From the NCBI RefSeq assembly GCF_900475755.1, contig NZ_LS483411.1, forward strand, positions 186,001 to 250,000: DNA of 64,000 bases. The letters are read 5' to 3'. The position numbers and the translations under genes are program-made. Position 1 is the stretch's first letter. Every line of letters starts with the position of its first letter. This document shows positions 1-64,000 of the stretch, one piece after another. Below the pieces are notes generated by a model. That model did not search any database, had not been told where the DNA came from, and worked only from the letters and a program-made list of their open reading frames with translations. The DNA is from Haemophilus influenzae (GTDB taxonomy: Bacteria > Pseudomonadota > Gammaproteobacteria > Enterobacterales > Pasteurellaceae).

Positions 1-399
1 ACGTGTATGAATAATTACAGGCTTATCTAATTGGTTTGCAATATCGATTTGGCTACCAAACACCGCTTGTTGTGCCGCTTTATTGTCTGAGCTGTAATAA
101 TAATCTAATCCAATTTCGCCAATCGCAATCACTTTCGGATCTTGCACCAAACGCAATAAGCGTTCTGCGTCATAAGGTTCTTCTTCAAAATCAAGGGGAT
201 GCACACCACAAGCAAGGGAGACATTATTAAATTCGCGTAAAGAGTCATAAGCCTGCTCAAAGCGGCTTAAGGTCACACCAATGGCAAGCAAATGTTTCAC
301 ATCACGTGCGCACGCTTTTTCCACCACATCTGCGATATTTTTGTGTAAATTTTCATAATCCAACGCATCTAAATGACAGTGGGAATCAACAATAAACAT
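1..399 (-). CDS. TatD-family metal-dependent hydrolase (YcfH-like), partial
   Basis: Only the first 133 codons are present; the gene runs off the left edge of the window. The protein begins [11 protein letters not shown], the N-terminal HxH metal-binding motif of the TatD amidohydrolase-fold DNases, and later shows GEIGLDYYY, the second conserved block with a metal-ligand Glu. Family members are Mg-dependent 3'-5' exonucleases or deoxyribonucleases of the cytoplasm. It is the last gene seen of the minus-strand run mltG-tmk-holB-tatD, with a 35-nt gap after the holB stop. E. coli also places a tatD paralogue (ycfH) directly after holB, which supports the YcfH subgroup. The exact substrate is unknown. 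Confidence 0.9.
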
Positions 400-434
400 A
401 ATTATTTTCCTAATTTGTACCTTGGGTAAATTAA

Positions 435-1415
435 TTAACCCTTAAACACTTCTGTAACTAATCGCGTCAAGCCATCTAATAGCATTAATTCAACATTCAC
501 ACCATTAATCGTCAGCAAATCTGACCGCACTTTTTGCATAATTTTGATTGCTTGTAATAAACCAAGAGCAGTTTGCTCATCGCTGAATTGTTCAATACCA
601 CGCCCGAGATCAGCCACTTGTCGATAGCTATCAATTTCAAGTTTATGTTTTAAACAATCGGAAAGAAAAGCCAAGATCCAATCCACTTGCTGAACATAAC
701 GTTCTTTATCAAACAACGGAAGCAATTCCAATGGCGAACGTCGGCGATAAAAAACCCAAAATTGACGTAAGAAGTTTTTACGCTGTTCAATCAGCCCTTG
801 TTGTAACGTTTCTAAGGCTAAAAGCGGTCGCCCAAGATTCATCGCAAGTGCGGTCAAAATTTCCTGATTTTCAGCCGCACTTTCTGATTTCAACCAATCA
901 ACAGCCATTTGTTCATTAGGCACGGACAGATTCCACACTTGACATCGACTGTAAATAGTTGCCAACAAACTTGCCGAACTATCCGCTTGAAGTAAAAAAT
1001 AAGTATTTGGACGAGGCTCTTCCAATGTTTTCAATAACGCATTGGCAGCTGCTTCCGTTAAACGTTCAGCTCCTTGCACATACACCACTTTATTGCCGTT
1101 TTGTTGTGCATGTTGAGCAACAATTTCATTAATGTCGCGTACTTGATCAACGCCAATATCCTTACCGTCAATCGGGCTTAACTCGTGATAATCAGGATGA
1201 CTATGGGCTTGCATTAAATGACAAGAATGGCATTGATCACAAGGTTTATCGCCTTGAGCCACACACATTATTTTCTGTGTAAGTGTATCAAATAAACTTT
1301 CCACACCTAAACCAAAATCCGCTTTAATCAGCACAGCATGATGCCCCAAACCCTCGTCAAAGGTTTGAGCAATTTGATGATAAATTGGCATTAGCCAAGG
1401 ATAAAGTGCGGTCAT
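435..1415 (-). CDS. holB: DNA polymerase III delta-prime subunit
   Basis: This 326-residue protein is a clamp-loader subunit that helps open the beta clamp and load it on DNA. A zinc module with four cysteines is visible near residues 50-65 (MC, then CDQCHSC). The P-loop region is degenerate ([10 protein letters not shown]), as expected for delta-prime, which does not hydrolyse ATP. The SRC motif is present (YSRCQVW). I chose the start at MTALYPW: its ATG overlaps the tmk stop by 4 nt (ATGA), and the seven codons upstream lie inside tmk. The start codon abuts an uptake signal at 1404-1412, so the first residues T-A-L are written by that signal. Confidence 0.96.
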
Positions 1416-2044
1416 TTTTTGTTTGATTTCCACCAATTTTTTACCGCACTTTCGATATCAGCTTGAACAAGTTCAATAGTCTGCTCTGCATTAATTACGA
1501 CTGCTTTTGGATTATCTTTTACTAATGCTAAATAGCGTGCTCGAGTGCGGTGGAAAAAATCTAAATCCATTTGCTCAATACGGTCTAACTCGCCACGTCC
1601 ACGAGCTCGCGCTAAACCGACAATCGGATCTATATCCAAATAAATTGTGAGATCTGGCTCAAAATTGCCTAATACAGTTTCTTTCAAAGTAAGCATAAAA
1701 TGCGGATCTAATTGGCGCCCACCACCTTGATATGCCTGAGATGACATATCGTGACGATCGCCCACCACCCATTTTCCTTGCATTAAAGCAGGCTTAATCA
1801 CATTTTCTACTAACTGAATACGTGCTGCATAAAGCATTAATAACTCTGCTTTATCTGTCACGGGTTCTTCGGTTTCATGTTTAATTAGATGGCGTAATTT
1901 CTCTGCCAATGGCGTTCCACCCGGTTCTCGAGTAAACACCACATCTTTAATCCCCAGTTCATGCAAAACTTGCACAACAGACTGATGAGCGGAACTTTTC
2001 CCCGCGCCTTCCAAACCTTCAATAACAATAAATTTTCCTTTCAT
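1412..2044 (-). CDS. tmk: thymidylate kinase
   Basis: Phosphorylates dTMP to dTDP in the cytoplasm. The 210-residue protein starts [18 protein letters not shown] with a clear P-loop. It has the FTREPGGTP block that binds the thymidylate phosphate and the [16 protein letters not shown] region. An upstream in-frame extension of 27 codons exists, but the ATG at 2044 has a good ribosome site (GGAAGA), itself embedded in an uptake signal (AAGTGCGGAAG). It sits 16 nt after mltG and overlaps holB by 4 nt, so the three are probably co-transcribed and translationally coupled. Confidence 0.96.
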
Positions 2045-2060
2045 ATTTTCTTCCGCACTT

Positions 2061-3104
2061 TTATTTGGCATTTTTCTGGCTGCGATACCAACGTAAATAT
2101 TCTTGTACCGCTTTATTATGTTCATTCAAATTTCGGGTAAATTTATGCCCACCAGAACCATCTGCCACAAAATAATAAAAATCTGTTTTTTCTGGATGCG
2201 CAACAGCCTGTAACGAACTTTCACTTGGCATAGCAATTGGCGTTGGTGGCAATCCATCAATCACATACGTATTATAAGGCGTTGGCATTTCTAGATCTTT
2301 TTTGCGAATATTACCATTGTAATTTTCGCCCATACCATAAATTACCGTTGGATCCGTTTGTAATTTCATTTTTGCTTTTAAGCGGTTGATAAATACAGAT
2401 GCCACTTTTGCTCGCTCAGCAGCCACGCCCGTTTCTTTTTCTACGATAGACGCTAGAATCAACATTTCATAAGGATTGGCTAAAGGTAAATCCTCGTTAC
2501 GCTCGTTCCAAGCCTTATTTAACGCCTTTTTCATTCGCTCGGCAGAACGTTTCAACAAGTCCAAATCCGTAGATTTCGGGGTATAATTATAAGTATCAGG
2601 ATAAAGCCAACCTTCCACATTTTTTAGTTCAAGATTTCTACCAACATCTGGCAAATCAAGTAATGTGAAAATTTCTTCGTTACTTTTATATTTCAAGGTT
2701 TGCACCAAGTGCGGTGCATTTTCAAGATCTTTTCGCCAATCTTTAAAGGTTTTTCCTTCAATCCATTTTACATTGAACTGCACTTCCTTACCTGAATTAA
2801 GCAAATCCAACAAATCTTGCACAGTTTTAACGTTCTCAAGAGAATAAGTCCCTGCTTTTATTTTATTTAACTCAGGTTTCAACTTCAGCAAATAAGGCAA
2901 TAATTTCCCGTCATCAATTAACTTTTCTTGCTCAAAAAGTGCGGCTAATTTTAAACCTGTTGTGCCACGTTCAATAGTTAAAAGTTGATCTGCCTGCGCA
3001 TTTACTGGTGTTTTCACAAATTCAGTCATTTTGTAATAAGCAAAACTCGCCACGCCCGCTAAAATCAAAATTAAAAGTAAAATCGCAATTAAAAATTTCT
3101 TCAT
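2061..3104 (-). CDS. mltG: endolytic murein transglycosylase MltG (YceG)
   Basis: Inner-membrane lytic transglycosylase thought to cleave nascent glycan strands and so terminate their elongation. The 347-residue protein has one N-terminal membrane segment (residues about 4-22, [20 protein letters not shown]), a LysM-like periplasmic part, and the YceG domain. ASIVEKETG carries the presumed catalytic Glu, and [10 protein letters not shown] and [14 protein letters not shown] are conserved blocks. The start at 3104 was chosen over a 14-codon extension because [11 protein letters not shown] is a normal signal-anchor start. The order mltG-tmk-holB-ycfH is the same as in E. coli. Confidence 0.95.
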
Positions 3105-3173
3105 AGGGTATAAGAAAGAGAAAATAAAAAACAACAAAAGGGGCAATTAAGCCCCTTTATTTTTGATACTTTG

Positions 3174-4115
3174 TTATTTATTAAAATACTGAATATTCGC
3201 TCTTTTACGCAATGCTTTGACCCAATCGTTCGTCGCATCTTGTAATTGAGTATTTACTAAACGTTCATATGCTTTTTGTGTGTAGGCTTCTGATGTAAGA
3301 TCGCCATCACGTGTGCCAGTTACTTCCAAAATATGCCAACCAAACTCAGTTTTAAATGGTGCAGAAATCACACCTTGTTTACTTTTTACGACGGTTTGCG
3401 CAAACTGTGGCGCGTAAGTTTCTGGGAACGCATAACCTAAACTACCGCCATTCGCCCCCGATAAATAATCTTTAGAATATTTTAAAGCCGCATCTGCAAA
3501 AGTTGTTTTACCTGTAATAATATCAGAACGAATTTTAGCTAATTGTTTTTTTGCTTGAGCATCATTTAACAATGGATTAAGTTTTAACAAAATATGGCGA
3601 ACTTCATATTCTTTACCTGTAACTTTTTGTGCCGTACCCTTTTCTTTCGCTTCTTCTAACATTTTTTGACCGAGTGCGACAACTTCTTCACGCGTCACAT
3701 CAATGCTTTCTTGAATAGCTTTGTTGCGTACAGCCCCCATCATCATTTGATTGGCAATTTGCTGACGAAATGCATTTAATGAAATACCTTGATAATCCAG
3801 TGCATCCAAAAATTGACCATAAGTTAAGCCATTTCTAGCTGCGGTGTCTTCCACAATATGATCAATTTCACGAGGATCAATTTTGACTCCCGATTCTTGA
3901 ATTGCTTTCTGCACTAAAATATCATCAATAATTTTATCAATCGCACTTTGGCGATCGCCTTTTTTACCCATATTCGCACGTACTTGACTTTCTAATACAG
4001 GAATACCATCCACTGTCGCTACGACACGTTCCTCCGCTTGTGCCATAGAAACGAAAGCGACACATCCCAAAGCAGCCAATAAAAAAGATCTTAAAACAAA
4101 TTTTTTCATTTTCAT
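3174..4115 (-). CDS. surA: periplasmic chaperone / peptidyl-prolyl isomerase SurA, single-parvulin form
   Basis: Periplasmic chaperone for outer-membrane protein folding. The protein has a signal peptide (KKFVLRSFLLAALGCVAF, cleavage after AQA), a SurA N-terminal domain (VVATVDGIPVLESQV), and one parvulin domain (VRHILLKLNP, then GGSLGYAFPETYAPQF and FGWHILEV). At about 313 residues it is roughly 115 shorter than E. coli SurA, which has two parvulin domains, so one domain is missing here. The start could be 4124, 4115 or 4109, since three ATGs are clustered behind GGATGAG; 4115 was chosen. It is a separate unit between pyrR and mltG, with no visible lptD or pdxA partner. Confidence 0.9.
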   Translation of the reverse strand: MKMKKFVLRSFLLAALGCVAFVSMAQAEERVVATVDGIPVLESQVRANMGKKGDRQSAIDKIIDDILVQKAIQESGVKIDPREIDHIVEDTAARNGLTYGQFLDALDYQGISLNAFRQQIANQMMMGAVRNKAIQESIDVTREEVVALGQKMLEEAKEKGTAQKVTGKEYEVRHILLKLNPLLNDAQAKKQLAKIRSDIITGKTTFADAALKYSKDYLSGANGGSLGYAFPETYAPQFAQTVVKSKQGVISAPFKTEFGWHILEVTGTRDGDLTSEAYTQKAYERLVNTQLQDATNDWVKALRKRANIQYFNK

Positions 4116-4184
4116 CTCATCCAAAAAGAGTCAATAACGTTGGTTAGAGTAACAATTCTACTGAAGGTTCACAATAGACAAAAT

Positions 4185-4724
4185 TTATTTCCCTAATATA
4201 ACGACTTCGTAACTGCCATCTTGTTTTTCAGTGCGAACTTGGACAAGTTCATCACGACTTGTTGGCACATTTTTACCTACGTAATCAGCACGAATTGGTA
4301 ATTCACGATGACCACGATCAACAAAAATCACTAATTCAATTTTTGCCGCTCGTCCAAAATCAGTAAGCGCATCCATTGCCGCTCGAATGGTTCGACCAGT
4401 AAATAACACATCATCAACCAAAATGACGGTTTTATCTTGAATATTCAAATATTGTGATGAACCACTATAAACTGGCATTTTATCTTCCTGATCCACCAAA
4501 GTTAAATCATCGCGATAAAAAGTGATATCCAGCTCCATTGAGGGTAAATTTATACCACTTAATTCTTCAACTCGACGTTGTAATAATTCAGCAATTTCCG
4601 CACCACGGCGTTTAATCCCAACAATCACAAGATCATCTAACGTTTGATGTTTTTCAATAATTTCGTGAGAAATACGCGAAATCGTGCGAAGAAAACGATC
4701 GTGGTCGATAATAATTTTTTCCAT
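4185..4724 (-). CDS. pyrR: bifunctional PyrR: pyr regulator / uracil phosphoribosyltransferase
   Basis: A 179-residue type I phosphoribosyltransferase-fold protein. The PRPP loop is [17 protein letters not shown], and the N-terminal half has [13 protein letters not shown]. In Bacilli, PyrR binds pyr mRNA and causes attenuation, and it also makes UMP from uracil and PRPP. No pyr genes or PyrR-binding leader are visible nearby, so an RNA-regulatory role cannot be supported from this window. The start at 4724 ([11 protein letters not shown]) was preferred to a 12-codon upstream extension. The gene is divergent from mazG. Confidence 0.92.
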
Positions 4725-4855
4725 TTTTCCCAGCTTTATCAATAGTATTTCAATGCGCAAAGTATAAAGAAAATACGCCTAAAAAGCGATGGTATTTGCA
4801 CCATTTTTATCCTTCGTTATACTATCCAAAACATTCCATCAAAGGAAATAAAATT

Positions 4856-5647
4856 ATGCGCTACTCCATTCAAGATTTTATTCAACTCATTGCCCAACTT
4901 CGTAATCCAAATGGCGGATGCCCTTGGGATTTAAAACAAAATTATCAATCCATGATTCCTTGCTTAACGGAAGAAACTTACGAAGTAATCGAAGCGATTG
5001 AGAAGAAAGACATACCAAATTTACGCGAAGAATTAGGGGATTTATTGTTACAAGTCGTTTTCTTCAGCCAGCTTGCTACAGAAGATAAATACTTTACTTT
5101 TGATGATGTATTGCAAGATATCGCTGAAAAAATTGTGCGCCGTCATCCTCACGTATTTGGCGATGCAAAAGCTGGGGACGAAACAGAAGCCCTTTCCCGT
5201 TGGAACGAAATGAAAGCCAAAGAAAAACAAGGTAAAAGTGAAGAAACCTCTATTTTAGATAATGTGCCTCGTGCTTTTCCTTCTCTTACGCGAGCGGCAA
5301 AATTACAAAAACGTTGTTCAAAAGTAGGGTTTGATTGGGAAGAAATTTCACCCGTATTTGACAAAGTGCGGGAAGAATTAGAAGAAGTTCACGCTGAAAT
5401 TAACCGCACTTCGATTGAACAAAATAAAGTGGAAGAAGAAATCGGCGATTTATTGTTCTCAACTGTCAATCTTGCTCGCCACTTAAAATGTGATCCTGAA
5501 GATGCATTGCGGAAAGCAAATTTAAAATTTGAACGTCGTTTTCGAGCGGTAGAACAAGCGGTTCAACAACAAGGTAAGCAAGTTAATGATGTGCCACTTA
5601 TTGAGTTAGATTTGTTGTGGGATGAAGTGAAAAAACAAGAAAACTAA
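4856..5647 (+). CDS. mazG: nucleoside triphosphate pyrophosphohydrolase MazG
   Basis: House-cleaning all-alpha NTP pyrophosphatase that converts NTPs to NMP and PPi. The 263-residue protein has two tandem MazG domains. The first has the ExxE...ExxD metal motif in [14 protein letters not shown] and [15 protein letters not shown]; the second repeats it in [11 protein letters not shown] and [29 protein letters not shown] is the typical N-terminal block. The start at 4856 has an AAGGAAA ribosome site; a 20-codon upstream extension is unlikely. No mazEF pair lies beside it, unlike in E. coli. Confidence 0.95.
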
Positions 5648-5750
5648 TTGAGAAGTGCGGTAAAAATTAGCACAATCAAACAATCATCAGATCAATATTT
5701 CTCATCTAAATTATTATTAAGGATTTTAACAAATAGCAGTAAAAGAAAGC

Positions 5751-5777
5751 AAAAAGCCGCTAAATCTCTTTAGCGGC
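5751..5777 (-). terminator. intrinsic terminator of the tRNA-Asn/tRNA-Phe unit
   Basis: A perfect 9-bp GC-rich stem (GCCGCTAAA with TTTAGCGGC around a 4-nt loop) is followed, on the minus strand, by TTTTT. It lies 11 nt past the tRNA-Asn 3' end and ends the tRNA transcript. It may also stop mazG transcription from the other side. Confidence 0.85.
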
Positions 5778-5788
5778 CTTTCTGAATT

Positions 5789-5864
5789 TGGCTCCTCCTG
5801 CGGGACTCGAACCTGCGACATATGGATTAACAGTCCACCGTTCTACCGACTGAACTAAGGAGGA
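5789..5864 (-). tRNA. tRNA-Asn (anticodon GTT)
   Basis: The minus strand reads TCCTCCTTAGTTCAGTCGGT and folds into a 76-nt cloverleaf. The 7-bp acceptor is TCCTCCT with AGGAGGA, the anticodon loop CTGTTAA has GTT, the T-loop is GTTCGAGTC, and the CCA end is encoded. It lies two bases downstream of tRNA-Phe, so the two are cut from one precursor. Confidence 0.97.
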
Positions 5865-5866
5865 AA

Positions 5867-5942
5867 TGGTGCCTCGAGGCGGAATCGAACCACCGACACG
5901 GGGATTTTCAATCCCCTGCTCTACCGACTGAGCTATCGAGGC
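5867..5942 (-). tRNA. tRNA-Phe (anticodon GAA)
   Basis: A 76-nt cloverleaf on the minus strand. The acceptor is GCCTCGA with TCGAGGC, the anticodon arm GGGGA-TTGAAAA-TCCCC has GAA, the T-loop is GTTCGATTC, and CCA is encoded. It is the first tRNA of a two-gene unit with tRNA-Asn. Confidence 0.97.
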
Positions 5943-5978
5943 GTTATCGTTATTGGCTACTGCCTGACAACGGGGCGT

Positions 5979-6007
5979 ATTAAACTATTTTTTCGGTTTT
6001 CGGTCAA
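5979..6007 (-). promoter_or_regulatory. promoter of the tRNA-Phe/tRNA-Asn unit
   Basis: On the minus strand TTGACC (6002-6007) and TTTAAT (5979-5984) are separated by 17 nt. A GC-rich ACGCCCCG discriminator follows, typical of stringently controlled stable-RNA promoters. It lies about 36 nt before the tRNA-Phe 5' end. Confidence 0.75.
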
Positions 6008-6125
6008 TAACTAAATTCAAAAAAAATGGAAAAAACATTTCATTTGAATAGTTAATCATCAATATGTTTATTAAAACAACGAAATAATAAAAACTATTTT
6101 AAAATTTGCCGCACTTTTTTAATAA

Positions 6126-6159
6126 AAAATGCTCGATGGTGTTAGCCAGAGAGCATTTT
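6126..6159 (-). terminator. intrinsic terminator after mltC
   Basis: A 9-bp stem of AAAATGCTC and GAGCATTTT is followed on the minus strand by a T-rich stretch. It lies 20 nt beyond the mltC stop. Confidence 0.7.
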
Positions 6160-6179
6160 GATTATCTGAAAAAATTCAA

Positions 6180-7253
6180 TTATCGTCTTACACGAAATTT
6201 TTTCTGTGCTTTATCTACTTTCAACAAATAATTGCGAGCTTGTGATGATGGGTGAGCAGTCGTTAGAATGCGATAAACTTGTTCTGGATACATTTGGTTG
6301 ATTTTGTAAATCGCCGTATCCTTATCATTATCAAAAACACGTAATACAGCACCAGCACCACTATTATATGCAGAAATCATTGCGAAACGTTTTGAGGTTG
6401 GATTCGTAATTCCATCTAAATATTGATTTTGCAAAATCCACAAATAAGACACGCCAGCATCAATATTATTCGCAGGATCATATAAATAGCGCGTAGATGG
6501 CTGTCCACCTTTGCCTTTCATTGTAAACACATCTCGACCAGCGGTGTGAGGCACTACTTGCATTAAACCAATGGCATTGGCATAACTAATCGCATAAGGG
6601 TTAAAACTTGATTCTGTTTGCATAATACTCAAAATCAAACTTTCATCAATGCCATAACGTTGTGCAGCTTTACGAATCAATGGTAAATATTTTCGCGCAC
6701 GCACTTCTACGTGATTTGCAATCATAGGAATAGAGACAAATTGCACGGTATGCCCATTCTGTAACCGACGAGTTTGCAATTTATTTTGAATCAAATAAGT
6801 GGCGAAATTACTTGCGATAACTTGATTAGCAATTTGTTGCCCTTGATGATCCACAACCTGCCCTAAAAGGAATGGGCGAGAGCTAATCGGCACATCTCCA
6901 GATGCAAATAAATCAATACCTTTTGCATCGGCACCCATTAACAAGGTATGAACAATCGCATTATGTAAACGATTTAGATCTCGTTGGGTTTCAATAACGA
7001 TATTACCTTCATCAAAACTCACGTGGCTACGCGTATAAAAAGAATCTGTATATTTCACATAATCTTTACGGCTTGCCACTAATAATTCATTGACACCCCA
7101 AATACGGTCAATATTATGTGAAAATTGCCCAGTGAGAATATCTAACCCTTGCGTGTCTTTAGCAAAGGCTTCATCATAGTTAATACCTTGATTCAGTGAG
7201 TTACTACAAGCATACAAAAAAGGCAACAATGCCAATAATAAATATTTTTTCAT
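6180..7253 (-). CDS. mltC: membrane-bound lytic murein transglycosylase C
   Basis: Outer-membrane lipoprotein that cleaves peptidoglycan glycan strands to 1,6-anhydro ends. The 357-residue protein has a lipoprotein signal ([16 protein letters not shown], lipid on Cys16), an MltC N-terminal domain, and a SLT domain from about residue 190. That domain contains [17 protein letters not shown] with the catalytic Glu, then [11 protein letters not shown] and [15 protein letters not shown]. It is the last gene of mutY-yggX-mltC, 14 nt after yggX, the same order as in E. coli. Confidence 0.95.
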
Positions 7254-7267
7254 TGTAGGATAGATAA

Positions 7268-7540
7268 CTAATTTGATGGTGGAACATAGCCTTCAATATG
7301 AACATCTTTACCTTCAAACAAAAAATTAACCATTTCTTGTTCTAATAATTTACGGTGCTCTGCATTCATCATATTAAGTTTTTTTTCATTCACAAGCATC
7401 GTTTGTTTCTTAATCCATTCGCTCCAAGCCTGTTTACTTACTGAATCAAAAATACGCTTGCCCAACTCTCCCGGATAAAGTTGGAAATCTAAGCCTTCCG
7501 CTTCTTTTTTGAGATATTCACAAAATACTGTTCTTGCCAT
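7268..7540 (-). CDS. yggX: probable Fe(2+)-trafficking protein YggX
   Basis: A 90-residue protein beginning [19 protein letters not shown], with the single conserved Cys near residue 7 and the [14 protein letters not shown] block ([19 protein letters not shown]). In enterobacteria YggX is linked to iron availability and protection of Fe-S clusters from oxidation. It overlaps the 3' end of mutY by 23 nt, which suggests coupling; MutY itself carries a 4Fe-4S cluster, so the pairing makes sense. Confidence 0.93.
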
Positions 7541-8654
7541 AATGATTCCTTACAAATTGTATTAAAAGATTTTTCACAGGCTGAGCCAGCCCGATCGATT
7601 CAGGATTTTGCGGATCATACCAATATTTGACCGCACTTGATAGGTTTGATTGGTATTCTTTTGAACTTTCCGCCACTTTTCGCCAGTCCAAATTAGCCTG
7701 CTCCACGCATAAAGTACTCTCCATTTCGGCGTAAATTGGATGAATATCTAAATGAAAATGGCTGAATGTATGTCGAAAACTCGACCATTCTTGATAATGC
7801 GTGACTTTTTCTTGGGCTAAAAAACGAAGCAACGAGGCTTTATCTTCAAATTGTGGAAAACAAAATAATCCGCCCCATAATCCCGAGTTTTCTCGCTGTT
7901 CCAAACATACTTTGCCATTTTTCGACAAAATTAAAAAATAGGTAGTTTTTTCTGGCATCACTTTTTTAGGTTTTTTAGCTGGAAATTTTTCCCAGTTTGC
8001 ATTTTTATAAGCCAGACAATCCATATTTAACGGACAAAGATCGCATTTGGGCTTAGTTCTCGTGCAAACCATTGCACCAATGTCCATCATTGCTTGATTA
8101 AAATCTGCCACACGCGTCGTAGGTGTAACTTGCTCTGTTAATGTCCACAAGCGATTTTCTACTTTTTTCTCTCCACTCCATCCCTCAACAGCAAAATAAC
8201 GCGCCAACACACGTTTCACATTACCATCTAAAATTGGATAAGGCTGATTTAAAACAGAAGATAAAATGGCACCAGCAGTCGAACGTCCCACTCCAGATAA
8301 TGCCCAAACTTGCTCAAAATTTGTTGGGAAATTTCCATTAAATTCATCCCGCACTTTTTGAGCGGCTTTATGTAAATTACGCGCTCGTGCATAATAGCCC
8401 AAGCCCGTCCATAAATGTAACACTTCATCTTGTGAAGCATTGGCAAGTGCGATGATATTTGGAAATGTTTTGATAAACCGCTCAAAATAAGGAATTACCG
8501 TCGCAACTTGCGTTTGCTGTAACATCACTTCAGAAAGCCATACACCATAAAGCGTTTTATTTTGCTGCCAAGGTAAATGCTTACGTCCAAACTTGTCGTA
8601 CCAAGCTAAAACAGATTTGGCAAATGGCGCATTGATGGAAGATTTTGCTAACAT
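7518..8654 (-). CDS. mutY: A/G-specific adenine DNA glycosylase MutY
   Basis: Removes adenine mispaired with 8-oxoguanine. The 378-residue protein has the helix-hairpin-helix [12 protein letters not shown] and the catalytic Asp region [14 protein letters not shown]. The 4Fe-4S ligands are spaced C-x6-C-x2-C-x5-C ([17 protein letters not shown]), and the C-terminal NUDIX-like domain recognises 8-oxoG. Length and motifs are normal. The upstream gap to the rpmE promoter is short and divergent. Confidence 0.96.
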
Positions 8655-8705
8655 AAAAAGAAAAGTGCGGTTAAAAATGGGGATGATTTTACACGAAAAT
8701 AGAGC

Positions 8706-8733
8706 TTGTTTATCTGTATTTTTTCAGTATAAT
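8706..8733 (+). promoter_or_regulatory. promoter of rpmE
   Basis: TTGTTT (8706-8711) and a consensus TATAAT (8728-8733) are separated by 16 nt. Transcription would begin near 8741, leaving a leader of about 90 nt before the L31 start codon. Confidence 0.7.
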
Positions 8734-8740
8734 TCGCAAC

Positions 8741-8829
8741 CTATTTGGTGCCAATTATGGCGTATTATTCACTCACGCGGTGTAGGGAGAAAGTTCCTAT
8801 AGCGGCGTGGCTTCATTTTGAGGTTTTCT
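8741..8829 (+). promoter_or_regulatory. candidate L31 autoregulatory mRNA leader
   Basis: The roughly 90-nt leader contains GCGGTGTAGGGAGAAAGTTC followed by CTATAGCGGCGTGG. It has short complementary blocks (TAGGGA/TTCCTA) that can fold upstream of the ribosome site TGAGG. Gammaproteobacterial rpmE genes are known to carry a leader RNA bound by L31. This stretch has the right place and length, but I cannot verify the fold against the published model. Confidence 0.45.
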
Positions 8830-9042
8830 ATGAAACAAGGTATTCATCCAGAATATAAAGAAATTGCTGCGACTTGTTCTTGCGGTAATGTGATCAAAAC
8901 ACGTTCAACTTTAGGCAAAGACATCAACCTTGATGTGTGTGGTAACTGCCACCCATTCTACACTGGTAAACAACGTGTTGTTGATACTGGTGGTCGTGTT
9001 GAGCGTTTCAACAGCCGTTTCAAAATTCCAAGCACAAAATAA
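8830..9042 (+). CDS. rpmE: 50S ribosomal protein L31, zinc-binding form
   Basis: A 70-residue ribosomal protein beginning [12 protein letters not shown]. It has four zinc-ligand cysteines (CSCGNV and CGNCHPFY), so this is the C+ form that binds zinc, not the zinc-free paralogue. [20 protein letters not shown] is the conserved L31 core. The start at 8830 follows TTGAGG; a start 4 codons earlier is not needed. It is monocistronic, with its own promoter and terminator. Confidence 0.97.
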
Positions 9043-9056
9043 TTTGGACTTGTTTA

Positions 9057-9084
9057 AAAACCCCGCCAATTTGCGGGGGTTTGT
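9057..9084 (+). terminator. intrinsic terminator after rpmE
   Basis: The stem AAACCCCGC / GCGGGGGTTT with a 6-nt loop is followed by GTTTT, 14 nt after the rpmE stop. Confidence 0.85.
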
Positions 9085-9119
9085 TTTATAAAACTAGCAC
9101 TACAATACGTTGAACTTAA

Positions 9120-9803
9120 TTAAAGATAATAATGTTCTACGTAATTTAATTTATCATCAAGTTTTAAAACTAAAGGCTGACCTGTTGGAATTTCAAAATC
9201 CATAATTTCAGCATCAGAAATACCGATAATATGTTTTGCCAACGCACGGAGTGAGTTACCGTGAGCAACCACTAAAACACGTTTGCCAGAAAGCATTGCC
9301 GGCGCAATTTGATCTTCCCAGAATGGAAGTGCACGTTCTAATGTTAATTTTAAATTTTCTGCGTTTGGCACAACATCAGATGGAACATTAGCATAACGGC
9401 GATCATTGTGTGCAGAGTTTGGATCTTGTGGATCTAGATCCGGTGGAGAAATATCATAAGAACGACGCCAAATATGAACTTGTTCGTCACCGTATTGCTC
9501 CGCAGTCGCTTTTTTATCTAAACCTTGCAAAGCACCGTAGTGACGTTCATTTAAACGCCAGTTTTTCACTTGCGGAATCCATAATTGGTGGGATTCTTCT
9601 AACACGATGTTACAAGTTTTGATTGCTCGAGTTAAAACAGAGGTAAATGCGATGTCGAATTCATAACCTTTGTCTAACAACTTTTTACCCGCAGCTTTTG
9701 CTTCTTCTACGCCGCGTTCTGTTAAATTTACATCACGCCAACCCGTGAATAAGTTTTTCGCATTCCATTCACTAAAACCGTGACGGATAAATACTAATTC
9801 CAT
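9120..9803 (-). CDS. gpmA: 2,3-bisphosphoglycerate-dependent phosphoglycerate mutase
   Basis: Interconverts 3- and 2-phosphoglycerate in glycolysis. The 227-residue protein begins [14 protein letters not shown], the phosphohistidine RHG motif. It also has [28 protein letters not shown] and [15 protein letters not shown] with the second active-site His. It is about 20 residues shorter than E. coli GpmA, a common short form. The gene stands alone, convergent with rpmE. Confidence 0.96.
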
Positions 9804-9978
9804 AAGAATCTCCTAATGTTTTCAAATAAAAAGAACGCACATTTTATAGCAAAAAATCCTTAGCTTTAAAAGTTAAAAGGGATGATTTCCTGATCTTTAA
9901 CAAAAAATAACCATCAAACTTTTTCGCCTTTTCACAAATATGATAAGATTTGCGAGTTTTACGGATTTAGGATGAATT

Positions 9979-11211
9979 ATGTTGCGTTTAGGCGTTAATC
10001 AAAAAACATCATTATTATTAACCGCACTTTTAAGCTGCGGTTTATTAATATTTTCGCCTGTCAGCCAATCTTCCGATCTCAATCAAATTCAAAAACAAAT
10101 TAAGCAACAAGAATCTAAAATTGAGAAGCAAAAACGTGAGCAAGCTAAGTTGCAAGCGAATTTAAAAAAACACGAGAGTAAAATTAACACTGTTAAGGGA
10201 GAACTGCTTGAAACCCAAATAAGTTTAAAGGAAATTCGTAAGCAAATTGCCGATGCAGATAAGCAGCTCAAACAATTAGAAAAACAGGAACGTGAGCAAA
10301 AAACACGATTAGCTAAACAAACGGATATAATTTACCGTTCAGGCATTAATCCATCGCTGATTGAACGAATGTTTGCCCAAGATCCAACAAAAGCAGAGCG
10401 AATGAAAGTTTATTATCAGCATTTAAATCAAGTTCGGATTGAAATGATTGATCATTTAAAAGCAACGCAAGCACAAATTGCAGTACAAAAAGAGGCGATT
10501 CTCGCTCAACAAAAAAACCACCGAAATCAACTTTCCACACAAAAAAAACAACAACAAGCATTGCAAAAAGCACAGCAAGAGCATCAATCTACGCTGAATG
10601 AACTCAATAAAAATTTAGCCCTAGATCAAGATAAATTGAATGCATTAAAAGCAAACGAACAAGCACTTCGTCAAGAAATTCAACGAGCAGAACAAGCAGC
10701 GCGCGAACAAGAAAAACGTGAAAGAGAGGCACTTGCGCAACGCCAAAAAGCTGAAGAAAAACGAACATCAAAACCTTATCAACCCACTGTGCAAGAACGA
10801 CAATTACTTAATAGTACAAGCGGTTTAGGGGCGGCAAAAAAACAATATTCCTCACCAGTGTCTGGTTCAATTTTGCATACTTTTGGTTCTATCCAAGCAG
10901 GCGAAGTACGTTGGAAAGGTATGGTAATTGGCGCATCAGCAGGCACGCCTGTTAAAGCAATTGCTGCTGGACGTGTCATTTTAGCAGGATATTTGAATGG
11001 CTATGGTTATATGGTTATTGTTAAACACGGTGAAACTGATTTAAGTTTATATGGCTTTAATCAAGCGGTGTCAGTGAAGGTTGGTCAGCTTGTTTCAACA
11101 GGGCAGGTTATTGCTCAAGTAGGAAATACAGGGGAAATATCACGTTCTGCGCTTTATTTTGGTATTAGCCGTAAAGGAACGCCAGTAAATCCTGCAGGGT
11201 GGATTCGTTGA
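9979..11211 (+). CDS. envC: EnvC-like murein hydrolase activator (degenerate LytM)
   Basis: A 410-residue periplasmic protein: signal peptide, then a long coiled coil (about residues 35-265, rich in Q, K and E), then a C-terminal LytM/M23 domain (about 290-410). Zn-ligand residues are lost (SLYGFN in place of an active HxH block, ALYFGISRKG at the end). It therefore probably does not cut murein but activates N-acetylmuramoyl-L-alanine amidases at the septum, as E. coli EnvC does. An uptake signal at 10021-10029 is read as T-A-L within the signal peptide. The deacetylase-like gene overlaps its stop by 1 nt, as E. coli pairs envC with yibQ. Confidence 0.9.
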   Translation: MLRLGVNQKTSLLLTALLSCGLLIFSPVSQSSDLNQIQKQIKQQESKIEKQKREQAKLQANLKKHESKINTVKGELLETQISLKEIRKQIADADKQLKQLEKQEREQKTRLAKQTDIIYRSGINPSLIERMFAQDPTKAERMKVYYQHLNQVRIEMIDHLKATQAQIAVQKEAILAQQKNHRNQLSTQKKQQQALQKAQQEHQSTLNELNKNLALDQDKLNALKANEQALRQEIQRAEQAAREQEKREREALAQRQKAEEKRTSKPYQPTVQERQLLNSTSGLGAAKKQYSSPVSGSILHTFGSIQAGEVRWKGMVIGASAGTPVKAIAAGRVILAGYLNGYGYMVIVKHGETDLSLYGFNQAVSVKVGQLVSTGQVIAQVGNTGEISRSALYFGISRKGTPVNPAGWIR

Positions 11212-12053
11212 TGAATATTCTGATAGAAAGTGCGGTAAAAAATTTCATTATTTTTTCTACCGCACTTTATGCCTCTTTTTCTTTTGCTCAAAGCAAACTT
11301 GCGATTGTCATTGATGATGTAGGCTATCATTCCAAGGAAGATGCAGCAATTTTTGCGATGCCGCGTGAAATATCGGTGGCAATTATCCCTGCAGCACCCT
11401 ATGCTCGAGTACGTAACCAAGAAGCGAAATCTCAAGGCAGAGATATTTTAATCCATATGCCGATGCAACCAATTAGTGCAATTAAAATCGAAGACGGTGG
11501 ATTACATTTAGGAATGTCTGCAACACAAGTAAATGATCGCGTTAATACCGCTAAAAATATTGTACGTGATGCCATCGGTATGAACAATCATATGGGCAGT
11601 GCAGCAACGGCCGATCCCCAATTAATGACTTATTTAATGACCGCACTTCAAGAAAAACATTTATTCTTTTTAGATAGTCGAACAATAGGAAAATCTGTCG
11701 CAGGAAAAATAGCAAAAGAACAAGACGTGCGTTCATTAGATCGCCATATATTTTTAGATGATAGTAACGAATTCGCAGACGTTCAACGTCAATTTAAAGC
11801 AGCAATTCACTATGCCAGAAAACACGGCACCGCCATTGTCATTGGTCATCCTCGACCAAATACCATTGCGGTGTTACAAGCAGGACTTCGTAATTTACCC
11901 GAAGATATTCAATTAGTCGGAATGGGAAATTTATGGCGAAATGAAAAAGTTATTCCGCCCAAGCCATTTATTTTATTATTCAGCGAAATGCCAGCGCCAA
12001 CCTCAATGGGACCTTTTGAGCCTGTAGAATTATTACGAGGCGTACCAAAATAA
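11211..12053 (+). CDS. divergent polysaccharide deacetylase-family protein (YibQ-like)
   Basis: A 280-residue secreted protein of the divergent polysaccharide deacetylase family (DUF610). It has KLAIVIDDVGYHSKED, ILIHMPMQPI, NNHMGSAATAD and GTAIVIGHPRP, the remnants of the NodB fold. Substrate and activity are unproven. The start ATG shares a base with the envC stop (TGATGA), so translation is coupled. The signal-peptide codons carry an inverted pair of uptake signals (11229-11267) that could fold into a hairpin within the first 20 codons. Confidence 0.85.
   Translation: MNILIESAVKNFIIFSTALYASFSFAQSKLAIVIDDVGYHSKEDAAIFAMPREISVAIIPAAPYARVRNQEAKSQGRDILIHMPMQPISAIKIEDGGLHLGMSATQVNDRVNTAKNIVRDAIGMNNHMGSAATADPQLMTYLMTALQEKHLFFLDSRTIGKSVAGKIAKEQDVRSLDRHIFLDDSNEFADVQRQFKAAIHYARKHGTAIVIGHPRPNTIAVLQAGLRNLPEDIQLVGMGNLWRNEKVIPPKPFILLFSEMPAPTSMGPFEPVELLRGVPK
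11229..11267. repeat. inverted pair of uptake signals inside a coding start
   Basis: AAAGTGCGGTAAAAAATTTC and its partner TTTTTTCTACCGCACTTT face each other inside codons 7-19 of the deacetylase-like gene. Such pairs normally lie between genes and act as terminators; here the pair encodes part of a signal peptide. Confidence 0.85.
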
Positions 12054-12081
12054 AAAACTGATGTTTAAATTAGTTTTTTAT
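12050..12081. terminator. bidirectional terminator between convergent genes
   Basis: ATAAAAAACT and AGTTTTTTAT form a 10-bp stem with a 12-nt loop, exactly between the deacetylase-like stop and the murQ stop. T-runs occur on both strands. Confidence 0.65.
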
Positions 12082-12082
12082 C

Positions 12083-13003
<921 letters not shown>

Positions 13004-14152
13004 TTAGTCTTTAGGAAAAATAGCCCCCAAACTAACCGCACTTTTTGCGCCAGTTACGCTAGGCAGGTTTGCTGGTAAATTGTTCATTCGACAATAAGCC
13101 AACCAAGCAAAAGCAGCGGCTTCTACATAATCAATATCAAAACCTTGCTCTGTCGTTGTACCAACCTGCCAATCGAGTAAATTATCATGCAATCCACACA
13201 TAATTAAACTATTCTTGGCACCGCCACCACATACTAATAAACGTTTTGGTAAATCTGTTTGAGGCTGATTTAGTGCATTAACAATGCTTGTTACCGTCAA
13301 TTCAACAAGGGTCGCTTGCACATCCTCTGGACGCAAAGACATTTCAACTGAAAGTGCGGTCAATTTTTCCCTTGTTTTTGCTATTTTTTGATTTAACCAA
13401 TCAAGATTAAATAGCTCTCTCCCAGTACTCTTGGGCGCAGGTAAAGAAAAGAAAGGTTCATTTAATAATTCATCAAGCAGAACTTTATTCACGTTGCCTT
13501 TTGCAGCCCACTTGCCATTTTCATCATAACGAAGCCCTTGATGTTTTTCGATCCACTGATCTAATAAGGTATTGCCTGGCCCCATATCAAAACCGATAAC
13601 AGCTTGATTTGGAAACAAAATAGACACATTACTAATCCCGCCAATATTTAAAACAGCTGTAGCAAAATTAGAATTTGAAAATACCGCCTCGTGAAACGCA
13701 GGTACAAGAGGTGCACCTTGCCCTCCCCAAGCCATATCCTTACGGCGAAAATCGCCAATAACCGAAATACCTGTTTTAGCGGCAAGTAAATTCATATCGC
13801 CTAATTGCATTGTAAAGGGAAATTGTGAATTTGGAGAATGCCATACCGTCTGCCCGTGGCAACCAATAGCCTGAATTTGATTTGGCAAAAGAGCATTTTT
13901 CTGTAGAAAAGCATTGACACAATCACTGTATAGCAAGGCAAGTTTATGATCCAGTTCGCCTAAATTTTGTAGAGTTGTTTCGCCTGCTTGAACAAGTGTA
14001 GTTAATTTCTCACGTAAATCTTCTGGCATCGGAAAAAAATCAGATAAGATAAGTTGAGGATCTTGAGAAAAATCAACCAACCCAATATCCACACCATCTA
14101 AGCTAGTGCCCGACATCATACCAAGATAATATTGAGGTTTCATATTAATCAT
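13004..14152 (-). CDS. anmK: anhydro-N-acetylmuramic acid kinase
   Basis: Phosphorylates and hydrolyses 1,6-anhydroMurNAc to MurNAc-6-phosphate. The 382-residue protein has [65 protein letters not shown] and [14 protein letters not shown], the ASKHA-fold blocks of the family. The start may be the ATG at 14152 or the one at 14143 (MKPQYYLG); neither has a strong ribosome site. Its product is the substrate of the next gene, murQ. Confidence 0.95.
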
Positions 14153-14225
14153 TTCTATATTTCTATTTTGATGATTATATCGCTAACTTAACAATAAAAA
14201 TAATTACATAAAATTGAAAACACCG

Positions 14226-14263
14226 AAGCGCAGTGAAAATCTGTTAGATTTCCACCGCACTTT
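14226..14263 (-). terminator. terminator after purL containing an uptake signal
   Basis: On the minus strand AAGTGCGGTGGAAATCT pairs with AGATTTTCACTGCGCTT around a 3-nt loop. One arm holds a perfect uptake signal and the other a decayed copy. It lies 27 nt beyond the purL stop. Confidence 0.65.
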
Positions 14264-14289
14264 TTTAGCGTTCAACTCCATTTATTTCT

Positions 14290-17200
14290 CTAAAATACCA
14301 TTCTTGCATTTCTGAATAATCTCATCCACGCACCGTCTTCTGTCCAGTTTTCTGGGTGCCAAGAGTTACTCACAGCACGGAACACGCGTTCAGGGTGTGG
14401 CATCATAATAGCAACTCGCCCATCCAGATTTGTAATTGCAGTAATGCCCTCCACAGAGCCATTCGGATTGGCAGGATATAGTTCGGTAGGGTTACCGTTA
14501 TTGTCGATGTATTGTGCGGCAATGATGCCTTGTGCTTTTAAGCCTACAAGCTGTTCAGCTGATTTAAACTTAACTTGCCCTTCCCCGTGGGAAACCGCAA
14601 TGGGCATATGTGAGCCAGCCATTCCTGCAAACCAAGCTGAAGCCACTTCATTAATTTTCACTAAACTCACACGCGCTTCAAAGCATTCAGATTTGTTGCG
14701 TACAAAACGTGGCCAGTTTTCTGTACCAGGGATAATTTCCGCCAAGTTAGAGACCATTTGACAGCCATTACATACACCTAAGGTCAGTGTGTTTGGATTG
14801 ATAAAAAACTGGCTGAATTGCTCGTGTAATTTCGGGTTAAATAAGATGGATTTTGCCCAACCACCCCCTGCGCCAAGCACATCCCCGTAAGAGAAACCGC
14901 CACAAGCAACCATTGCATTGAATTCAGCTAAATTGCGACGGCCAGTCATTAAATCAGACATATGCACGTCAATTGCATTAAAGCCTGCACGATCAAATGC
15001 TGCTGCCATTTCATAATGGCTATTTACACCTTGTTCACGCAAAATTGCAATGGTTGGTTTTACACCTTTATTGATAAATGGTGCAGTAATATCTTCGTTC
15101 ACATCGTAAGTCAAAAATGCGGATAAACCTTTGTCGTCAGGGTTTTTCTTAGCTTCAAACTCTTGCTCAGCACAATCTGGATTATCGCGTAAGCGTTGCA
15201 TTTGGTAAGTTAATTCCGCCCAAATACTACGTAATTCAGTGCGTTTTTCGCTGAATAATTTATGGCTGCCGCGGTTGATCTCAAAGCGATCATCAGCAGT
15301 TACCGTACCAAGTTGATGGGTAATACCAAGCAAATTGTGAGCTTTCAACACCTCACGTACGCTTTCTAATTGGCTGTCGGCAACTTGGATAACCGCCCCC
15401 AATTCTTCGTTAAATAATACCGCTAAATCATTTTTGCCTAAGGCGGAAATATCAACTTCTACCCCACAATGCCCTGCAAACGCCATTTCTGCAAGGGTTG
15501 TGATTAAACCACCGTCCGAACGGTCGTGATAGGCAAGTAATTTTCTTTCTGCGACTAAAATTTGCATTGCGTTGTAGAAATCTTTTAAGCGTTGAACCTT
15601 TACCACATCGGCAGGCTTGTCGCCTAACTGTTTGTACACTTGAGCAAGTGCGGTCGCACCTAATCGATTATTGCCTTCGCCTAAATCAATTAGCAATAAA
15701 CTCGATAAACCTTTGTCGATACGAAGTTGTGGCGTAAGCGTTTTACGTACATCTTCTACACGAGCAAAAGCGGAAATTACTAATGAAAGTGGAGCGGTCA
15801 CTGATTTTTGTTCGCCATTATCGATCCAAGTGGTTTTCATCGACATTGAATCTTTACCCACAGGAATAGTTAAGCCTAACGCAGGACAAAGTTCTTCGCC
15901 CACAGCTTTTACTGCTTCATAAAGTCCTGCATCTTCGCCTGTGTGACCTGCTGCACTCATCCAGTTAGCAGAAAGTTTAATACGTTTCATCTCGCCAATA
16001 TGAGTGCCTGCAATGTTAGTAATCGCCTCCGCCACCGCTAAACGTGCCGAAGCCGCGAAATCTAGCAAGGCAACTGGAGATCGTTCGCCCATTGCCATTG
16101 CTTCGCCGTGATAGCTATCCAATGAAGCGGTAGTAACAGCCACATCAGACACGGGGATTTGCCAAGGACCAACCATTTGATCCCGTGCCACCATACCTGT
16201 TACAGAACGGTCGCCAATAGTAATTAAGAAAGTTTTTTCTGCAACAACAGGTAAACGTAATACACGGTGGAATGCTTCTTTTAATTGAATATTTTCCGTT
16301 GTAATCGGTTGATTTTCCACCGTTTTTGAGGAAACCTCACGTGTCATTTTCGGCGTTTTGCCTAATAACACATTCATTGGTAAATCAATTGGATTATTGT
16401 CGAAATGACTATCGTGCAAGATTAAATGTTCTGCTTGTGTTGCTTCGCCAATCACTGCAAAAGGGGCTCGTTCACGCTCACAAAGTGCGGTAAATAATTC
16501 GAGTTTTTCTGGCGCAACCGCTAATACATAACGTTCTTGCGATTCGTTACACCAAATTTCCAATGGCGACATACCTTTTTCATCACAAAGAATAGAACGC
16601 AGATCAAATTTTCCTCCACGCTTGCCATCGTGCACCAATTCAGGCATTGCATTAGATAAACCACCCGCCCCCACATCGTGAATAAACAGGATTGGATTTT
16701 CTTCCCCTAATTGCCAACAGCGGTCAATAACTTCTTGGCAACGGCGTTCCATTTCTGGATTTTCACGTTGAACAGAAGCAAAATCTAAATCTTCTTTTGA
16801 TTTTCCACTATTCATCGAAGAAGCAGCGCCACCGCCCAAACCGATATTCATCGCTGCCCCACCCAGCACAATCAATTTAGCACCAACTGGAATTTCGCCT
16901 TTTTGAACCTGTTCGCCACGAATATTACCGATTCCGCCCGCCAACATAATCGGCTTGTGATAACCACGCACTTCTTTACCAGCAAAACTGTTTACTGTTT
17001 CTTCATAAGTACGGAAATACCCCAATAATGCTGGACGACCAAATTCATTATTAAATGCCGCACTGCCTAAAGGCGCATCTATCATAATTTCTAAGGCTGA
17101 AGCAATGCGATTTGGTTTAGACAATGGATTTTCCCAAGGTTGTTCAAAGTTTGGAATAGCGAGGTTAGACACCGAGAAACCTGTTAAACCCGCTTTGGGT

Positions 17201-18183
17201 TTTGCTCCACGCCCCGTTGCCCCTTCATCACGAATTTCTCCGCCCGAACCTGTTGCCGCACCGGGAAATGGCGAAATGGCTGTGGGATGGTTATGAGTTT
17301 CTACTTTCATTAAAATGTGCACATCTTCTTGATGAACACGATATTGTCCATCTGGATCAGGGAACCAACGCCCGACTTTCGAACCTTCCATTACTGCAGC
17401 ATTATCTTTATAAGCAGAAAGCACAAAATCAGGCGTTTGCTCAAAGGTATTTTTAATCATTTTAAACAGCGATTTATCCTGTTTTTTGCCATCAATAATC
17501 CAATCGGCATTAAAAATTTTATGGCGACAATGTTCCGAATTTGCTTGTGCAAACATATAAAGTTCGATGTCGTGTGGATTGCGGTTTAACGCCGTGAAGT
17601 TTTCGACTAGATAGTCCATCTCATCATCTGCCAACGCCAAGCCCAAGGCAATATTCGCCTGTTCTAATGCTTGACCACCACCATTTAAAATATCAATGGT
17701 GGTTAATGCTTTAGGTTCTTGTTGAGTGAAAAGCAAGGCTGCTTCTGTTTCGTGATTTAACACGGTTTCTAACATACGGTCGTGTAATAAATCTTTCAGC
17801 GTAGCCAATTCTGCTTCGGTTAAATCACGTTCAATATTGAAATAATAGACTATGCCACGTTCAATACGATTTACCTTCAATAAACCACAATTGTGAGCAA
17901 TGTCTGTCGCTTTTGAAGACCAAGAGGAAATTGTCCCCACTCGTGGAGTCACAATTAAACAATATTCTGTGGGCTTGAGTTCAGAAAACATTGATCCATA
18001 ATGCAACAATGCTTGTAATTTAACAATTTCATCTTCTACAAGCGATGTTTTTTGTTCAACAAAATGCAAATACTCTGCATAAATTGACGTAATAGGTAAT
18101 TGATATTGCTGACATTTTTGTTGAAGTTGAGTTAAACGAAATTCAGAAAGCGCAGGCGAGCCACGAAAGGTTTTGACAGTCAT
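14290..18183 (-). CDS. purL: phosphoribosylformylglycinamidine synthase
   Basis: Large single-chain FGAM synthase (fourth step of de novo purine synthesis; FGAR + Gln + ATP). The 1297-residue protein has an N-terminal PurS-like part, FGAR-AT domains with [39 protein letters not shown] and [22 protein letters not shown] blocks, and a C-terminal glutaminase from about residue 1040. That glutaminase shows LGVCNGCQ (nucleophile Cys), MPHPER (His) and a Glu. The frame stays open 66 codons upstream of 18183, but [13 protein letters not shown] is the family N-terminus and the extra part covers the PurR operator, so the extension is not used. Confidence 0.97.
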
Positions 18184-18222
18184 ATTGCAGTTCCGTATAA
18201 AAGAAAAGTAAAAAACGGACGC

Positions 18223-18228
18223 ATTATA
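18223..18228 (-). promoter_or_regulatory. -10 element of purL
   Basis: A consensus TATAAT is read on the minus strand 40 nt upstream of the purL start. The -35 would fall within the PurR operator at 18236-18251; no good -35 hexamer is visible, so the promoter is a partial match. Confidence 0.55.
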
Positions 18229-18235
18229 ACGAACA

Positions 18236-18251
18236 AAGCAAACGTTTGCAT
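18236..18251. promoter_or_regulatory. PurR operator (purine repressor box)
   Basis: AAGCAAACGTTTGCAT matches every fixed position of the PurR consensus ANGCAANCGNTTNCNT and is palindromic at its 12-bp core. It lies 53-68 bp upstream of the purL start codon, over the expected -35 region, so PurR with hypoxanthine or guanine would block RNA polymerase. Confidence 0.9.
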
Positions 18252-18535
18252 TCAAAATAAAACAATAAGATTTATGTTCAAACATACTTCCTATTTTTCC
18301 AAAAATACTATCCCCAACCATCTCAACACGGAAAACTTTGCTTATCACACAAAATATAAACTCTTCAAAAAGGAAATTCATAAATACATTATATAAATGA
18401 CGCTAAAAAATAGAGCTTTCACTATTACCAAACTTACACAATGCATTTCCAATATTCAGCAATCCTCACTTTACGTCTCATTGACACACTCTAATCTTTC
18501 ATCATTTAATAGTTTCTCTTTTTATATAACACTTT

Positions 18536-19423
18536 TTATTTCTTCCTTTTTGCTCTTGGGTGTGTTTGATCATACACTTCCGCTAAATGTTGAAAATTTA
18601 AGTGGGTATAAATTTGTGTGGTGGAAAGGTTGCTATGACCAAGCAATTCTTGTACCGCACGCAAATCAGAACTGGCTTCCAACATATGCGTCGCAAAGGA
18701 ATGACGCAGTTTGTGCGGATTAAGATGGCTATTTAATCCTTGGCGAATGCCCCAAGTTTCCAAACGTTTTTGAATGGCTCGATGAGAAATGCGATTTCCA
18801 AGCTGGCTAACAAATAACGCCTCATCTTTTGGATTAAATAACGACCGCACTTTTAACCATTCCTGAATGGCATGCGAAGCATAACGCCCAAACGGCACAA
18901 CACGCTCTTTGTTACCTTTCCCAATAACACGAACTTCCCTCACACGGGTATTAATGCTGTTTAAATCTAAGCCTTGTAATTCAGATAAACGTAAACCTGA
19001 ACTATACATTAATTCCAAAATAGCACGATCACGAATATCAATCGGTTCTTTACTATCGTTGGCAAGCAACTGTTGAACTTGCTCGCCATCCATATTTTTC
19101 GGTAAATGCTTGCCTTGTTTCGGTGCAGAAATGCCTGTGGAGGGATTTACTTTCAATTCGCCTTGTTGCACTAAAAAACTGAGAAACCGACGCAATGCAG
19201 ATAAACGTAAAGCCAAGCTTTTTTCTTTTAGGCCTTGTTTTTTACTTTCCGCCAAAATAAAGCGCACCACGCTGGGTGTCACTTGTGCCCAAGCATGAAT
19301 GTTTTGTTGTGCTAAGATTTTGATGATGGCATCAAGTTGATGTTGATAATTGGTGAGCGTGTGAGGACTCATTTGGCGTTCAATCCGCAAATAATCCCAA
19401 TAACGATTTAACGCAGTTAGCAT
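18536..19423 (-). CDS. xerC: site-specific tyrosine recombinase XerC
   Basis: Works with XerD at dif to resolve chromosome dimers. The 295-residue protein has an N-terminal SAM-like core-binding domain (about 1-90). Its catalytic domain has [16 protein letters not shown] (catalytic Arg), a Lys in the beta-hairpin [22 protein letters not shown] (His and Arg), [10 protein letters not shown] (His) and IYTH with the nucleophile Tyr. It is a housekeeping recombinase, not a mobile-element integrase: the length is standard and there is no att duplication nearby. The start overlaps the upstream GNAT gene's stop by 1 nt. Confidence 0.95.
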
Positions 19424-19857
19424 TACAGACTCAATTCAAATAAACGTTCTTTTGGGTTCAATTTAAACCCTTCCGATTCCAACATTGAATATTGATTTTG
19501 CGCTAATTCTGCTACTAAACGATTGGATTGCGTGAAATGCACAAAATCTTTTGCTTTAGAAATCAACGCCGCATAAATTTCTGTTTGTTGAGGATGTTCT
19601 AACACAAAAATATCGGTAATTTGCCAATAGCGTTGTAATTGTAAAGAAGAAAGGCGAGGGAAAAGCTGCACAAAGCCAATAGCCTTTTCATTTTTATCCA
19701 CCGCAATAAAAAACAGGCTTTCATTAAAACGCATACGATTAGTTAAAAAAGCCAAGGTGCGTTCTGGATTCTCTGCTTGTCCATAGGCTTGGCGATAGGC
19801 TTCAAAAATAGGAAGAAGCACGTCAATATTCCATTGTTCAGCTTTGAAAAGTTTCAT
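19423..19857 (-). CDS. GNAT-family N-acetyltransferase
   Basis: A 144-residue single-domain protein with an acetyl-CoA fold: [21 protein letters not shown] (beta strands 2-4), [21 protein letters not shown] (the pyrophosphate-binding region, with a poor match to QxxGxG/A), and [20 protein letters not shown] near the C-terminus. The substrate cannot be told. It shares a base with the xerC start codon, so the two are translated together; a functional link to recombination is not implied. Confidence 0.8.
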
Positions 19858-20022
19858 AATTGGTTATTTTTTATTGGTTCCATACAGGTAATTGTAGCTT
19901 TTTAGCACAAGATAATCATCTTTCTATGAGAATTTTTTTTATTTTATGATCTTCTGCAAAGAATCGTGGCGAAATTTTGGTATAGTAAGCAAGTTAATTT
20001 TATCAACTATGGAGAAACAAAA

Positions 20023-20814
20023 ATGGCACGTCGTCCTTTAGTTATGGGTAACTGGAAATTAAACGGTTCCAAAGCGTTCACCAAAGAATTAATCGAGGGA
20101 TTAAAAGCAGAATTACATGATGTAACAGGTTGTGATGTAGCAATTGCCCCCCCCGTTATGTATTTAGGTACGGCTGAAGTAGCACTTTCTGGTTGTGGTT
20201 GCAGCTGTGGCGGTAAAAGTGTGGTTCAATTAGGCGCACAAAACGTTGATGTGAACGTAAAAGGTGCATTTACTGGCGATATTTCAACTGAAATGTTAAA
20301 AGATTTCGGGGCAAAATATATCATTATTGGACACTCTGAACGCCGCACTTATCATAAAGAAAGCGACGAATTTATCGCGAAAAAATTTGCCGCACTTAAA
20401 GAAGCAGGTTTAGTGCCAGTATTATGTATCGGCGAATCGGAAGCAGAAAATGAAGCAGGCAAAACAGAAGAAGTGTGCGCACGTCAAATTGATGCAGTGA
20501 TCAACGCATTAGGTGTAGAAGCATTCAATGGTGCAGTGATCGCATACGAACCAATCTGGGCGATCGGTACTGGTAAATCAGCGACCCCAGCACAGGCGCA
20601 AGCGGTTCACGCATTTATCCGTGGTCACATCGCTGCCAAATCTCAAGCCGTGGCAGAGCAAGTGATTATCCAATACGGTGGTTCTGTAAATGATGCAAAT
20701 GCCGCTGAATTATTTACTCAGCCAGACATCGACGGTGCATTAGTGGGTGGCGCATCATTAAAAGCTCCTGCATTTGCAGTAATTGTAAAAGCAGCGGCAG
20801 CAGCAAAAAACTAA
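20023..20814 (+). CDS. tpiA: triosephosphate isomerase
   Basis: Interconverts glyceraldehyde-3-phosphate and dihydroxyacetone phosphate. The 263-residue protein starts [17 protein letters not shown] (catalytic Asn and Lys). It has [15 protein letters not shown] (catalytic His), [17 protein letters not shown] (catalytic Glu and loop 6), and [10 protein letters not shown] and GALVGGASL (phosphate loop). A Cys/Gly-rich segment ([10 protein letters not shown], near residues 60-70) is longer than in E. coli TpiA but the frame is intact. The ribosome site is ATGGAG, 7 nt before the ATG. Codon use is strongly biased, as expected for a glycolytic gene. Confidence 0.97.
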
Positions 20815-20838
20815 TTTTCAGTTAATTAGAATAACAAC

Positions 20839-20870
20839 AAAAGTGCGGTGAATTTTTACCGCACTTTTTT
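20839..20870. terminator. uptake-signal dyad terminator after tpiA
   Basis: AAAAGTGCGGTGAATTTTT is followed by ACCGCACTTTTTTA, an inverted pair of perfect uptake signals forming a 10-bp stem and ending in T6. It lies between the convergent tpiA and glpE genes and probably ends both transcripts. Confidence 0.85.
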
Positions 20871-20898
20871 ATATCTTATATGTTTTTGATGAAATGGG

Positions 20899-21216
20899 TT
20901 AGTAAGCGGTATCAATCGGCAATTCTGCTCTGCACCATCCATCAAATCCGCCAATCATACTAAATACATTTTCATAGCCTTGTTCCACGAGAAAAGTCGC
21001 TACATTGCGACTACTCACGCCGTGATAACAACTCACAATAATAGGCGAGTCAAAATCTGCTAGTTCTTCAAATTGCAAAAAACTTTGGTTGGTTAAATGA
21101 AAAGCACCTTTAGGATGTGAATAAGCAAAGCGCATATTATCTCGAATATCGACTAATATCGCGCCTTGTTGCATCATTTCCCAAGCTTTCTGTGGGATTA
21201 TTTCTTTAAATGACAT
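20899..21216 (-). CDS. glpE: thiosulfate sulfurtransferase GlpE (single-domain rhodanese)
   Basis: A 105-residue single rhodanese domain. The active-site loop is CYHGVSSR, with the persulfide-carrying Cys in the six-residue loop; [20 protein letters not shown] is the CH2A block and MIGGFDGW the C-terminal block. It transfers sulfane sulfur from thiosulfate to cyanide or thioredoxin-type acceptors in the cytoplasm. Its start directly abuts the stop of the EamA transporter gene. The glp genes begin only about 4 kb away, but this gene is not in their operon. Confidence 0.93.
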
Positions 21217-22095
21217 TTATAAACTTCTTTTTGCGTGTTGTTTGTACACGCCATCAATCATAACAAGAATCATCGCGATGACTAAACAAATAAAAAGTGG
21301 GTAGCTTTCGCTATCAATTTGTTCTCCGATCAAAAATGATACGCATAGCATCATAATAGTTTCAACATAACCAAGCAGACCGAGTAAATTCATAGGAAGC
21401 ATATTACTGGCTATTACATAGGCAATTAACGCAGTACCGCTGATTAATCCTAGTAATACAAGCAGCCCCCAAATATTAGGATTACTTTGTTCGACCACTG
21501 AGAAATCTGTTTGCATCGCAAAATAAATACTGACAGGAATAAGGCTTAACATTTCTAAACAAAAGGAAGCAAGATCGGTATTTTTTAACGCTTTTCGGAT
21601 AGAAAAATACGCGGTGTAACCTAAACAGATAACAATGGCTTCCCAAGAAAGACCGCCTTTTAACACAATATTAGAAATTACGCCTAATGTTGCAATGATA
21701 ACTGCAATAAATTTGAATGTTGAAATGCGTTCTTTAAAAAACACGCGACCTGCTGCCACCATTACAATTGGTAAAAGTAGATAACCAGAAGATACACTTA
21801 ATGAACTGCCATTATTCGGTGCCCAAAGAAAAAGCCACATTTGAAAACCCATTAATAATCCGCAAAGTAAATACGACAATGCTAAGTACGGTCGTTTTTG
21901 AATGCGTTTTAAACGTTCAATTAAAGCCGCTTTTTGTTTAAATAATGTGACGGACAACAGGACAAAAGGAAAAGTAAATATCATCCGATAACCGAAAATA
22001 TCTGTACCACTCAAAGGTTTGAGTAACGTAGAAAAATAATACATATAGCCAAATAGAAAAGAGGCTAATAATGAAACGAGAATACCTTTAAACAT
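21217..22095 (-). CDS. EamA/RarD-family inner-membrane transporter
   Basis: A 292-residue protein with about ten hydrophobic segments in two repeated halves, the drug/metabolite transporter (EamA) architecture. MFKGILVSLLASFLFGYMYY and the NGSSLSVSSGYLLLPI block suit the RarD subgroup. The substrate is unknown; RarD relatives were named for chloramphenicol sensitivity. It is translated just upstream of glpE with no gap. Confidence 0.85.
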   Translation of the reverse strand: MFKGILVSLLASFLFGYMYYFSTLLKPLSGTDIFGYRMIFTFPFVLLSVTLFKQKAALIERLKRIQKRPYLALSYLLCGLLMGFQMWLFLWAPNNGSSLSVSSGYLLLPIVMVAAGRVFFKERISTFKFIAVIIATLGVISNIVLKGGLSWEAIVICLGYTAYFSIRKALKNTDLASFCLEMLSLIPVSIYFAMQTDFSVVEQSNPNIWGLLVLLGLISGTALIAYVIASNMLPMNLLGLLGYVETIMMLCVSFLIGEQIDSESYPLFICLVIAMILVMIDGVYKQHAKRSL

Positions 22096-22126
22096 AAGAA
22101 ATCCTTATTTTAAACCATTATTTATT

Positions 22127-23005
22127 CTATTCTAACATCGCCCAAAATGCACGGACTAGGGGCTGTTCGAGATTTCTTTTTTGGGTGCAAATACCTAATT
22201 CAAAAGGCTCAATAGGCTTATCAAGATTAAGTTTGGAAATTTGGTTATTCATTGGGCTGCTGTCAATTACTGCATCAGGTAACATTGCTAATCCAAATCC
22301 TAATCCCACCATCGGCACAATTCCTTCGTGCCCCGCAACAGTTGCATAAATTTTCGGATGTTTTATTTGTTTCTCTCGTAGCCATTGTTCAATCCGCTGC
22401 CGAGCGTGTCCTTCAACAGGGAAAATAAAAGGCATTTGCTGCCAATCAATAGGTTTTTCTTGCAGTAATTGTGTCGCCAAACAAGCCACCCGTGGGGCAA
22501 TTAGGGACAAACTAATATCATCTATTTTATGAAACACTACACTAGAGGGCAGATTATTTGGTTTCCCCGCAAGCGCGAGATCGACTTGTTGTGCTTGAAT
22601 TAATTCTAGTGCTAACGCTGGATCGCCCGTAGTCAGTTGAATTTCCACTTTAGGATAACGCTGGCGAAACTGTTTAAGTACGTGCGGAAGATGGCTATAA
22701 GATGCGGTTACAGAACAAAAAAGTTTAATTTCACCGCAAAGTTCATCGGATTCATCTTTCAGTTGTTGTTTAAATTGTTGCCAGTTTTGCCATTCTGTTT
22801 TAGCAAATTGCAAAAATTTCTCGCCATATTCAGTAAGTTTGACTTGACGATTATCACGAATAAAAAGTGTCTTCCCTAACTCGTCTTCCAATCGTTGAAT
22901 TTGACGGGAAAGCGTAGAGGGAGACATGTGGTTTTGGGTGGCAGTTTTGGCGAAGTTTTTTGTATCACTGAGGTGGATGAATATTTGTAGGTCGGTAAAT
23001 TCCAT
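22127..23005 (-). CDS. ilvY: LysR-type regulator IlvY
   Basis: A 292-residue LysR activator of ilvC. The N-terminal winged helix (MEFTDLQIFIHLSDTKNFAK, then SPSTLSRQIQRLEDELGKTLF) is followed by a substrate-binding domain of two lobes that senses acetolactate or acetohydroxybutyrate in enterobacteria. It is divergent from ilvC, as usual. The longer frame up to 23101 runs into the dyad element and is not used. The intergenic distance of 478 nt is large for an ilvY-ilvC pair. Confidence 0.93.
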   Translation of the reverse strand: MEFTDLQIFIHLSDTKNFAKTATQNHMSPSTLSRQIQRLEDELGKTLFIRDNRQVKLTEYGEKFLQFAKTEWQNWQQFKQQLKDESDELCGEIKLFCSVTASYSHLPHVLKQFRQRYPKVEIQLTTGDPALALELIQAQQVDLALAGKPNNLPSSVVFHKIDDISLSLIAPRVACLATQLLQEKPIDWQQMPFIFPVEGHARQRIEQWLREKQIKHPKIYATVAGHEGIVPMVGLGFGLAMLPDAVIDSSPMNNQISKLNLDKPIEPFELGICTQKRNLEQPLVRAFWAMLE

Positions 23006-23483
23006 AATTTCTTCTTTTATTTTATTTAATTTCGGGTTTCGCCGATGGCGACCTACTTTTTCTTTGCTCATGCAAAGCAAAAGTAGGCAAAAAGAAAACA
23101 CGCCCTGCTTTGCCTTATTTCCTGAGCCCCATATAAATCGCCTTTGCGACTTTCAATTTTCAGGCAATTTGCGTCTGTTTGAGCGTAGCGAGTTCAGCAA
23201 ATTGCCGTTAAGAAAATTGAAACAAAGCAAAGAGCTGCGATTTAATTGAGGCGTGTTTTCTTTACCTACTTTCTTTTACACGAGTAAAAGAAAGTAGGTC
23301 GCTCATCGAGCGAAATACGATGCTAATTCACAAAAAAACAAAATAATTGCACAAATCGCAATATTACATTCCCATAATATCACTTTACGCAATCATAAAA
23401 AATCCTATAATCAACCCACAACAAAAAAATATGCAAACACAACATCATACAATTATCAACCTTATACAATTAAGGACAACAAA
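23006..23483. promoter_or_regulatory. ilvY-ilvC divergent intergenic region
   Basis: This 478-nt stretch holds no convincing gene. Most of it (23037-23315) is a large inverted-repeat element described separately. The remaining AT-rich 170 nt before ilvC (23316-23483) should hold the ilvC promoter and IlvY operators, but I cannot point to a clear operator. A short frame across the element is regarded as chance. Confidence 0.6.
23037..23315. repeat. large intergenic dyad element
   Basis: The two ends are imperfect inverted repeats of about 70 bp: TTTCGCCGATGGCGACCTAC on the left, and the complement of GTAGGTCGCTCATCGAGCGA on the right. Each arm holds its own hairpin: CCTACTTTTTCTTTGC/GCAAAGCAAAAGTAGG on the left and CCTACTTTCTTTTAC/TAAAAGAAAGTAGG on the right. 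A middle dyad has GGCAATTTGC and GCAAATTGCC. GAAAACACGCC and GGCGTGTTTTC also pair across the element. It resembles the intergenic dyad sequences I recall from Haemophilus genomes; no transposase frame is inside. Confidence 0.75.
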
Positions 23484-24962
23484 ATGGCTAACTATTTCAA
23501 CACATTAAATTTACGTCAAAAATTAGACCAATTAGGTCGTTGTCGTTTTATGGATCGCGAAGAATTTGCAGATGAAGCAAACTTCTTAAAAGGCAAAAAA
23601 ATCGTTATCGTGGGCTGTGGTGCGCAAGGTTTAAACCAAGGTTTGAATATGCGTGATTCTGGCTTAGATATTAGCTATGCCTTACGCCCTGAAGCGATTG
23701 CAGAAAAACGTGCATCGTTCCAACGCGCAACCGAAAATGGTTTTAAAGTGGGTACTTATGAAGAATTAATTCCAACTGCAGATTTAGTCGTAAACTTAAC
23801 ACCAGACAAACAACACTCTAAAGTAGTTGCTGATGTGATGCCTTTAATGAAAAAAGACTCTGCATTTGGTTATTCACACGGTTTCAACATTGTTGAAGTT
23901 GGCGAAGAAATCCGTAAAGATATTACGGTTGTGATGGTTGCGCCAAAATGTCCAGGTACTGAAGTGCGTGAAGAATACAAACGTGGTTTCGGTGTGCCAA
24001 CATTAATCGCGGTTCACCCTGAAAATGACCCGAAAGGCGAAGGCATGGCGATCGCAAAAGCATGGGCTGCTGCAACTGGCGGTCATAAAGCAGGTGTTTT
24101 AGAATCTTCATTCGTGGCAGAAGTAAAATCTGACTTAATGGGTGAGCAAACTATCCTTTGCGGTATGTTACAAGCAGGTTCTATCGTATGTTATGACAAA
24201 TTAGTGGCAGACGGTAAAGATCCAGCATACGCAGGTAAATTAATCCAATACGGTTGGGAAACCATTACCGAGGCATTAAAACAAGGCGGTATCACATTAA
24301 TGATGGATCGCTTGTCAAACAGTGCAAAATTACGTGCATTTGAACTAGCTGAACAAATCAAAGAAAGCCTTGGTTTTTTATATTACAAACACATGGATGA
24401 CATCATTAGCGGTCACTTCTCTGCAACAATGATGGCTGACTGGGCAAATGGCGACAAAGATTTATTCGCATGGCGTGAAGCAACAGGTAAAACAGCCTTT
24501 GAAAATGCACCAAAATATGATGGCAAAATTAGCGAACAAGAATATTTTGATAACGGCGTATTAATGATCGCAATGGTTAAAGCTGGCGTAGAATTAGCTT
24601 TTGAAGCAATGGTTGCAAGCGGTATTTATGAAGAATCAGCTTACTACGAATCACTTCACGAATTACCATTAATTGCAAATACTATTGCTCGTAAACGCTT
24701 ATACGAAATGAACGTGGTAATTTCTGATACCGCAGAATATGGTAACTACTTATTCTCTAACGTAGCGACCCCAATTCTTGCAAAAGAAATTATCCCTAAC
24801 CTTCAAAAAGGCGATTTGGGCGAGCCAACTCCAGCAGTGGAAGTCGATAACATTACCTTACGTGATGTAAACGATGCAATTCGCAACCACCCTGTTGAAT
24901 TAATCGGTCAAGAATTACGTGGTTATATGACAGATATGAAACGTATCGCAGTTGCAGGTTAA
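23484..24962 (+). CDS. ilvC: ketol-acid reductoisomerase (class II)
   Basis: Converts acetolactate and acetohydroxybutyrate to dihydroxy acids with NADPH and Mg2+ in valine and isoleucine synthesis. The 492-residue protein is the long class II form, with a duplicated C-terminal knotted domain. It has [20 protein letters not shown] (Rossmann motif), [19 protein letters not shown], and [17 protein letters not shown] with metal ligands. It is divergent from its regulator ilvY and followed by two terminator hairpins. Confidence 0.97.
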
Positions 24963-24981
24963 TGTTAAATTGAACTGAATT

Positions 24982-25016
24982 AAAAACCGACTTTGTCAAT
25001 ATAAAGTCGGTTTTTT
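24982..25016 (+). terminator. terminator after ilvC
   Basis: AAAAACCGACTTT pairs with AAAGTCGGTTTTTT, a 13-bp stem with a T-run, 20 nt after the ilvC stop. Confidence 0.85.
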
Positions 25017-25035
25017 CATAGATAAAATTAATCAT

Positions 25036-25070
25036 AAAAATGCACGTTAATTACAACGTGCATTTTTCTT
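25036..25070. terminator. terminator after glpC
   Basis: AAAAATGCACGTT and AACGTGCATTTTT form a 13-bp perfect stem with a 6-nt loop just past the glpC stop (25073). The T-run works on both strands, so it separates ilvC and glpACB. Confidence 0.85.
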
Positions 25071-25072
25071 AT

Positions 25073-26353
25073 TTAAGCATCCATCGACATACAAAGTAAA
25101 GTTAATGGATGAATACAGGTCACGTTAGATGACATATCAATTTGCCATTTACAGGTTTGACATTCAGATATAACGTAATCAAATCCACCCTCGTTAATAT
25201 TATCGAATAGATTTTTACCAATAGATTGTGAAATTTCATAGTTTTCTGATTTAAAACCGTAAGTCCCCGCAATACCACAGCATTGGCTAGGTAACATAAT
25301 GATTTCTAAACCCGGAATTTTTTTCAACACTTCCAAAGTATAAGGTGCCCAACCCGCCTTATCTACGTGACAAGCGGTGTGATAAGCCACTCGAAGTTTA
25401 AGTGGTTTTAACGGTAATGTTTTACCTTCTTTGAAAAGCTGATATAAAAATGGGGTTACCATATGGATATGCGGACGGACTTTGGCGTTGTCGATACCTA
25501 AAATATGATGGTATTCGTCGCGTAAATTAAGAGAGCAACTTGATGCCTCACTAATCACATCTATTCCATTTTCATCTACCATTTTTCCAATATAATCGGT
25601 ATTAAATTGTGCAATGTTACGAGCGCGATTAGGAAAACCGTTTACCATTAATGGTAAACCACAGCATTTTTCTTTTTCTAATAACATTACCCCAATGTTC
25701 ATTGCATTGAACACTTTAAGAAATTCTTTGCCAAGCTGTGGATTATTATAATTAACATAACAACCGTGGAAATATGCTACTTTTCGCTCAAATTTTTGTT
25801 GGTCTTGTAACGCATTTTTCATATACCAGCTACGGAACGTACCAAACGCATATTTAGGTAAAGTACGTTCTTTACTGATTTTAAGCGTTTTTTCCAACAT
25901 AAATTTGGTGGCTTTCAGACCCGTAATGGTGTTTACAATCGGCGCTAATGGCGTATTGATTTTTCCCATGACATCTGTGTTACTTAAAATCGCATCACGC
26001 AATTTATTCATTAACGGTTTTTTAGACTGCGCTAAGTGATTATTACGCGCACGTACAATTAAATCGCCAATTTTCACATCAGACGGACACGCCACTTCAC
26101 AACGTTTACAGTTGGTGCAATATTTAAGTGCTTCATCATAAAGTTCTGCTGATTTTAAGCGTAAACGCTCGCCATCAGGCCCTGATTGTTTTGGACCAGG
26201 ATAAAGCGGATTGTTGCGTGAAACCGGACAAACAGCAGTACAAGCCGTACATTTAATACAGCTTTCAAAACTTTCGTCGATATATTTATGGCTTTCAGGC
26301 GAATTAAGGGATTGTTTTGCACTATCAATGAGTCGTTGAATATTATTATCCAT
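25073..26353 (-). CDS. glpC: anaerobic glycerol-3-phosphate dehydrogenase subunit C
   Basis: A 426-residue iron-sulfur subunit that anchors GlpAB and passes electrons to menaquinone. It has two 4Fe-4S motifs near the N-terminus (CIKCTACTAVCP and CTNCKRCEVACP) and two cysteine-rich CCG domains (EKCCGLPL and SQCCGIAGTYG) of the heterodisulfide-reductase type. It is the last gene of glpABC, 11 nt after glpB. Confidence 0.96.
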   Translation of the reverse strand: MDNNIQRLIDSAKQSLNSPESHKYIDESFESCIKCTACTAVCPVSRNNPLYPGPKQSGPDGERLRLKSAELYDEALKYCTNCKRCEVACPSDVKIGDLIVRARNNHLAQSKKPLMNKLRDAILSNTDVMGKINTPLAPIVNTITGLKATKFMLEKTLKISKERTLPKYAFGTFRSWYMKNALQDQQKFERKVAYFHGCYVNYNNPQLGKEFLKVFNAMNIGVMLLEKEKCCGLPLMVNGFPNRARNIAQFNTDYIGKMVDENGIDVISEASSCSLNLRDEYHHILGIDNAKVRPHIHMVTPFLYQLFKEGKTLPLKPLKLRVAYHTACHVDKAGWAPYTLEVLKKIPGLEIIMLPSQCCGIAGTYGFKSENYEISQSIGKNLFDNINEGGFDYVISECQTCKWQIDMSSNVTCIHPLTLLCMSMDA

Positions 26354-26364
26354 ATTATTCCCCC

Positions 26365-27663
26365 TTATTTCGCTAAGATTTCATCTGCCACTGCCAAGGC
26401 AGTTACAACAGCCACACCCGAACCACAACCAAGTCCAAGGGCATTAAAACCACCAATCACATTACCGACGGCATATAAATTCGTTAAAAATTGACCGCAC
26501 TTTTGCACTTGGCATTGAGCATTAATTGCTACGCCTGCTGATTGATAAGGTTGTGGATGCGCAAAGCGATGAACAGTCCAAGTGAAACGATCTTTCTGGT
26601 TAAAACCTTCAACACCGATAATATCGGATTCAAAAACAGGTTCATAAATCTTATCAAATTCGGAAATAAGCCCTTTGCTGAAGAAACTTCCTGAAGCCAA
26701 TACAAAATTATCTGCAGTGATTTCTTCATCTTCGAGTAAACGAGTATTGATACAACGTACTTTATTTCCTTCAAATGTTGCATTCAATGCACTGTCGCCA
26801 TTAATCATTAAACCACCAAGGGATTCAAATTTATGACGTAATTGAATACGTTGGCGCATACCGAGCAATGATGGGGGCAACGTTGGTAATTCAAATAATG
26901 CAAGTTTAGTTGCATCACGAAGTGCGGTCATAAATTCTTGGTTTTCTAAACCAAAGCAAGCAGGTAAAAATACCGCTTCTGCACCTTGCGATGATTCTAT
27001 GATTTCTTTCACTAAATCTTTAAAAGCGAGTTTGTGTTCTAGAAGTTGAGAGATATTCACACTACGGAATTCTCGGGCATTTTTACGAAGCTCGTCTAAT
27101 TGTGGAATATTCAAGAAACCACTTGTTACTTCACAATGCTCAAATTGTGGATTTAACACCAAATTTGCCGCTAAAAGTTGTGGCTGAAAATCGTGATAAC
27201 CTTCAATACCAAGCACTGCAATACGTTTATGCGGAAAAGGTTCATTGCCTTGCACAGTTGGCACGCTATTTGGCGAAAGCCACGCACCGCGTAAACTACC
27301 TAAGCCTGTTACACGCCAGTGATTTTTTTCCGTAGAACCAATTAAATCAAGATTTAATTCATTGGCTAAACGTTCAAAATCTTGTGCTTTAGCAAGCACT
27401 TTCTCTGCACCCAATAAACTATAAGGATGAGCAGGTAATTCATTGCGAAGTGCGGTAATATTTTCTTTTAAATTTTCTACCGTGCGATTTTCCCCATATG
27501 TCGTTGATGGCATACGGCTTAATAAATCTAAAGAGCCAGATGCAAAATCAATGGCTGCTTGACCGTTGTTGATAATCACGCAACGTTTACCGCGTTGTTG
27601 AAGGGCGATGCCACAGGTTAAACCCGCCAAACCACCGCCAATAATGGCTACATCAAAATTCAT
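26365..27663 (-). CDS. glpB: anaerobic glycerol-3-phosphate dehydrogenase subunit B
   Basis: A 432-residue flavoprotein subunit with an N-terminal FAD dinucleotide fold ([21 protein letters not shown]) and a C-terminal [21 protein letters not shown] block. It forms the catalytic dimer with GlpA. The start at 27663 overlaps the glpA stop by 11 nt; an 11-codon upstream extension lies within glpA and is not needed. Confidence 0.95.
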
Positions 27664-29344
27664 TGCTATCCGTCCCTTGTTGTGTTTGTTCATCAAGCGG
27701 TTTCACATCATTTAAACCTAATACACTACCATACATCCAAGAGGTAAATTCGGCTTCGCGAATAGCTTCCCCCCAAGCAATCGGTTCAATACCACGCCAG
27801 CGTTCTTCCATAAAGGCGGAAAGTTGAGTAGTTGATTGACGTGGTGTTGCCACTTCAAAACGGTTCATTAAGCCTGCAGCACGACAAGCACAGAGTTCAG
27901 CTTGACAAGTTCCCATTCCAACTCGGGAGCGACGACGTAAATCGACGAGATTATTTACATCCAGTTCATCAACAGCGTAACGAACTTCCCCCGCTGTCAC
28001 CGCTTCGCATTCGCAAACCATTGAACGATCTAAACGTTCTTTTTCAAGCAAACGAGTAGCACGTGAACCATGACGATACACAGCAGAATAACGAATAGTA
28101 CTTGGTAATGAAATAACTTTTTGATTGGTCTCTTGGCGGCTTTCAGTAGAGCCTGGCAAAGGTTGCTCCGCTGTTACACAACGAGCCGTTTTATTGAGTT
28201 TTTTACAAACAAGGTCAGTTGCCAATTCAGCCATTAAACGATAAGTCATTAACTTACCGCCAGTGATAGTAATAAAGCCATCTAAGCCATCACGTTCTGC
28301 GTGGTCAAGTAGCACAATACCACGGCTCACATTACGACCTGATGGATCATCATCACTCGCAACTAATGGTCGCACCCCAGCATAAGCACGTAATACGCGA
28401 GTATGACGCAAACTAGGCGCAAGTTTTTCTCCTTCACGGAAAAGAATATCCACTTCCTCTGGCGTTACTTCCATATTATCAATTTGATCATAAGGAATGC
28501 GGCTAGATGTTGTTCCTATAACACAAATTGTATCGCCAGGTACGAGAATATCCGCATCAGCAGGTTTACGGCAGCGGTTAATCACAAGTTTATTAATGCG
28601 ATGGCCCATTACGAGCAATGCGCCTTTTGCAGGGAACATTTTAATTTTGAGATCGGCATATTCCGCAATCCCTTGTCCCCAAATACCACTAGCATTTACA
28701 ACAAGCGGTGCAAAAAATTGGCGTTCTCTGCGATTTTTATGATCGTACACATTTACGCCAATCACTTTTCCACCTTCACGAATCAAATTTTTTACTTCGC
28801 AATAAGTGAACATTTTTGCGCCGTTTTCTGTGGCGTCCATCATATTAGAGGCGGTTAAACGGAATGGGTCAATAGAACCATCTGGCACAACAACAGCGCC
28901 CACTAAATCAGGGTTTACTGAAGGTTCCATAATTTTAGCTAGTTCAGGATCAATGGCTTGCGCATCAATTCCAGATTTTGCACAGCTCTCAAGGAAGGTT
29001 TTTTGATAGTCGAGGGAATCTTCAGGCAAAGTGATAAATAAGCCTTCTGTTTCATCTACGCAATGACGCGCAATTTTACGCAAAATGCGGTTTTCTTTAA
29101 TACATTCTTCAGCAGATTCTTGGTCGTTCACGGCATAACGCGCACCACTGTGTAATAATCCGTGGTTACGTCCTGTGGCGCCTGTCGCAATATCTCGACG
29201 TTCCAATAAAATACAATCAATGCCACGAAGTGCGCAATCGCGCGCAATACCTGCTCCTGTTGCGCCACCACCGATAATGATCACATCAGTGCTAAGTGAC
29301 GAAAGATCTCCAACATCTTTATAGATACTAGGCGATAATCCCAT
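27653..29344 (-). CDS. glpA: anaerobic glycerol-3-phosphate dehydrogenase subunit A
   Basis: A 563-residue catalytic subunit oxidising sn-glycerol-3-phosphate to dihydroxyacetone phosphate when oxygen is absent. It has [20 protein letters not shown] (FAD), a DAO domain to about residue 370, and a C-terminal BFD-like [2Fe-2S] domain with [11 protein letters not shown] and [11 protein letters not shown]. It is the first gene of glpACB, divergent from glpT. A CRP site at 29454-29469 and the shared intergenic region point to joint control. Confidence 0.97.
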
Positions 29345-29453
29345 TGTTTACCCCCGATTCCCAAAATGTAATAAAAAATAATATAAAAAGTGTAATCATT
29401 GTAGAGAAGTGCGGCAAAATTAACAACATTTTGAGCGTAAAAGAAAACTATTT

Positions 29454-29469
29454 TGTGATATTGATCACA
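29454..29469. promoter_or_regulatory. CRP-cAMP site in the glpA-glpT intergenic region
   Basis: TGTGATATTGATCACA is a perfect TGTGA-N6-TCACA palindrome in the 292-nt gap between divergent glpA and glpT. It is the standard CRP form (TGTGA), not the competence CRP-S form (TGCGA). It is 110 nt from the glpA start and 168 nt from the glpT start. No GlpR operator was identified with confidence in this gap. Confidence 0.9.
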
Positions 29470-29636
29470 ATAATTTTCGCATTCGCTCAAGCGGTGTAAA
29501 AATTTTGTGAAACACTTCAAATTTTTGATTTTTTTTACTTTCTTATTTTTTATTTTCTTTTATGATTCGCAAATCCCTTACTGTTTCAAAAGGGTAAATT
29601 TAGATGACACATAATTAAAAAGTTGGAGAAAAAATT

Positions 29637-31079
29637 ATGTTTGGACCATTCAAACCCGCTCCGCATATTGCGGAACTTCCAGCGGAAAAAATTGATTCCA
29701 CGTATAAACGCTTACGTTGGCAAGTGTTTGCAGGGATCTTCTTCGGTTATGCTGCATATTATTTTGTGCGTGCAAACTTTGACTTAGCACAACCAGGTTT
29801 AATTCAAGCTGGCTTGTACTCAAAAGCGGAACTAGGTGTTATCGGCTCAGCGGCTGGTCTTGCTTACGGTTTATCAAAATTCGTTATGGCAAGTATGTCT
29901 GACCGTTCTAACCCTCGTGTATTCTTACCATTTGGTTTATTGCTCTCTGGTTTATGTATGACCTTAATGGGTCTATTCCCATGGGCAACCTCTGGCATCG
30001 CTATCATGTGGGCGATGATCTTCTTAAATGGTTGGTTCCAAGGTATGGGTTGGCCTCCATGTGGTCGTACTATGGTGCATTGGTGGTCTAAATCTGAACG
30101 CGGTACTATCGTGTCAATTTGGAATACGGCGCACAATATCGGTGGTATGGTGCCGGGTGCGATGGTGCTATTAGCAAGTGCAATTTTCTTCAGCACTCAC
30201 GGTATTGAAGCACAAGCAAAAGACATCTGGCAACAATCTTTATACTACCCTGGTATTGCAGCAATGATCTGTGCAATTCCTGTGTACTTCGTGATGCGTG
30301 ATACTCCACAATCTTGTGGTTTACCATCAATCGAAAAATGGCGTAATGACTACCCAGATGACTATAACGAAAAAACTTACGAAAACGATTTAACTGCAAA
30401 AGAAATCTTCGTAACTTATGTATTAAAAAACAAATTGTTATGGTATATCGCGATTGCTAACGTGTTCGTCTATTTAATCCGCTACGGTGTATTAAAATGG
30501 TCTCCGGTTTACTTAAGTGAAGTAAAACACTTCAACATCAAAGGTACCGCATGGGCATACACAATCTATGAATTAGCAGCGGTTCCAGGTACGTTATTAT
30601 GTGGTTGGGTATCAGATAAAGTATTCAAAGGTAAACGTGGTTTAACTGGTTTCATCTTCATGATCTTAACCACTGCAGCAGTTGTTGCATACTGGATGAA
30701 TCCTGCGACACCAGAAGCTGAATTAGCGAACTACAGCACATGGTATCAAAACCCATACCAATTAACTGACTTCGTATTAATGACTTTAATCGGTTTCTTA
30801 ATCTATGGTCCTGTAATGTTAATCGGTTTACATGCGCTTGAGTTAGCACCGAAAAAAGCAGCAGGTACTGCAGCAGGTTTCACCGGTTTATTCGGTTACT
30901 TAGGTGGTACAGTTTCTGCATCAGCAGTTATCGGTTGGGCTGCTCAACATTATGGATGGGACGGTGGTTTCTACGTAATGATCGGCGGTGGCGTATTAGC
31001 GGTGTTATTACTCTTAATCGTAATGGTTGAAGAAGGAAAACACAAAGCGAAATTAGGCGATACTTACGGTACTAAATAA
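29637..31079 (+). CDS. glpT: glycerol-3-phosphate / phosphate antiporter
   Basis: A 480-residue inner-membrane major-facilitator protein with 12 hydrophobic segments that exchanges internal phosphate for external glycerol-3-phosphate. It has [14 protein letters not shown], the MFS signature [11 protein letters not shown], and [18 protein letters not shown], typical of the organophosphate:Pi antiporter family. It is divergent from glpACB and upstream of glpQ, which supplies its substrate by cleaving diesters. Confidence 0.97.
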
Positions 31080-31086
31080 TTAGCTT

Positions 31087-31123
31087 AAAAAAGGCGGTGG
31101 GCAAATGCTTAGTCGCCTTTTTT
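31087..31123 (+). terminator. terminator after glpT
   Basis: AAAAAAGGCG and CGCCTTTTTT enclose a 17-nt loop directly after the glpT stop. It separates glpT from glpQ, which has its own short upstream region and an uptake-like CCGCACT at 31157-31163. Confidence 0.75.
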
Positions 31124-31181
31124 GTAACTAAAATCTAAAAACTCCATAAAAATTTACCGCACTCTCAAGGAGAAAATACTT

Positions 31182-32276
31182 ATGAAACTTAAAACTTTAG
31201 CCCTTTCTTTATTAGCAACCGGCGTACTTGCAGGTTGTAGCAGCCATTCATCAAGCATGGCAAATACCCAAATGAAATCTGACAAAATCATCATTGCTCA
31301 TCGTGGTGCTAGCGGTTATTTACCAGAGCATACGTTAGAATCTAAAGCACTTGCGTTTGCACAGCACGCTGATTACTTAGAGCAAGATTTAGCAATGACT
31401 AAGGATGGTCGTTTAGTGGTTATTCACGATCACTTTTTAGATGGCTTGACTGATGTTGCGAAAAAATTCCCACATCGTCACCGTAAAGATGGTCGTTACT
31501 ATGTCATCGACTTTACCTTAAAAGAAATTCAAAGTTTAGAAATGACAGAAAACTTTGAAACCAAAGATGGCAAACAGACACAAGTTTATCCTAATCGTTT
31601 CCCCCTTTGGCAATCCCATTTCCGTATTCACACCTTTGAAGATGAAATTGAATTTATTCAAGGTTTAGAAAAATCGACGGGCAAAAAAGTAGGGATTTAT
31701 CCAGAAATCAAAGCACCTTGGTTCCACCATCAAAATGGCAAAGATATTGCTGCTGAAACGCTCAAAGTGTTAAAAAAATATGGCTATGATAAGAAAACCG
31801 ATATGGTTTACTTACAAACTTTCGATTTTAATGAATTAAAACGTATCAAAACGGAATTACTTCCACAAATGGGTATGGATTTGAAATTAGTTCAATTAAT
31901 TGCTTATACAGATTGGAAAGAAACACAAGAAAAAGATTCAAAGGGTTATTGGGTAAACTATAATTACGATTGGATGTTTAAACCTGGTGCAATGGCAGAA
32001 GTGGTTAAATATGCCGATGGTGTTGGCCCAGGTTGGTATATGTTAGTTAATAAAGAAGAATCCAAACCTGATAATATTGTGTACACTCCGTTGGTAAAAG
32101 AACTTGCACAATATAATGTGGAAGTGCATCCTTACACCGTGCGTAAAGATGCACTACCTGCGTTTTTCACAGACGTAAATCAAATGTATGATGCCTTATT
32201 GAATAAATCAGGGGCAACAGGTGTATTTACTGATTTCCCAGATACTGGCGTGGAATTCTTAAAAGGAATAAAATAA
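31182..32276 (+). CDS. glpQ: glycerophosphodiester phosphodiesterase, lipoprotein protein D
   Basis: A 364-residue lipoprotein known in H. influenzae as protein D (hpd). It splits glycerophosphodiesters such as glycerophosphocholine to glycerol-3-phosphate and the alcohol, feeding GlpT and supplying choline for LPS decoration. The signal ends LATGVLAGC (lipid on Cys19). IIAHRGASGYLPEHTLESK, the catalytic HRGA motif, is followed by EQDLAMTKDGRLVVIHDHFLD with metal ligands and the second His. A nearly identical copy of its last 134 coding bases plus terminator lies at 35405-35563. Confidence 0.97.
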   Translation: MKLKTLALSLLATGVLAGCSSHSSSMANTQMKSDKIIIAHRGASGYLPEHTLESKALAFAQHADYLEQDLAMTKDGRLVVIHDHFLDGLTDVAKKFPHRHRKDGRYYVIDFTLKEIQSLEMTENFETKDGKQTQVYPNRFPLWQSHFRIHTFEDEIEFIQGLEKSTGKKVGIYPEIKAPWFHHQNGKDIAAETLKVLKKYGYDKKTDMVYLQTFDFNELKRIKTELLPQMGMDLKLVQLIAYTDWKETQEKDSKGYWVNYNYDWMFKPGAMAEVVKYADGVGPGWYMLVNKEESKPDNIVYTPLVKELAQYNVEVHPYTVRKDALPAFFTDVNQMYDALLNKSGATGVFTDFPDTGVEFLKGIK

Positions 32277-32298
32277 TTTCTATTATAACCGTAGGTAA
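32140..32298 (+). repeat. direct repeat copy 1: glpQ 3' end and terminator arm
   Basis: These 159 bases (last 137 nt of glpQ including the stop, plus flanking) recur at 35405-35563 with only 4 substitutions and no gaps. Both copies read into a hairpin starting ACCGTAGGTA. The pair brackets glpF-glpK-gpt. Confidence 0.95.
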
Positions 32299-32312
32299 AC
32301 ATACCCACGGTT
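32287..32312 (+). terminator. hairpin after glpQ
   Basis: AACCGTAGGTA pairs with TACCCACGGTT around a 4-nt loop, with one mismatch. No strong T-run follows, so termination may be weak. Confidence 0.5.
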
Positions 32313-32315
32313 AAC

Positions 32316-32424
32316 TAGGTTTCTATATCGTAGAAACTAAAAATCTACTCTAACAGAGTAACATCATAATCAATCTAGGTGTTCTAACCTAGAATTCAAA
32401 TAAGGAGGCTATTTCAAAACACTC
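32316..32424 (+). promoter_or_regulatory. run of short hairpins upstream of glpF
   Basis: Several short stem-loops stand in series: GTTTCTA/TAGAAAC (32319-32337), TACTCT/AGAGTA with a 3-nt loop (32346-32360), TCTAGGT/ACCTAGA with a 6-nt loop (32374-32393), and GGAG/CTCC (32404-32424). This fills half of the 228-nt gap between glpQ and glpF. It could be operator sites for a GlpR-type repressor or an RNA leader; the sequence does not decide which. Confidence 0.4.
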
Positions 32425-32504
32425 CGTATTCTTTTTTAATAAATTCTTCCCCTTTACTTAGGGAAAACACTCTTCATTTCAACCGAACTTCTAAGGAGTG
32501 ATCT

Positions 32505-33299
32505 ATGGATAAATCATTAAAAGCGAACTGTATTGGCGAGTTTTTAGGTACAGCCTTATTGATTTTCTTTGGTGTGGGCTGCGTTGCAGCACTAAAAGTA
32601 GCAGGCGCTAGTTTTGGCTTGTGGGAAATCAGCATTATGTGGGGGATGGGCGTTGCACTTGCAGTATATGCAACAGCGGGGTTATCTGGCGCACATTTAA
32701 ACCCTGCAGTAACCATTGCCCTTTGGAAATTTGCTTGCTTTGATGGCAAAAAAGTAATTCCTTACATCATTTCACAAATGCTCGGCGCATTCTTTGCTGC
32801 CGCATTAGTTTATGCCTTATACCGCAATGTTTTTATCGATTATGAAACAGCCCACAATATTGTTCGTGGTACACAAGAAAGTTTAAGCCTTGCGGGTACA
32901 TTCTCCACTTATCCTCATCCAAGTTTAAGCATTGGTGGCGCCTTTGCTGTGGAATTCGTGATTACTGCAATTCTTATGGCATTAATTATGGCATTAACTG
33001 ACGATGGAAACGGAGTACCTCGTGGTCCACTTGCCCCATTATTAATCGGTATCTTGATAGCCGTTATTGGTGGTGCTATGGGACCATTAACTGGTTTTGC
33101 CATGAATCCAGCACGTGACTTCGGACCAAAATTCTTTGCTTATCTCGCTGGCTGGGGCGAACTCGCTTTAACTGGCGGACGCGAAGTCCCTTATTTTATC
33201 GTTCCAATGGTTGCACCTGTTTTAGGCGCATTAGCTGGTGCATGGTTATACAAAAAAGCAATTGGCGGCAATTTACCTTGTAATTGCGGCTGCGAATAA
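32505..33299 (+). CDS. glpF: glycerol uptake facilitator (aquaglyceroporin)
   Basis: A 264-residue inner-membrane channel with six hydrophobic helices and the two NPA-type loops LSGAHLNPAVTIALW and GFAMNPARDFGPKFF. The Asp after the second NPAR is the mark of glycerol facilitators as opposed to water channels. It is paired with glpK 20 nt downstream, so glycerol that enters is phosphorylated at once. The C-terminus ends in an unusual Cys-rich tail (NLPCNCGCE). Confidence 0.96.
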   Translation: MDKSLKANCIGEFLGTALLIFFGVGCVAALKVAGASFGLWEISIMWGMGVALAVYATAGLSGAHLNPAVTIALWKFACFDGKKVIPYIISQMLGAFFAAALVYALYRNVFIDYETAHNIVRGTQESLSLAGTFSTYPHPSLSIGGAFAVEFVITAILMALIMALTDDGNGVPRGPLAPLLIGILIAVIGGAMGPLTGFAMNPARDFGPKFFAYLAGWGELALTGGREVPYFIVPMVAPVLGALAGAWLYKKAIGGNLPCNCGCE

Positions 33300-33319
33300 T
33301 TATTTGAAGGAGTAATACT

Positions 33320-34831
33320 ATGACAGACAAAAAATACATCATTGCATTAGACCAAGGCACAACAAGCTCTCGCGCAGTATTATTAGATCATAATGCGAAT
33401 GTGGTTGAAATTGCACAACGTGAATTTACCCAAATCTACCCTCGAGCTGGTTGGGTAGAACATAACCCAATGGAAATTTGGGCAACTCAAAGCTCAACCT
33501 TAAACGAAGTCGTTGCAAAATCGGGCATTACATCTGATGAAATCGCTGCTATCGGTATCACCAACCAACGTGAAACCACCATTGTATGGGAAAAATCAAC
33601 GGGTACACCTGTTTACAACGCTATCGTTTGGCAATGCCGCCGTACTGCAGACATTACCGATAAATTAAAAGCCGATGGTTATGAAGAATATATTCGTAAT
33701 ACCACAGGCTTAGTGGTTGACCCTTACTTCTCTGGTACAAAAGTAAAATGGATTTTGGATAACGTTGAAGGCGCACGAGAAAAAGCTGAACGAGGCGAAT
33801 TATTATTTGGTACCGTTGATACTTGGCTTGTATGGAAATTGACTCAAGGCCGAGTGCACGTAACCGATTATACCAACGCATCTCGTACCATGTTATTTAA
33901 CATCCATACTAAACAATGGGATGACAAGATGCTTGAAATCTTGAATATTCCTCGTTCAATATTACCTGAAGTACGTAATTCTTCTGAAATTTACGGCCAA
34001 ACCAATATCGGTGGTAAAGGTGGTGTGCGTATTCCTGTTGCAGGGATTGCTGGTGACCAACAAGCCGCTCTTTACGGACATCTTTGCGTACATGCAGGCC
34101 AAGCCAAAAACACTTACGGCACAGGTTGCTTTATGTTACTCCACACGGGTAACAAAGCTATTACATCCAAAAATGGACTACTCACAACCATTGCTTGTAA
34201 TGCAAAAGGCGAACCAGAATATGCCTTAGAAGGTTCAGTATTTATCGCGGGTGCATCAATCCAATGGCTCCGTGATGAACTCAAAATTGTTCACGATAGT
34301 TTTGACTCTGAATACTTTGCACAAAAAGTGACTGATAGTAATGGCGTATATGTTGTTCCAGCTTTCACAGGCTTAGGTGCACCATATTGGGATCCATATG
34401 CGCGCGGTGCGATTTTTGGTCTTTCTCGCGGTGCAAACTGTAATCATATTGTTCGAGCAACCTTACAATCTATTGCTTACCAAACCCGTGATGTCTTAGA
34501 GGCTATGCAATCAGATTCGGGTGAACGATTACAATATCTCCGTGTAGATGGTGGTGCGACAAACAATAACTTCTTAATGCAATTCCAAGCTGACATTTTA
34601 GATGTAAATGTAGAGCGCCCAGTTGTGAAAGAAGTGACCGCTCTAGGTGCAGCTTATCTTGCTGGTTTAGCAACAGGCTTCTGGAAAGATTTAGACGAGC
34701 TTCGCGATAAAGCCCGTGTAGAACGCACTTTCAGCCCAGACAGCGACAATGAAAAACGTGAACGTCGCTACAAAGGCTGGAAAAAAGCAGTTAAACGCTC
34801 ATTAGAATGGGCAAAAGAAGATGAAGAATAA
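33320..34831 (+). CDS. glpK: glycerol kinase
   Basis: A 503-residue FGGY-family kinase (glycerol + ATP to glycerol-3-phosphate). It has [19 protein letters not shown] (phosphate 1), [49 protein letters not shown] and [15 protein letters not shown] blocks. The ribosome site is GAAGGAG. It forms an operon with glpF and is followed by a strong terminator. Confidence 0.97.
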
Positions 34832-34853
34832 TTTATAAATTAATTCTCATACA

Positions 34854-34894
34854 AAAAGAGCGGTCAAAACTTCTTTTATTTTGACCGCTCTTTT
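34854..34894. terminator. terminator between glpK and gpt
   Basis: AAAAGAGCGGTCAAAA pairs with TTTTGACCGCTCTTTT, a 16-bp perfect stem with a 9-nt loop and a T-run, between convergent glpK and gpt. It has the layout of an uptake-signal dyad, but the core GAGCGGTC is not a true signal. Confidence 0.9.
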
Positions 34895-34914
34895 ATTCTG
34901 TATCTGTATAAAAA

Positions 34915-35382
34915 TTATTTTCTAGAGAGAGGTGGCACAAAGGTTAAACCTAAATCCCAAGGTTGCTCAATCCAAGTGTTTTGTGGAATATCAATCACGT
35001 AATCATCTACTAATTCCGTACCTGCAGGTTTTGCAAATACAGTGACAAATTTTGCATTAGGGTACATTTGACGAATCGCACGCGCAGTATTACCCGTATC
35101 AACTAAATCATCTACCACGATAAATCCTTCGCCACCATTTGGCACTTGGGCTGCATGAAGAACTTGTAGTTCTCCCTGGTTGTTATGATCGTGATAACTT
35201 GCGATACAAACGGTTTCAATATGACGAAGACCCAATTCACGAGCCAATACAGCCGCTGGAAATAAACCACCGCGACTCACCGCAATAATACCTTTCCATT
35301 GAGAAGCTGGAAGTAAACGTTCTGATAATTTTCGGGCATGCATTTGAAACATATCCCAAGTTACCACATATTTTTCGCTCAT
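34915..35382 (-). CDS. gpt: xanthine-guanine phosphoribosyltransferase
   Basis: A 155-residue purine salvage enzyme (guanine, xanthine or hypoxanthine + PRPP to the nucleotide), peripheral to the inner membrane. The PRPP loop is [44 protein letters not shown] and [16 protein letters not shown] match E. coli Gpt. The start [11 protein letters not shown] is as in E. coli. From memory, H. influenzae Rd carries two gpt copies; only one is in this window. Its upstream region is replaced 22 nt before the start codon by a fragment of glpQ. Confidence 0.95.
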
Positions 35383-35404
35383 AATTGCACCTTAGTTTAA
35401 ATTT

Positions 35405-35563
35405 TGCGTAAAGATGCACTACCCGCGTTTTTCACAGACGTAAATAAAATGTATGATGCCTTATTGAATAAATCAGGGGTAACAGGTGTATTTACTGATT
35501 TCCCAGATACTTGCGTGGAATTCTTAAAAGGAATAAAATAATTTCTATTATAACCGTAGGTAA
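35405..35563 (+). pseudogene. glpQ 3'-end fragment (direct repeat copy 2)
   Basis: A 159-base copy of the glpQ 3' end and downstream sequence at 32140-32298, differing by 4 substitutions (for example GGGGCAA to GGGGTAA). It includes the stop codon but has no start, so it cannot make protein. It lies between gpt and hel. The hairpin AACCGTAGGTAA/TTACTTACGGTT follows at 35552-35577, a better-paired version of the glpQ terminator. Confidence 0.95.
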
Positions 35564-35657
35564 GTTTACTTACGGTTATTAATGCCGTCTATGATGAAAT
35601 TATCTTTTCAATTGAAAAGTGTTTTTCAGAAAGACTTACTATATCCTTAATGAATAG

Positions 35658-36491
<834 letters not shown>

Positions 36492-36532
36492 TTTTCCATT
36501 AAAAAAACCAATTTAAATATAATTTAGTTTGG

Positions 36533-36567
36533 GGCTAAGCTCAGTTTTTACTGGCTTAGCCTTTTTA
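36533..36567 (+). terminator. terminator after hel
   Basis: GGCTAAGC(T)CAG pairs with CTGGCTTAGCC around TTTTTA, with one bulged base, and TTTTT follows. It lies 42 nt after the hel stop. Confidence 0.85.
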
Positions 36568-36657
36568 GTTTTTCAGGTTCACTCAAGTAATCATCATTAC
36601 TACAGGCTGAAGTTTTGTTATGATGTTACAAATCTTTCAAAATAGAAATCTAATTCA

Positions 36658-37341
36658 ATGAAGAAGAATTTTTCAGTGGGGAAATTGCCGTTTAAAGGAA
36701 AAAGTGCGGTTAATTTTCACCGCACTTTTAAACCAAAATTAAAACCCAAAACGTTGTCGTTGGATGAAACCAAAGTTGTGTTATTCAATAAACCTTTTGA
36801 TGTACTCACGCAATTTACCGACGAACAAGGGCGTGCCACTTTAAAAGATTTTATCTCAATTCCAAATGTTTATGCGGCAGGTCGATTAGATAGAGACAGT
36901 GAAGGGTTACTGATTTTAACCAATAATGGCGAATTACAACATCGTTTGACTGATCCAAAATTTAAAACAGAAAAAACTTATTGGGTGCAAGTGGAAGGTA
37001 TCCCTGAAGAAACCGATTTAGCACAACTCAGAAAGGGTGTAGAACTCAAAGATGGTATGACTAAACAGGCTCAAGTGCGGTTAATTTCAGAGCCAGATTT
37101 ATGGCAACGCAATCCGCCTATCCGAGAGAGAAAAAATATTCCCACAAGCTGGTTAGAAATTAAAATTAGTGAAGGGCGCAACCGCCAAGTGCGGAGAATG
37201 ACTGCGCATATTGGCTTCCCCACCTTACGATTAGTGAGAGTAAGTCAGGGCTCATTATCTATTGATGGATTAGCAAATGGCTCATTTAGATTATTATCAT
37301 TGGATGAAATAAAAGTATTATTTCAGACCGTCAAATTATAA
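36658..37341 (+). CDS. rluE: 23S rRNA pseudouridine synthase E (RluE-like)
   Basis: A 227-residue RsuA-family pseudouridine synthase without an S4 domain. It has [31 protein letters not shown] with the catalytic Asp, and [21 protein letters not shown]. In E. coli RluE modifies U2457 of 23S rRNA. A basic N-terminal tail of about 30 residues ([18 protein letters not shown]) is written partly by an inverted pair of uptake signals (36700-36728). The ATG has no strong ribosome site. Confidence 0.88.
36700..36728. repeat. inverted pair of uptake signals inside rluE
   Basis: AAAAGTGCGGTTAATTTTCACCGCACTTTT is split by a short loop. It lies 14-24 codons into rluE and is read as [10 protein letters not shown]. 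As in the deacetylase-like gene, a dyad that could act as a terminator sits in the first part of a gene. Confidence 0.85.
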
Positions 37342-37404
37342 AAATAGGGCAAGTATTTCGTTTGCCCTAAATTTTTCGCTCATAAACATTAAGCAGAAAG
37401 ATAA

Positions 37405-38934
37405 TTAATAAAAAACTAAACTGCTTTCAAACTCTTTCAGAAGATTACTTTCAGCTCGCAATTCATTCCAAATTAACGGGTTACGGTCTAAGTATCCGCT
37501 TTCAAAATTCAATGTCCAATCATTTAAAGTGCGGAGCGTTTCAAGGGTGAAATTTTTTGCTGTTTCTGTTGCTTGACGGGATTTATTGAGAATAACCGCA
37601 AGACGAAGCAATCGCATTAAAGCCATCACATCTTGCTCGCTATAACGTGCAAATTTAAAAAATTCAGCAGGTTTAATCGTGCCAATATGCCAACGTACTA
37701 ACGCGGTAAGCAAACGTTGCTGTTCACGATCAAACCCAGGTAATTCCATATTTTGTAAGATATACGCTGAATGTTTTTGTAAACCTTTGTGATTAATCAC
37801 AATGCCTACTTCATGCAAGCGCGCTGCCCAAAGCAGGATTTCGCGCATTTCTTCAATAAATTCTGTCGATTGCCAATTTTGATATTGCGCGCTGAGTAAA
37901 TTTGCACTATCCGCAACGCGATGAGCTTGGGCTTGGTCAATATTGAATTGTTCACTTAATCCCCAAGCTGTGCGTGCTCGAATATCTGCAACTTGGAAGT
38001 TTTTCTCAAGACTGTAAATGACACCTTCACGCAATGCACCGTCAGAATAGCGCATTTGTTGAATATGAAAGACTTCAAATACCGCACTTAAAATCGCTAA
38101 ACCCGGTACAAAAACATCTATGCGGTCTTGGTTTAAACCGTTAATATTTAGCTCAGTAAAATGCTTCGCTTGTAGCGTTTGCTCAATTAAAGCATTTAAT
38201 CGCTCGGCTGTAATGGTTCCATTTGGATCAAGATTAGTCGAAATGACTTGCGCTACAGTTTTAATCGTCCCCGATGAACCTAGCACAGATTGCCAACCTA
38301 ATTTGCGATATTCAAAGCCTAAATCTTCGATTTTATTGACCGCACTTTGACGCGCGCGTTGAAAGTTTTCTGGAGAAATGACGCCATCGGTAAAAAATTG
38401 AGTCGCAAAACTCACACATCCCATGTGGCGGCTTTCAGCCATAAGCGGTGTGAAATCATCGCCGATGATCATTTCTGTCGAACCACCACCAATATCTATA
38501 ACAAGCTTTCTGCCTTTTTCTGGTTGAGTATGGCATACGCCTGCGTAGATGGTTTTAGCTTCCGTTTGCCCACTAATAATATTAATGGGATAGGGGAAAA
38601 CTTTGGCTGCTTGACGTAAAAATTCATCATTATTGATGGCTCTGCGTAAGGTATAAGTGCCAACTACATTGACATTTTCAACGGAAAAACCTTGTAAACG
38701 TTCAGCAAATAAGGCTAAGCAATTCACGCCACGCGTGATAGCCTCTTGATTAAGCACGGCATTTTCGTCTAAACCTTCCGCGAGTTTAACTTTTTGTTTT
38801 AAGCGCGAAAGCACTTGGATTGAGCCGTTTACAATGCGTGCAACAATCATATGAAAGCTGTTTGAGCCAAGATCAATCGCGGCAATTTCACGTACATTGC
38901 CACGATGCTTGGGTTCTAAAATAGCGTCATTCAT
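37405..38934 (-). CDS. ppx: exopolyphosphatase (Ppx/GppA family)
   Basis: A 509-residue enzyme that removes terminal phosphates from polyphosphate; the family also includes pppGpp pyrophosphatases. It has IAAIDLGSNSFHMIVARI and KLVIDIGGGSTEMIIGD (ASKHA phosphate loops). The C-terminal HD-like domain has LLWAARLHEVGIVINHKG. The start at 38934 was chosen over a 12-codon extension into tamB. It sits 7 nt after tamB, and no ppk is adjacent. Confidence 0.92.
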   Translation of the reverse strand: MNDAILEPKHRGNVREIAAIDLGSNSFHMIVARIVNGSIQVLSRLKQKVKLAEGLDENAVLNQEAITRGVNCLALFAERLQGFSVENVNVVGTYTLRRAINNDEFLRQAAKVFPYPINIISGQTEAKTIYAGVCHTQPEKGRKLVIDIGGGSTEMIIGDDFTPLMAESRHMGCVSFATQFFTDGVISPENFQRARQSAVNKIEDLGFEYRKLGWQSVLGSSGTIKTVAQVISTNLDPNGTITAERLNALIEQTLQAKHFTELNINGLNQDRIDVFVPGLAILSAVFEVFHIQQMRYSDGALREGVIYSLEKNFQVADIRARTAWGLSEQFNIDQAQAHRVADSANLLSAQYQNWQSTEFIEEMREILLWAARLHEVGIVINHKGLQKHSAYILQNMELPGFDREQQRLLTALVRWHIGTIKPAEFFKFARYSEQDVMALMRLLRLAVILNKSRQATETAKNFTLETLRTLNDWTLNFESGYLDRNPLIWNELRAESNLLKEFESSLVFY

Positions 38935-38941
38935 AACATTC

Positions 38942-41900
38942 CTAAAATTCAAATTTATAAAGCAAATCAAACACTTGGTTTGTGCTAGAAACGGATTGAA
39001 AATAAAGCTGTGGCATTAGGCGATAACGTAAGGTGACTTCTGCTAAACCATCAAATAAACCTACGCCATATTTTATTTGTAAGCGATTGGTAATATTTCC
39101 ACTTACTGTAACCTTAGATTTATCGCCCACGCCAGATGTACCAAGGTTTAAGTCTTGAATACCAAAAACTTCGCCAATACTGCCCACTAATTTACCGCTC
39201 TTTGAAATGCCTAAACCAATCAATGCTGCGCCAATCGAACCACTGGAGCCAGCTTCACCGCTACTTTCTAACGAACGACCTGTTAATAAATAAGAAAGTG
39301 CTTGATCTTGTGGTTTGCTTGGTTCACTGAAAATAGTGACTTCTGGGCTATCGGCTATGCCAATCACTCTCACTCCAGCAGTAATTTTGCTGTCTTCCAT
39401 TGTTTCAGGATTACGAATAGCCTCAATATTCAACGTAGGTTGTGCCGCTTGCCCAGAAAAACTAATAAGCCCTTTACGAATGAGTAAATCTTGTCCGAAA
39501 GAAGCATAGCGACCTTTGGTTAAATTGATTTGCCCGAATAAACCTAAATTGCCTTTGTCTTGTTTCACAGAAAGTAAACCATCAAGATTGGTTTTTAAGC
39601 CATAGGCATCAAGGCTGACGTCTTTACCAATATTGATGCGTAAATCAGAGCGAATATCCATTCCTGATTTCGTTTTTGCGGCAAATTCACGTTTAATCAG
39701 TTCTTCTTTGCTCTTGTGCGGGCCGTTTAAAATCACTTCATCTTCGCTGACTGGCTCAGCAGTATCTGGCAGACTGTCAATTTTAATACGCGCCCAAGGA
39801 ATATCCACTGTTCCGCTTAAATTCAATTCCTTAGGATTGGCTTTTATCGTGATATCTGGACTGAAACGTAGTTTTGCCATAGATGGAATATCCACGTTGA
39901 AATTATTTGCTTGTGCATTCAATTCTGTCGTCCAATGTTCAATATTAGCCCAGTTTGCACGTCCAGTTAAGTTTAAGTGACTATCTACTGTTTCGATTTT
40001 CCCTTGCAATGTTGAACGGTTACCATTGAAACGTAGGGCAATATCGCCATCAGTAATATTGACTGGCATAGATTTCAATTTGGTACGAATATTACGAATA
40101 TTGAAGTCACCATTTAATAATGGTTTCTCTAAATTCCCGCCGAAACTCAACTTCGAGACTACCTTACCATTCACTGATTCACCGCTAGTAAGTAGCTGAT
40201 TTGCGATCGACAAGTTTAATCGTTCTATCGCAAGGGTTCCGCCAAGTTGGCGAGTTTTAACAAAATCATTTAAACGAATATCGCCTACAATTCTGCCTTG
40301 ATTATGCAAATTGATGTCTGTTTTTAAAACCAAATTATTATTTTGAATGTCGGCATTAAGGGTTAATTTTGGAATATCTAATTTAAACGTGCGGTAATCC
40401 AATTTTTGAGAGAAAGCTAAATGATTGCCATCTACTTTTGTGCTAAATTGGAATGGTTTATCCGTAAACCAAGCCACATTACCTTGCACTTGCAAGTTTC
40501 CTTTGAGGCTATCTTGTTCGATAAGTTTATTCATTAAATCCAAATTAACACGTTTGAATTGGAAAGGAATATTGCCTTGCTTGCCTGCATTGAATGCTTG
40601 TGGGAAACATAATTCTATATCTGTGTTTTGCCAGCAATGTGCGGCAATATTGGCTTGTGTTTGTTTGTTATCGTAAGACACCGCAATCGCTTGGTTAGAT
40701 TTTACATCGCCAATCGGGGTATCGAATTTTGCTTGGGAAAGTGTGCCTTTCCACTGTTCCAAAGTGCGGTCAAAATGTCCGTTAATTTGTAAATTTGCAG
40801 CAACAGGCTCACCTTGGGATTTTAGGATTAGTTTGTGATTTTGTTCATCGCCTGATAAATCAAGATCAAGTAAATGGAATTTAATATTTTCGCCATAATG
40901 AAGTTGTTCTGCTTTAATATTCAATTTTCCACTCGAGAGTGGGGTATTGTTTATATGGCCTTTTATACTTGCTTTGGCTAACTGAAAACCTTGTAAATGT
41001 AAATTGGATGAAGTTAAATCAAGATCAAGATTAGGTGTCGTAATTTGACCAGAAATCGCTACACGACCATCCACTCGCCCTTTTAAATCTGACCATAAGC
41101 CACGTAAATTTGGTGCATCTATATCTAGCACAAAATCAGAATGATCATCTAATACGCCACTGGCTTTAAGATAATTTTCGCCATATCTAATCTGTAAATC
41201 AGGCACGGTTAGAAGTACATTTTGATTAAGCGTTGCAGAACCTTTCAAGCTAATTGGTTTTGCAGACAATATTCCATTTAAATCAGCTGTAGGCACTTCC
41301 ACTTGCCAACCTTGAGAGTCCGCAAAACCGCGAGAATGTAATTTACCCGATAATATGGCAGGCATAACTGGAACAAAAAAACCAATATTCATTTTTTCTA
41401 AATCGGCTTGAATATCCCAGTTTGCACTATTTTTCCAATTTGCATTACCCACAAATTCACTTTTACCGTCTAATGAAGCTATCCTCAATTTATTTACGGT
41501 GACTTCATAAAGTTTGCCGTCGGCATTAAAGTCTACTTGAGATGCGGGAATATAATTCATTCCTGCCACATTGCCCTTAAATTCGGCGTGATAATTCAGT
41601 AAATCCCCCGTGAGTTTAAGTGTCACATCATTAATTTTGAGTGGTGCCATTGTGTTTACAAAAGCGTATTGTCCTTTTGCCACATTTAATGTGAGGTTTA
41701 AGGGCATTTTGTCTTGTGCTAATTGCACTTCGCCATTCAGTTCAGCATCTAATACGCCTTTTGTTTTTAAAGAAAGTGCGGTGGATTTTTTCAATGTTCC
41801 CGAAAGCGTAAGATCCACATCACTCTCTGGCAGAATTTCTTTTCCAGCGGATTTCAACGGCTCCAAATGGGATTTTAAGGTTAAATCTAGTGGCATATCG

Positions 41901-42829
41901 CCATCAAGTTGTAATTTACCTTGTGAATAAAGATTACCGAGCGAACTTTCAACCGATAATTTTTGTAATTGCAGTTGGTTATCGACGGTATCCGCCTGTG
42001 CAATCAGGCTTGGGATTTCAATAGATTGAAGCGTTTCGCCTTTTTCATTGACTGCTTGATACTGCCAGTTTTTGCCTGAAATTTCAGGAATATGTAAATC
42101 AAAAGGAAGAATGATTTCTGATACATTGCCTAAAAAAGCGGGCGTTAAAGATTGCTCAATCGCAGCCCAATCTACAGGTTTATTCGGTTGTTTGGCTTTC
42201 AGCTCAGGTTTAACTTCAGGCAATTTTTTTGCAATCACTGAAATATCGTTAATTTCAGTCGGCGCAATAGTTAAGCCTTTTTCATTATTTAAACTTACCG
42301 CACTTTTAAAATTTCCAAGCGTAATATTAGTCTGATCAACATTTACGGATAAATCTTGCACCACTAAATTTTCTGCATTGATACCAATTGGCAAGGAAAT
42401 GCGCTTCATCGGGCTAGACTTGGGATTATCAGGCGTTGATGGCGGTAGCAATGCGGTATTAATCGCAATCGTCGGTTTATTTAGAGTAAAGTCTCGTAAA
42501 CAAACTTCACGTGAAAGCAAACAACCAAAATCGAGCTGTAAACGTGCTTGTGCAATATGTGTATCAATCCCAGCAGTTTGATAACGAACATTCTTTAACA
42601 CCAAGCCATTTTGTAATCCGCCTTCAATTTGCTCAACAGAAAAACTATCGAGCATTTTGTCGGCTAGTTGAATTAAACTTTTTTGTCCCGCATCGAAAGA
42701 AATTGCCCCAGCAACACCTAAAACAGGTATAAAAATGACCGCACTTCCAATACAAATAACTTTGCGTACCCAGTGTTTTTTATTTGCTTGTTTTGGTGAA
42801 GTTTCTGATGGTTGTGTTTGTTCTGTCAT
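38942..42829 (-). CDS. tamB: translocation and assembly module subunit TamB
   Basis: A 1295-residue inner-membrane-anchored periplasmic protein with one N-terminal membrane segment (ICIGSAVIFIPVLGVAGAIS), a long repeat-rich beta stretch, and a C-terminal DUF490 domain (about residues 950-1295, ending LYFQSVSSTNQVFDLLYKFEF). It works with TamA in outer-membrane assembly and is implicated in phospholipid transport between membranes. It lies 9 nt after tamA. The length is close to that of E. coli TamB. Confidence 0.95.
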   Translation of the reverse strand: MTEQTQPSETSPKQANKKHWVRKVICIGSAVIFIPVLGVAGAISFDAGQKSLIQLADKMLDSFSVEQIEGGLQNGLVLKNVRYQTAGIDTHIAQARLQLDFGCLLSREVCLRDFTLNKPTIAINTALLPPSTPDNPKSSPMKRISLPIGINAENLVVQDLSVNVDQTNITLGNFKSAVSLNNEKGLTIAPTEINDISVIAKKLPEVKPELKAKQPNKPVDWAAIEQSLTPAFLGNVSEIILPFDLHIPEISGKNWQYQAVNEKGETLQSIEIPSLIAQADTVDNQLQLQKLSVESSLGNLYSQGKLQLDGDMPLDLTLKSHLEPLKSAGKEILPESDVDLTLSGTLKKSTALSLKTKGVLDAELNGEVQLAQDKMPLNLTLNVAKGQYAFVNTMAPLKINDVTLKLTGDLLNYHAEFKGNVAGMNYIPASQVDFNADGKLYEVTVNKLRIASLDGKSEFVGNANWKNSANWDIQADLEKMNIGFFVPVMPAILSGKLHSRGFADSQGWQVEVPTADLNGILSAKPISLKGSATLNQNVLLTVPDLQIRYGENYLKASGVLDDHSDFVLDIDAPNLRGLWSDLKGRVDGRVAISGQITTPNLDLDLTSSNLHLQGFQLAKASIKGHINNTPLSSGKLNIKAEQLHYGENIKFHLLDLDLSGDEQNHKLILKSQGEPVAANLQINGHFDRTLEQWKGTLSQAKFDTPIGDVKSNQAIAVSYDNKQTQANIAAHCWQNTDIELCFPQAFNAGKQGNIPFQFKRVNLDLMNKLIEQDSLKGNLQVQGNVAWFTDKPFQFSTKVDGNHLAFSQKLDYRTFKLDIPKLTLNADIQNNNLVLKTDINLHNQGRIVGDIRLNDFVKTRQLGGTLAIERLNLSIANQLLTSGESVNGKVVSKLSFGGNLEKPLLNGDFNIRNIRTKLKSMPVNITDGDIALRFNGNRSTLQGKIETVDSHLNLTGRANWANIEHWTTELNAQANNFNVDIPSMAKLRFSPDITIKANPKELNLSGTVDIPWARIKIDSLPDTAEPVSEDEVILNGPHKSKEELIKREFAAKTKSGMDIRSDLRINIGKDVSLDAYGLKTNLDGLLSVKQDKGNLGLFGQINLTKGRYASFGQDLLIRKGLISFSGQAAQPTLNIEAIRNPETMEDSKITAGVRVIGIADSPEVTIFSEPSKPQDQALSYLLTGRSLESSGEAGSSGSIGAALIGLGISKSGKLVGSIGEVFGIQDLNLGTSGVGDKSKVTVSGNITNRLQIKYGVGLFDGLAEVTLRYRLMPQLYFQSVSSTNQVFDLLYKFEF

Positions 42830-42838
42830 AAATTCACC

Positions 42839-44575
42839 TTAAATTTCTGTACCAAGTCCAATGTAAAATTGAATATTTTTGCTGTTATCTTTATCGCGAA
42901 TGGGTGTGGCAATATCAAATTTAATCGCACCCACTGGGGATGCCCAACGCACACCAACGCCTGCGCCATAACGCAGATCTTTTGCTGTGTAATCATTAGC
43001 GGCTAATCCACTATCTGCAAAGGTTGCCGCCCACCAATTTGGATAAACTTGATATTGATATTCTAAAGAACCTGTCAGCAAACGTGAGCCACCCACCAAT
43101 TTCCCATTTTTATTTTTGGGCGCGATTTTTTTATAGCCATAACCGCGCACACTACGATCGCCACCAGCAAAGAAACGCAGTGTAGGCGGAATTTTTTCAA
43201 TATCTTTTGTATGTAAATACCCGATTTCAGCACGAGCAACGATACGATGATTTTCTGCATAAGTACGAATCCACGCGCTTGATGCTTGCACTTTTATAAA
43301 AGAAGATTCTGATAGCCAAATTCGTTTGCTTAAATCAAAAGTAATTTTTTGCACATCACCCCAAGTGGCAAAGGAACCACCACGTAATCGAGTGCGAGTA
43401 AATCCAACAGTTGGATAAAGAAGTAAGGTTTTATCAGTGATATCCGCTTGTGTAAAACTATCGTATCTTGCACGAAGTCCGCCAAAATATTGCCAACCAC
43501 GCGCATTATTCCAATAACGTAACGCTGACAACGTAAGCACTCTCGTATTGGTATCGTTCTCTTTTTCCCCTTCCCAACCGACAGAAAAATCATAGTAATA
43601 ATTTAATGGGTTCTTAAGCAGAGGCATTCGATAAGTGGCTTCTAGAGTTTGTTTCGGTGCAGAGAGATAAAGATTTGAACGCAAACTATGTCCTCGGCTA
43701 TTAATCCAAGGTTTTGTCCAGCCTATTTGTCCGTGTACACCGCCATCAGTGGCAAAGCCCACACCGAGTTCCATCGCATTTTTTTTACGTGGATAAAGAA
43801 TAATGTCTATATCTACCGTTTTACTTTTATGATTGATATTAGGTTGAACTAAAACTGAATTAAACCAATTTGAAGATGAAAAATCGCTAGTTAAATCCGA
43901 CAAATTATTCATTAAATATGGATCGCCAGATTTTATGTTAAGAATATTATTGAGATAATCGTCGCGGATTTGTGAATGGCTAAAAGTTATATTACCATAA
44001 TGATAACGAACGCCGCTATCAAATAACATTCGCCACCATGCTTGATGGGTTTCTGGGCTAATTTCTAAACGTGAAATTTTAAATTCCCCATCAAAATATC
44101 CTCGATTTAATGCTAAACGTGAGATCGCTGTTTTGTAATCATCGTAAGTTTGGTGTTCAACCAAAACGCCATCTTTCGGTAAGTTTTTACGCAATGCATT
44201 AAAATTTTCATCTTGTGCCGCTTCTCCCTCAATTTGTACATCAGTGCCTGCAATTTTTGTTGGCTCGCCTGGTGTAACCTGTGCAATCAATAAATCGCGT
44301 TTGCCTTGACGCTGTTTTCGTTCAAAACGCACGGAAGAATCATAATAACCAAACACACGCAAACCACGATCCACGGCTTTGGTTACCAAATGTTGATAGC
44401 GTTCGGAGCCATCCATTTCTTCTTTATTAATTAGATGAACATTGAGATCCGTATTACGAACAGCACGGAAACCACGGATGCCTTGAACTTCAATATCAAC
44501 GGTTTGTTCAGCAAAGGCAGGAAAGCAATTTAATGCTAAAAAAAGTGCGGTAAGTTTTAGCAGTGTTTTATTCAT
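42839..44575 (-). CDS. tamA: translocation and assembly module subunit TamA (Omp85 family)
   Basis: A 578-residue outer-membrane protein: signal peptide ([18 protein letters not shown]), three POTRA-like domains (to about residue 265), then a 16-strand Omp85 barrel. The [11 protein letters not shown] motif (VRGF/Y-like) lies in loop 6, and the chain ends [11 protein letters not shown]. It pairs with tamB downstream. The signal-peptide codons contain an uptake signal (44543-44551). Confidence 0.95.
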
Positions 44576-44676
44576 TTTAGGACTAAACGTTTTGAGTGTA
44601 TTGCCCTATAGTCTACCGAGAAGTTCGACAGGATCCAAGATTTTCAACAGATTTTGTCTGGTTTTAATAAAGAAAT

Positions 44677-44702
44677 ACCGCACTTCATTGCTAAAGTGCG
44701 GT
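44677..44702. terminator. uptake-signal dyad after slyD
   Basis: TACCGCACTT and AAGTGCGGTA form a 10-bp perfect stem around CATTGCTA, 20 nt past the slyD stop and upstream of tamA. It is an inverted pair of uptake signals that probably ends slyD; the following T-run on the minus strand is broken (TTTCTTTATT). Confidence 0.75.
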
Positions 44703-44722
44703 AAATTTTTGAGCTGTTTTAA

Positions 44723-45283
44723 TTAGTGACCGCCACAACCACAGCTGCCGTGATTATGTTCGTGATGATGACCGCTACAGCCACAACTGTGGCCTTCTTC
44801 GTCATCATCGTGGCTGTGCGCACCGTGAACGTGACCGTGTGCGATTTCTTCTAACGTTGCCTCACGTGTTGCGACAACTTCAACGGTGAAGTGTAATTCT
44901 TTACCCGCTAACATGTGATTTCCATCAACTACAACTTCATCGCCATCGATTTCAGTAATCACTACTGGAACTGGGCCAATGTCAGTATCCGCTAAGAAAC
45001 GCATGCCCACTTCAAGTTCATCGGCACCTTGGAATACATCTTTTGGTACACGTTGAACCATATTTTCGCTGTATGCACCGTAACCTTCTTCAGGTTGAAC
45101 GCGTACTTCAAATTTGTCGCCTACTTCTTTACCTTCAAGTGCTTTTTCAAGACCGGTTACTAAATTATTGTGACCTTGTAAATATTCTAGTGGTTGATTC
45201 GCTGGTGCTTCATCGACCAATACGCCATCTTGTGTGCGAACTTGGTAAGCAATGCTCACCACTACATTTTTTGCTACTTTCAT
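44723..45283 (-). CDS. slyD: FKBP-type peptidyl-prolyl isomerase SlyD
   Basis: A 186-residue cytoplasmic isomerase, chaperone and metallochaperone. The FKBP domain starts MKVAKNVVVSIAYQVRTQDG and has EYLQGHNNLVTGLEKALEG, interrupted by the insert-in-flap domain (about 70-130). The C-terminal tail, about 40 residues from GHVHGAHSHDDD, is rich in His and Cys and binds nickel. In E. coli SlyD aids hydrogenase maturation; nickel-dependent urease in H. influenzae is a plausible client, but that is inference. Confidence 0.96.
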   Translation of the reverse strand: MKVAKNVVVSIAYQVRTQDGVLVDEAPANQPLEYLQGHNNLVTGLEKALEGKEVGDKFEVRVQPEEGYGAYSENMVQRVPKDVFQGADELEVGMRFLADTDIGPVPVVITEIDGDEVVVDGNHMLAGKELHFTVEVVATREATLEEIAHGHVHGAHSHDDDEEGHSCGCSGHHHEHNHGSCGCGGH

Positions 45284-45362
45284 TATGTTTTCCTTATAAA
45301 AAATCGGTTAAAAAAGTCGTACCATTGTAGCGAAAATTATTCCGCGCGCAAGGCTTTAAGGA

Positions 45363-45827
45363 TTAATGCACACGAGTCTCTTCTTCTTCATCATCATCAA
45401 AAAATTCCCCATCATCGCCGTATTCATCGTCATCAGCATCAAAAAATTCCACATCATCGCCGTATTCATCGTGAGCAGCATTTGGGTCTTCAAAATAAGT
45501 TCCCCAACCATCATAAATGCCTTTATGTTTTTCTAATAATGGAAGGATTTTTTTTTGTTGAGCATCAATAATTTCCGCTTTTAATTCTACTTCACTGATA
45601 ATGTCAAAGCAGAAAATTGGGCTGCCATCATCATCTTTAAATTCTTCTGCTTCGGACACTTCATAACCAGCTTTAAACGCATCTACGGCGATTTTTTCTA
45701 ACAAATCAAAATCGTGGTGTGCGATGTGATGCTCAATAATGTAAAGCGCATTTGGATCACTGCCATCATTAAGTAAATCTTCGATAATTTCACGGGTTTC
45801 TGCTTGTAATTCAGCCAATTTTGACAT
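45363..45827 (-). CDS. rraB: regulator of ribonuclease E activity B (RraB)
   Basis: A 154-residue acidic protein (MSKLAELQAETREIIEDLL start) of the RraB family, which binds RNase E and alters which mRNAs it degrades. The ferredoxin-like core (to about residue 115) is followed by a very acidic tail. In that tail a 14-residue unit (DEYGDDVEFFDAD, then DEYGDDGEFFDDD) is tandemly duplicated. The start at 45827 was preferred to a start 8 codons earlier because of the family N-terminus. Confidence 0.88.
   Translation of the reverse strand: MSKLAELQAETREIIEDLLNDGSDPNALYIIEHHIAHHDFDLLEKIAVDAFKAGYEVSEAEEFKDDDGSPIFCFDIISEVELKAEIIDAQQKKILPLLEKHKGIYDGWGTYFEDPNAAHDEYGDDVEFFDADDDEYGDDGEFFDDDEEEETRVH
45396..45479. 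repeat. 42-bp tandem duplication in rraB
   Basis: The unit ATCAAAAAATTCCCCATCAT... starting at 45396 recurs at 45438 (period 42) with few differences, for example TTCCCC against TTCCAC. The period is a multiple of three, so copy-number change would keep the reading frame. Confidence 0.85.
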
Positions 45828-45935
45828 AATAAAATCCTTCAACAAGAACAAAAGTGCGGTTATTTTAGTGGATAAATCACGAAAAGTCGCATAGAATTTC
45901 GCACAATTATTTTCGATAAAAAAGAGCCCTTAACT

Positions 45936-46955
45936 ATGCTCGAACAACTCCCTTATTTGACATTAAAAACTCCGCCAAAAACCACCGCACTTTTAAAGGC
46001 TGAATGCGCGGATTTTATTGTAAAAGAGCATTTAGGCTATGAAATGTCGGGCGATGGAGAGTTTGTTGCGTTGTATGTACGTAAAACAGATTGCAATACC
46101 TTATTTGTTGGCGAAAAATTAGCTAAATTTGCCGGTGTTTCTGAACGCAATATGGGATATGCAGGGTTGAAAGATCGTCGAGCGGTGACAGAACAATGGT
46201 TTTGCTTGCAAATGCCAGGAATGAAAACGCCCGATTTCAGTCAATTTGAATTAGATGGCGTAGAGATTTTAACGGTTACTCGACATAACCGAAAAATTCG
46301 CACGGGTAGCCTTGAGGGAAATTATTTCGATATTTTATTACGTGGTGCAGAAGAATCTGATGAGCTTAAAGCGCGGTTGGATTTTGTGGCAAATTTTGGT
46401 TTCCCCAATTATTTTACGGAACAACGTTTTGGTCGGGATGGTCACAACCTCACGCAAGCATTGCGTTGGGCTCAAGGGGAAATCAAGGTAAAAGATCGCA
46501 AAAAACGCAGTTTTTATCTTTCCGCCGCACGTAGTGAAATTTTTAATTTAGTTGTGGCAGCACGTATTGCAAAGGGCGCAACAAATCAAGTTTTACCAAA
46601 TGATATTGTGCAATTAGCAGGTTCGCATAGTTGGTTCAAAGCGGATGAAAAAGAAGACTTAAATGCCTTGCAAGTGCGGTTAGAAAATCAAGATATTTTG
46701 CTTACTGCCCCTTTAATTGGCGAAGATATTTTGGCAGCAAGCGATATTGAAAATGAAATCGTAAATCAACATTCAGTTTTCGATCCTTTAATGAAACAAG
46801 AAAGAATGAAGGCTGCGCGTCGCCCATTATTGATGAAAGCAAAAGGGTTTTCTTGGGCATTTGAGCCAGAAGGCTTACGTTTAAAATTTTATTTGCCAGC
46901 AGGCAGTTATGCCACGGCATTAGTTCGTGAGTTAGTAAATTACACAGAAGCATAA
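45936..46955 (+). CDS. truD: tRNA pseudouridine synthase D
   Basis: Makes pseudouridine 13 in tRNA-Glu. The 339-residue protein has [33 protein letters not shown] with the catalytic Asp in LKDRRA, and [17 protein letters not shown]. It heads a plus-strand run truD-surE-dedA-like-lipoprotein-nlpD, which resembles the E. coli truD-surE-pcm-nlpD order. Confidence 0.96.
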
Positions 46956-46964
46956 GGAAGTACA

Positions 46965-47714
46965 ATGCGAATTTTAGTCAGTAATGATGATGGTTTTCAC
47001 GCGGAAGGCATTCAGGTTTTAGCAACGGAATTAAGAAAAATTGCAAAAGTCATTGTTGTTGCCCCTGATCGTAATCGAAGTGCAGCATCTAGCTCGCTCA
47101 CATTAGTGGAGCCACTTCGCCCACGCCATTTAGACAATGGCGATTATTGTGTGAACGGCACACCAGCAGATTGCGTACATTTAGCGTTAAACGGATTTTT
47201 ATCTGGTCAAGTAGATCTAGTGGTGTCAGGCATTAATGCAGGTTGTAATATGGGCGATGATACGATTTATTCTGGCACTTTGGCTGCTGCCCTTGAGGGG
47301 CGTCATTTAGGTTTGCCCGCTATTGCGGTTTCGTTAGATGGTCGTCAGCATTATGAAACAGCAGCGCGAGTGGTATGTGATCTTATTCCTAAATTACAGC
47401 ATCAATTATTAAACCCTCGTGAAGTGATTAACATCAATGTACCAGACTTACCTTTTGAAGAATTAAAAGGGTATAAAGTATGTCGATTGGGTTATCGTTC
47501 ATCTTCCGTTGAAGTGATTAAACAAAGAGATCCGCGTGATGAAACCATTTATTGGATTGGTCCTTCAGCATTACCCGAAGATGAAAGCGAGGGAACAGAT
47601 TTTTATGCAGTGAAGAATGGCTATGTGTCTATTACGCCAATTCAAGCGGATCTTACCGCGCATCATTCATTGCTTTCTTTACAAAATTGGTTAGATCAGG
47701 AATTTACCAAATAG
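46965..47714 (+). CDS. surE: 5'/3'-nucleotidase SurE
   Basis: A 249-residue metal-dependent nucleotidase and exopolyphosphatase. The N-terminal [16 protein letters not shown] has the paired metal-ligand Asp residues, and [16 protein letters not shown] and [27 protein letters not shown] follow. It starts 9 nt after truD. In enterobacteria surE is followed by pcm, which is missing here. Confidence 0.97.
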
Positions 47715-47722
47715 AGAAAAAT

Positions 47723-48301
47723 ATGAAAATTTTCAGCACGATGTACGATAAAACGATGGAATGGTCAAAACATCGTTTTGCTGTTTTTTGGCTCTCTTTT
47801 GTCAGTTTTATCGAGGCGATATTTTTTCCTATTCCGCCCGATGTGATGTTGATCCCAATGTCTATGTCAAAGCCTAAAAGTGCAGTTAAATTTGCATTTT
47901 ATACGGCAATTGCTTCTGTCATCGGTGGAGTGATTGGTTATGCAATTGGTTTTTATGCAACGGACTGGGTGGAAAACATTGTACAACAATGGGGATATGC
48001 TGTGCATTGGGCAAAAGCCGTCAGTTGGTTTAAGCAATGGGGCGTATTAGTTGTGTTTGTGGCAGGTTTTAGCCCAATTCCTTACAAGGTGTTTACGCTC
48101 TGCTCTGGCGTGATGCAAATGGCATTTTTCCCTTTTGTCATCACCGCATTTATTTCACGTTTAGCGCGTTTCTTGCTGGTGGCAAAATTAGCCGCATGGG
48201 GTGGGGAGAAATTCGCAGCAAAATTGCGAAAATCTATTGAGATTATTGGCTGGTCAGTGGTTGTACTGGCTGTCATCGCTTACTTTATACTGAAAAACTA
48301 G
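47723..48301 (+). CDS. DedA/YqaA-family inner-membrane protein
   Basis: A 192-residue VTT-domain (SNARE-associated) membrane protein with about five hydrophobic segments. FPIPPDVMLIPMSMSKPKSA and the VVFVAGFSPIPYKVFTLCSGVMQM loop (FxPxPxKxxT) match the YqaA subgroup. DedA-type proteins affect membrane lipid flipping and cell division in E. coli; the substrate here is unknown. It starts 8 nt past surE, in the place of pcm. The frame to 47687 overlaps surE and was not used. Confidence 0.85.
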   Translation: MKIFSTMYDKTMEWSKHRFAVFWLSFVSFIEAIFFPIPPDVMLIPMSMSKPKSAVKFAFYTAIASVIGGVIGYAIGFYATDWVENIVQQWGYAVHWAKAVSWFKQWGVLVVFVAGFSPIPYKVFTLCSGVMQMAFFPFVITAFISRLARFLLVAKLAAWGGEKFAAKLRKSIEIIGWSVVVLAVIAYFILKN

Positions 48302-48309
48302 GATAGAAA

Positions 48310-48495
48310 ATGAACAAATTAAGTCTTGTTTTAGTAGCTGGATTTCTTTTGGTTGGATGTGCATCAGAACCAGTTAAAGATCCAGATGCATTACCAAATG
48401 GCATTATGCAACCAGTAGAAGGCACAGGTGCCGTTGCTGGCGGTAGTTTTATGCCAGAAATTCAAAAAAATACGATACCAACACAAATGAAATAA
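48310..48495 (+). CDS. small lipoprotein related to the NlpD N-terminus
   Basis: A 61-residue lipoprotein. The signal ends GFLLVGC (lipid on Cys17), and the mature part is only 45 residues. Its block PNGIMQPVEGTGAVAGGSFM plus PEIQKNTIPT matches NlpD residues near 35-65 (VVQSVNGSNVGGAWQPEIQKNSLPT). So it looks like a partial duplication of the N-terminal part of nlpD, truncated before the LysM domain. It sits 24 nt upstream of nlpD and 8 nt after the DedA-like gene. Function unknown; a helper of NlpD is possible. Confidence 0.8.
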   Translation: MNKLSLVLVAGFLLVGCASEPVKDPDALPNGIMQPVEGTGAVAGGSFMPEIQKNTIPTQMK

Positions 48496-48518
48496 TAACG
48501 GAACAATAAGGAATAACT

Positions 48519-49736
48519 ATGAACAAATCGTTTCTCTTACTCCCTTTAAGTCTTGTTGTATTATCGGCTTGTACCTCTAATTCTCCTGCACCTATTTCTG
48601 ATGCAGATGGAAATCTTTCCCCTAGTGTAGTGCAATCTGTAAATGGCAGTAATGTAGGTGGTGCTTGGCAACCTGAAATTCAAAAAAATTCATTACCTAC
48701 AATGGGAAATATGGTCACGCCACAACCAAATTTTCAACCGATTAATCAACAACCAGCAATGCCAACAGCACCTGCGCAACCTGCATTTCAACCCTCTCCG
48801 AAAACGGTAGTTAGCGTGCCGACAGTACAAACAAAAACAGTTACCAAAACAATTGCTGATTGTGTAGATGGACAGCATATTAATATCCCACGTAATCCAA
48901 ATACCAATGCGCCAGATTACAGCAAAATTTCAAAAGGCTCTTACAAAGGCAATACCTATAAAGTAAACAAAGGCGATACAATGTTCTTGATTGCTTACTT
49001 AGCAGGAATTGATGTAAAAGAATTGGCAGCGTTGAATAACCTATCCGAACCTTATAATTTAAGTTTAGGGCAAGTTTTAAAGATTTCTAATTGTGGCACA
49101 AAAACGGTTACTACAACGGTTTCTGTAAAACAACCTGCAGTCACGGCATCAACAGCAATGCCAGCTAAACCAGCCGTCACTTATACTCCGGGCGCAAACG
49201 GTACTCAAATAGGATCTGACGGTACTATTATTGGCCCCATTAAATCAGAGGCTGGCATATCGTCTAGTGTATCTGTGGCAACTTCATCAACACAGGTTAC
49301 ATCATCTGTAAATAATGCGAATAGCACACCGATTAATGCAAATGTCGTTGCACCAATCGCCTCAAATGTTGCGTGGCAATGGCCGACTTCAGGTAATATT
49401 ATTCAAGGTTTCTCAAGCACAGATGGCGGTAACAAAGGGATTGATATTAGCGGTTCACGAGGACAAGCTGTAAAAGCGGCTGCAGCAGGGCGAATAGTGT
49501 ATGCTGGCAATGCTTTACGTGGTTACGGTAATTTAATCATCATCAAACATAATGATGATTTCTTAAGTGCTTATGCGCATAACGACAAAATTCTTGTCGC
49601 TGATCAACAAGAAGTCAAAGCTGGTCAAGACATCGCAAAAATGGGTAGCTCTGGTACAAATACCGTGAAACTCCACTTTGAAATTCGCTACAAAGGCAAA
49701 TCAGTAGATCCAGTGCGTTATCTACCAAAACGTTAA
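48519..49736 (+). CDS. nlpD: murein hydrolase activator NlpD (outer-membrane lipoprotein LppB)
   Basis: A 405-residue lipoprotein with signal LSACTS, a Pro/Gln-rich linker, a LysM domain (about 150-195, TYKVNKGDTMFLIAYLAG), a second low-complexity linker, and a C-terminal LytM domain. That domain (GIDISGSRGQAVKAAAAGRI to LHFEIRYKGKSVDPVRYL) lacks complete zinc ligands, as in E. coli NlpD, where it activates AmiC at the septum. In H. influenzae it is known as LppB, a 40-kDa antigen. rpoS, which follows nlpD in enterobacteria, is absent; the tna island comes next. Confidence 0.95.
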   Translation: MNKSFLLLPLSLVVLSACTSNSPAPISDADGNLSPSVVQSVNGSNVGGAWQPEIQKNSLPTMGNMVTPQPNFQPINQQPAMPTAPAQPAFQPSPKTVVSVPTVQTKTVTKTIADCVDGQHINIPRNPNTNAPDYSKISKGSYKGNTYKVNKGDTMFLIAYLAGIDVKELAALNNLSEPYNLSLGQVLKISNCGTKTVTTTVSVKQPAVTASTAMPAKPAVTYTPGANGTQIGSDGTIIGPIKSEAGISSSVSVATSSTQVTSSVNNANSTPINANVVAPIASNVAWQWPTSGNIIQGFSSTDGGNKGIDISGSRGQAVKAAAAGRIVYAGNALRGYGNLIIIKHNDDFLSAYAHNDKILVADQQEVKAGQDIAKMGSSGTNTVKLHFEIRYKGKSVDPVRYLPKR

Positions 49737-49747
49737 GATCTCTTTAA

Positions 49748-49791
49748 AAAGTGCGGTAAAAAATCTCAACAAATTTTTACCGCACTTTTTT
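49748..49791. repeat. left direct repeat of the tna island (uptake-signal dyad, nlpD terminator)
   Basis: AAAGTGCGGTAAAAAATCTC is followed by AACAAATTTTTACCGCACTT and T4. It is an inverted pair of uptake signals that doubles as the nlpD terminator. The same 44 bases recur at 52852-52895 with one change (AAC to AAT). Confidence 0.95.
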
Positions 49792-49804
49792 ATTAAAAAT
49801 ATTC

Positions 49805-49820
49805 TGTGAGGAGTATCACA
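49805..49820. promoter_or_regulatory. CRP-cAMP site of the tna operon
   Basis: TGTGAGGAGTATCACA is a perfect TGTGA-N6-TCACA match, 116 nt upstream of the tnaC start. Catabolite activation by CRP is established for the E. coli tna operon. Confidence 0.9.
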
Positions 49821-49935
49821 AAATCAAAAAATAATAGATGACAATGTTAAATTTTATATTATTCTGATAATGCTTCGTAGTTAGAAGTCAGTGTTAAGTT
49901 TTATTAAGTTTCTCTTCTCTTAAAAGGAGTTTAAT

Positions 49936-50016
49936 ATGCTCAACTTGCTCTCTCCTAACCAAACTTGGGTTCTTGTTGATCCAAGATTATCTTTTTATTT
50001 TCCCATAATTTATTAA
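49936..50016 (+). CDS. tnaC: tryptophanase leader peptide TnaC
   Basis: A 26-codon reading frame starts MLNLLSPNQTWVLVDPRL and ends in IIY before TAA, with AAGGAG 6 nt upstream. It has a single Trp codon followed by VLVDPRL. The E. coli leader has W12, D16 and P24 as key residues for tryptophan-induced stalling; here W11, D15 and P16 stand out, with a later Pro at 23. Stalling of the ribosome at this peptide would protect the tnaA mRNA from Rho. The gap to tnaA is 87 nt. The frame is too short for most gene finders. Confidence 0.85.
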   Translation: MLNLLSPNQTWVLVDPRLSFYFPIIY

Positions 50017-50103
50017 TCCTTTCTTATTAACCATCAAAGTGTTTTCATTTTAGAAAATCATTTTTTATTTAAACTAAGCAAATTAATTTTTGGGGATTTT
50101 GCT

Positions 50104-51522
50104 ATGGAAAATTTTAAACATTTACCTGAACCTTTCCGCATTCGTGTTATTGAACCAGTAAAAAGAACTACTCGTGAGTATCGTGAGCAAGCGATCTTAA
50201 AATCAGGCATGAATCCATTTTTATTGGATAGTGAAGATATTTTCATTGACTTACTTACAGATAGCGGTACTGGTGCCGTTACACAAGATATGCAAGCTGC
50301 AATGTTACGTGGCGATGAAGCCTATAGTGGCAGTCGCAGTTATTATGCGTTAGCTAAAGCAGTGAAAGATATTTTTGGTTATGAATATACAATTCCTACT
50401 CATCAAGGCCGCGGTGCTGAACAAATTTATATTCCAGTATTGATTGCTAAACGTAAACGTGAGAAAGGTTTAGATCGCAGCAAAATGGTGGTTTTCTCTA
50501 ACTATTTCTTTGATACCACACAAGGACATAGCCAAATTAATGGGGCAACGGTTCGCAATGTTTATATCAAAGAGGCATTTGATACAACAGCAAAACATCC
50601 ATTTAAGGGTAATTTCGATTTAGAAAAATTAGAAAAAGGCATTCAAGAGGCGGGAGCACATAATGTACCTTACATTGTATGTACAATTACTTGTAACTCT
50701 GCGGGTGGTCAGCCAGTTTCTATTGCAAACTTAAAAGGCATGTATGAAATTGCGCGTAAATACGATATTCCAGTCATCATGGATTCAGCTCGTTTTGCAG
50801 AAAACGCCTATTTTGTTCAACAACGTGAAGAAGCTTATAAAGACTGGACTATTGAACAAATTACTTACGAAAGCTATCGCTATGCTGATGGTTTAGCGAT
50901 GTCCGCCAAAAAAGATGCTATGGTGCCAATGGGAGGTATTTTAGCGTTTAAAGATAAATCAATGGAGGAAGTCTATCACGAATGTAGAACGCTTTGTGTT
51001 GTGCAAGAAGGGTTCCCTACTTATGGGGGTTTAGAAGGGGGGGCAATGGAACGCTTAGCTGTTGGCTTGCATGATGGTATGCGCCAAGAATGGCTGGCTT
51101 ATCGTATCGCGCAAATTGAATATTTGGTTGCAGGCTTAGAAAAAATTGGTGTGCTTTGCCAACAACCAGGTGGCCACGCGGCGTTCGTAGATGCGGGTAA
51201 ATTATTACCACATATTCCAGCCGACCAATTCCCAGCACAAGCACTTTCTTGCGAACTTTATAAAGTTGCAGGTATAAGAGCGGTAGAAATTGGCTCATTT
51301 TTATTAGGGCGAGATCCGAAGACGGGTAAACAACTACCATGTCCAGCAGAGCTTTTACGCTTAACTGTACCACGTGCAACTTATACGCAAACTCATATGG
51401 ATTTCATTATTGAGGCGTTCCAAAAAGTGAAAGAAAATGCGGAGAATATTAAGGGTTTAACCTTTACTTATGAACCAAAAGTTCTCCGCCACTTTACGGC
51501 ACGTTTAAAAGAAGTTGAATAA
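50104..51522 (+). CDS. tnaA: tryptophanase
   Basis: A 472-residue PLP enzyme that splits L-tryptophan to indole, pyruvate and ammonia; it gives the indole-positive phenotype of many H. influenzae strains. It has [49 protein letters not shown], and [12 protein letters not shown] with the PLP-binding Lys. Length and start [21 protein letters not shown] match E. coli TnaA (471 residues). It follows tnaC and a CRP site and lies inside the island bounded by 44-bp repeats. Confidence 0.97.
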
Positions 51523-51528
51523 TATCAC

Positions 51529-51562
51529 GAAAAATGCAGTTCATTTTGAACTGCATTTTTTT
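51529..51562 (+). terminator. hairpin between tnaA and tnaB
   Basis: AAAATGCAGTTCA and TGAACTGCATTTTTTT form a 13-bp stem with a 3-nt loop and a T7 run. It looks like a full terminator inside the operon, so tnaB would be made at a lower level than tnaA. Confidence 0.8.
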
Positions 51563-51605
51563 ATCAACAGCTAACTCAATAATTTGTTATTGATAAGGAT
51601 GTTCT

Positions 51606-52841
51606 ATGAAAAAACAACCTTCCATTTTTGGTGGTGCCTGTATTATTGCTAGTGTTTGTGTTGGGGCAGGAATGCTTGGTTTACCAACATCTGGTGCTGG
51701 AGCTTGGACAATATGGTCAGCATTAGCAATTTGCTTAACGATGATAATCATGACATTATCAGGCTGGTTATTACTTGAGGCCTATTCTACTTATGATTTA
51801 AGAGCATCATTTAGTACCGTAACTAAAGATATGCTCGGTTCAACTATCAATTCTATTAATAATCTTGCGGTGTATTTTGTCGGGGGTATTTTACTTTATG
51901 CTTATACCACTGCATCTGGAGGTATACTAGAAAACCTTATTAAACCGTGGATTGATTTTGGTTCATCTACATTGGCAATTTGCTCCACTGTATTTGTATT
52001 AGTCTTTTCCTTCTTTGTTTGGCATTCCACTCGCATTGTAGACAGAATATCTGTTTTATTGATTGTATTCATGGGGTTTACTTTTATTTTTAGTACTTAT
52101 GGATTAGCAACTAATATTAGTTTAGATACTTTATTAGATATTGGTGGAAAAGATACAAACTATGCAAAATATGCGGTAGGGATGTTTCCTGTTGCATTAA
52201 CATCTTTTGGTTACCATCATTCTGTTTGTACTATGCGAGCCTATTATGGAGACGAGAAAAAAGCTAAATATGCCATTTCAGGTGGAACAGCCATTGCTCT
52301 TACTCTTTATTTACTTTGGATTTTTTCAATTTTCGGAAATTTGCCTCGCAATCAATTTGCACCTGTAATAGCTAGTGATGGCAATCTAGATATATTACTT
52401 AACGCTTTAGGTAGAGTAATAGAATCTAACACGGTTAAACAAATGATTAATGCCTTTTCTATCGCCGCAATTTTGTCATCTTTTATTGGCGTAGGATTAG
52501 GCGTATTCGATTATCTCGCTGATTTCTTCAAATTTGATAATAGCAAAATTGGACGAACAAAGTCATGGGCTGTGACTTTCCTACCTCCACTAATTATGTC
52601 AATTTTATTTCCATTGGGTTTCTTAAAAGCCATTGGATATGCCGGTGCAGTAGCGACAATTTGGACTTGCATAATTCCAGCACTTCTTGCTTATAAATCT
52701 CGCAAAATAAATGCAGCAGCAACAACATTCCGAGTTTTTGGTGGAAATGGCTTAATAATCTTCATTGTATTATTTGGTGTTTTTGTGGCTATTTTCCATT
52801 TTCTAGCAATGTTTGACTATTTGCCTGTCTTTAAAGGATAA
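51606..52841 (+). CDS. tnaB: low-affinity tryptophan permease TnaB
   Basis: A 411-residue inner-membrane protein with about eleven hydrophobic segments of the hydroxy/aromatic amino acid permease (HAAAP) family. The N-terminus PSIFGGACIIASVCVGAGMLGLPT is typical. GYHHSVCTMRAYYGDEKKAKYAI is a conserved HAAAP loop. In E. coli TnaB imports tryptophan for TnaA. It lies 83 nt past tnaA, beyond a hairpin, and is the last gene of the island. Confidence 0.92.
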   Translation: MKKQPSIFGGACIIASVCVGAGMLGLPTSGAGAWTIWSALAICLTMIIMTLSGWLLLEAYSTYDLRASFSTVTKDMLGSTINSINNLAVYFVGGILLYAYTTASGGILENLIKPWIDFGSSTLAICSTVFVLVFSFFVWHSTRIVDRISVLLIVFMGFTFIFSTYGLATNISLDTLLDIGGKDTNYAKYAVGMFPVALTSFGYHHSVCTMRAYYGDEKKAKYAISGGTAIALTLYLLWIFSIFGNLPRNQFAPVIASDGNLDILLNALGRVIESNTVKQMINAFSIAAILSSFIGVGLGVFDYLADFFKFDNSKIGRTKSWAVTFLPPLIMSILFPLGFLKAIGYAGAVATIWTCIIPALLAYKSRKINAAATTFRVFGGNGLIIFIVLFGVFVAIFHFLAMFDYLPVFKG

Positions 52842-52851
52842 ATATCAACTG

Positions 52852-52895
52852 AAAGTGCGGTAAAAAATCTCAATAAATTTTTACCGCACTTTTTT
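52852..52895. repeat. right direct repeat of the tna island (uptake-signal dyad)
   Basis: Copy of 49748-49791 with a single base change, 10 nt after the tnaB stop and 80 nt before mutS. The T-run is one base longer. It serves as the tnaB terminator. Confidence 0.95.
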
Positions 52896-52975
52896 TATCT
52901 AGCTTTTTCCCCTTTCGGCACCTAAAATAGCCGCCACAAAACCTATCTTTATTCAGTTTCAAAGCAGGTAATTAG

Positions 52976-55561
52976 ATGATTTCCGAAGAAAATTTCCAAC
53001 AGCACACGCCAATGATGCAACAATATCTAAAACTCAAAGCAGAGAATCCAGATATTTTGTTGTTTTATCGTATGGGGGATTTTTACGAGTTGTTTTATGA
53101 CGATGCGAAAAAAGCGGCGGCATTGTTGGATATTTCTTTGACGAAACGAGGGCAATCTGCAGGACAGCCCATTCCAATGGCAGGAATGCCTTATCACGCG
53201 GTGGAAGGTTATTTAGCAAAATTAGTGCAGTTAGGCGAATCTGTGGCGATTTGTGAACAGATTGGTGATCCATCTACAAGCAAAGGTCCTGTAGAACGTC
53301 AAATTGTGCGAATTGTTACGCCCGGTACGGTCAGTGATGAAGCACTGTTGCCAGAACGCCAAGACAATCTGATTGCTGCGGTATATCAAGAAAAAGAAAA
53401 ATTTGGATTAGCCACTTTAGATATGACTTCTGGGCGTTTTCAGCTTTGTGAACCTGCAGATAAAGAAACATTGCGTGCGGAATTTCAACGTATTGCACCT
53501 GTGGAATTGCTGTATTGTGAAGAATTTAACGAAATGGCTGCGATTGAACATTGCAAAGGATTACGCCGTCGCCCGATTTGGGAATTTGAACTTAGCACTG
53601 CCATTACGTTATTAAATCGTCAATTTGGCACAAAAGATTTACGCGCCTTTGGTGTAGAAAAATCCCCTCTCGGCTTAAGTGCGGCAGGTTGTTTATTGCA
53701 ATATGCAAAAGAAACACAACGTACTGCATTACCCCATATTCAAAGCATTAGCTTAATTCAAAATCAAGACTGCATTCAGTTAGATGCCGCCACGCGCAGA
53801 AATCTTGAATTGACGCAAAATCTTTCGGGTGGCACAGAAAATACGTTAGCCTCTGTCTTGGATAAATGCGTTACGCCAATGGGCAGTCGTTTGCTGAAAC
53901 GTTGGATTCATCAGCCTATTCGTGATGTGGAAAAATTAAAACAACGCCAACAAGCGATTGCGGAAATTCTGAATTTTGATTTAGTCGATGAACTCCAACC
54001 TTATTTGCAATTAGTCGGCGATATGGAACGTATTTTAGCGCGTGTGGCTCTGCGTTCTGCTCGCCCTCGCGATCTCACTCGCTTACGCACAGCCTTAGAA
54101 CAAATTCCTGCATTACGCACGATTGTTCAACAAAAAACACCGCCATTTTTAACCGCACTTTTCAGCCAAATTGCCGATTTCAGTGAGCAATGGGATTTAT
54201 TGCAACGTGCATTGATTGAAACGCCTCCGCTTTTAATTCGGGATGGCGGCGTGATTGCTGAAGGTTACAATACCGAGTTAGATGAATGGCGTATGCTGTC
54301 TGATGGTGCAACGCAATATTTGGAAAATCTTGAAAAAAGAGAACGTGAAAACACTGGCATTGACACCTTAAAAATCGGTTTTAATGCAGTGCATGGTTAT
54401 TACATTCAAATTAGCCAAGGCCAAGCGCATAAAGCACCCATTCATTATGTACGTCGCCAAACCCTGAAAAATGCAGAGCGTTACATTATTCCTGAGCTCA
54501 AAGAATATGAAGACAAAGTACTGAAATCGAAAGGTGCGGCGTTAGCATTAGAAAAGCAACTTTACGATGAATTATTTGATTTATTATTACCGCACTTAGG
54601 TGCGTTACAGCTGGCTAGCCTTGCACTTTCTGAATTGGATGTATTGGTCAATCTTGCCGAGCGCGCAAATACCCTCAATTACGTTATGCCAACATTCTGT
54701 GATGAAGTGAGTGTGAAAATTGAAAATGGTCGCCATCCTGTTGTGGAACAAGTATTGAAAGATCCTTTCATCGCCAACCCTGTGGAGTTAAATCACAACC
54801 GTCATTTGTTAGTTATTACCGGGCCAAATATGGGTGGTAAAAGTACTTATATGCGTCAAACCGCATTAATTACATTGCTTGCGTATATCGGCAGCTTTGT
54901 GCCGGCAGACAGTGCGCGAATTGGGCCGATTGATCGTATTTTTACTCGAATTGGTGCTTCCGATGATTTAGCCTCGGGGCGTTCAACCTTTATGGTGGAA
55001 ATGACCGAAATGGCAAATATTCTTCATCAAGCTACTGAGCAAAGTCTCGTGCTTATTGATGAAATTGGTCGTGGCACATCCACTTATGATGGCTTATCCT
55101 TAGCTTGGGCTTGTGCAGAATGGTTAGCCCAAAAAATCCGCTCGCTTACATTATTTGCCACCCATTATTTTGAATTAACCGCATTGCCAGAACAGCTCGA
55201 AGGCATAGTCAATATTCATTTAGATGCCCTTGAGCATAACAACAGCATCGCCTTTATGCACGCCGTACAAGATGGTGCCGCAAGTAAAAGTTATGGTTTG
55301 GCAGTAGCGGCTTTGGCTGGCGTGCCACAATCTGTTATTAAACTGGCAAAACAGAAATTGACACAATTAGAAAAAAACTCAAGCCATTCAGCCGATCAAC
55401 AAATTCAAGCATTGCGTGAAGCCAATCACAATCAGGGCGAATTATTGTTTGAACAAGAAACGGATGCACTAAGAGAGGCAATCGAAAAACTTGATCCTGA
55501 TGATTTAAGCCCTAAACAAGCATTGGCATATTTGTATCAGTTAAAGAAAATGGTGGGGTAA
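52976..55561 (+). CDS. mutS: DNA mismatch repair protein MutS
   Basis: An 861-residue ATPase that finds mismatches. The N-terminal mismatch-binding domain has [15 protein letters not shown], with the Phe-x-Glu wedge (GDFYELF). The ATPase domain has [15 protein letters not shown] (Walker A) and [18 protein letters not shown] (Walker B), then FATHYFELT, and a C-terminal tail. The length is close to that of E. coli MutS (853). It lies directly after the tna island and before the selC-linked cassette. Confidence 0.97.
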
Positions 55562-55585
55562 ATATTATATCCCAGCGATAAGTTC

Positions 55586-55712
55586 AAAGGCTTACGGTGC
55601 TTTATCCACCATACGCAATGATAAAGAGGTGTGTACACTGGGTTTTGCTGGTGGATTGTTTACGTGGATTTATGCAGGTTTATATGGATTGGCGTAGGGA
55701 ATGGGAGTTGAA
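55586..55712. repeat. distal direct repeat (copy A) of the selC region
   Basis: These 127 bases match 57180-57307 with 5 substitutions and one single-base gap (GGG against GGGG). On the minus strand it begins with TTCAACTCCCATTCCCTACG, a damaged copy of the last 23-24 nt of tRNA-Sec (intact: TTCCCCTCCG), then 104 bases of downstream sequence. It lies 24 nt after the mutS stop. Confidence 0.95.
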
Positions 55713-55906
55713 TTTGAGTTGTAACTTTATGAAAAATAAGGATATTATTTTTTAGCATTAAAATTATGGTACAAAATATAGTACTAAAAAATTTTTTTGT
55801 TGATTTTTGATTGTTTTTTAATCAAGTTTGAAAGCACTCCTAAATGATGATTTGATAGTGTCCAAAATCAAACTTTAAACATCTTAAAGCCACCAGAAAA
55901 AAAGAA

Positions 55907-55931
55907 AAATGCGATCAATTTGACCGCACTT
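55907..55931 (-). terminator. decayed uptake-signal dyad after the ATPase gene
   Basis: AAATGCGATCAA faces TTTGACCGCACTTT. The right arm is a perfect uptake signal; the left has two changes (AAATGCGAT for AAGTGCGGT). It lies 19 nt past the ATPase stop and may act as a weak terminator. Confidence 0.5.
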
Positions 55932-55949
55932 TATTGTTTGATATTTGCC

Positions 55950-57038
55950 TTAGCTGTTTTCCTTAATCCACGTTTGAAAATATGGGCTGTTTATTTTTAT
56001 TGTGCCGTTTGCGTTACGTGTAATAAGCTCTTTTCTTTCTAGCTTTCTCACTTTCCCTTGTATTGTGCTTGAGCTAATATCTTCTATCCCTAACGCTTTA
56101 GCAAAATAGGCGCGTTTTTCTTTGCTATATAGTGCATTTTCGCCATTTACAACGCTCTTTAATATTTCCCGTTCTATTGAGCTTAATTCTTGCCATATCT
56201 TCACGCTGTCGCCTAATTCACTCATTTGAGTAATCCTATATTCTGATGCTTGCTTAAGTGATAGATTAGGGTTGATAATCATATCTTGAGCAATTGAACG
56301 CATATAAAGAGGGGTAAAATTAAATCGTTCAAAGAGTTCATAAAATTGATTCTTGTCGATTTCTTGCCCTGTTCTGCTGTGATAAATATCGGCTAGAAAA
56401 TCCGTAAAATCTTTGCCTAAATTTGGAAAATATAAAGGATGTGCAAAATGAAAAAACGGTGCTTTGTTGTCATTAAACATTGCCCGCAATCCATTTGTGC
56501 TACTTCCTGTGAAAATCACTTTTATCTTTTGTTGATTTATATCTAAACCAGTACGCAATGAACGGATTAGCCCTATAGTATGGCTCACTCTTGCCAGTTC
56601 TTGAACTTCATCAAGTAACATTAAAACGGGTTTATCGCTAGATTCTGTAATGGCATTAATAATCTGAACAAGGCTTAGTTCATCAAGTTTAGTTTGATTT
56701 TTATCTTGTAATTCAACGCTTACGCCCATTAAGTCAATGGCTTTTAGTTTATCAAACAAGTTATTGGTTTTGCCGTCCACCACATCAAGAAAGTGTATTA
56801 GCTCACGTGTAAAAACATTGCTCAACTCGTTACTAGTCCTATCCATAAAACTAAAATAGAACACATTAAACCCTAATTTCTCTGCTTTCGGCTTTACGTC
56901 ATTAAGTAAAAATTGGGTTTTCCCCATTCTGCGGGGTGCAAAAAGGGTTATGGCGTGTAATATTCCATCTTTTAGGCTTGATAGTAATCGTTCTGCTAAT
57001 TCAGAACGGGGGAAATAAAGGGGATCTGCCTGTGTCAT
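55950..57038 (-). CDS. lone AAA/STAND-like ATPase with C-terminal winged helix
   Basis: A 362-residue protein of the archaeal/bacterial ATPase type (COG1672-like). The N-terminal Walker A is FAPRRMGKTQ (residues 34-42), Walker B is PVLMLLDEVQEL (about 137-148), and a sensor-like VIFTGSSTNGL follows near 172-182. A helical region comes next, then a C-terminal winged helix (about 285-360, SSIEREILKSVVNG and RKLERKELI). There is no nuclease, toxin or membrane segment. It is the only gene between the 127-bp repeats at selC. Function unknown: it could be a regulator, an anti-phage sensor ATPase, or a cargo relic. No integrase or partner is present. Confidence 0.75.
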   Translation of the reverse strand: MTQADPLYFPRSELAERLLSSLKDGILHAITLFAPRRMGKTQFLLNDVKPKAEKLGFNVFYFSFMDRTSNELSNVFTRELIHFLDVVDGKTNNLFDKLKAIDLMGVSVELQDKNQTKLDELSLVQIINAITESSDKPVLMLLDEVQELARVSHTIGLIRSLRTGLDINQQKIKVIFTGSSTNGLRAMFNDNKAPFFHFAHPLYFPNLGKDFTDFLADIYHSRTGQEIDKNQFYELFERFNFTPLYMRSIAQDMIINPNLSLKQASEYRITQMSELGDSVKIWQELSSIEREILKSVVNGENALYSKEKRAYFAKALGIEDISSSTIQGKVRKLERKELITRNANGTIKINSPYFQTWIKENS

Positions 57039-57071
57039 TTTTAGCCTCTTTATATTGTTTTATACTCTCTT

Positions 57072-57107
57072 TGTATAATTATACTTTTAATGTATAAAAA
57101 TGTATAA
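57072..57107. promoter_or_regulatory. TGTATAA repeats upstream of the ATPase gene
   Basis: TGTATAA occurs at 57072, 57091 and 57101, and GTATAA is mirrored in TTATAC near 57079. They fall 34-70 nt upstream of the ATPase start codon, where a promoter would lie. This may be a binding site for the encoded winged-helix protein or simply AT-rich promoter sequence. Confidence 0.35.
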
Positions 57108-57179
57108 GCCTTTATTCTGTTTCTGTTGGCTGTCGTGTGATCATGATGAAAGATGATTATCGCTAGTAGTTAGAAATTA

Positions 57180-57307
57180 AAAGGCTTGCGATGCTTTATC
57201 CACCATACGCAATGATAAAGAGGTGTGTACACTGGGTTTTTCTGGTGGATTGTTTACGTGGATTTATGTAGGTTTATATGGATTGGCGGAGGGGAATGGG
57301 AGTTGAA
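57180..57307. repeat. selC-proximal direct repeat (copy B)
   Basis: This 128-bp copy contains the intact 3' end of tRNA-Sec (57284-57307: acceptor, CCA and part of the T arm) plus 104 bases downstream. It pairs with copy A at 55586-55712. The arrangement is like attR/attL of an element integrated in the 3' end of a tRNA gene, but the shared block is much longer than usual for such sites. Confidence 0.95.
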
Positions 57308-57378
57308 CCCACCCAAGAACGCTGGCGTCCCCAACAGGATTTGAAATCCTGCCACCTCACCGGAGATGACGCCCCTCC
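57284..57378 (-). tRNA. selC: tRNA-Sec (anticodon TCA)
   Basis: A 95-nt tRNA on the minus strand, the same length as E. coli selC. The long acceptor arm is GGAGGGGC..., the D region is TCTCCGGTGAGG, and the anticodon arm AGGATTTCAAATCCT carries TCA. A long variable arm (TTGGGGACGCCAGCGTTCTT) is followed by GGTTCAACTCC and encoded CCA. It decodes in-frame UGA with SelA, SelB and a SECIS element. It is divergent from selA, with a 70-nt gap. Its 3' end is duplicated at 55690-55712. Confidence 0.95.
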
Positions 57379-57448
57379 GTGGTTGAAATTGCAGTTACTT
57401 TAGCGTAAATTAATCGGCAGTTCAACGTTATTTTAAACGGATTCAAAA

Positions 57449-58834
57449 ATGACCGCACTTTTTCAACAACTCCCTTCCGTTGATAAAATTCTCAAAACAT
57501 CTCAAGGCTCACAACTCATTACCGAATTTGGTCACACTGCTGTCGTGGCAACGTGTCGAGAATTATTAACGCAAGCTCGTCAATTTATTCAAAAAAATAA
57601 TCAACTTCCTGAATATTTTTCTAATTTTGACCGCACTTTTGTAGAAATTCATTCTCGCCTACAAAAACAAAACCAAGTACAAATCAAAGCGGTGCATAAT
57701 CTGACTGGTACGGTGTTACACACAAATCTTGGGCGGGCGCTTTGGTCTGAAGCAGCACAACAGGCAGCCCTTTCTGCGATGCAAAAAAATGTTTCGCTTG
57801 AATATGATTTAGATGAAGGTAAACGTAGTCATCGCGATAATTACATCAGTGAATTATTATGCAAACTCACTGGTGCTGAAGCAGCCTGTATAGTGAATAA
57901 CAACGCCGCTGCGGTGTTGTTAATGCTGGCAACCTTTGCTCAAGGTAAAGAAGTAATTATTTCTCGTGGCGAATTAATTGAAATCGGCGGTGCATTTCGT
58001 ATTCCAGATATTATGGAACAAGCTGGATGCCATTTAGTGGAAGTGGGCACCACTAATCGTACTCACCCGAAAGATTATCGTAATGCTATCACTGAAAATA
58101 CGGCTTTTTTAATGAAAGTGCATAGCAGCAATTATCAAATTTGTGGTTTTACCTCTTCAGTTTCAGAAGAAGAACTATCAGAACTAGGGCGAGAAATGAA
58201 TGTACCCGTAGTAACTGATTTAGGCAGCAGTGCATTGATAGATTTAAGCCAATATGGCTTGCCAAAAGAACCGACCGTGCAAGAAAAAGTCGCCCAAGGT
58301 GTAGATTTGGTCTCTTTCTCTGGCGATAAATTGCTTGGCGGTGTGCAAGCAGGCATTATTGTGGGTAAAAAAGAATGGATCGAACAATTACAAGCACATC
58401 CACTCAAGCGTGCATTACGTTGCGATAAAGTCATTTTAGCAGGCTTAGAAGCCACATTACGTTTATATTTAAATCCTGAAAAATTAACTGAAAAATTACC
58501 AACTTTGCGATTACTCACGCAACCATTAGAACAACTCAAAATAAATGCTATGCGTCTCAAAGAGCGGTTAGAATCTCGTTTAAATTCACAATTTGAGATT
58601 CAAATTGAAGCTAGCCAAGCACAAATCGGTAGTGGCTCACAACCAATGGAAAGAATCCCTTCTGTGGCTGTCACTATTGCAGAAAAAACAAACGTAAAAC
58701 TTTCCGCACTTTTAGCTCGTTTTAAACAACTTTCTCAACCTATTATTGGGCGAATGGAAAACGGAAAAATTTGGCTAGATTTACGTAGCCTTGCGGATAT
58801 TGAAACATTATTAAATACATTGGATGAACTATGA
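57449..58834 (+). CDS. selA: L-seryl-tRNA(Sec) selenium transferase
   Basis: A 461-residue PLP enzyme that converts seryl-tRNA(Sec) to selenocysteyl-tRNA with selenophosphate. It has [39 protein letters not shown], and [16 protein letters not shown] with the PLP-binding Lys. The start codon is followed at once by an uptake signal (57452-57460), so the protein begins M-T-A-L. The ribosome site is weak. It is coupled to selB by a 4-nt overlap. Confidence 0.97.
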
Positions 58835-60690
58835 TTATTGTTACTTCAGGTCACGTTGATCACGGCAAAACAGCATTATTAAAAGCATTAACTGGCAAAA
58901 GCACCGCCCATTTACCAGAAGAAAAAAAACGCGGCATGACCATTGATTTAGGGTATGCCTATCTGCCGTTAGAAAACAAAGTGCTTGGCTTTATTGATGT
59001 ACCGGGACACGAAAAATTCTTATCAAATATGCAGGCAGGCTTAGGGGGTGTGCATTATGCAATGTTAATTGTCGCTGCCGATGAAGGCGTTGCAGCGCAA
59101 ACAAAAGAACATTTAGCAATCTTACGCCAACTTCAATTCCACGAAATTATTGTTGTCATCACAAAAGCAGATCGTACAAATCTAGAGCAAATAGAATCGT
59201 TAATCCAAGAAATTAAACAAAATTATAGTTTTTTACGTGGTGCTAATTACTTCGTTACCTCAGCAGAAACGGGACAAGGAATTAATGAATTACGTCATTA
59301 CTTAGCTAATCTATCTGAATTAGCTGATACCCAGAAACCTTTTCGATACGCAATAGACCGAGTATTCAACGTAAAAGGGGCAGGTACCGTCGTGACAGGC
59401 ACAGCCTTTTCAGGAACAGTGAAAGTAAACGATGAACTTTACCTTTCCACTGGACAGAAAGTTCGTGTAAAAGCGATTCACGCACAAAATACATCAAGCG
59501 AACAAGGTATTGCGGGGCAACGTTTAGCGTTAAATTTAAATGCTGATTTAGACCGCACGCCAATGAAACGAGGCGATTGGTTATTGCAGAATGAGCCTCT
59601 TCCACCAACAGATCGCATTAGTGTACAAATTTTGGCTGAAGTACCATTAAATGAAAGCCAACCTGTGCATATTTATCACGGCGCAAGTCGCACTACGGGT
59701 AAGCTCACCTTATTACAGGGAAAAAATGCCGCAAAAAATGACCGCACTTTAGCTGAAATCATATTAGATTCGCCATTATTCTTGACTTTTGGAGACAAAC
59801 TTATTTTACGCAGTGGCGATACAAAAACCTTAATTGCCGGCTCACGAGTATTGGAAATAAACTCGCCAAAACGTCATAAACGCACTGAAGTGCGGTTAAA
59901 TTCCCTAGCAAATTTAGCATTGGCAGAGAACGCTTCGCAACGTATTGCACTTACCCTTCTACATAATGCGACAACAGCACGCCAATTAATGTGGACGGAA
60001 CAACTGACTTCCTTGCAATTAGATAAAGCACTCGTCGAGCGAGACGCCGTACGTTATCAAGATTGGTGTTTTAATACTAATTACATACAAGAAAAAACAC
60101 AGCAAATTTTAACCGCACTTAATACTTATCACGAGCAACATAATGATCAACTTGGAGTAAGCAAAGCCAGATTATATCGAATGACTGCCTTAAACCAGCC
60201 TGAAAACTTGATCAATCATTTTATTGATGAAATGTTAGAAGAGGGAAGATTACAGCAAACTCGAGGTTGGCTTCACTTACCCGAACATAAAATCCAATTT
60301 AGCCAAGAAGAACAAAAATATTGGTCAAGTGTACTCGATGAATTTGAAAAAGCCCAAGGTCAAGCCATTTGGGTACGTGATATGGCAAATGCTCTCGCTA
60401 TTGATGAATCAATTATGCGTAATTTTATGTATAAAGCTGGGAAATTGGGTTACCTCACGCCAATCGTGAAAGATAGATTTTTCTTAACTGAAACCATCTA
60501 TGCTTATGCGAGACTCATCAAACAAATCGCACAAGAACAAGGAAAAGTTTCCGTAAATGAAGTACGTGATAAATTGAATTTCGGACGCAAACTTACCGTT
60601 CAACTGATGGAATATTTCGACCGAATGGGATTTTTACGTCGCAAAGGCAATAGCCATATTCTACGCGATAAGAATGTTTTTGATTTATGA
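58831..60690 (+). CDS. selB: selenocysteine-specific elongation factor SelB
   Basis: A 619-residue GTPase that delivers Sec-tRNA to the ribosome at UGA codons marked by SECIS. The N-terminal G domain has [24 protein letters not shown] and [12 protein letters not shown]-Tu-like domains 2 and 3 follow. The C-terminal winged helices (from about residue 370) bind SECIS RNA. It overlaps selA by 4 nt (ATGA). With selC and selA it forms the full Sec insertion set except selD, which is not here. Confidence 0.97.
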
Positions 60691-60708
60691 TTTAAAAAGG
60701 AAAAAAGT

Positions 60709-61563
60709 ATGAAAAAAACGCTCGTTGCTGCATTAATTAGTTCTGTCATCTTACTCACAGGCTGCCAAGATAAAGATACTGAAGCAAAAATAAAACAACT
60801 AAATCAAACAGTAGCACAACTTAGTGCTGAAAATACCAAATTAAAAGAGCAAATAGAAAAAACAGTCCCAGCAATTTTTGTGGAAAATGATGAAATATTT
60901 AATCAATCTGAAATTATTAAACATCCTAAATCGAAAGAAGATTACCAGCCTGAAGAAACCAAAATTGAGTATTCAATTTCAACAATAAAAACCAATATTG
61001 ATTGGCTTAATGATCTATTGTGGAAAAAATTGACTGAAAATGAAGAAACGAAAAATATTTCTCGCGAACAATTTGTAGCACGTTATCAAACCGCTTTTGA
61101 GGAAGACAAAAAAGAGGCGAAAGAAACACCATCTTTTGGAATTTCTCATTCTATATGGACAAATTTTATCGGGCAAAAAGAAAAACTTGCAACCTTTGCG
61201 ATTAGTTTTTATGACTATGAAGGCGGTGCGCACGGTATTGAAGGTAATCGCTATTTCACAATTGATCTAACTACACGCCATATTTTGACATTAAATGATT
61301 TATTTAATGAAAAAGATTTACCGAAAGTAAAAACGCTTTTATGGGAACAATATAATAATAGCAATAAGGAATATGAACCTATTATTGAAGCCGATAGTTT
61401 TAATTTATCGAACAATATTTACTTAGATTCAAAAGGTGTACATTTTATTTATGATGTTTATGAAATTGCCCCTTACGCAGCAGGAGAGCAAGATTTAATG
61501 CTCCATTTTGGGCAACTAGAAGAATTATTTAAACCAGAATTTAGACAGGGTAATGATATTTAA
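60709..61563 (+). CDS. lipoprotein with DUF3298/RsiV-type domain
   Basis: A 284-residue lipoprotein. The signal is MKKTLVAALISSVILLTGC (lipid on Cys19), then a short coiled coil (about 27-52, heptads such as IKQLNQTVAQLSAENTKLKE). The C-terminal domain has AISFYDYEGGAHGIEGNRYF, the GGAHG block seen in DUF3298 and RsiV families, and TRHILTLNDLF. RsiV binds lysozyme in Gram-positives, so envelope stress or lysozyme binding is a guess only. It lies 18 nt after selB. Confidence 0.75.
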   Translation: MKKTLVAALISSVILLTGCQDKDTEAKIKQLNQTVAQLSAENTKLKEQIEKTVPAIFVENDEIFNQSEIIKHPKSKEDYQPEETKIEYSISTIKTNIDWLNDLLWKKLTENEETKNISREQFVARYQTAFEEDKKEAKETPSFGISHSIWTNFIGQKEKLATFAISFYDYEGGAHGIEGNRYFTIDLTTRHILTLNDLFNEKDLPKVKTLLWEQYNNSNKEYEPIIEADSFNLSNNIYLDSKGVHFIYDVYEIAPYAAGEQDLMLHFGQLEELFKPEFRQGNDI

Positions 61564-61593
61564 ATCCTTTAACTTTTGAATAGCAATCAAAAT

Positions 61594-61673
61594 CCCTAAT
61601 TACATTAAAAATGAGAGACTATAGATTTTGCACTTCATTTTTATTATAATAGTCTTTCAATGTAATACTAGGG
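61594..61673. promoter_or_regulatory. nested dyad at the toxin-antitoxin promoter
   Basis: Outer arms CCCTAATTACATT (61594) and AATGTAATACTAGGG (61659) and inner arms AGACTAT (61616) and ATAGTCT (61649) share nearly one centre (about 61634). TATAAT at 61645-61650 lies inside. This fits an operator bound by the antitoxin or the complex to repress its own operon. Confidence 0.55.
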
Positions 61674-61682
61674 AGAAAAATT

Positions 61683-61979
61683 ATGGCACTTACGAATTCC
61701 TCTATCAGCTTTAGAACAGTTGAGCAAACAAAATCAGAAGCTTATCAAGTTATTGAACAATATGGACTTACCCCATCACAAGTATTCAATATGTTTTTGG
61801 CTCAAATTGCCAAGACTCGCTCTATCCCTATTGATTTGAATTATCTTCGCCCAAATAAAGAAACCTTAGCAGCTATTGATGAATTAGATAGTGGTAACGC
61901 AGAGAGCTTTTTTATTGAAGCTAGTGAAAATTATTCTGCCGAAGAATTTACAAAACGCATTCTTAATGGTGGTCAATAA
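61683..61979 (+). CDS. RelB/DinJ-family antitoxin
   Basis: A 98-residue antitoxin. The N-terminal ribbon-helix-helix ([20 protein letters not shown], then [25 protein letters not shown]) is the RelB/DinJ type. A C-terminal tail (about 60-98) would wrap the toxin. It is translated just upstream of the toxin; the stop and the next start share one base (TAATG). Confidence 0.88.
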
Positions 61980-62287
61980 TGTCAGAAGAGAAGCCATTAA
62001 AAGTAAGCTATTCAAAACAATTTGTAAGAGATTTAACTGATTTAGCTAAACGCTCCCCCAATGTGTTAATTGGCTCAAAATACATTACTGCAATATACTG
62101 TTTATTAAATCGTTTACCTTTACCCGAAAACTACCAAGATCACGCATTAGTAGGAGAGTGGAAAGGTTATCGAGATTGCCATATTCAAGGCGATTTGGTA
62201 CTGATTTACCAATACGTTATACGCGATGAATTTGATGAATTGAAATTTTCTCGTTTAAATACACACTCACAAACCGCTTTAAAATAG
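61979..62287 (+). CDS. YafQ/RelE-family mRNA interferase toxin
   Basis: A 102-residue RelE-superfamily toxin of the YafQ type. It has YSKQFVRDLTDLAKR, then LPENYQDHALVGEWKGYRDCHIQGDLVLIYQ, with the conserved His/Asp/Arg pattern of YafQ, and a C-terminal FSRLNTHSQT (the THxEL-like end is changed to THSQT). YafQ cuts mRNA at the ribosome, mainly at AAA codons. It partners with the RelB/DinJ protein encoded upstream. Confidence 0.88.
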   Translation: MSEEKPLKVSYSKQFVRDLTDLAKRSPNVLIGSKYITAIYCLLNRLPLPENYQDHALVGEWKGYRDCHIQGDLVLIYQYVIRDEFDELKFSRLNTHSQTALK

Positions 62288-62301
62288 AAGTAATCTTAAA
62301 C

Positions 62302-62337
62302 AATAATCCGCACGTAAAATGTGCGGATTATTTTTTA
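62302..62337. terminator. bidirectional terminator after the toxin and hgp genes
   Basis: AATAATCCGCAC and GTGCGGATTATT form a 12-bp stem with a 7-nt loop and T-runs on both strands. It lies between the toxin stop and the stop of the receptor gene. Confidence 0.85.
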
Positions 62338-62344
62338 CATAGGA

Positions 62345-64000
62345 TTAAAATTCAAACTGAACAGACATTCTGTAATTTCTGCCAGGTGCGTAGAAGCGGT
62401 TTAAGCCTTTACCTGTTTCTGTTTTTACTCGGTTAATCGTGCCGATATGACGAATAGAACGGGCAGAGTCCCAAGTGAGATATTTTTTATTGGTTAAATT
62501 ATATACACCAGCGGTAAATGTAAGATTTTTAATTGGTTTCCAATAGGCAATCGTATCGATCACTGTATAGCGATTATTACGCCATAATCCGCGAGAATCT
62601 TTTACTTCTTTGCCGTTTGCTGTTGATGCTTTTATATCTGTTATGTCGGTATATTGCTTTTCTTTTCGTTCGACCATACTCGTCCATTGAGAATTAAAGC
62701 TATCTTTTGCTTTTTTGGCTGCAACATTAGTGATATACATATCCACGCCCCATTTTTGGCTTGGTGCATCATAGCCAATATTGTATACCGATGTGGTTGG
62801 TTGTAAGGCATTCATTGGTTGAGGTTTACGAGCAATGGCTTCGTATTCTGGATGTGTATCTCTATTCAATTCCAAAAATTCTTTATATTTTGGATGTAAT
62901 CCATTGTCTTTAATTCTGCCTTTTTGATAGGTAAATTTATAGCCTAAATGGAAACCTTGTAGTTTTTCAAACAAATCACCCATTTCAAGACGTGAAGCAA
63001 TTTCGATACCTCTGACTCTTGCTCGATCTCGATTTTGGTTTTGATGGAACGGATATTTTATTGCAGAGCCTTCTTCAATAGGACGTTCGCCTACTTCTAC
63101 TAAGTCAATAAAATTACGGTAATCGTTTTGGAATGCATTTAACGTAATATAACTGCTATTTTTATAAAAAGTGAACGCGACTTCTTTTGTTTTAGAGGTT
63201 TCAGCTTTTAAATCCGTGTTAGGCTGAATGGAAAATTGCGGATGTTTAAATGTCATATAAATTTCATCAGAGGTTGGCGCACGAAAACCATTGGCGTATT
63301 TAAGCTGTACACGAAGCCAATCTGTGGGATCAAGATTTAACCCTAAATTGTAAGAATGATGTTTATAGTCAGTTTTGCGTAATAACAGGGCAAGATTGTC
63401 TTTAAAATTTTGTTGATAACAAGGTGTGGTGTAAGTGCAATTTTCATATCCTTTAGGCGTCGAATTTTTATTACCATAAACATAGTCGTTTTGGCGAAAT
63501 TTCTTAAATAGCCCAGCAATTAATCCATTAGGAACGGGGATTTTTTCGTCATAACTAGGTAAATATTTTACGTGGTCATAGCGATAATTTAAATCTAGCC
63601 CTAGCCAAGAGGTAAGTTGCACATTATCTCCAAAATACAACACATTATTTTTAGTGGTAACAGGGATTAAATAGGTCTCTTTGCCTTTATCGGAATGAAT
63701 TGGTGTACCATTGGCACAACCAGCTACGCTGATATTAGGTTGTGGTTTTTTCTCCACGCCAAGCTTTCCACCATCTGCTCTAGCACAGAAAAAGTAGTCA
63801 GCCCACCATTGCACATTGGCTGCAGTGTTGTATTGATGATTCACCATACTTTTTAGTGTTTTTTCATAAAAACCACCATATTTTAAACTGTGTTGGGTAT
63901 GCCAAAGGCTAAATTCTTTATCTAAATCAAGTTTAATTTGTTGGGTGTTAGTGTTTAAATCACGATCATTGACGAAGTCTGTACTGTAGCCATGGCTTTT
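62345..64000 (-). CDS. haemoglobin/haemoglobin-haptoglobin receptor (Hgp), 3' part
   Basis: The C-terminal 551 residues of a TonB-dependent outer-membrane receptor; the frame is open to the right edge (reading KSHGYSTDFVNDRDLN at 64000), so the gene is cut by the window. The barrel has FRAPTSDEIYMTFKHPQF, NDYRNFIDLVEVGE and the terminal RFYAPGRNYRMSVQFEF with an aromatic end residue. It matches the Hgp family that lets H. influenzae take haem from host haemoglobin complexes. Phase-variable CCAA repeats near the 5' end are known in this family, but that part is outside the window. Which hgp gene it is cannot be decided here. Confidence 0.88.
   Translation of the reverse strand, partial: KSHGYSTDFVNDRDLNTNTQQIKLDLDKEFSLWHTQHSLKYGGFYEKTLKSMVNHQYNTAANVQWWADYFFCARADGGKLGVEKKPQPNISVAGCANGTPIHSDKGKETYLIPVTTKNNVLYFGDNVQLTSWLGLDLNYRYDHVKYLPSYDEKIPVPNGLIAGLFKKFRQNDYVYGNKNSTPKGYENCTYTTPCYQQNFKDNLALLLRKTDYKHHSYNLGLNLDPTDWLRVQLKYANGFRAPTSDEIYMTFKHPQFSIQPNTDLKAETSKTKEVAFTFYKNSSYITLNAFQNDYRNFIDLVEVGERPIEEGSAIKYPFHQNQNRDRARVRGIEIASRLEMGDLFEKLQGFHLGYKFTYQKGRIKDNGLHPKYKEFLELNRDTHPEYEAIARKPQPMNALQPTTSVYNIGYDAPSQKWGVDMYITNVAAKKAKDSFNSQWTSMVERKEKQYTDITDIKASTANGKEVKDSRGLWRNNRYTVIDTIAYWKPIKNLTFTAGVYNLTNKKYLTWDSARSIRHIGTINRVKTETGKGLNRFYAPGRNYRMSVQFEF

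Follow-up and report, generated by a model that had tools for sequence, protein, structure and literature searches.

A lone ATPase gene at selC in Haemophilus influenzae: remnant of a genomic island, and a DNA array that its product may recognise ahead of its own gene

Beside selC, the gene for tRNA-Sec, one chromosome of Haemophilus influenzae carries a single ATPase gene enclosed by two direct repeats of 127 bp, an arrangement that raises the questions of how such a locus arose and what the ATPase does there. Both were addressed by analysis of a window of 64,000 nucleotides, whose numbering is used throughout, and by comparison with related genomes and loci (designated by G and L numbers). 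The explanation that we consider quite probable is a joint one, in which the locus is the remnant of a selC island and the ATPase controls its own expression through an array of half-sites. The features concerned are as follows.

55565..55645, minus strand: part of copy A, 3' end of an HTH antitoxin gene including the stop codon
55586..55712, minus strand: repeat copy A (repeat search, pairwise alignment)
55637..55689, minus strand: part of copy A, island left-end sequence, as in copy B
55690..55712, minus strand: damaged selC 3' end, remnant of the far att site (pairwise alignment; counterpart in G060 and G065)
55713..55905, minus strand: far island flank; DNA near selC in G018 and G021 also matches an internal piece of it
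55906..55932, minus strand: terminator-like hairpin past the ATPase gene, including AAAGTGCGGTCAAA, which we take to be the Haemophilus uptake-signal core
55950..57038, minus strand: gene for an AAA+/STAND-type ATPase of 362 aa with a predicted C-terminal winged helix
57061..57096, minus strand: half-site array TATAC-N7-GTATA-AT-TATAC-N7-GTATA, before the ATPase gene
57078..57106, minus strand: sigma-70-like promoter TATACA-17-TATAAT (10/12), overlapping the array
57180..57239, minus strand: part of copy B, 3' coding end of the HTH antitoxin gene, truncated at a CCTTT junction with the ATPase upstream flank
57180..57307, minus strand: repeat copy B (repeat search, pairwise alignment)
57231..57283, minus strand: part of copy B, island left-end sequence adjoining selC (comparison with relatives)
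57284..57378, minus strand: selC, tRNA-Sec, intact, its 3' end opening copy B (ARAGORN; RF01852, 71.7 bits)

The repeats themselves are as originally predicted. A repeat search found 120 nt ungapped at 94% (55580-55699 versus 57174-57293) with a 16-nt exact continuation offset by one base, and pairwise alignment gave identity at 126 of 133 positions, with 7 mismatches and 1 gap, the 127-bp core accounting for 5 substitutions and the one gap. The 3' end of selC is intact in copy B, as judged by ARAGORN and RF01852, and damaged in copy A by alignment. Within 1,834,484 bases of the same genome, two copies were found and none further at E <= 0.001, which argues against a genome-wide repeat family and places the pair far beyond chance. 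The only open reading frame of at least 60 aa between them is the ATPase gene, on the minus strand, so that the integrase is indeed absent, as had been claimed; a tyrosine integrase beside the tRNA is thus lacking from the window's element. Three PF00589 matches exist in the genome, those at C1:204587 and C1:664652 being among the matches listed, with the ATPase at 241953. An Rfam scan returned, besides tRNA-Sec, one match, which lay below its gathering score. Elsewhere in the window, at 61683-62287, two small open reading frames lie side by side, by appearance presumably a RelB/RelE-type pair.

On comparison with relatives, the 127-bp repeat proves to be a composite scar rather than the att site of an element with a single gene. 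Three pieces make it up: 23-24 nt from the selC 3' end, about 53 nt from the left end of an island, and about 60 nt from the 3' terminus of an antitoxin gene. The 104 bases that the original prediction placed downstream of selC are made of the second and third of these. The left-end sequence also adjoins selC in G060, G065, G021, G099, G100, G020, G135 and G018, while the antitoxin part forms the 3' end of the coding sequence of an HTH gene in G060 (L043), in G065 (L044) and at a second place in G064 (L064). The G060 version of this gene matches Pfam HTH_3 and MqsA_antitoxin, and both there and at the L064 place it follows a RelE-like gene, whose RelE score of 26.5 bits is slightly below the cut-off of 27. 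The antitoxin tail of copy A ends within a few bases of the mutS stop codon (55561). Since an island left end is joined directly to an antitoxin tail, the repeat reads as a deletion scar. The real att repeat, on the same comparison, is the 23-24 nt of tRNA end duplicated around the insert (57284-57307 and, damaged, 55690-55712), and the earlier reading of the whole block as one long att site falls.

Within the genus, ten genomes were compared, the window's and nine others, with one genome per species. Three of the nine have an empty site (G058, G059, G061), at which selC runs straight into a neighbouring gene region, presumably that of pepD. At the occupied sites of G060 (H. haemolyticus M19187) and G065 (H. 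quentini K068), by comparison, behind the ATPase gene come the tRNA-end repeat and the empty-site region, in that order, which bears out integration in the selC 3' end with the tRNA rebuilt; because of the empty sites, the objection that all related strains might share one arrangement does not apply. As the ATPase is the last gene of a selC island in these two sister species, the idea of a self-contained single-gene cassette gives way to that of a larger island ending in the ATPase. Specifically, G060 carries at selC an HTH gene, the RelE-like gene, a further HTH gene, the ATPase and att, with a far flank that continues as the G058 empty site; an integrase was looked for between its selC and ATPase and none was seen. 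In G065, the selC contig bears an integrase (Arm-DNA-bind_3 plus Phage_integrase) and an AlpA-like gene, and a second contig reads HTH-ATPase-att; we infer that the two form one island, the whole of which, ATPase included, was seen on one contig in none of the ten genus genomes. Among other genera, G027 and G026 show the order selC-integrase-ATPase, and G086 has both an integrase and the ATPase in the neighbourhood of selC. Relatives with an integrase at selC are G065, G027, G105 and G109, and, as regards a P4-like phage satellite, the genes seen among relatives are those for an Arm-DNA-bind_3 integrase, an AlpA-like protein and DUF927.

A single scar free of the ATPase is present in G062 and G063, in which selC is followed by a smaller scar, 13 nt of left end and an antitoxin tail reaching mutS. 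G066 has left-end-like sequence at selC with mutS about 7 kb off. In G064 (H. aegyptius NCTC8502), a scar like that of copy A lies beside mutS and the ATPase is retained, placed between mutS and the end of a gene otherwise located after selB. This G064 locus (L042, about 9667-11303) is without selC, selA and selB, and the best tRNA-Sec score of the genome is far below those of the other nine. A separate observation concerns G062 (L106, 10074-11455), in which selA is apparently split over two reading frames.

Taken together, these comparisons identify the window's element as the remnant of an island without its integrase, commonplace in kind but unusual in its double scar, and its ATPase, by the same comparisons, as leftover cargo of a mobile island once inserted at the selC 3' end. 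The history would have begun with the entry of a tyrosine-integrase island at the 3' end of selC, which would then have lost its integrase along with most of its other DNA, and the 127-bp repeats would be one deletion scar (selC 3' end, left end and antitoxin end) present in two copies. The left-end/antitoxin junction of the window recurs beside mutS in G064, whereas that of G062 and G063 is shorter, so the scar predates the split of G064 from the window genome. Copies A and B, however, have the letters GTGTACACACC in common, which are absent from G064, indicating that one copy was made from the other later. Copy B ends at CCTTT, and the sequence onward is the ATPase upstream flank as in G065, which starts with those same letters. 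A strain with one scar between selC and mutS is therefore likely to have acquired DNA carrying the ATPase, the att remnant and a scar, with long homology joining the incoming DNA on one side and CCTTT microhomology on the other, so that a scar would come to stand on both sides. Haemophilus is naturally competent. Homology-facilitated illegitimate recombination is described for naturally competent species (PMC3240628), and a scar-anchored crossover combined with a microhomology join would give exactly the two-sided picture observed. The remnant was thus probably re-assembled by recombination.

As to the protein, a Pfam scan of its 362 aa returned ATPase_2 (2.8e-9) and AAA_14 (5e-8), both above cut-offs, and helix-helix-strand-strand order, as in a winged helix, was seen at the C-terminus of an AlphaFold2 model, in agreement with the original description. 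The P-loop (APRRMGKT) and the Walker B acidic pair (in L-DE-QELAR) fall in columns that are invariant or nearly so among 22 homologues. Homologues occupy varied genomic sites and flanks in other genera, and over 86 locus rows no constant neighbour gene was found, the largest neighbour cluster comprising 9 loci and integrases 8. The name 'selenocysteine synthase', attached at source to several homologues, is probably an annotation error that has spread. In three Aggregatibacter genomes (L056, identical to L138, L058 and L141) the ATPase is divergent beside one neighbour gene, which we take to be the selenoprotein gene fdhF; other Aggregatibacter differ there. A selenocysteine role was considered and rejected, since a SelA family match is absent and the homologues are scattered over many sites, which points to misnaming and a local hotspot. 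Phages and plasmids were likewise rejected as the direct source of the ATPase: among 50,697 phage records a single one matched, with an identity of 20.8%, IMG/VR added 2 loci, and the plasmid matches, in 108 of 72,556 records, were all below 60% identity.

One possible function, about which we remain doubtful and which is compatible with the preferred explanation, is that the ATPase is anti-phage STAND cargo, silenced by the array until infection. In its favour, the gene belongs to the variable cargo of islands with integrases, Avs3 and plant NLR proteins are among the fold matches of its product, and hotspots of phage satellites are known defence reservoirs (PMC9122126). In the profile searches, PF01637, the SSO1545-type ATPase profile, scored 37.6 bits against a curated cut-off of 33.2, and on the defence side PADLOC returned as its sole match a weak and partial one to PDC-S01 (4e-4; residues 89-185 of the ATPase core). 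That family is described as carrying a PD-(D/E)XK nuclease fused to the ATPase (PMC12988326), a part unmatched in the window protein, and Pfam, NCBIfam and PHROGs scans of the ATPase found no nuclease family. Furthermore, unlike Avs/STAND defence proteins, the window protein has, beyond its ATPase core and winged helix, no sensor repeats or effector domain in Pfam and PADLOC scans. A defence role is a guess from the genomic setting.

Under the preferred explanation, it is the DNA before the gene that deserves attention. The pattern TATAC-N7-GTATA-AT-TATAC-N7-GTATA (at most 2 mismatches) occurs at 28 places in 22 of 140 Pasteurellaceae genomes, while a reversed control pattern occurs in 0 of 140; 14 of the places are upstream of the ATPase, 5 are second arrays downstream of it and 9 are solo. 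Eight of 22 ATPase genomes lack a match to the exact pattern, and the array letters differ in at least several of these. When the more general repeated half-site AATTA-NNN was sought within 115 nt upstream, it was present in 48 of 82 rows and absent from 34, whereas downstream it was present in 6 of 80, at a distance of 700 nt upstream in 1 of 82, and in shuffles in 4.4 on average (maximum 11); the count took 82 of the 86 locus rows, four having been dropped for a partial match or missing start, and since one Aggregatibacter locus was entered twice (L056, L138), the figures 86, 82 and 48 each include one duplicate. The letters following AATTA vary by clade, and include TAC, TGT/TGC, GAC/GAT, GTA, CAA and CCA.

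Such an array might belong to the promoter in the ordinary way or serve another regulator as its site, its co-variation with the protein arising from shared ancestry, a reading that we judge unlikely. The core of the array is rich in A and T and coincides in part with a -10-like box, the promoter-like matches in the stretch numbering 4 against a shuffle mean of 5.8 and hence showing no excess. Array letters and many residues alike are common to whole clades, and a plain mutual-information ranking places other columns high too, with only 2 of its 15 top columns within 315-345. Co-variation was examined in 36 non-redundant rows out of the 48 with an array, among which residue 328 had the top mutual-information z (9.5) of 317 columns, with columns 189 and 214 close behind. 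Against shared ancestry stands an identity-matched test, in which pairs were sorted into bins according to their identity over positions outside the helix: here residues 328 (z 11.4) and 331 (z 9.9) came first of 362 columns, the next reaching 7.2, values that serve as a ranking rather than as p-values because pairs are not independent. These two residues lie one turn apart in the predicted recognition helix (323-335, AlphaFold2 model). Similarly, two Neisseria proteins that are 64% identical differ both in array (TA and TG) and in residue 328 (G and S), and a Rhodanobacter plasmid homologue of 27% identity, found by tblastn, combines G328 with a TATAC/GTATA array.

The pairing of residue 328 with array letters in the 36 non-redundant rows was G with TA in 11/11, T with TG in 5/5, S with GA in 6/8 and N with GT in 3/5; over all 82 rows the corresponding figures were 18/22, 7/8, 6/18 and 3/13, the rest having mostly no repeated half-site. 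Further loci inspected by eye gave G 1/1, T 3/3 and S 4/7 (8/11 together) and N 0/5, with half-sites spaced one base wider in the three T328 loci, and with two of the S cases being Acinetobacter plasmids near loci already used; L282, which repeats a used locus, was left uncounted. Because residues 328 and 331 best track the array letters and lie in the predicted recognition helix, the ATPase most likely binds its own promoter. The data thus suggest, at the level of sequence, that it recognises patterned DNA ahead of its own gene: the winged helix would bind inverted half-sites overlapping the promoter and might thereby repress it, and, with the helix so placed, the ATPase most likely controls its own expression. 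Against this model speak the 34 rows that lack a repeated half-site, the high plain ranking of columns outside the helix, the imperfect fit of the S328 and N328 types, and the persistence of arrays where the ATPase gene is absent.

We think it rather improbable that the ATPase and array instead constitute a selfish or mobile unit, with the array as a docking, replication or recombination site. Such a unit would fit the nine solo arrays (G009, G021, G025, G034, G049, G050, G105, G109 and the second place of G064, C1:1632919), the presence, in 5 of the 22 ATPase genomes (G035, G037, G038, G133, G134), of a second array directly downstream of the gene as well as one before it, the varied sites of the gene and lack of a constant partner, and the fold resemblance to Orc1/Cdc6 and TnsC. 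Yet 5 of the 9 solo arrays (G021, G025, G105, G109 and the second of G064) lie in island settings that lack the ATPase alone, so that loss of the gene accounts for them; a Pfam scan of the ATPase found neither a nuclease nor a recombinase domain, and a constant neighbour that could be the partner transposase of a TnsC/MuB/IstB-type ATPase is lacking from the 86 locus rows. A transposon-like unit with fixed borders was rejected on comparison of the Aggregatibacter loci, whose flanks were variable and gave neither constant border nor target duplication. The first eight solo-array genomes named have no ATPase genome-wide, and tblastn found none at the array loci. The solo arrays of G049 and G050 occupy one shared place between two chromosomal genes, and those of G009 and G034 adjoin AAA+DUF4143-like genes (a Pfam match in the case of G034); in G133 and G134, a terminator-like stretch ahead of the second array is likewise repeated. 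A related and similarly improbable proposal is that the AAA+ protein assembles on about six half-sites as an initiator or target-site box, the solo arrays being places left behind or open to re-entry. If the selfish reading were true, the locus would represent a unit of mobility or immunity made of one gene, whose DNA address code evolves.

Finally, a compact one-gene integrative cassette, with the 127-bp repeats as att and an integrase acting in trans, would suit a single gene between two long direct repeats at a tRNA end but is highly improbable, as the repeat has three parts of differing origin, att in G060 and G065 is the tRNA end alone, the antitoxin tail belongs there to a full gene, and the ATPase sits elsewhere, with other flanks, in other genera.

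With the island remnant and self-regulating ATPase as the preferred explanation, a puzzling repeat becomes a readable history of insertion, island loss and recombination. What is new here is a half-site array before the ATPase whose letters differ between clades and are tracked by residues 328 and 331, and the part worth following is the ATPase with its co-varying array. This is the first concrete handle found on what lone SSO1545-type ATPases touch, namely a DNA array at their own gene, and it opens this widespread family, so far uncharacterised, to functional tests by simple binding assays. A literature search recognised no paper describing this locus or array.

Several known systems resemble the locus in part. 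Islands at selC with an Arm-DNA-bind_3 (P4-type) integrase share with it the same tRNA, a selC-adjacent left end and a duplicated tRNA 3' end, and in relatives they carry the RelE/HTH and ATPase cargo; unlike them, the window copy is without integrase and has the same scar on both sides. The fold match to Cdc6/Orc1 initiators may reflect merely the shared AAA+/winged-helix plan. With the SSO1545/PABY2304-type AAA+ ATPases (ATPase_2; PDB 2fna, 2qen), the window protein aligns at a low global TM of 0.36 and a large rmsd, so that its domain placement is unsure; in the portions of the literature available, no matching array before the gene was found for these proteins. The mycobacterial protein IniR has an AAA+ domain likened to SSO1545, a MalT-like middle and an SdiA-like C-terminal DNA-binding domain, and regulates another operon (PMC5760070). 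Unlike IniR, which has 818 aa, the window protein has 362 aa and an array before its own gene, and on that description the two have in common an AAA+ domain combined with a C-terminal DNA-binding domain, the latter predicted in the window protein.
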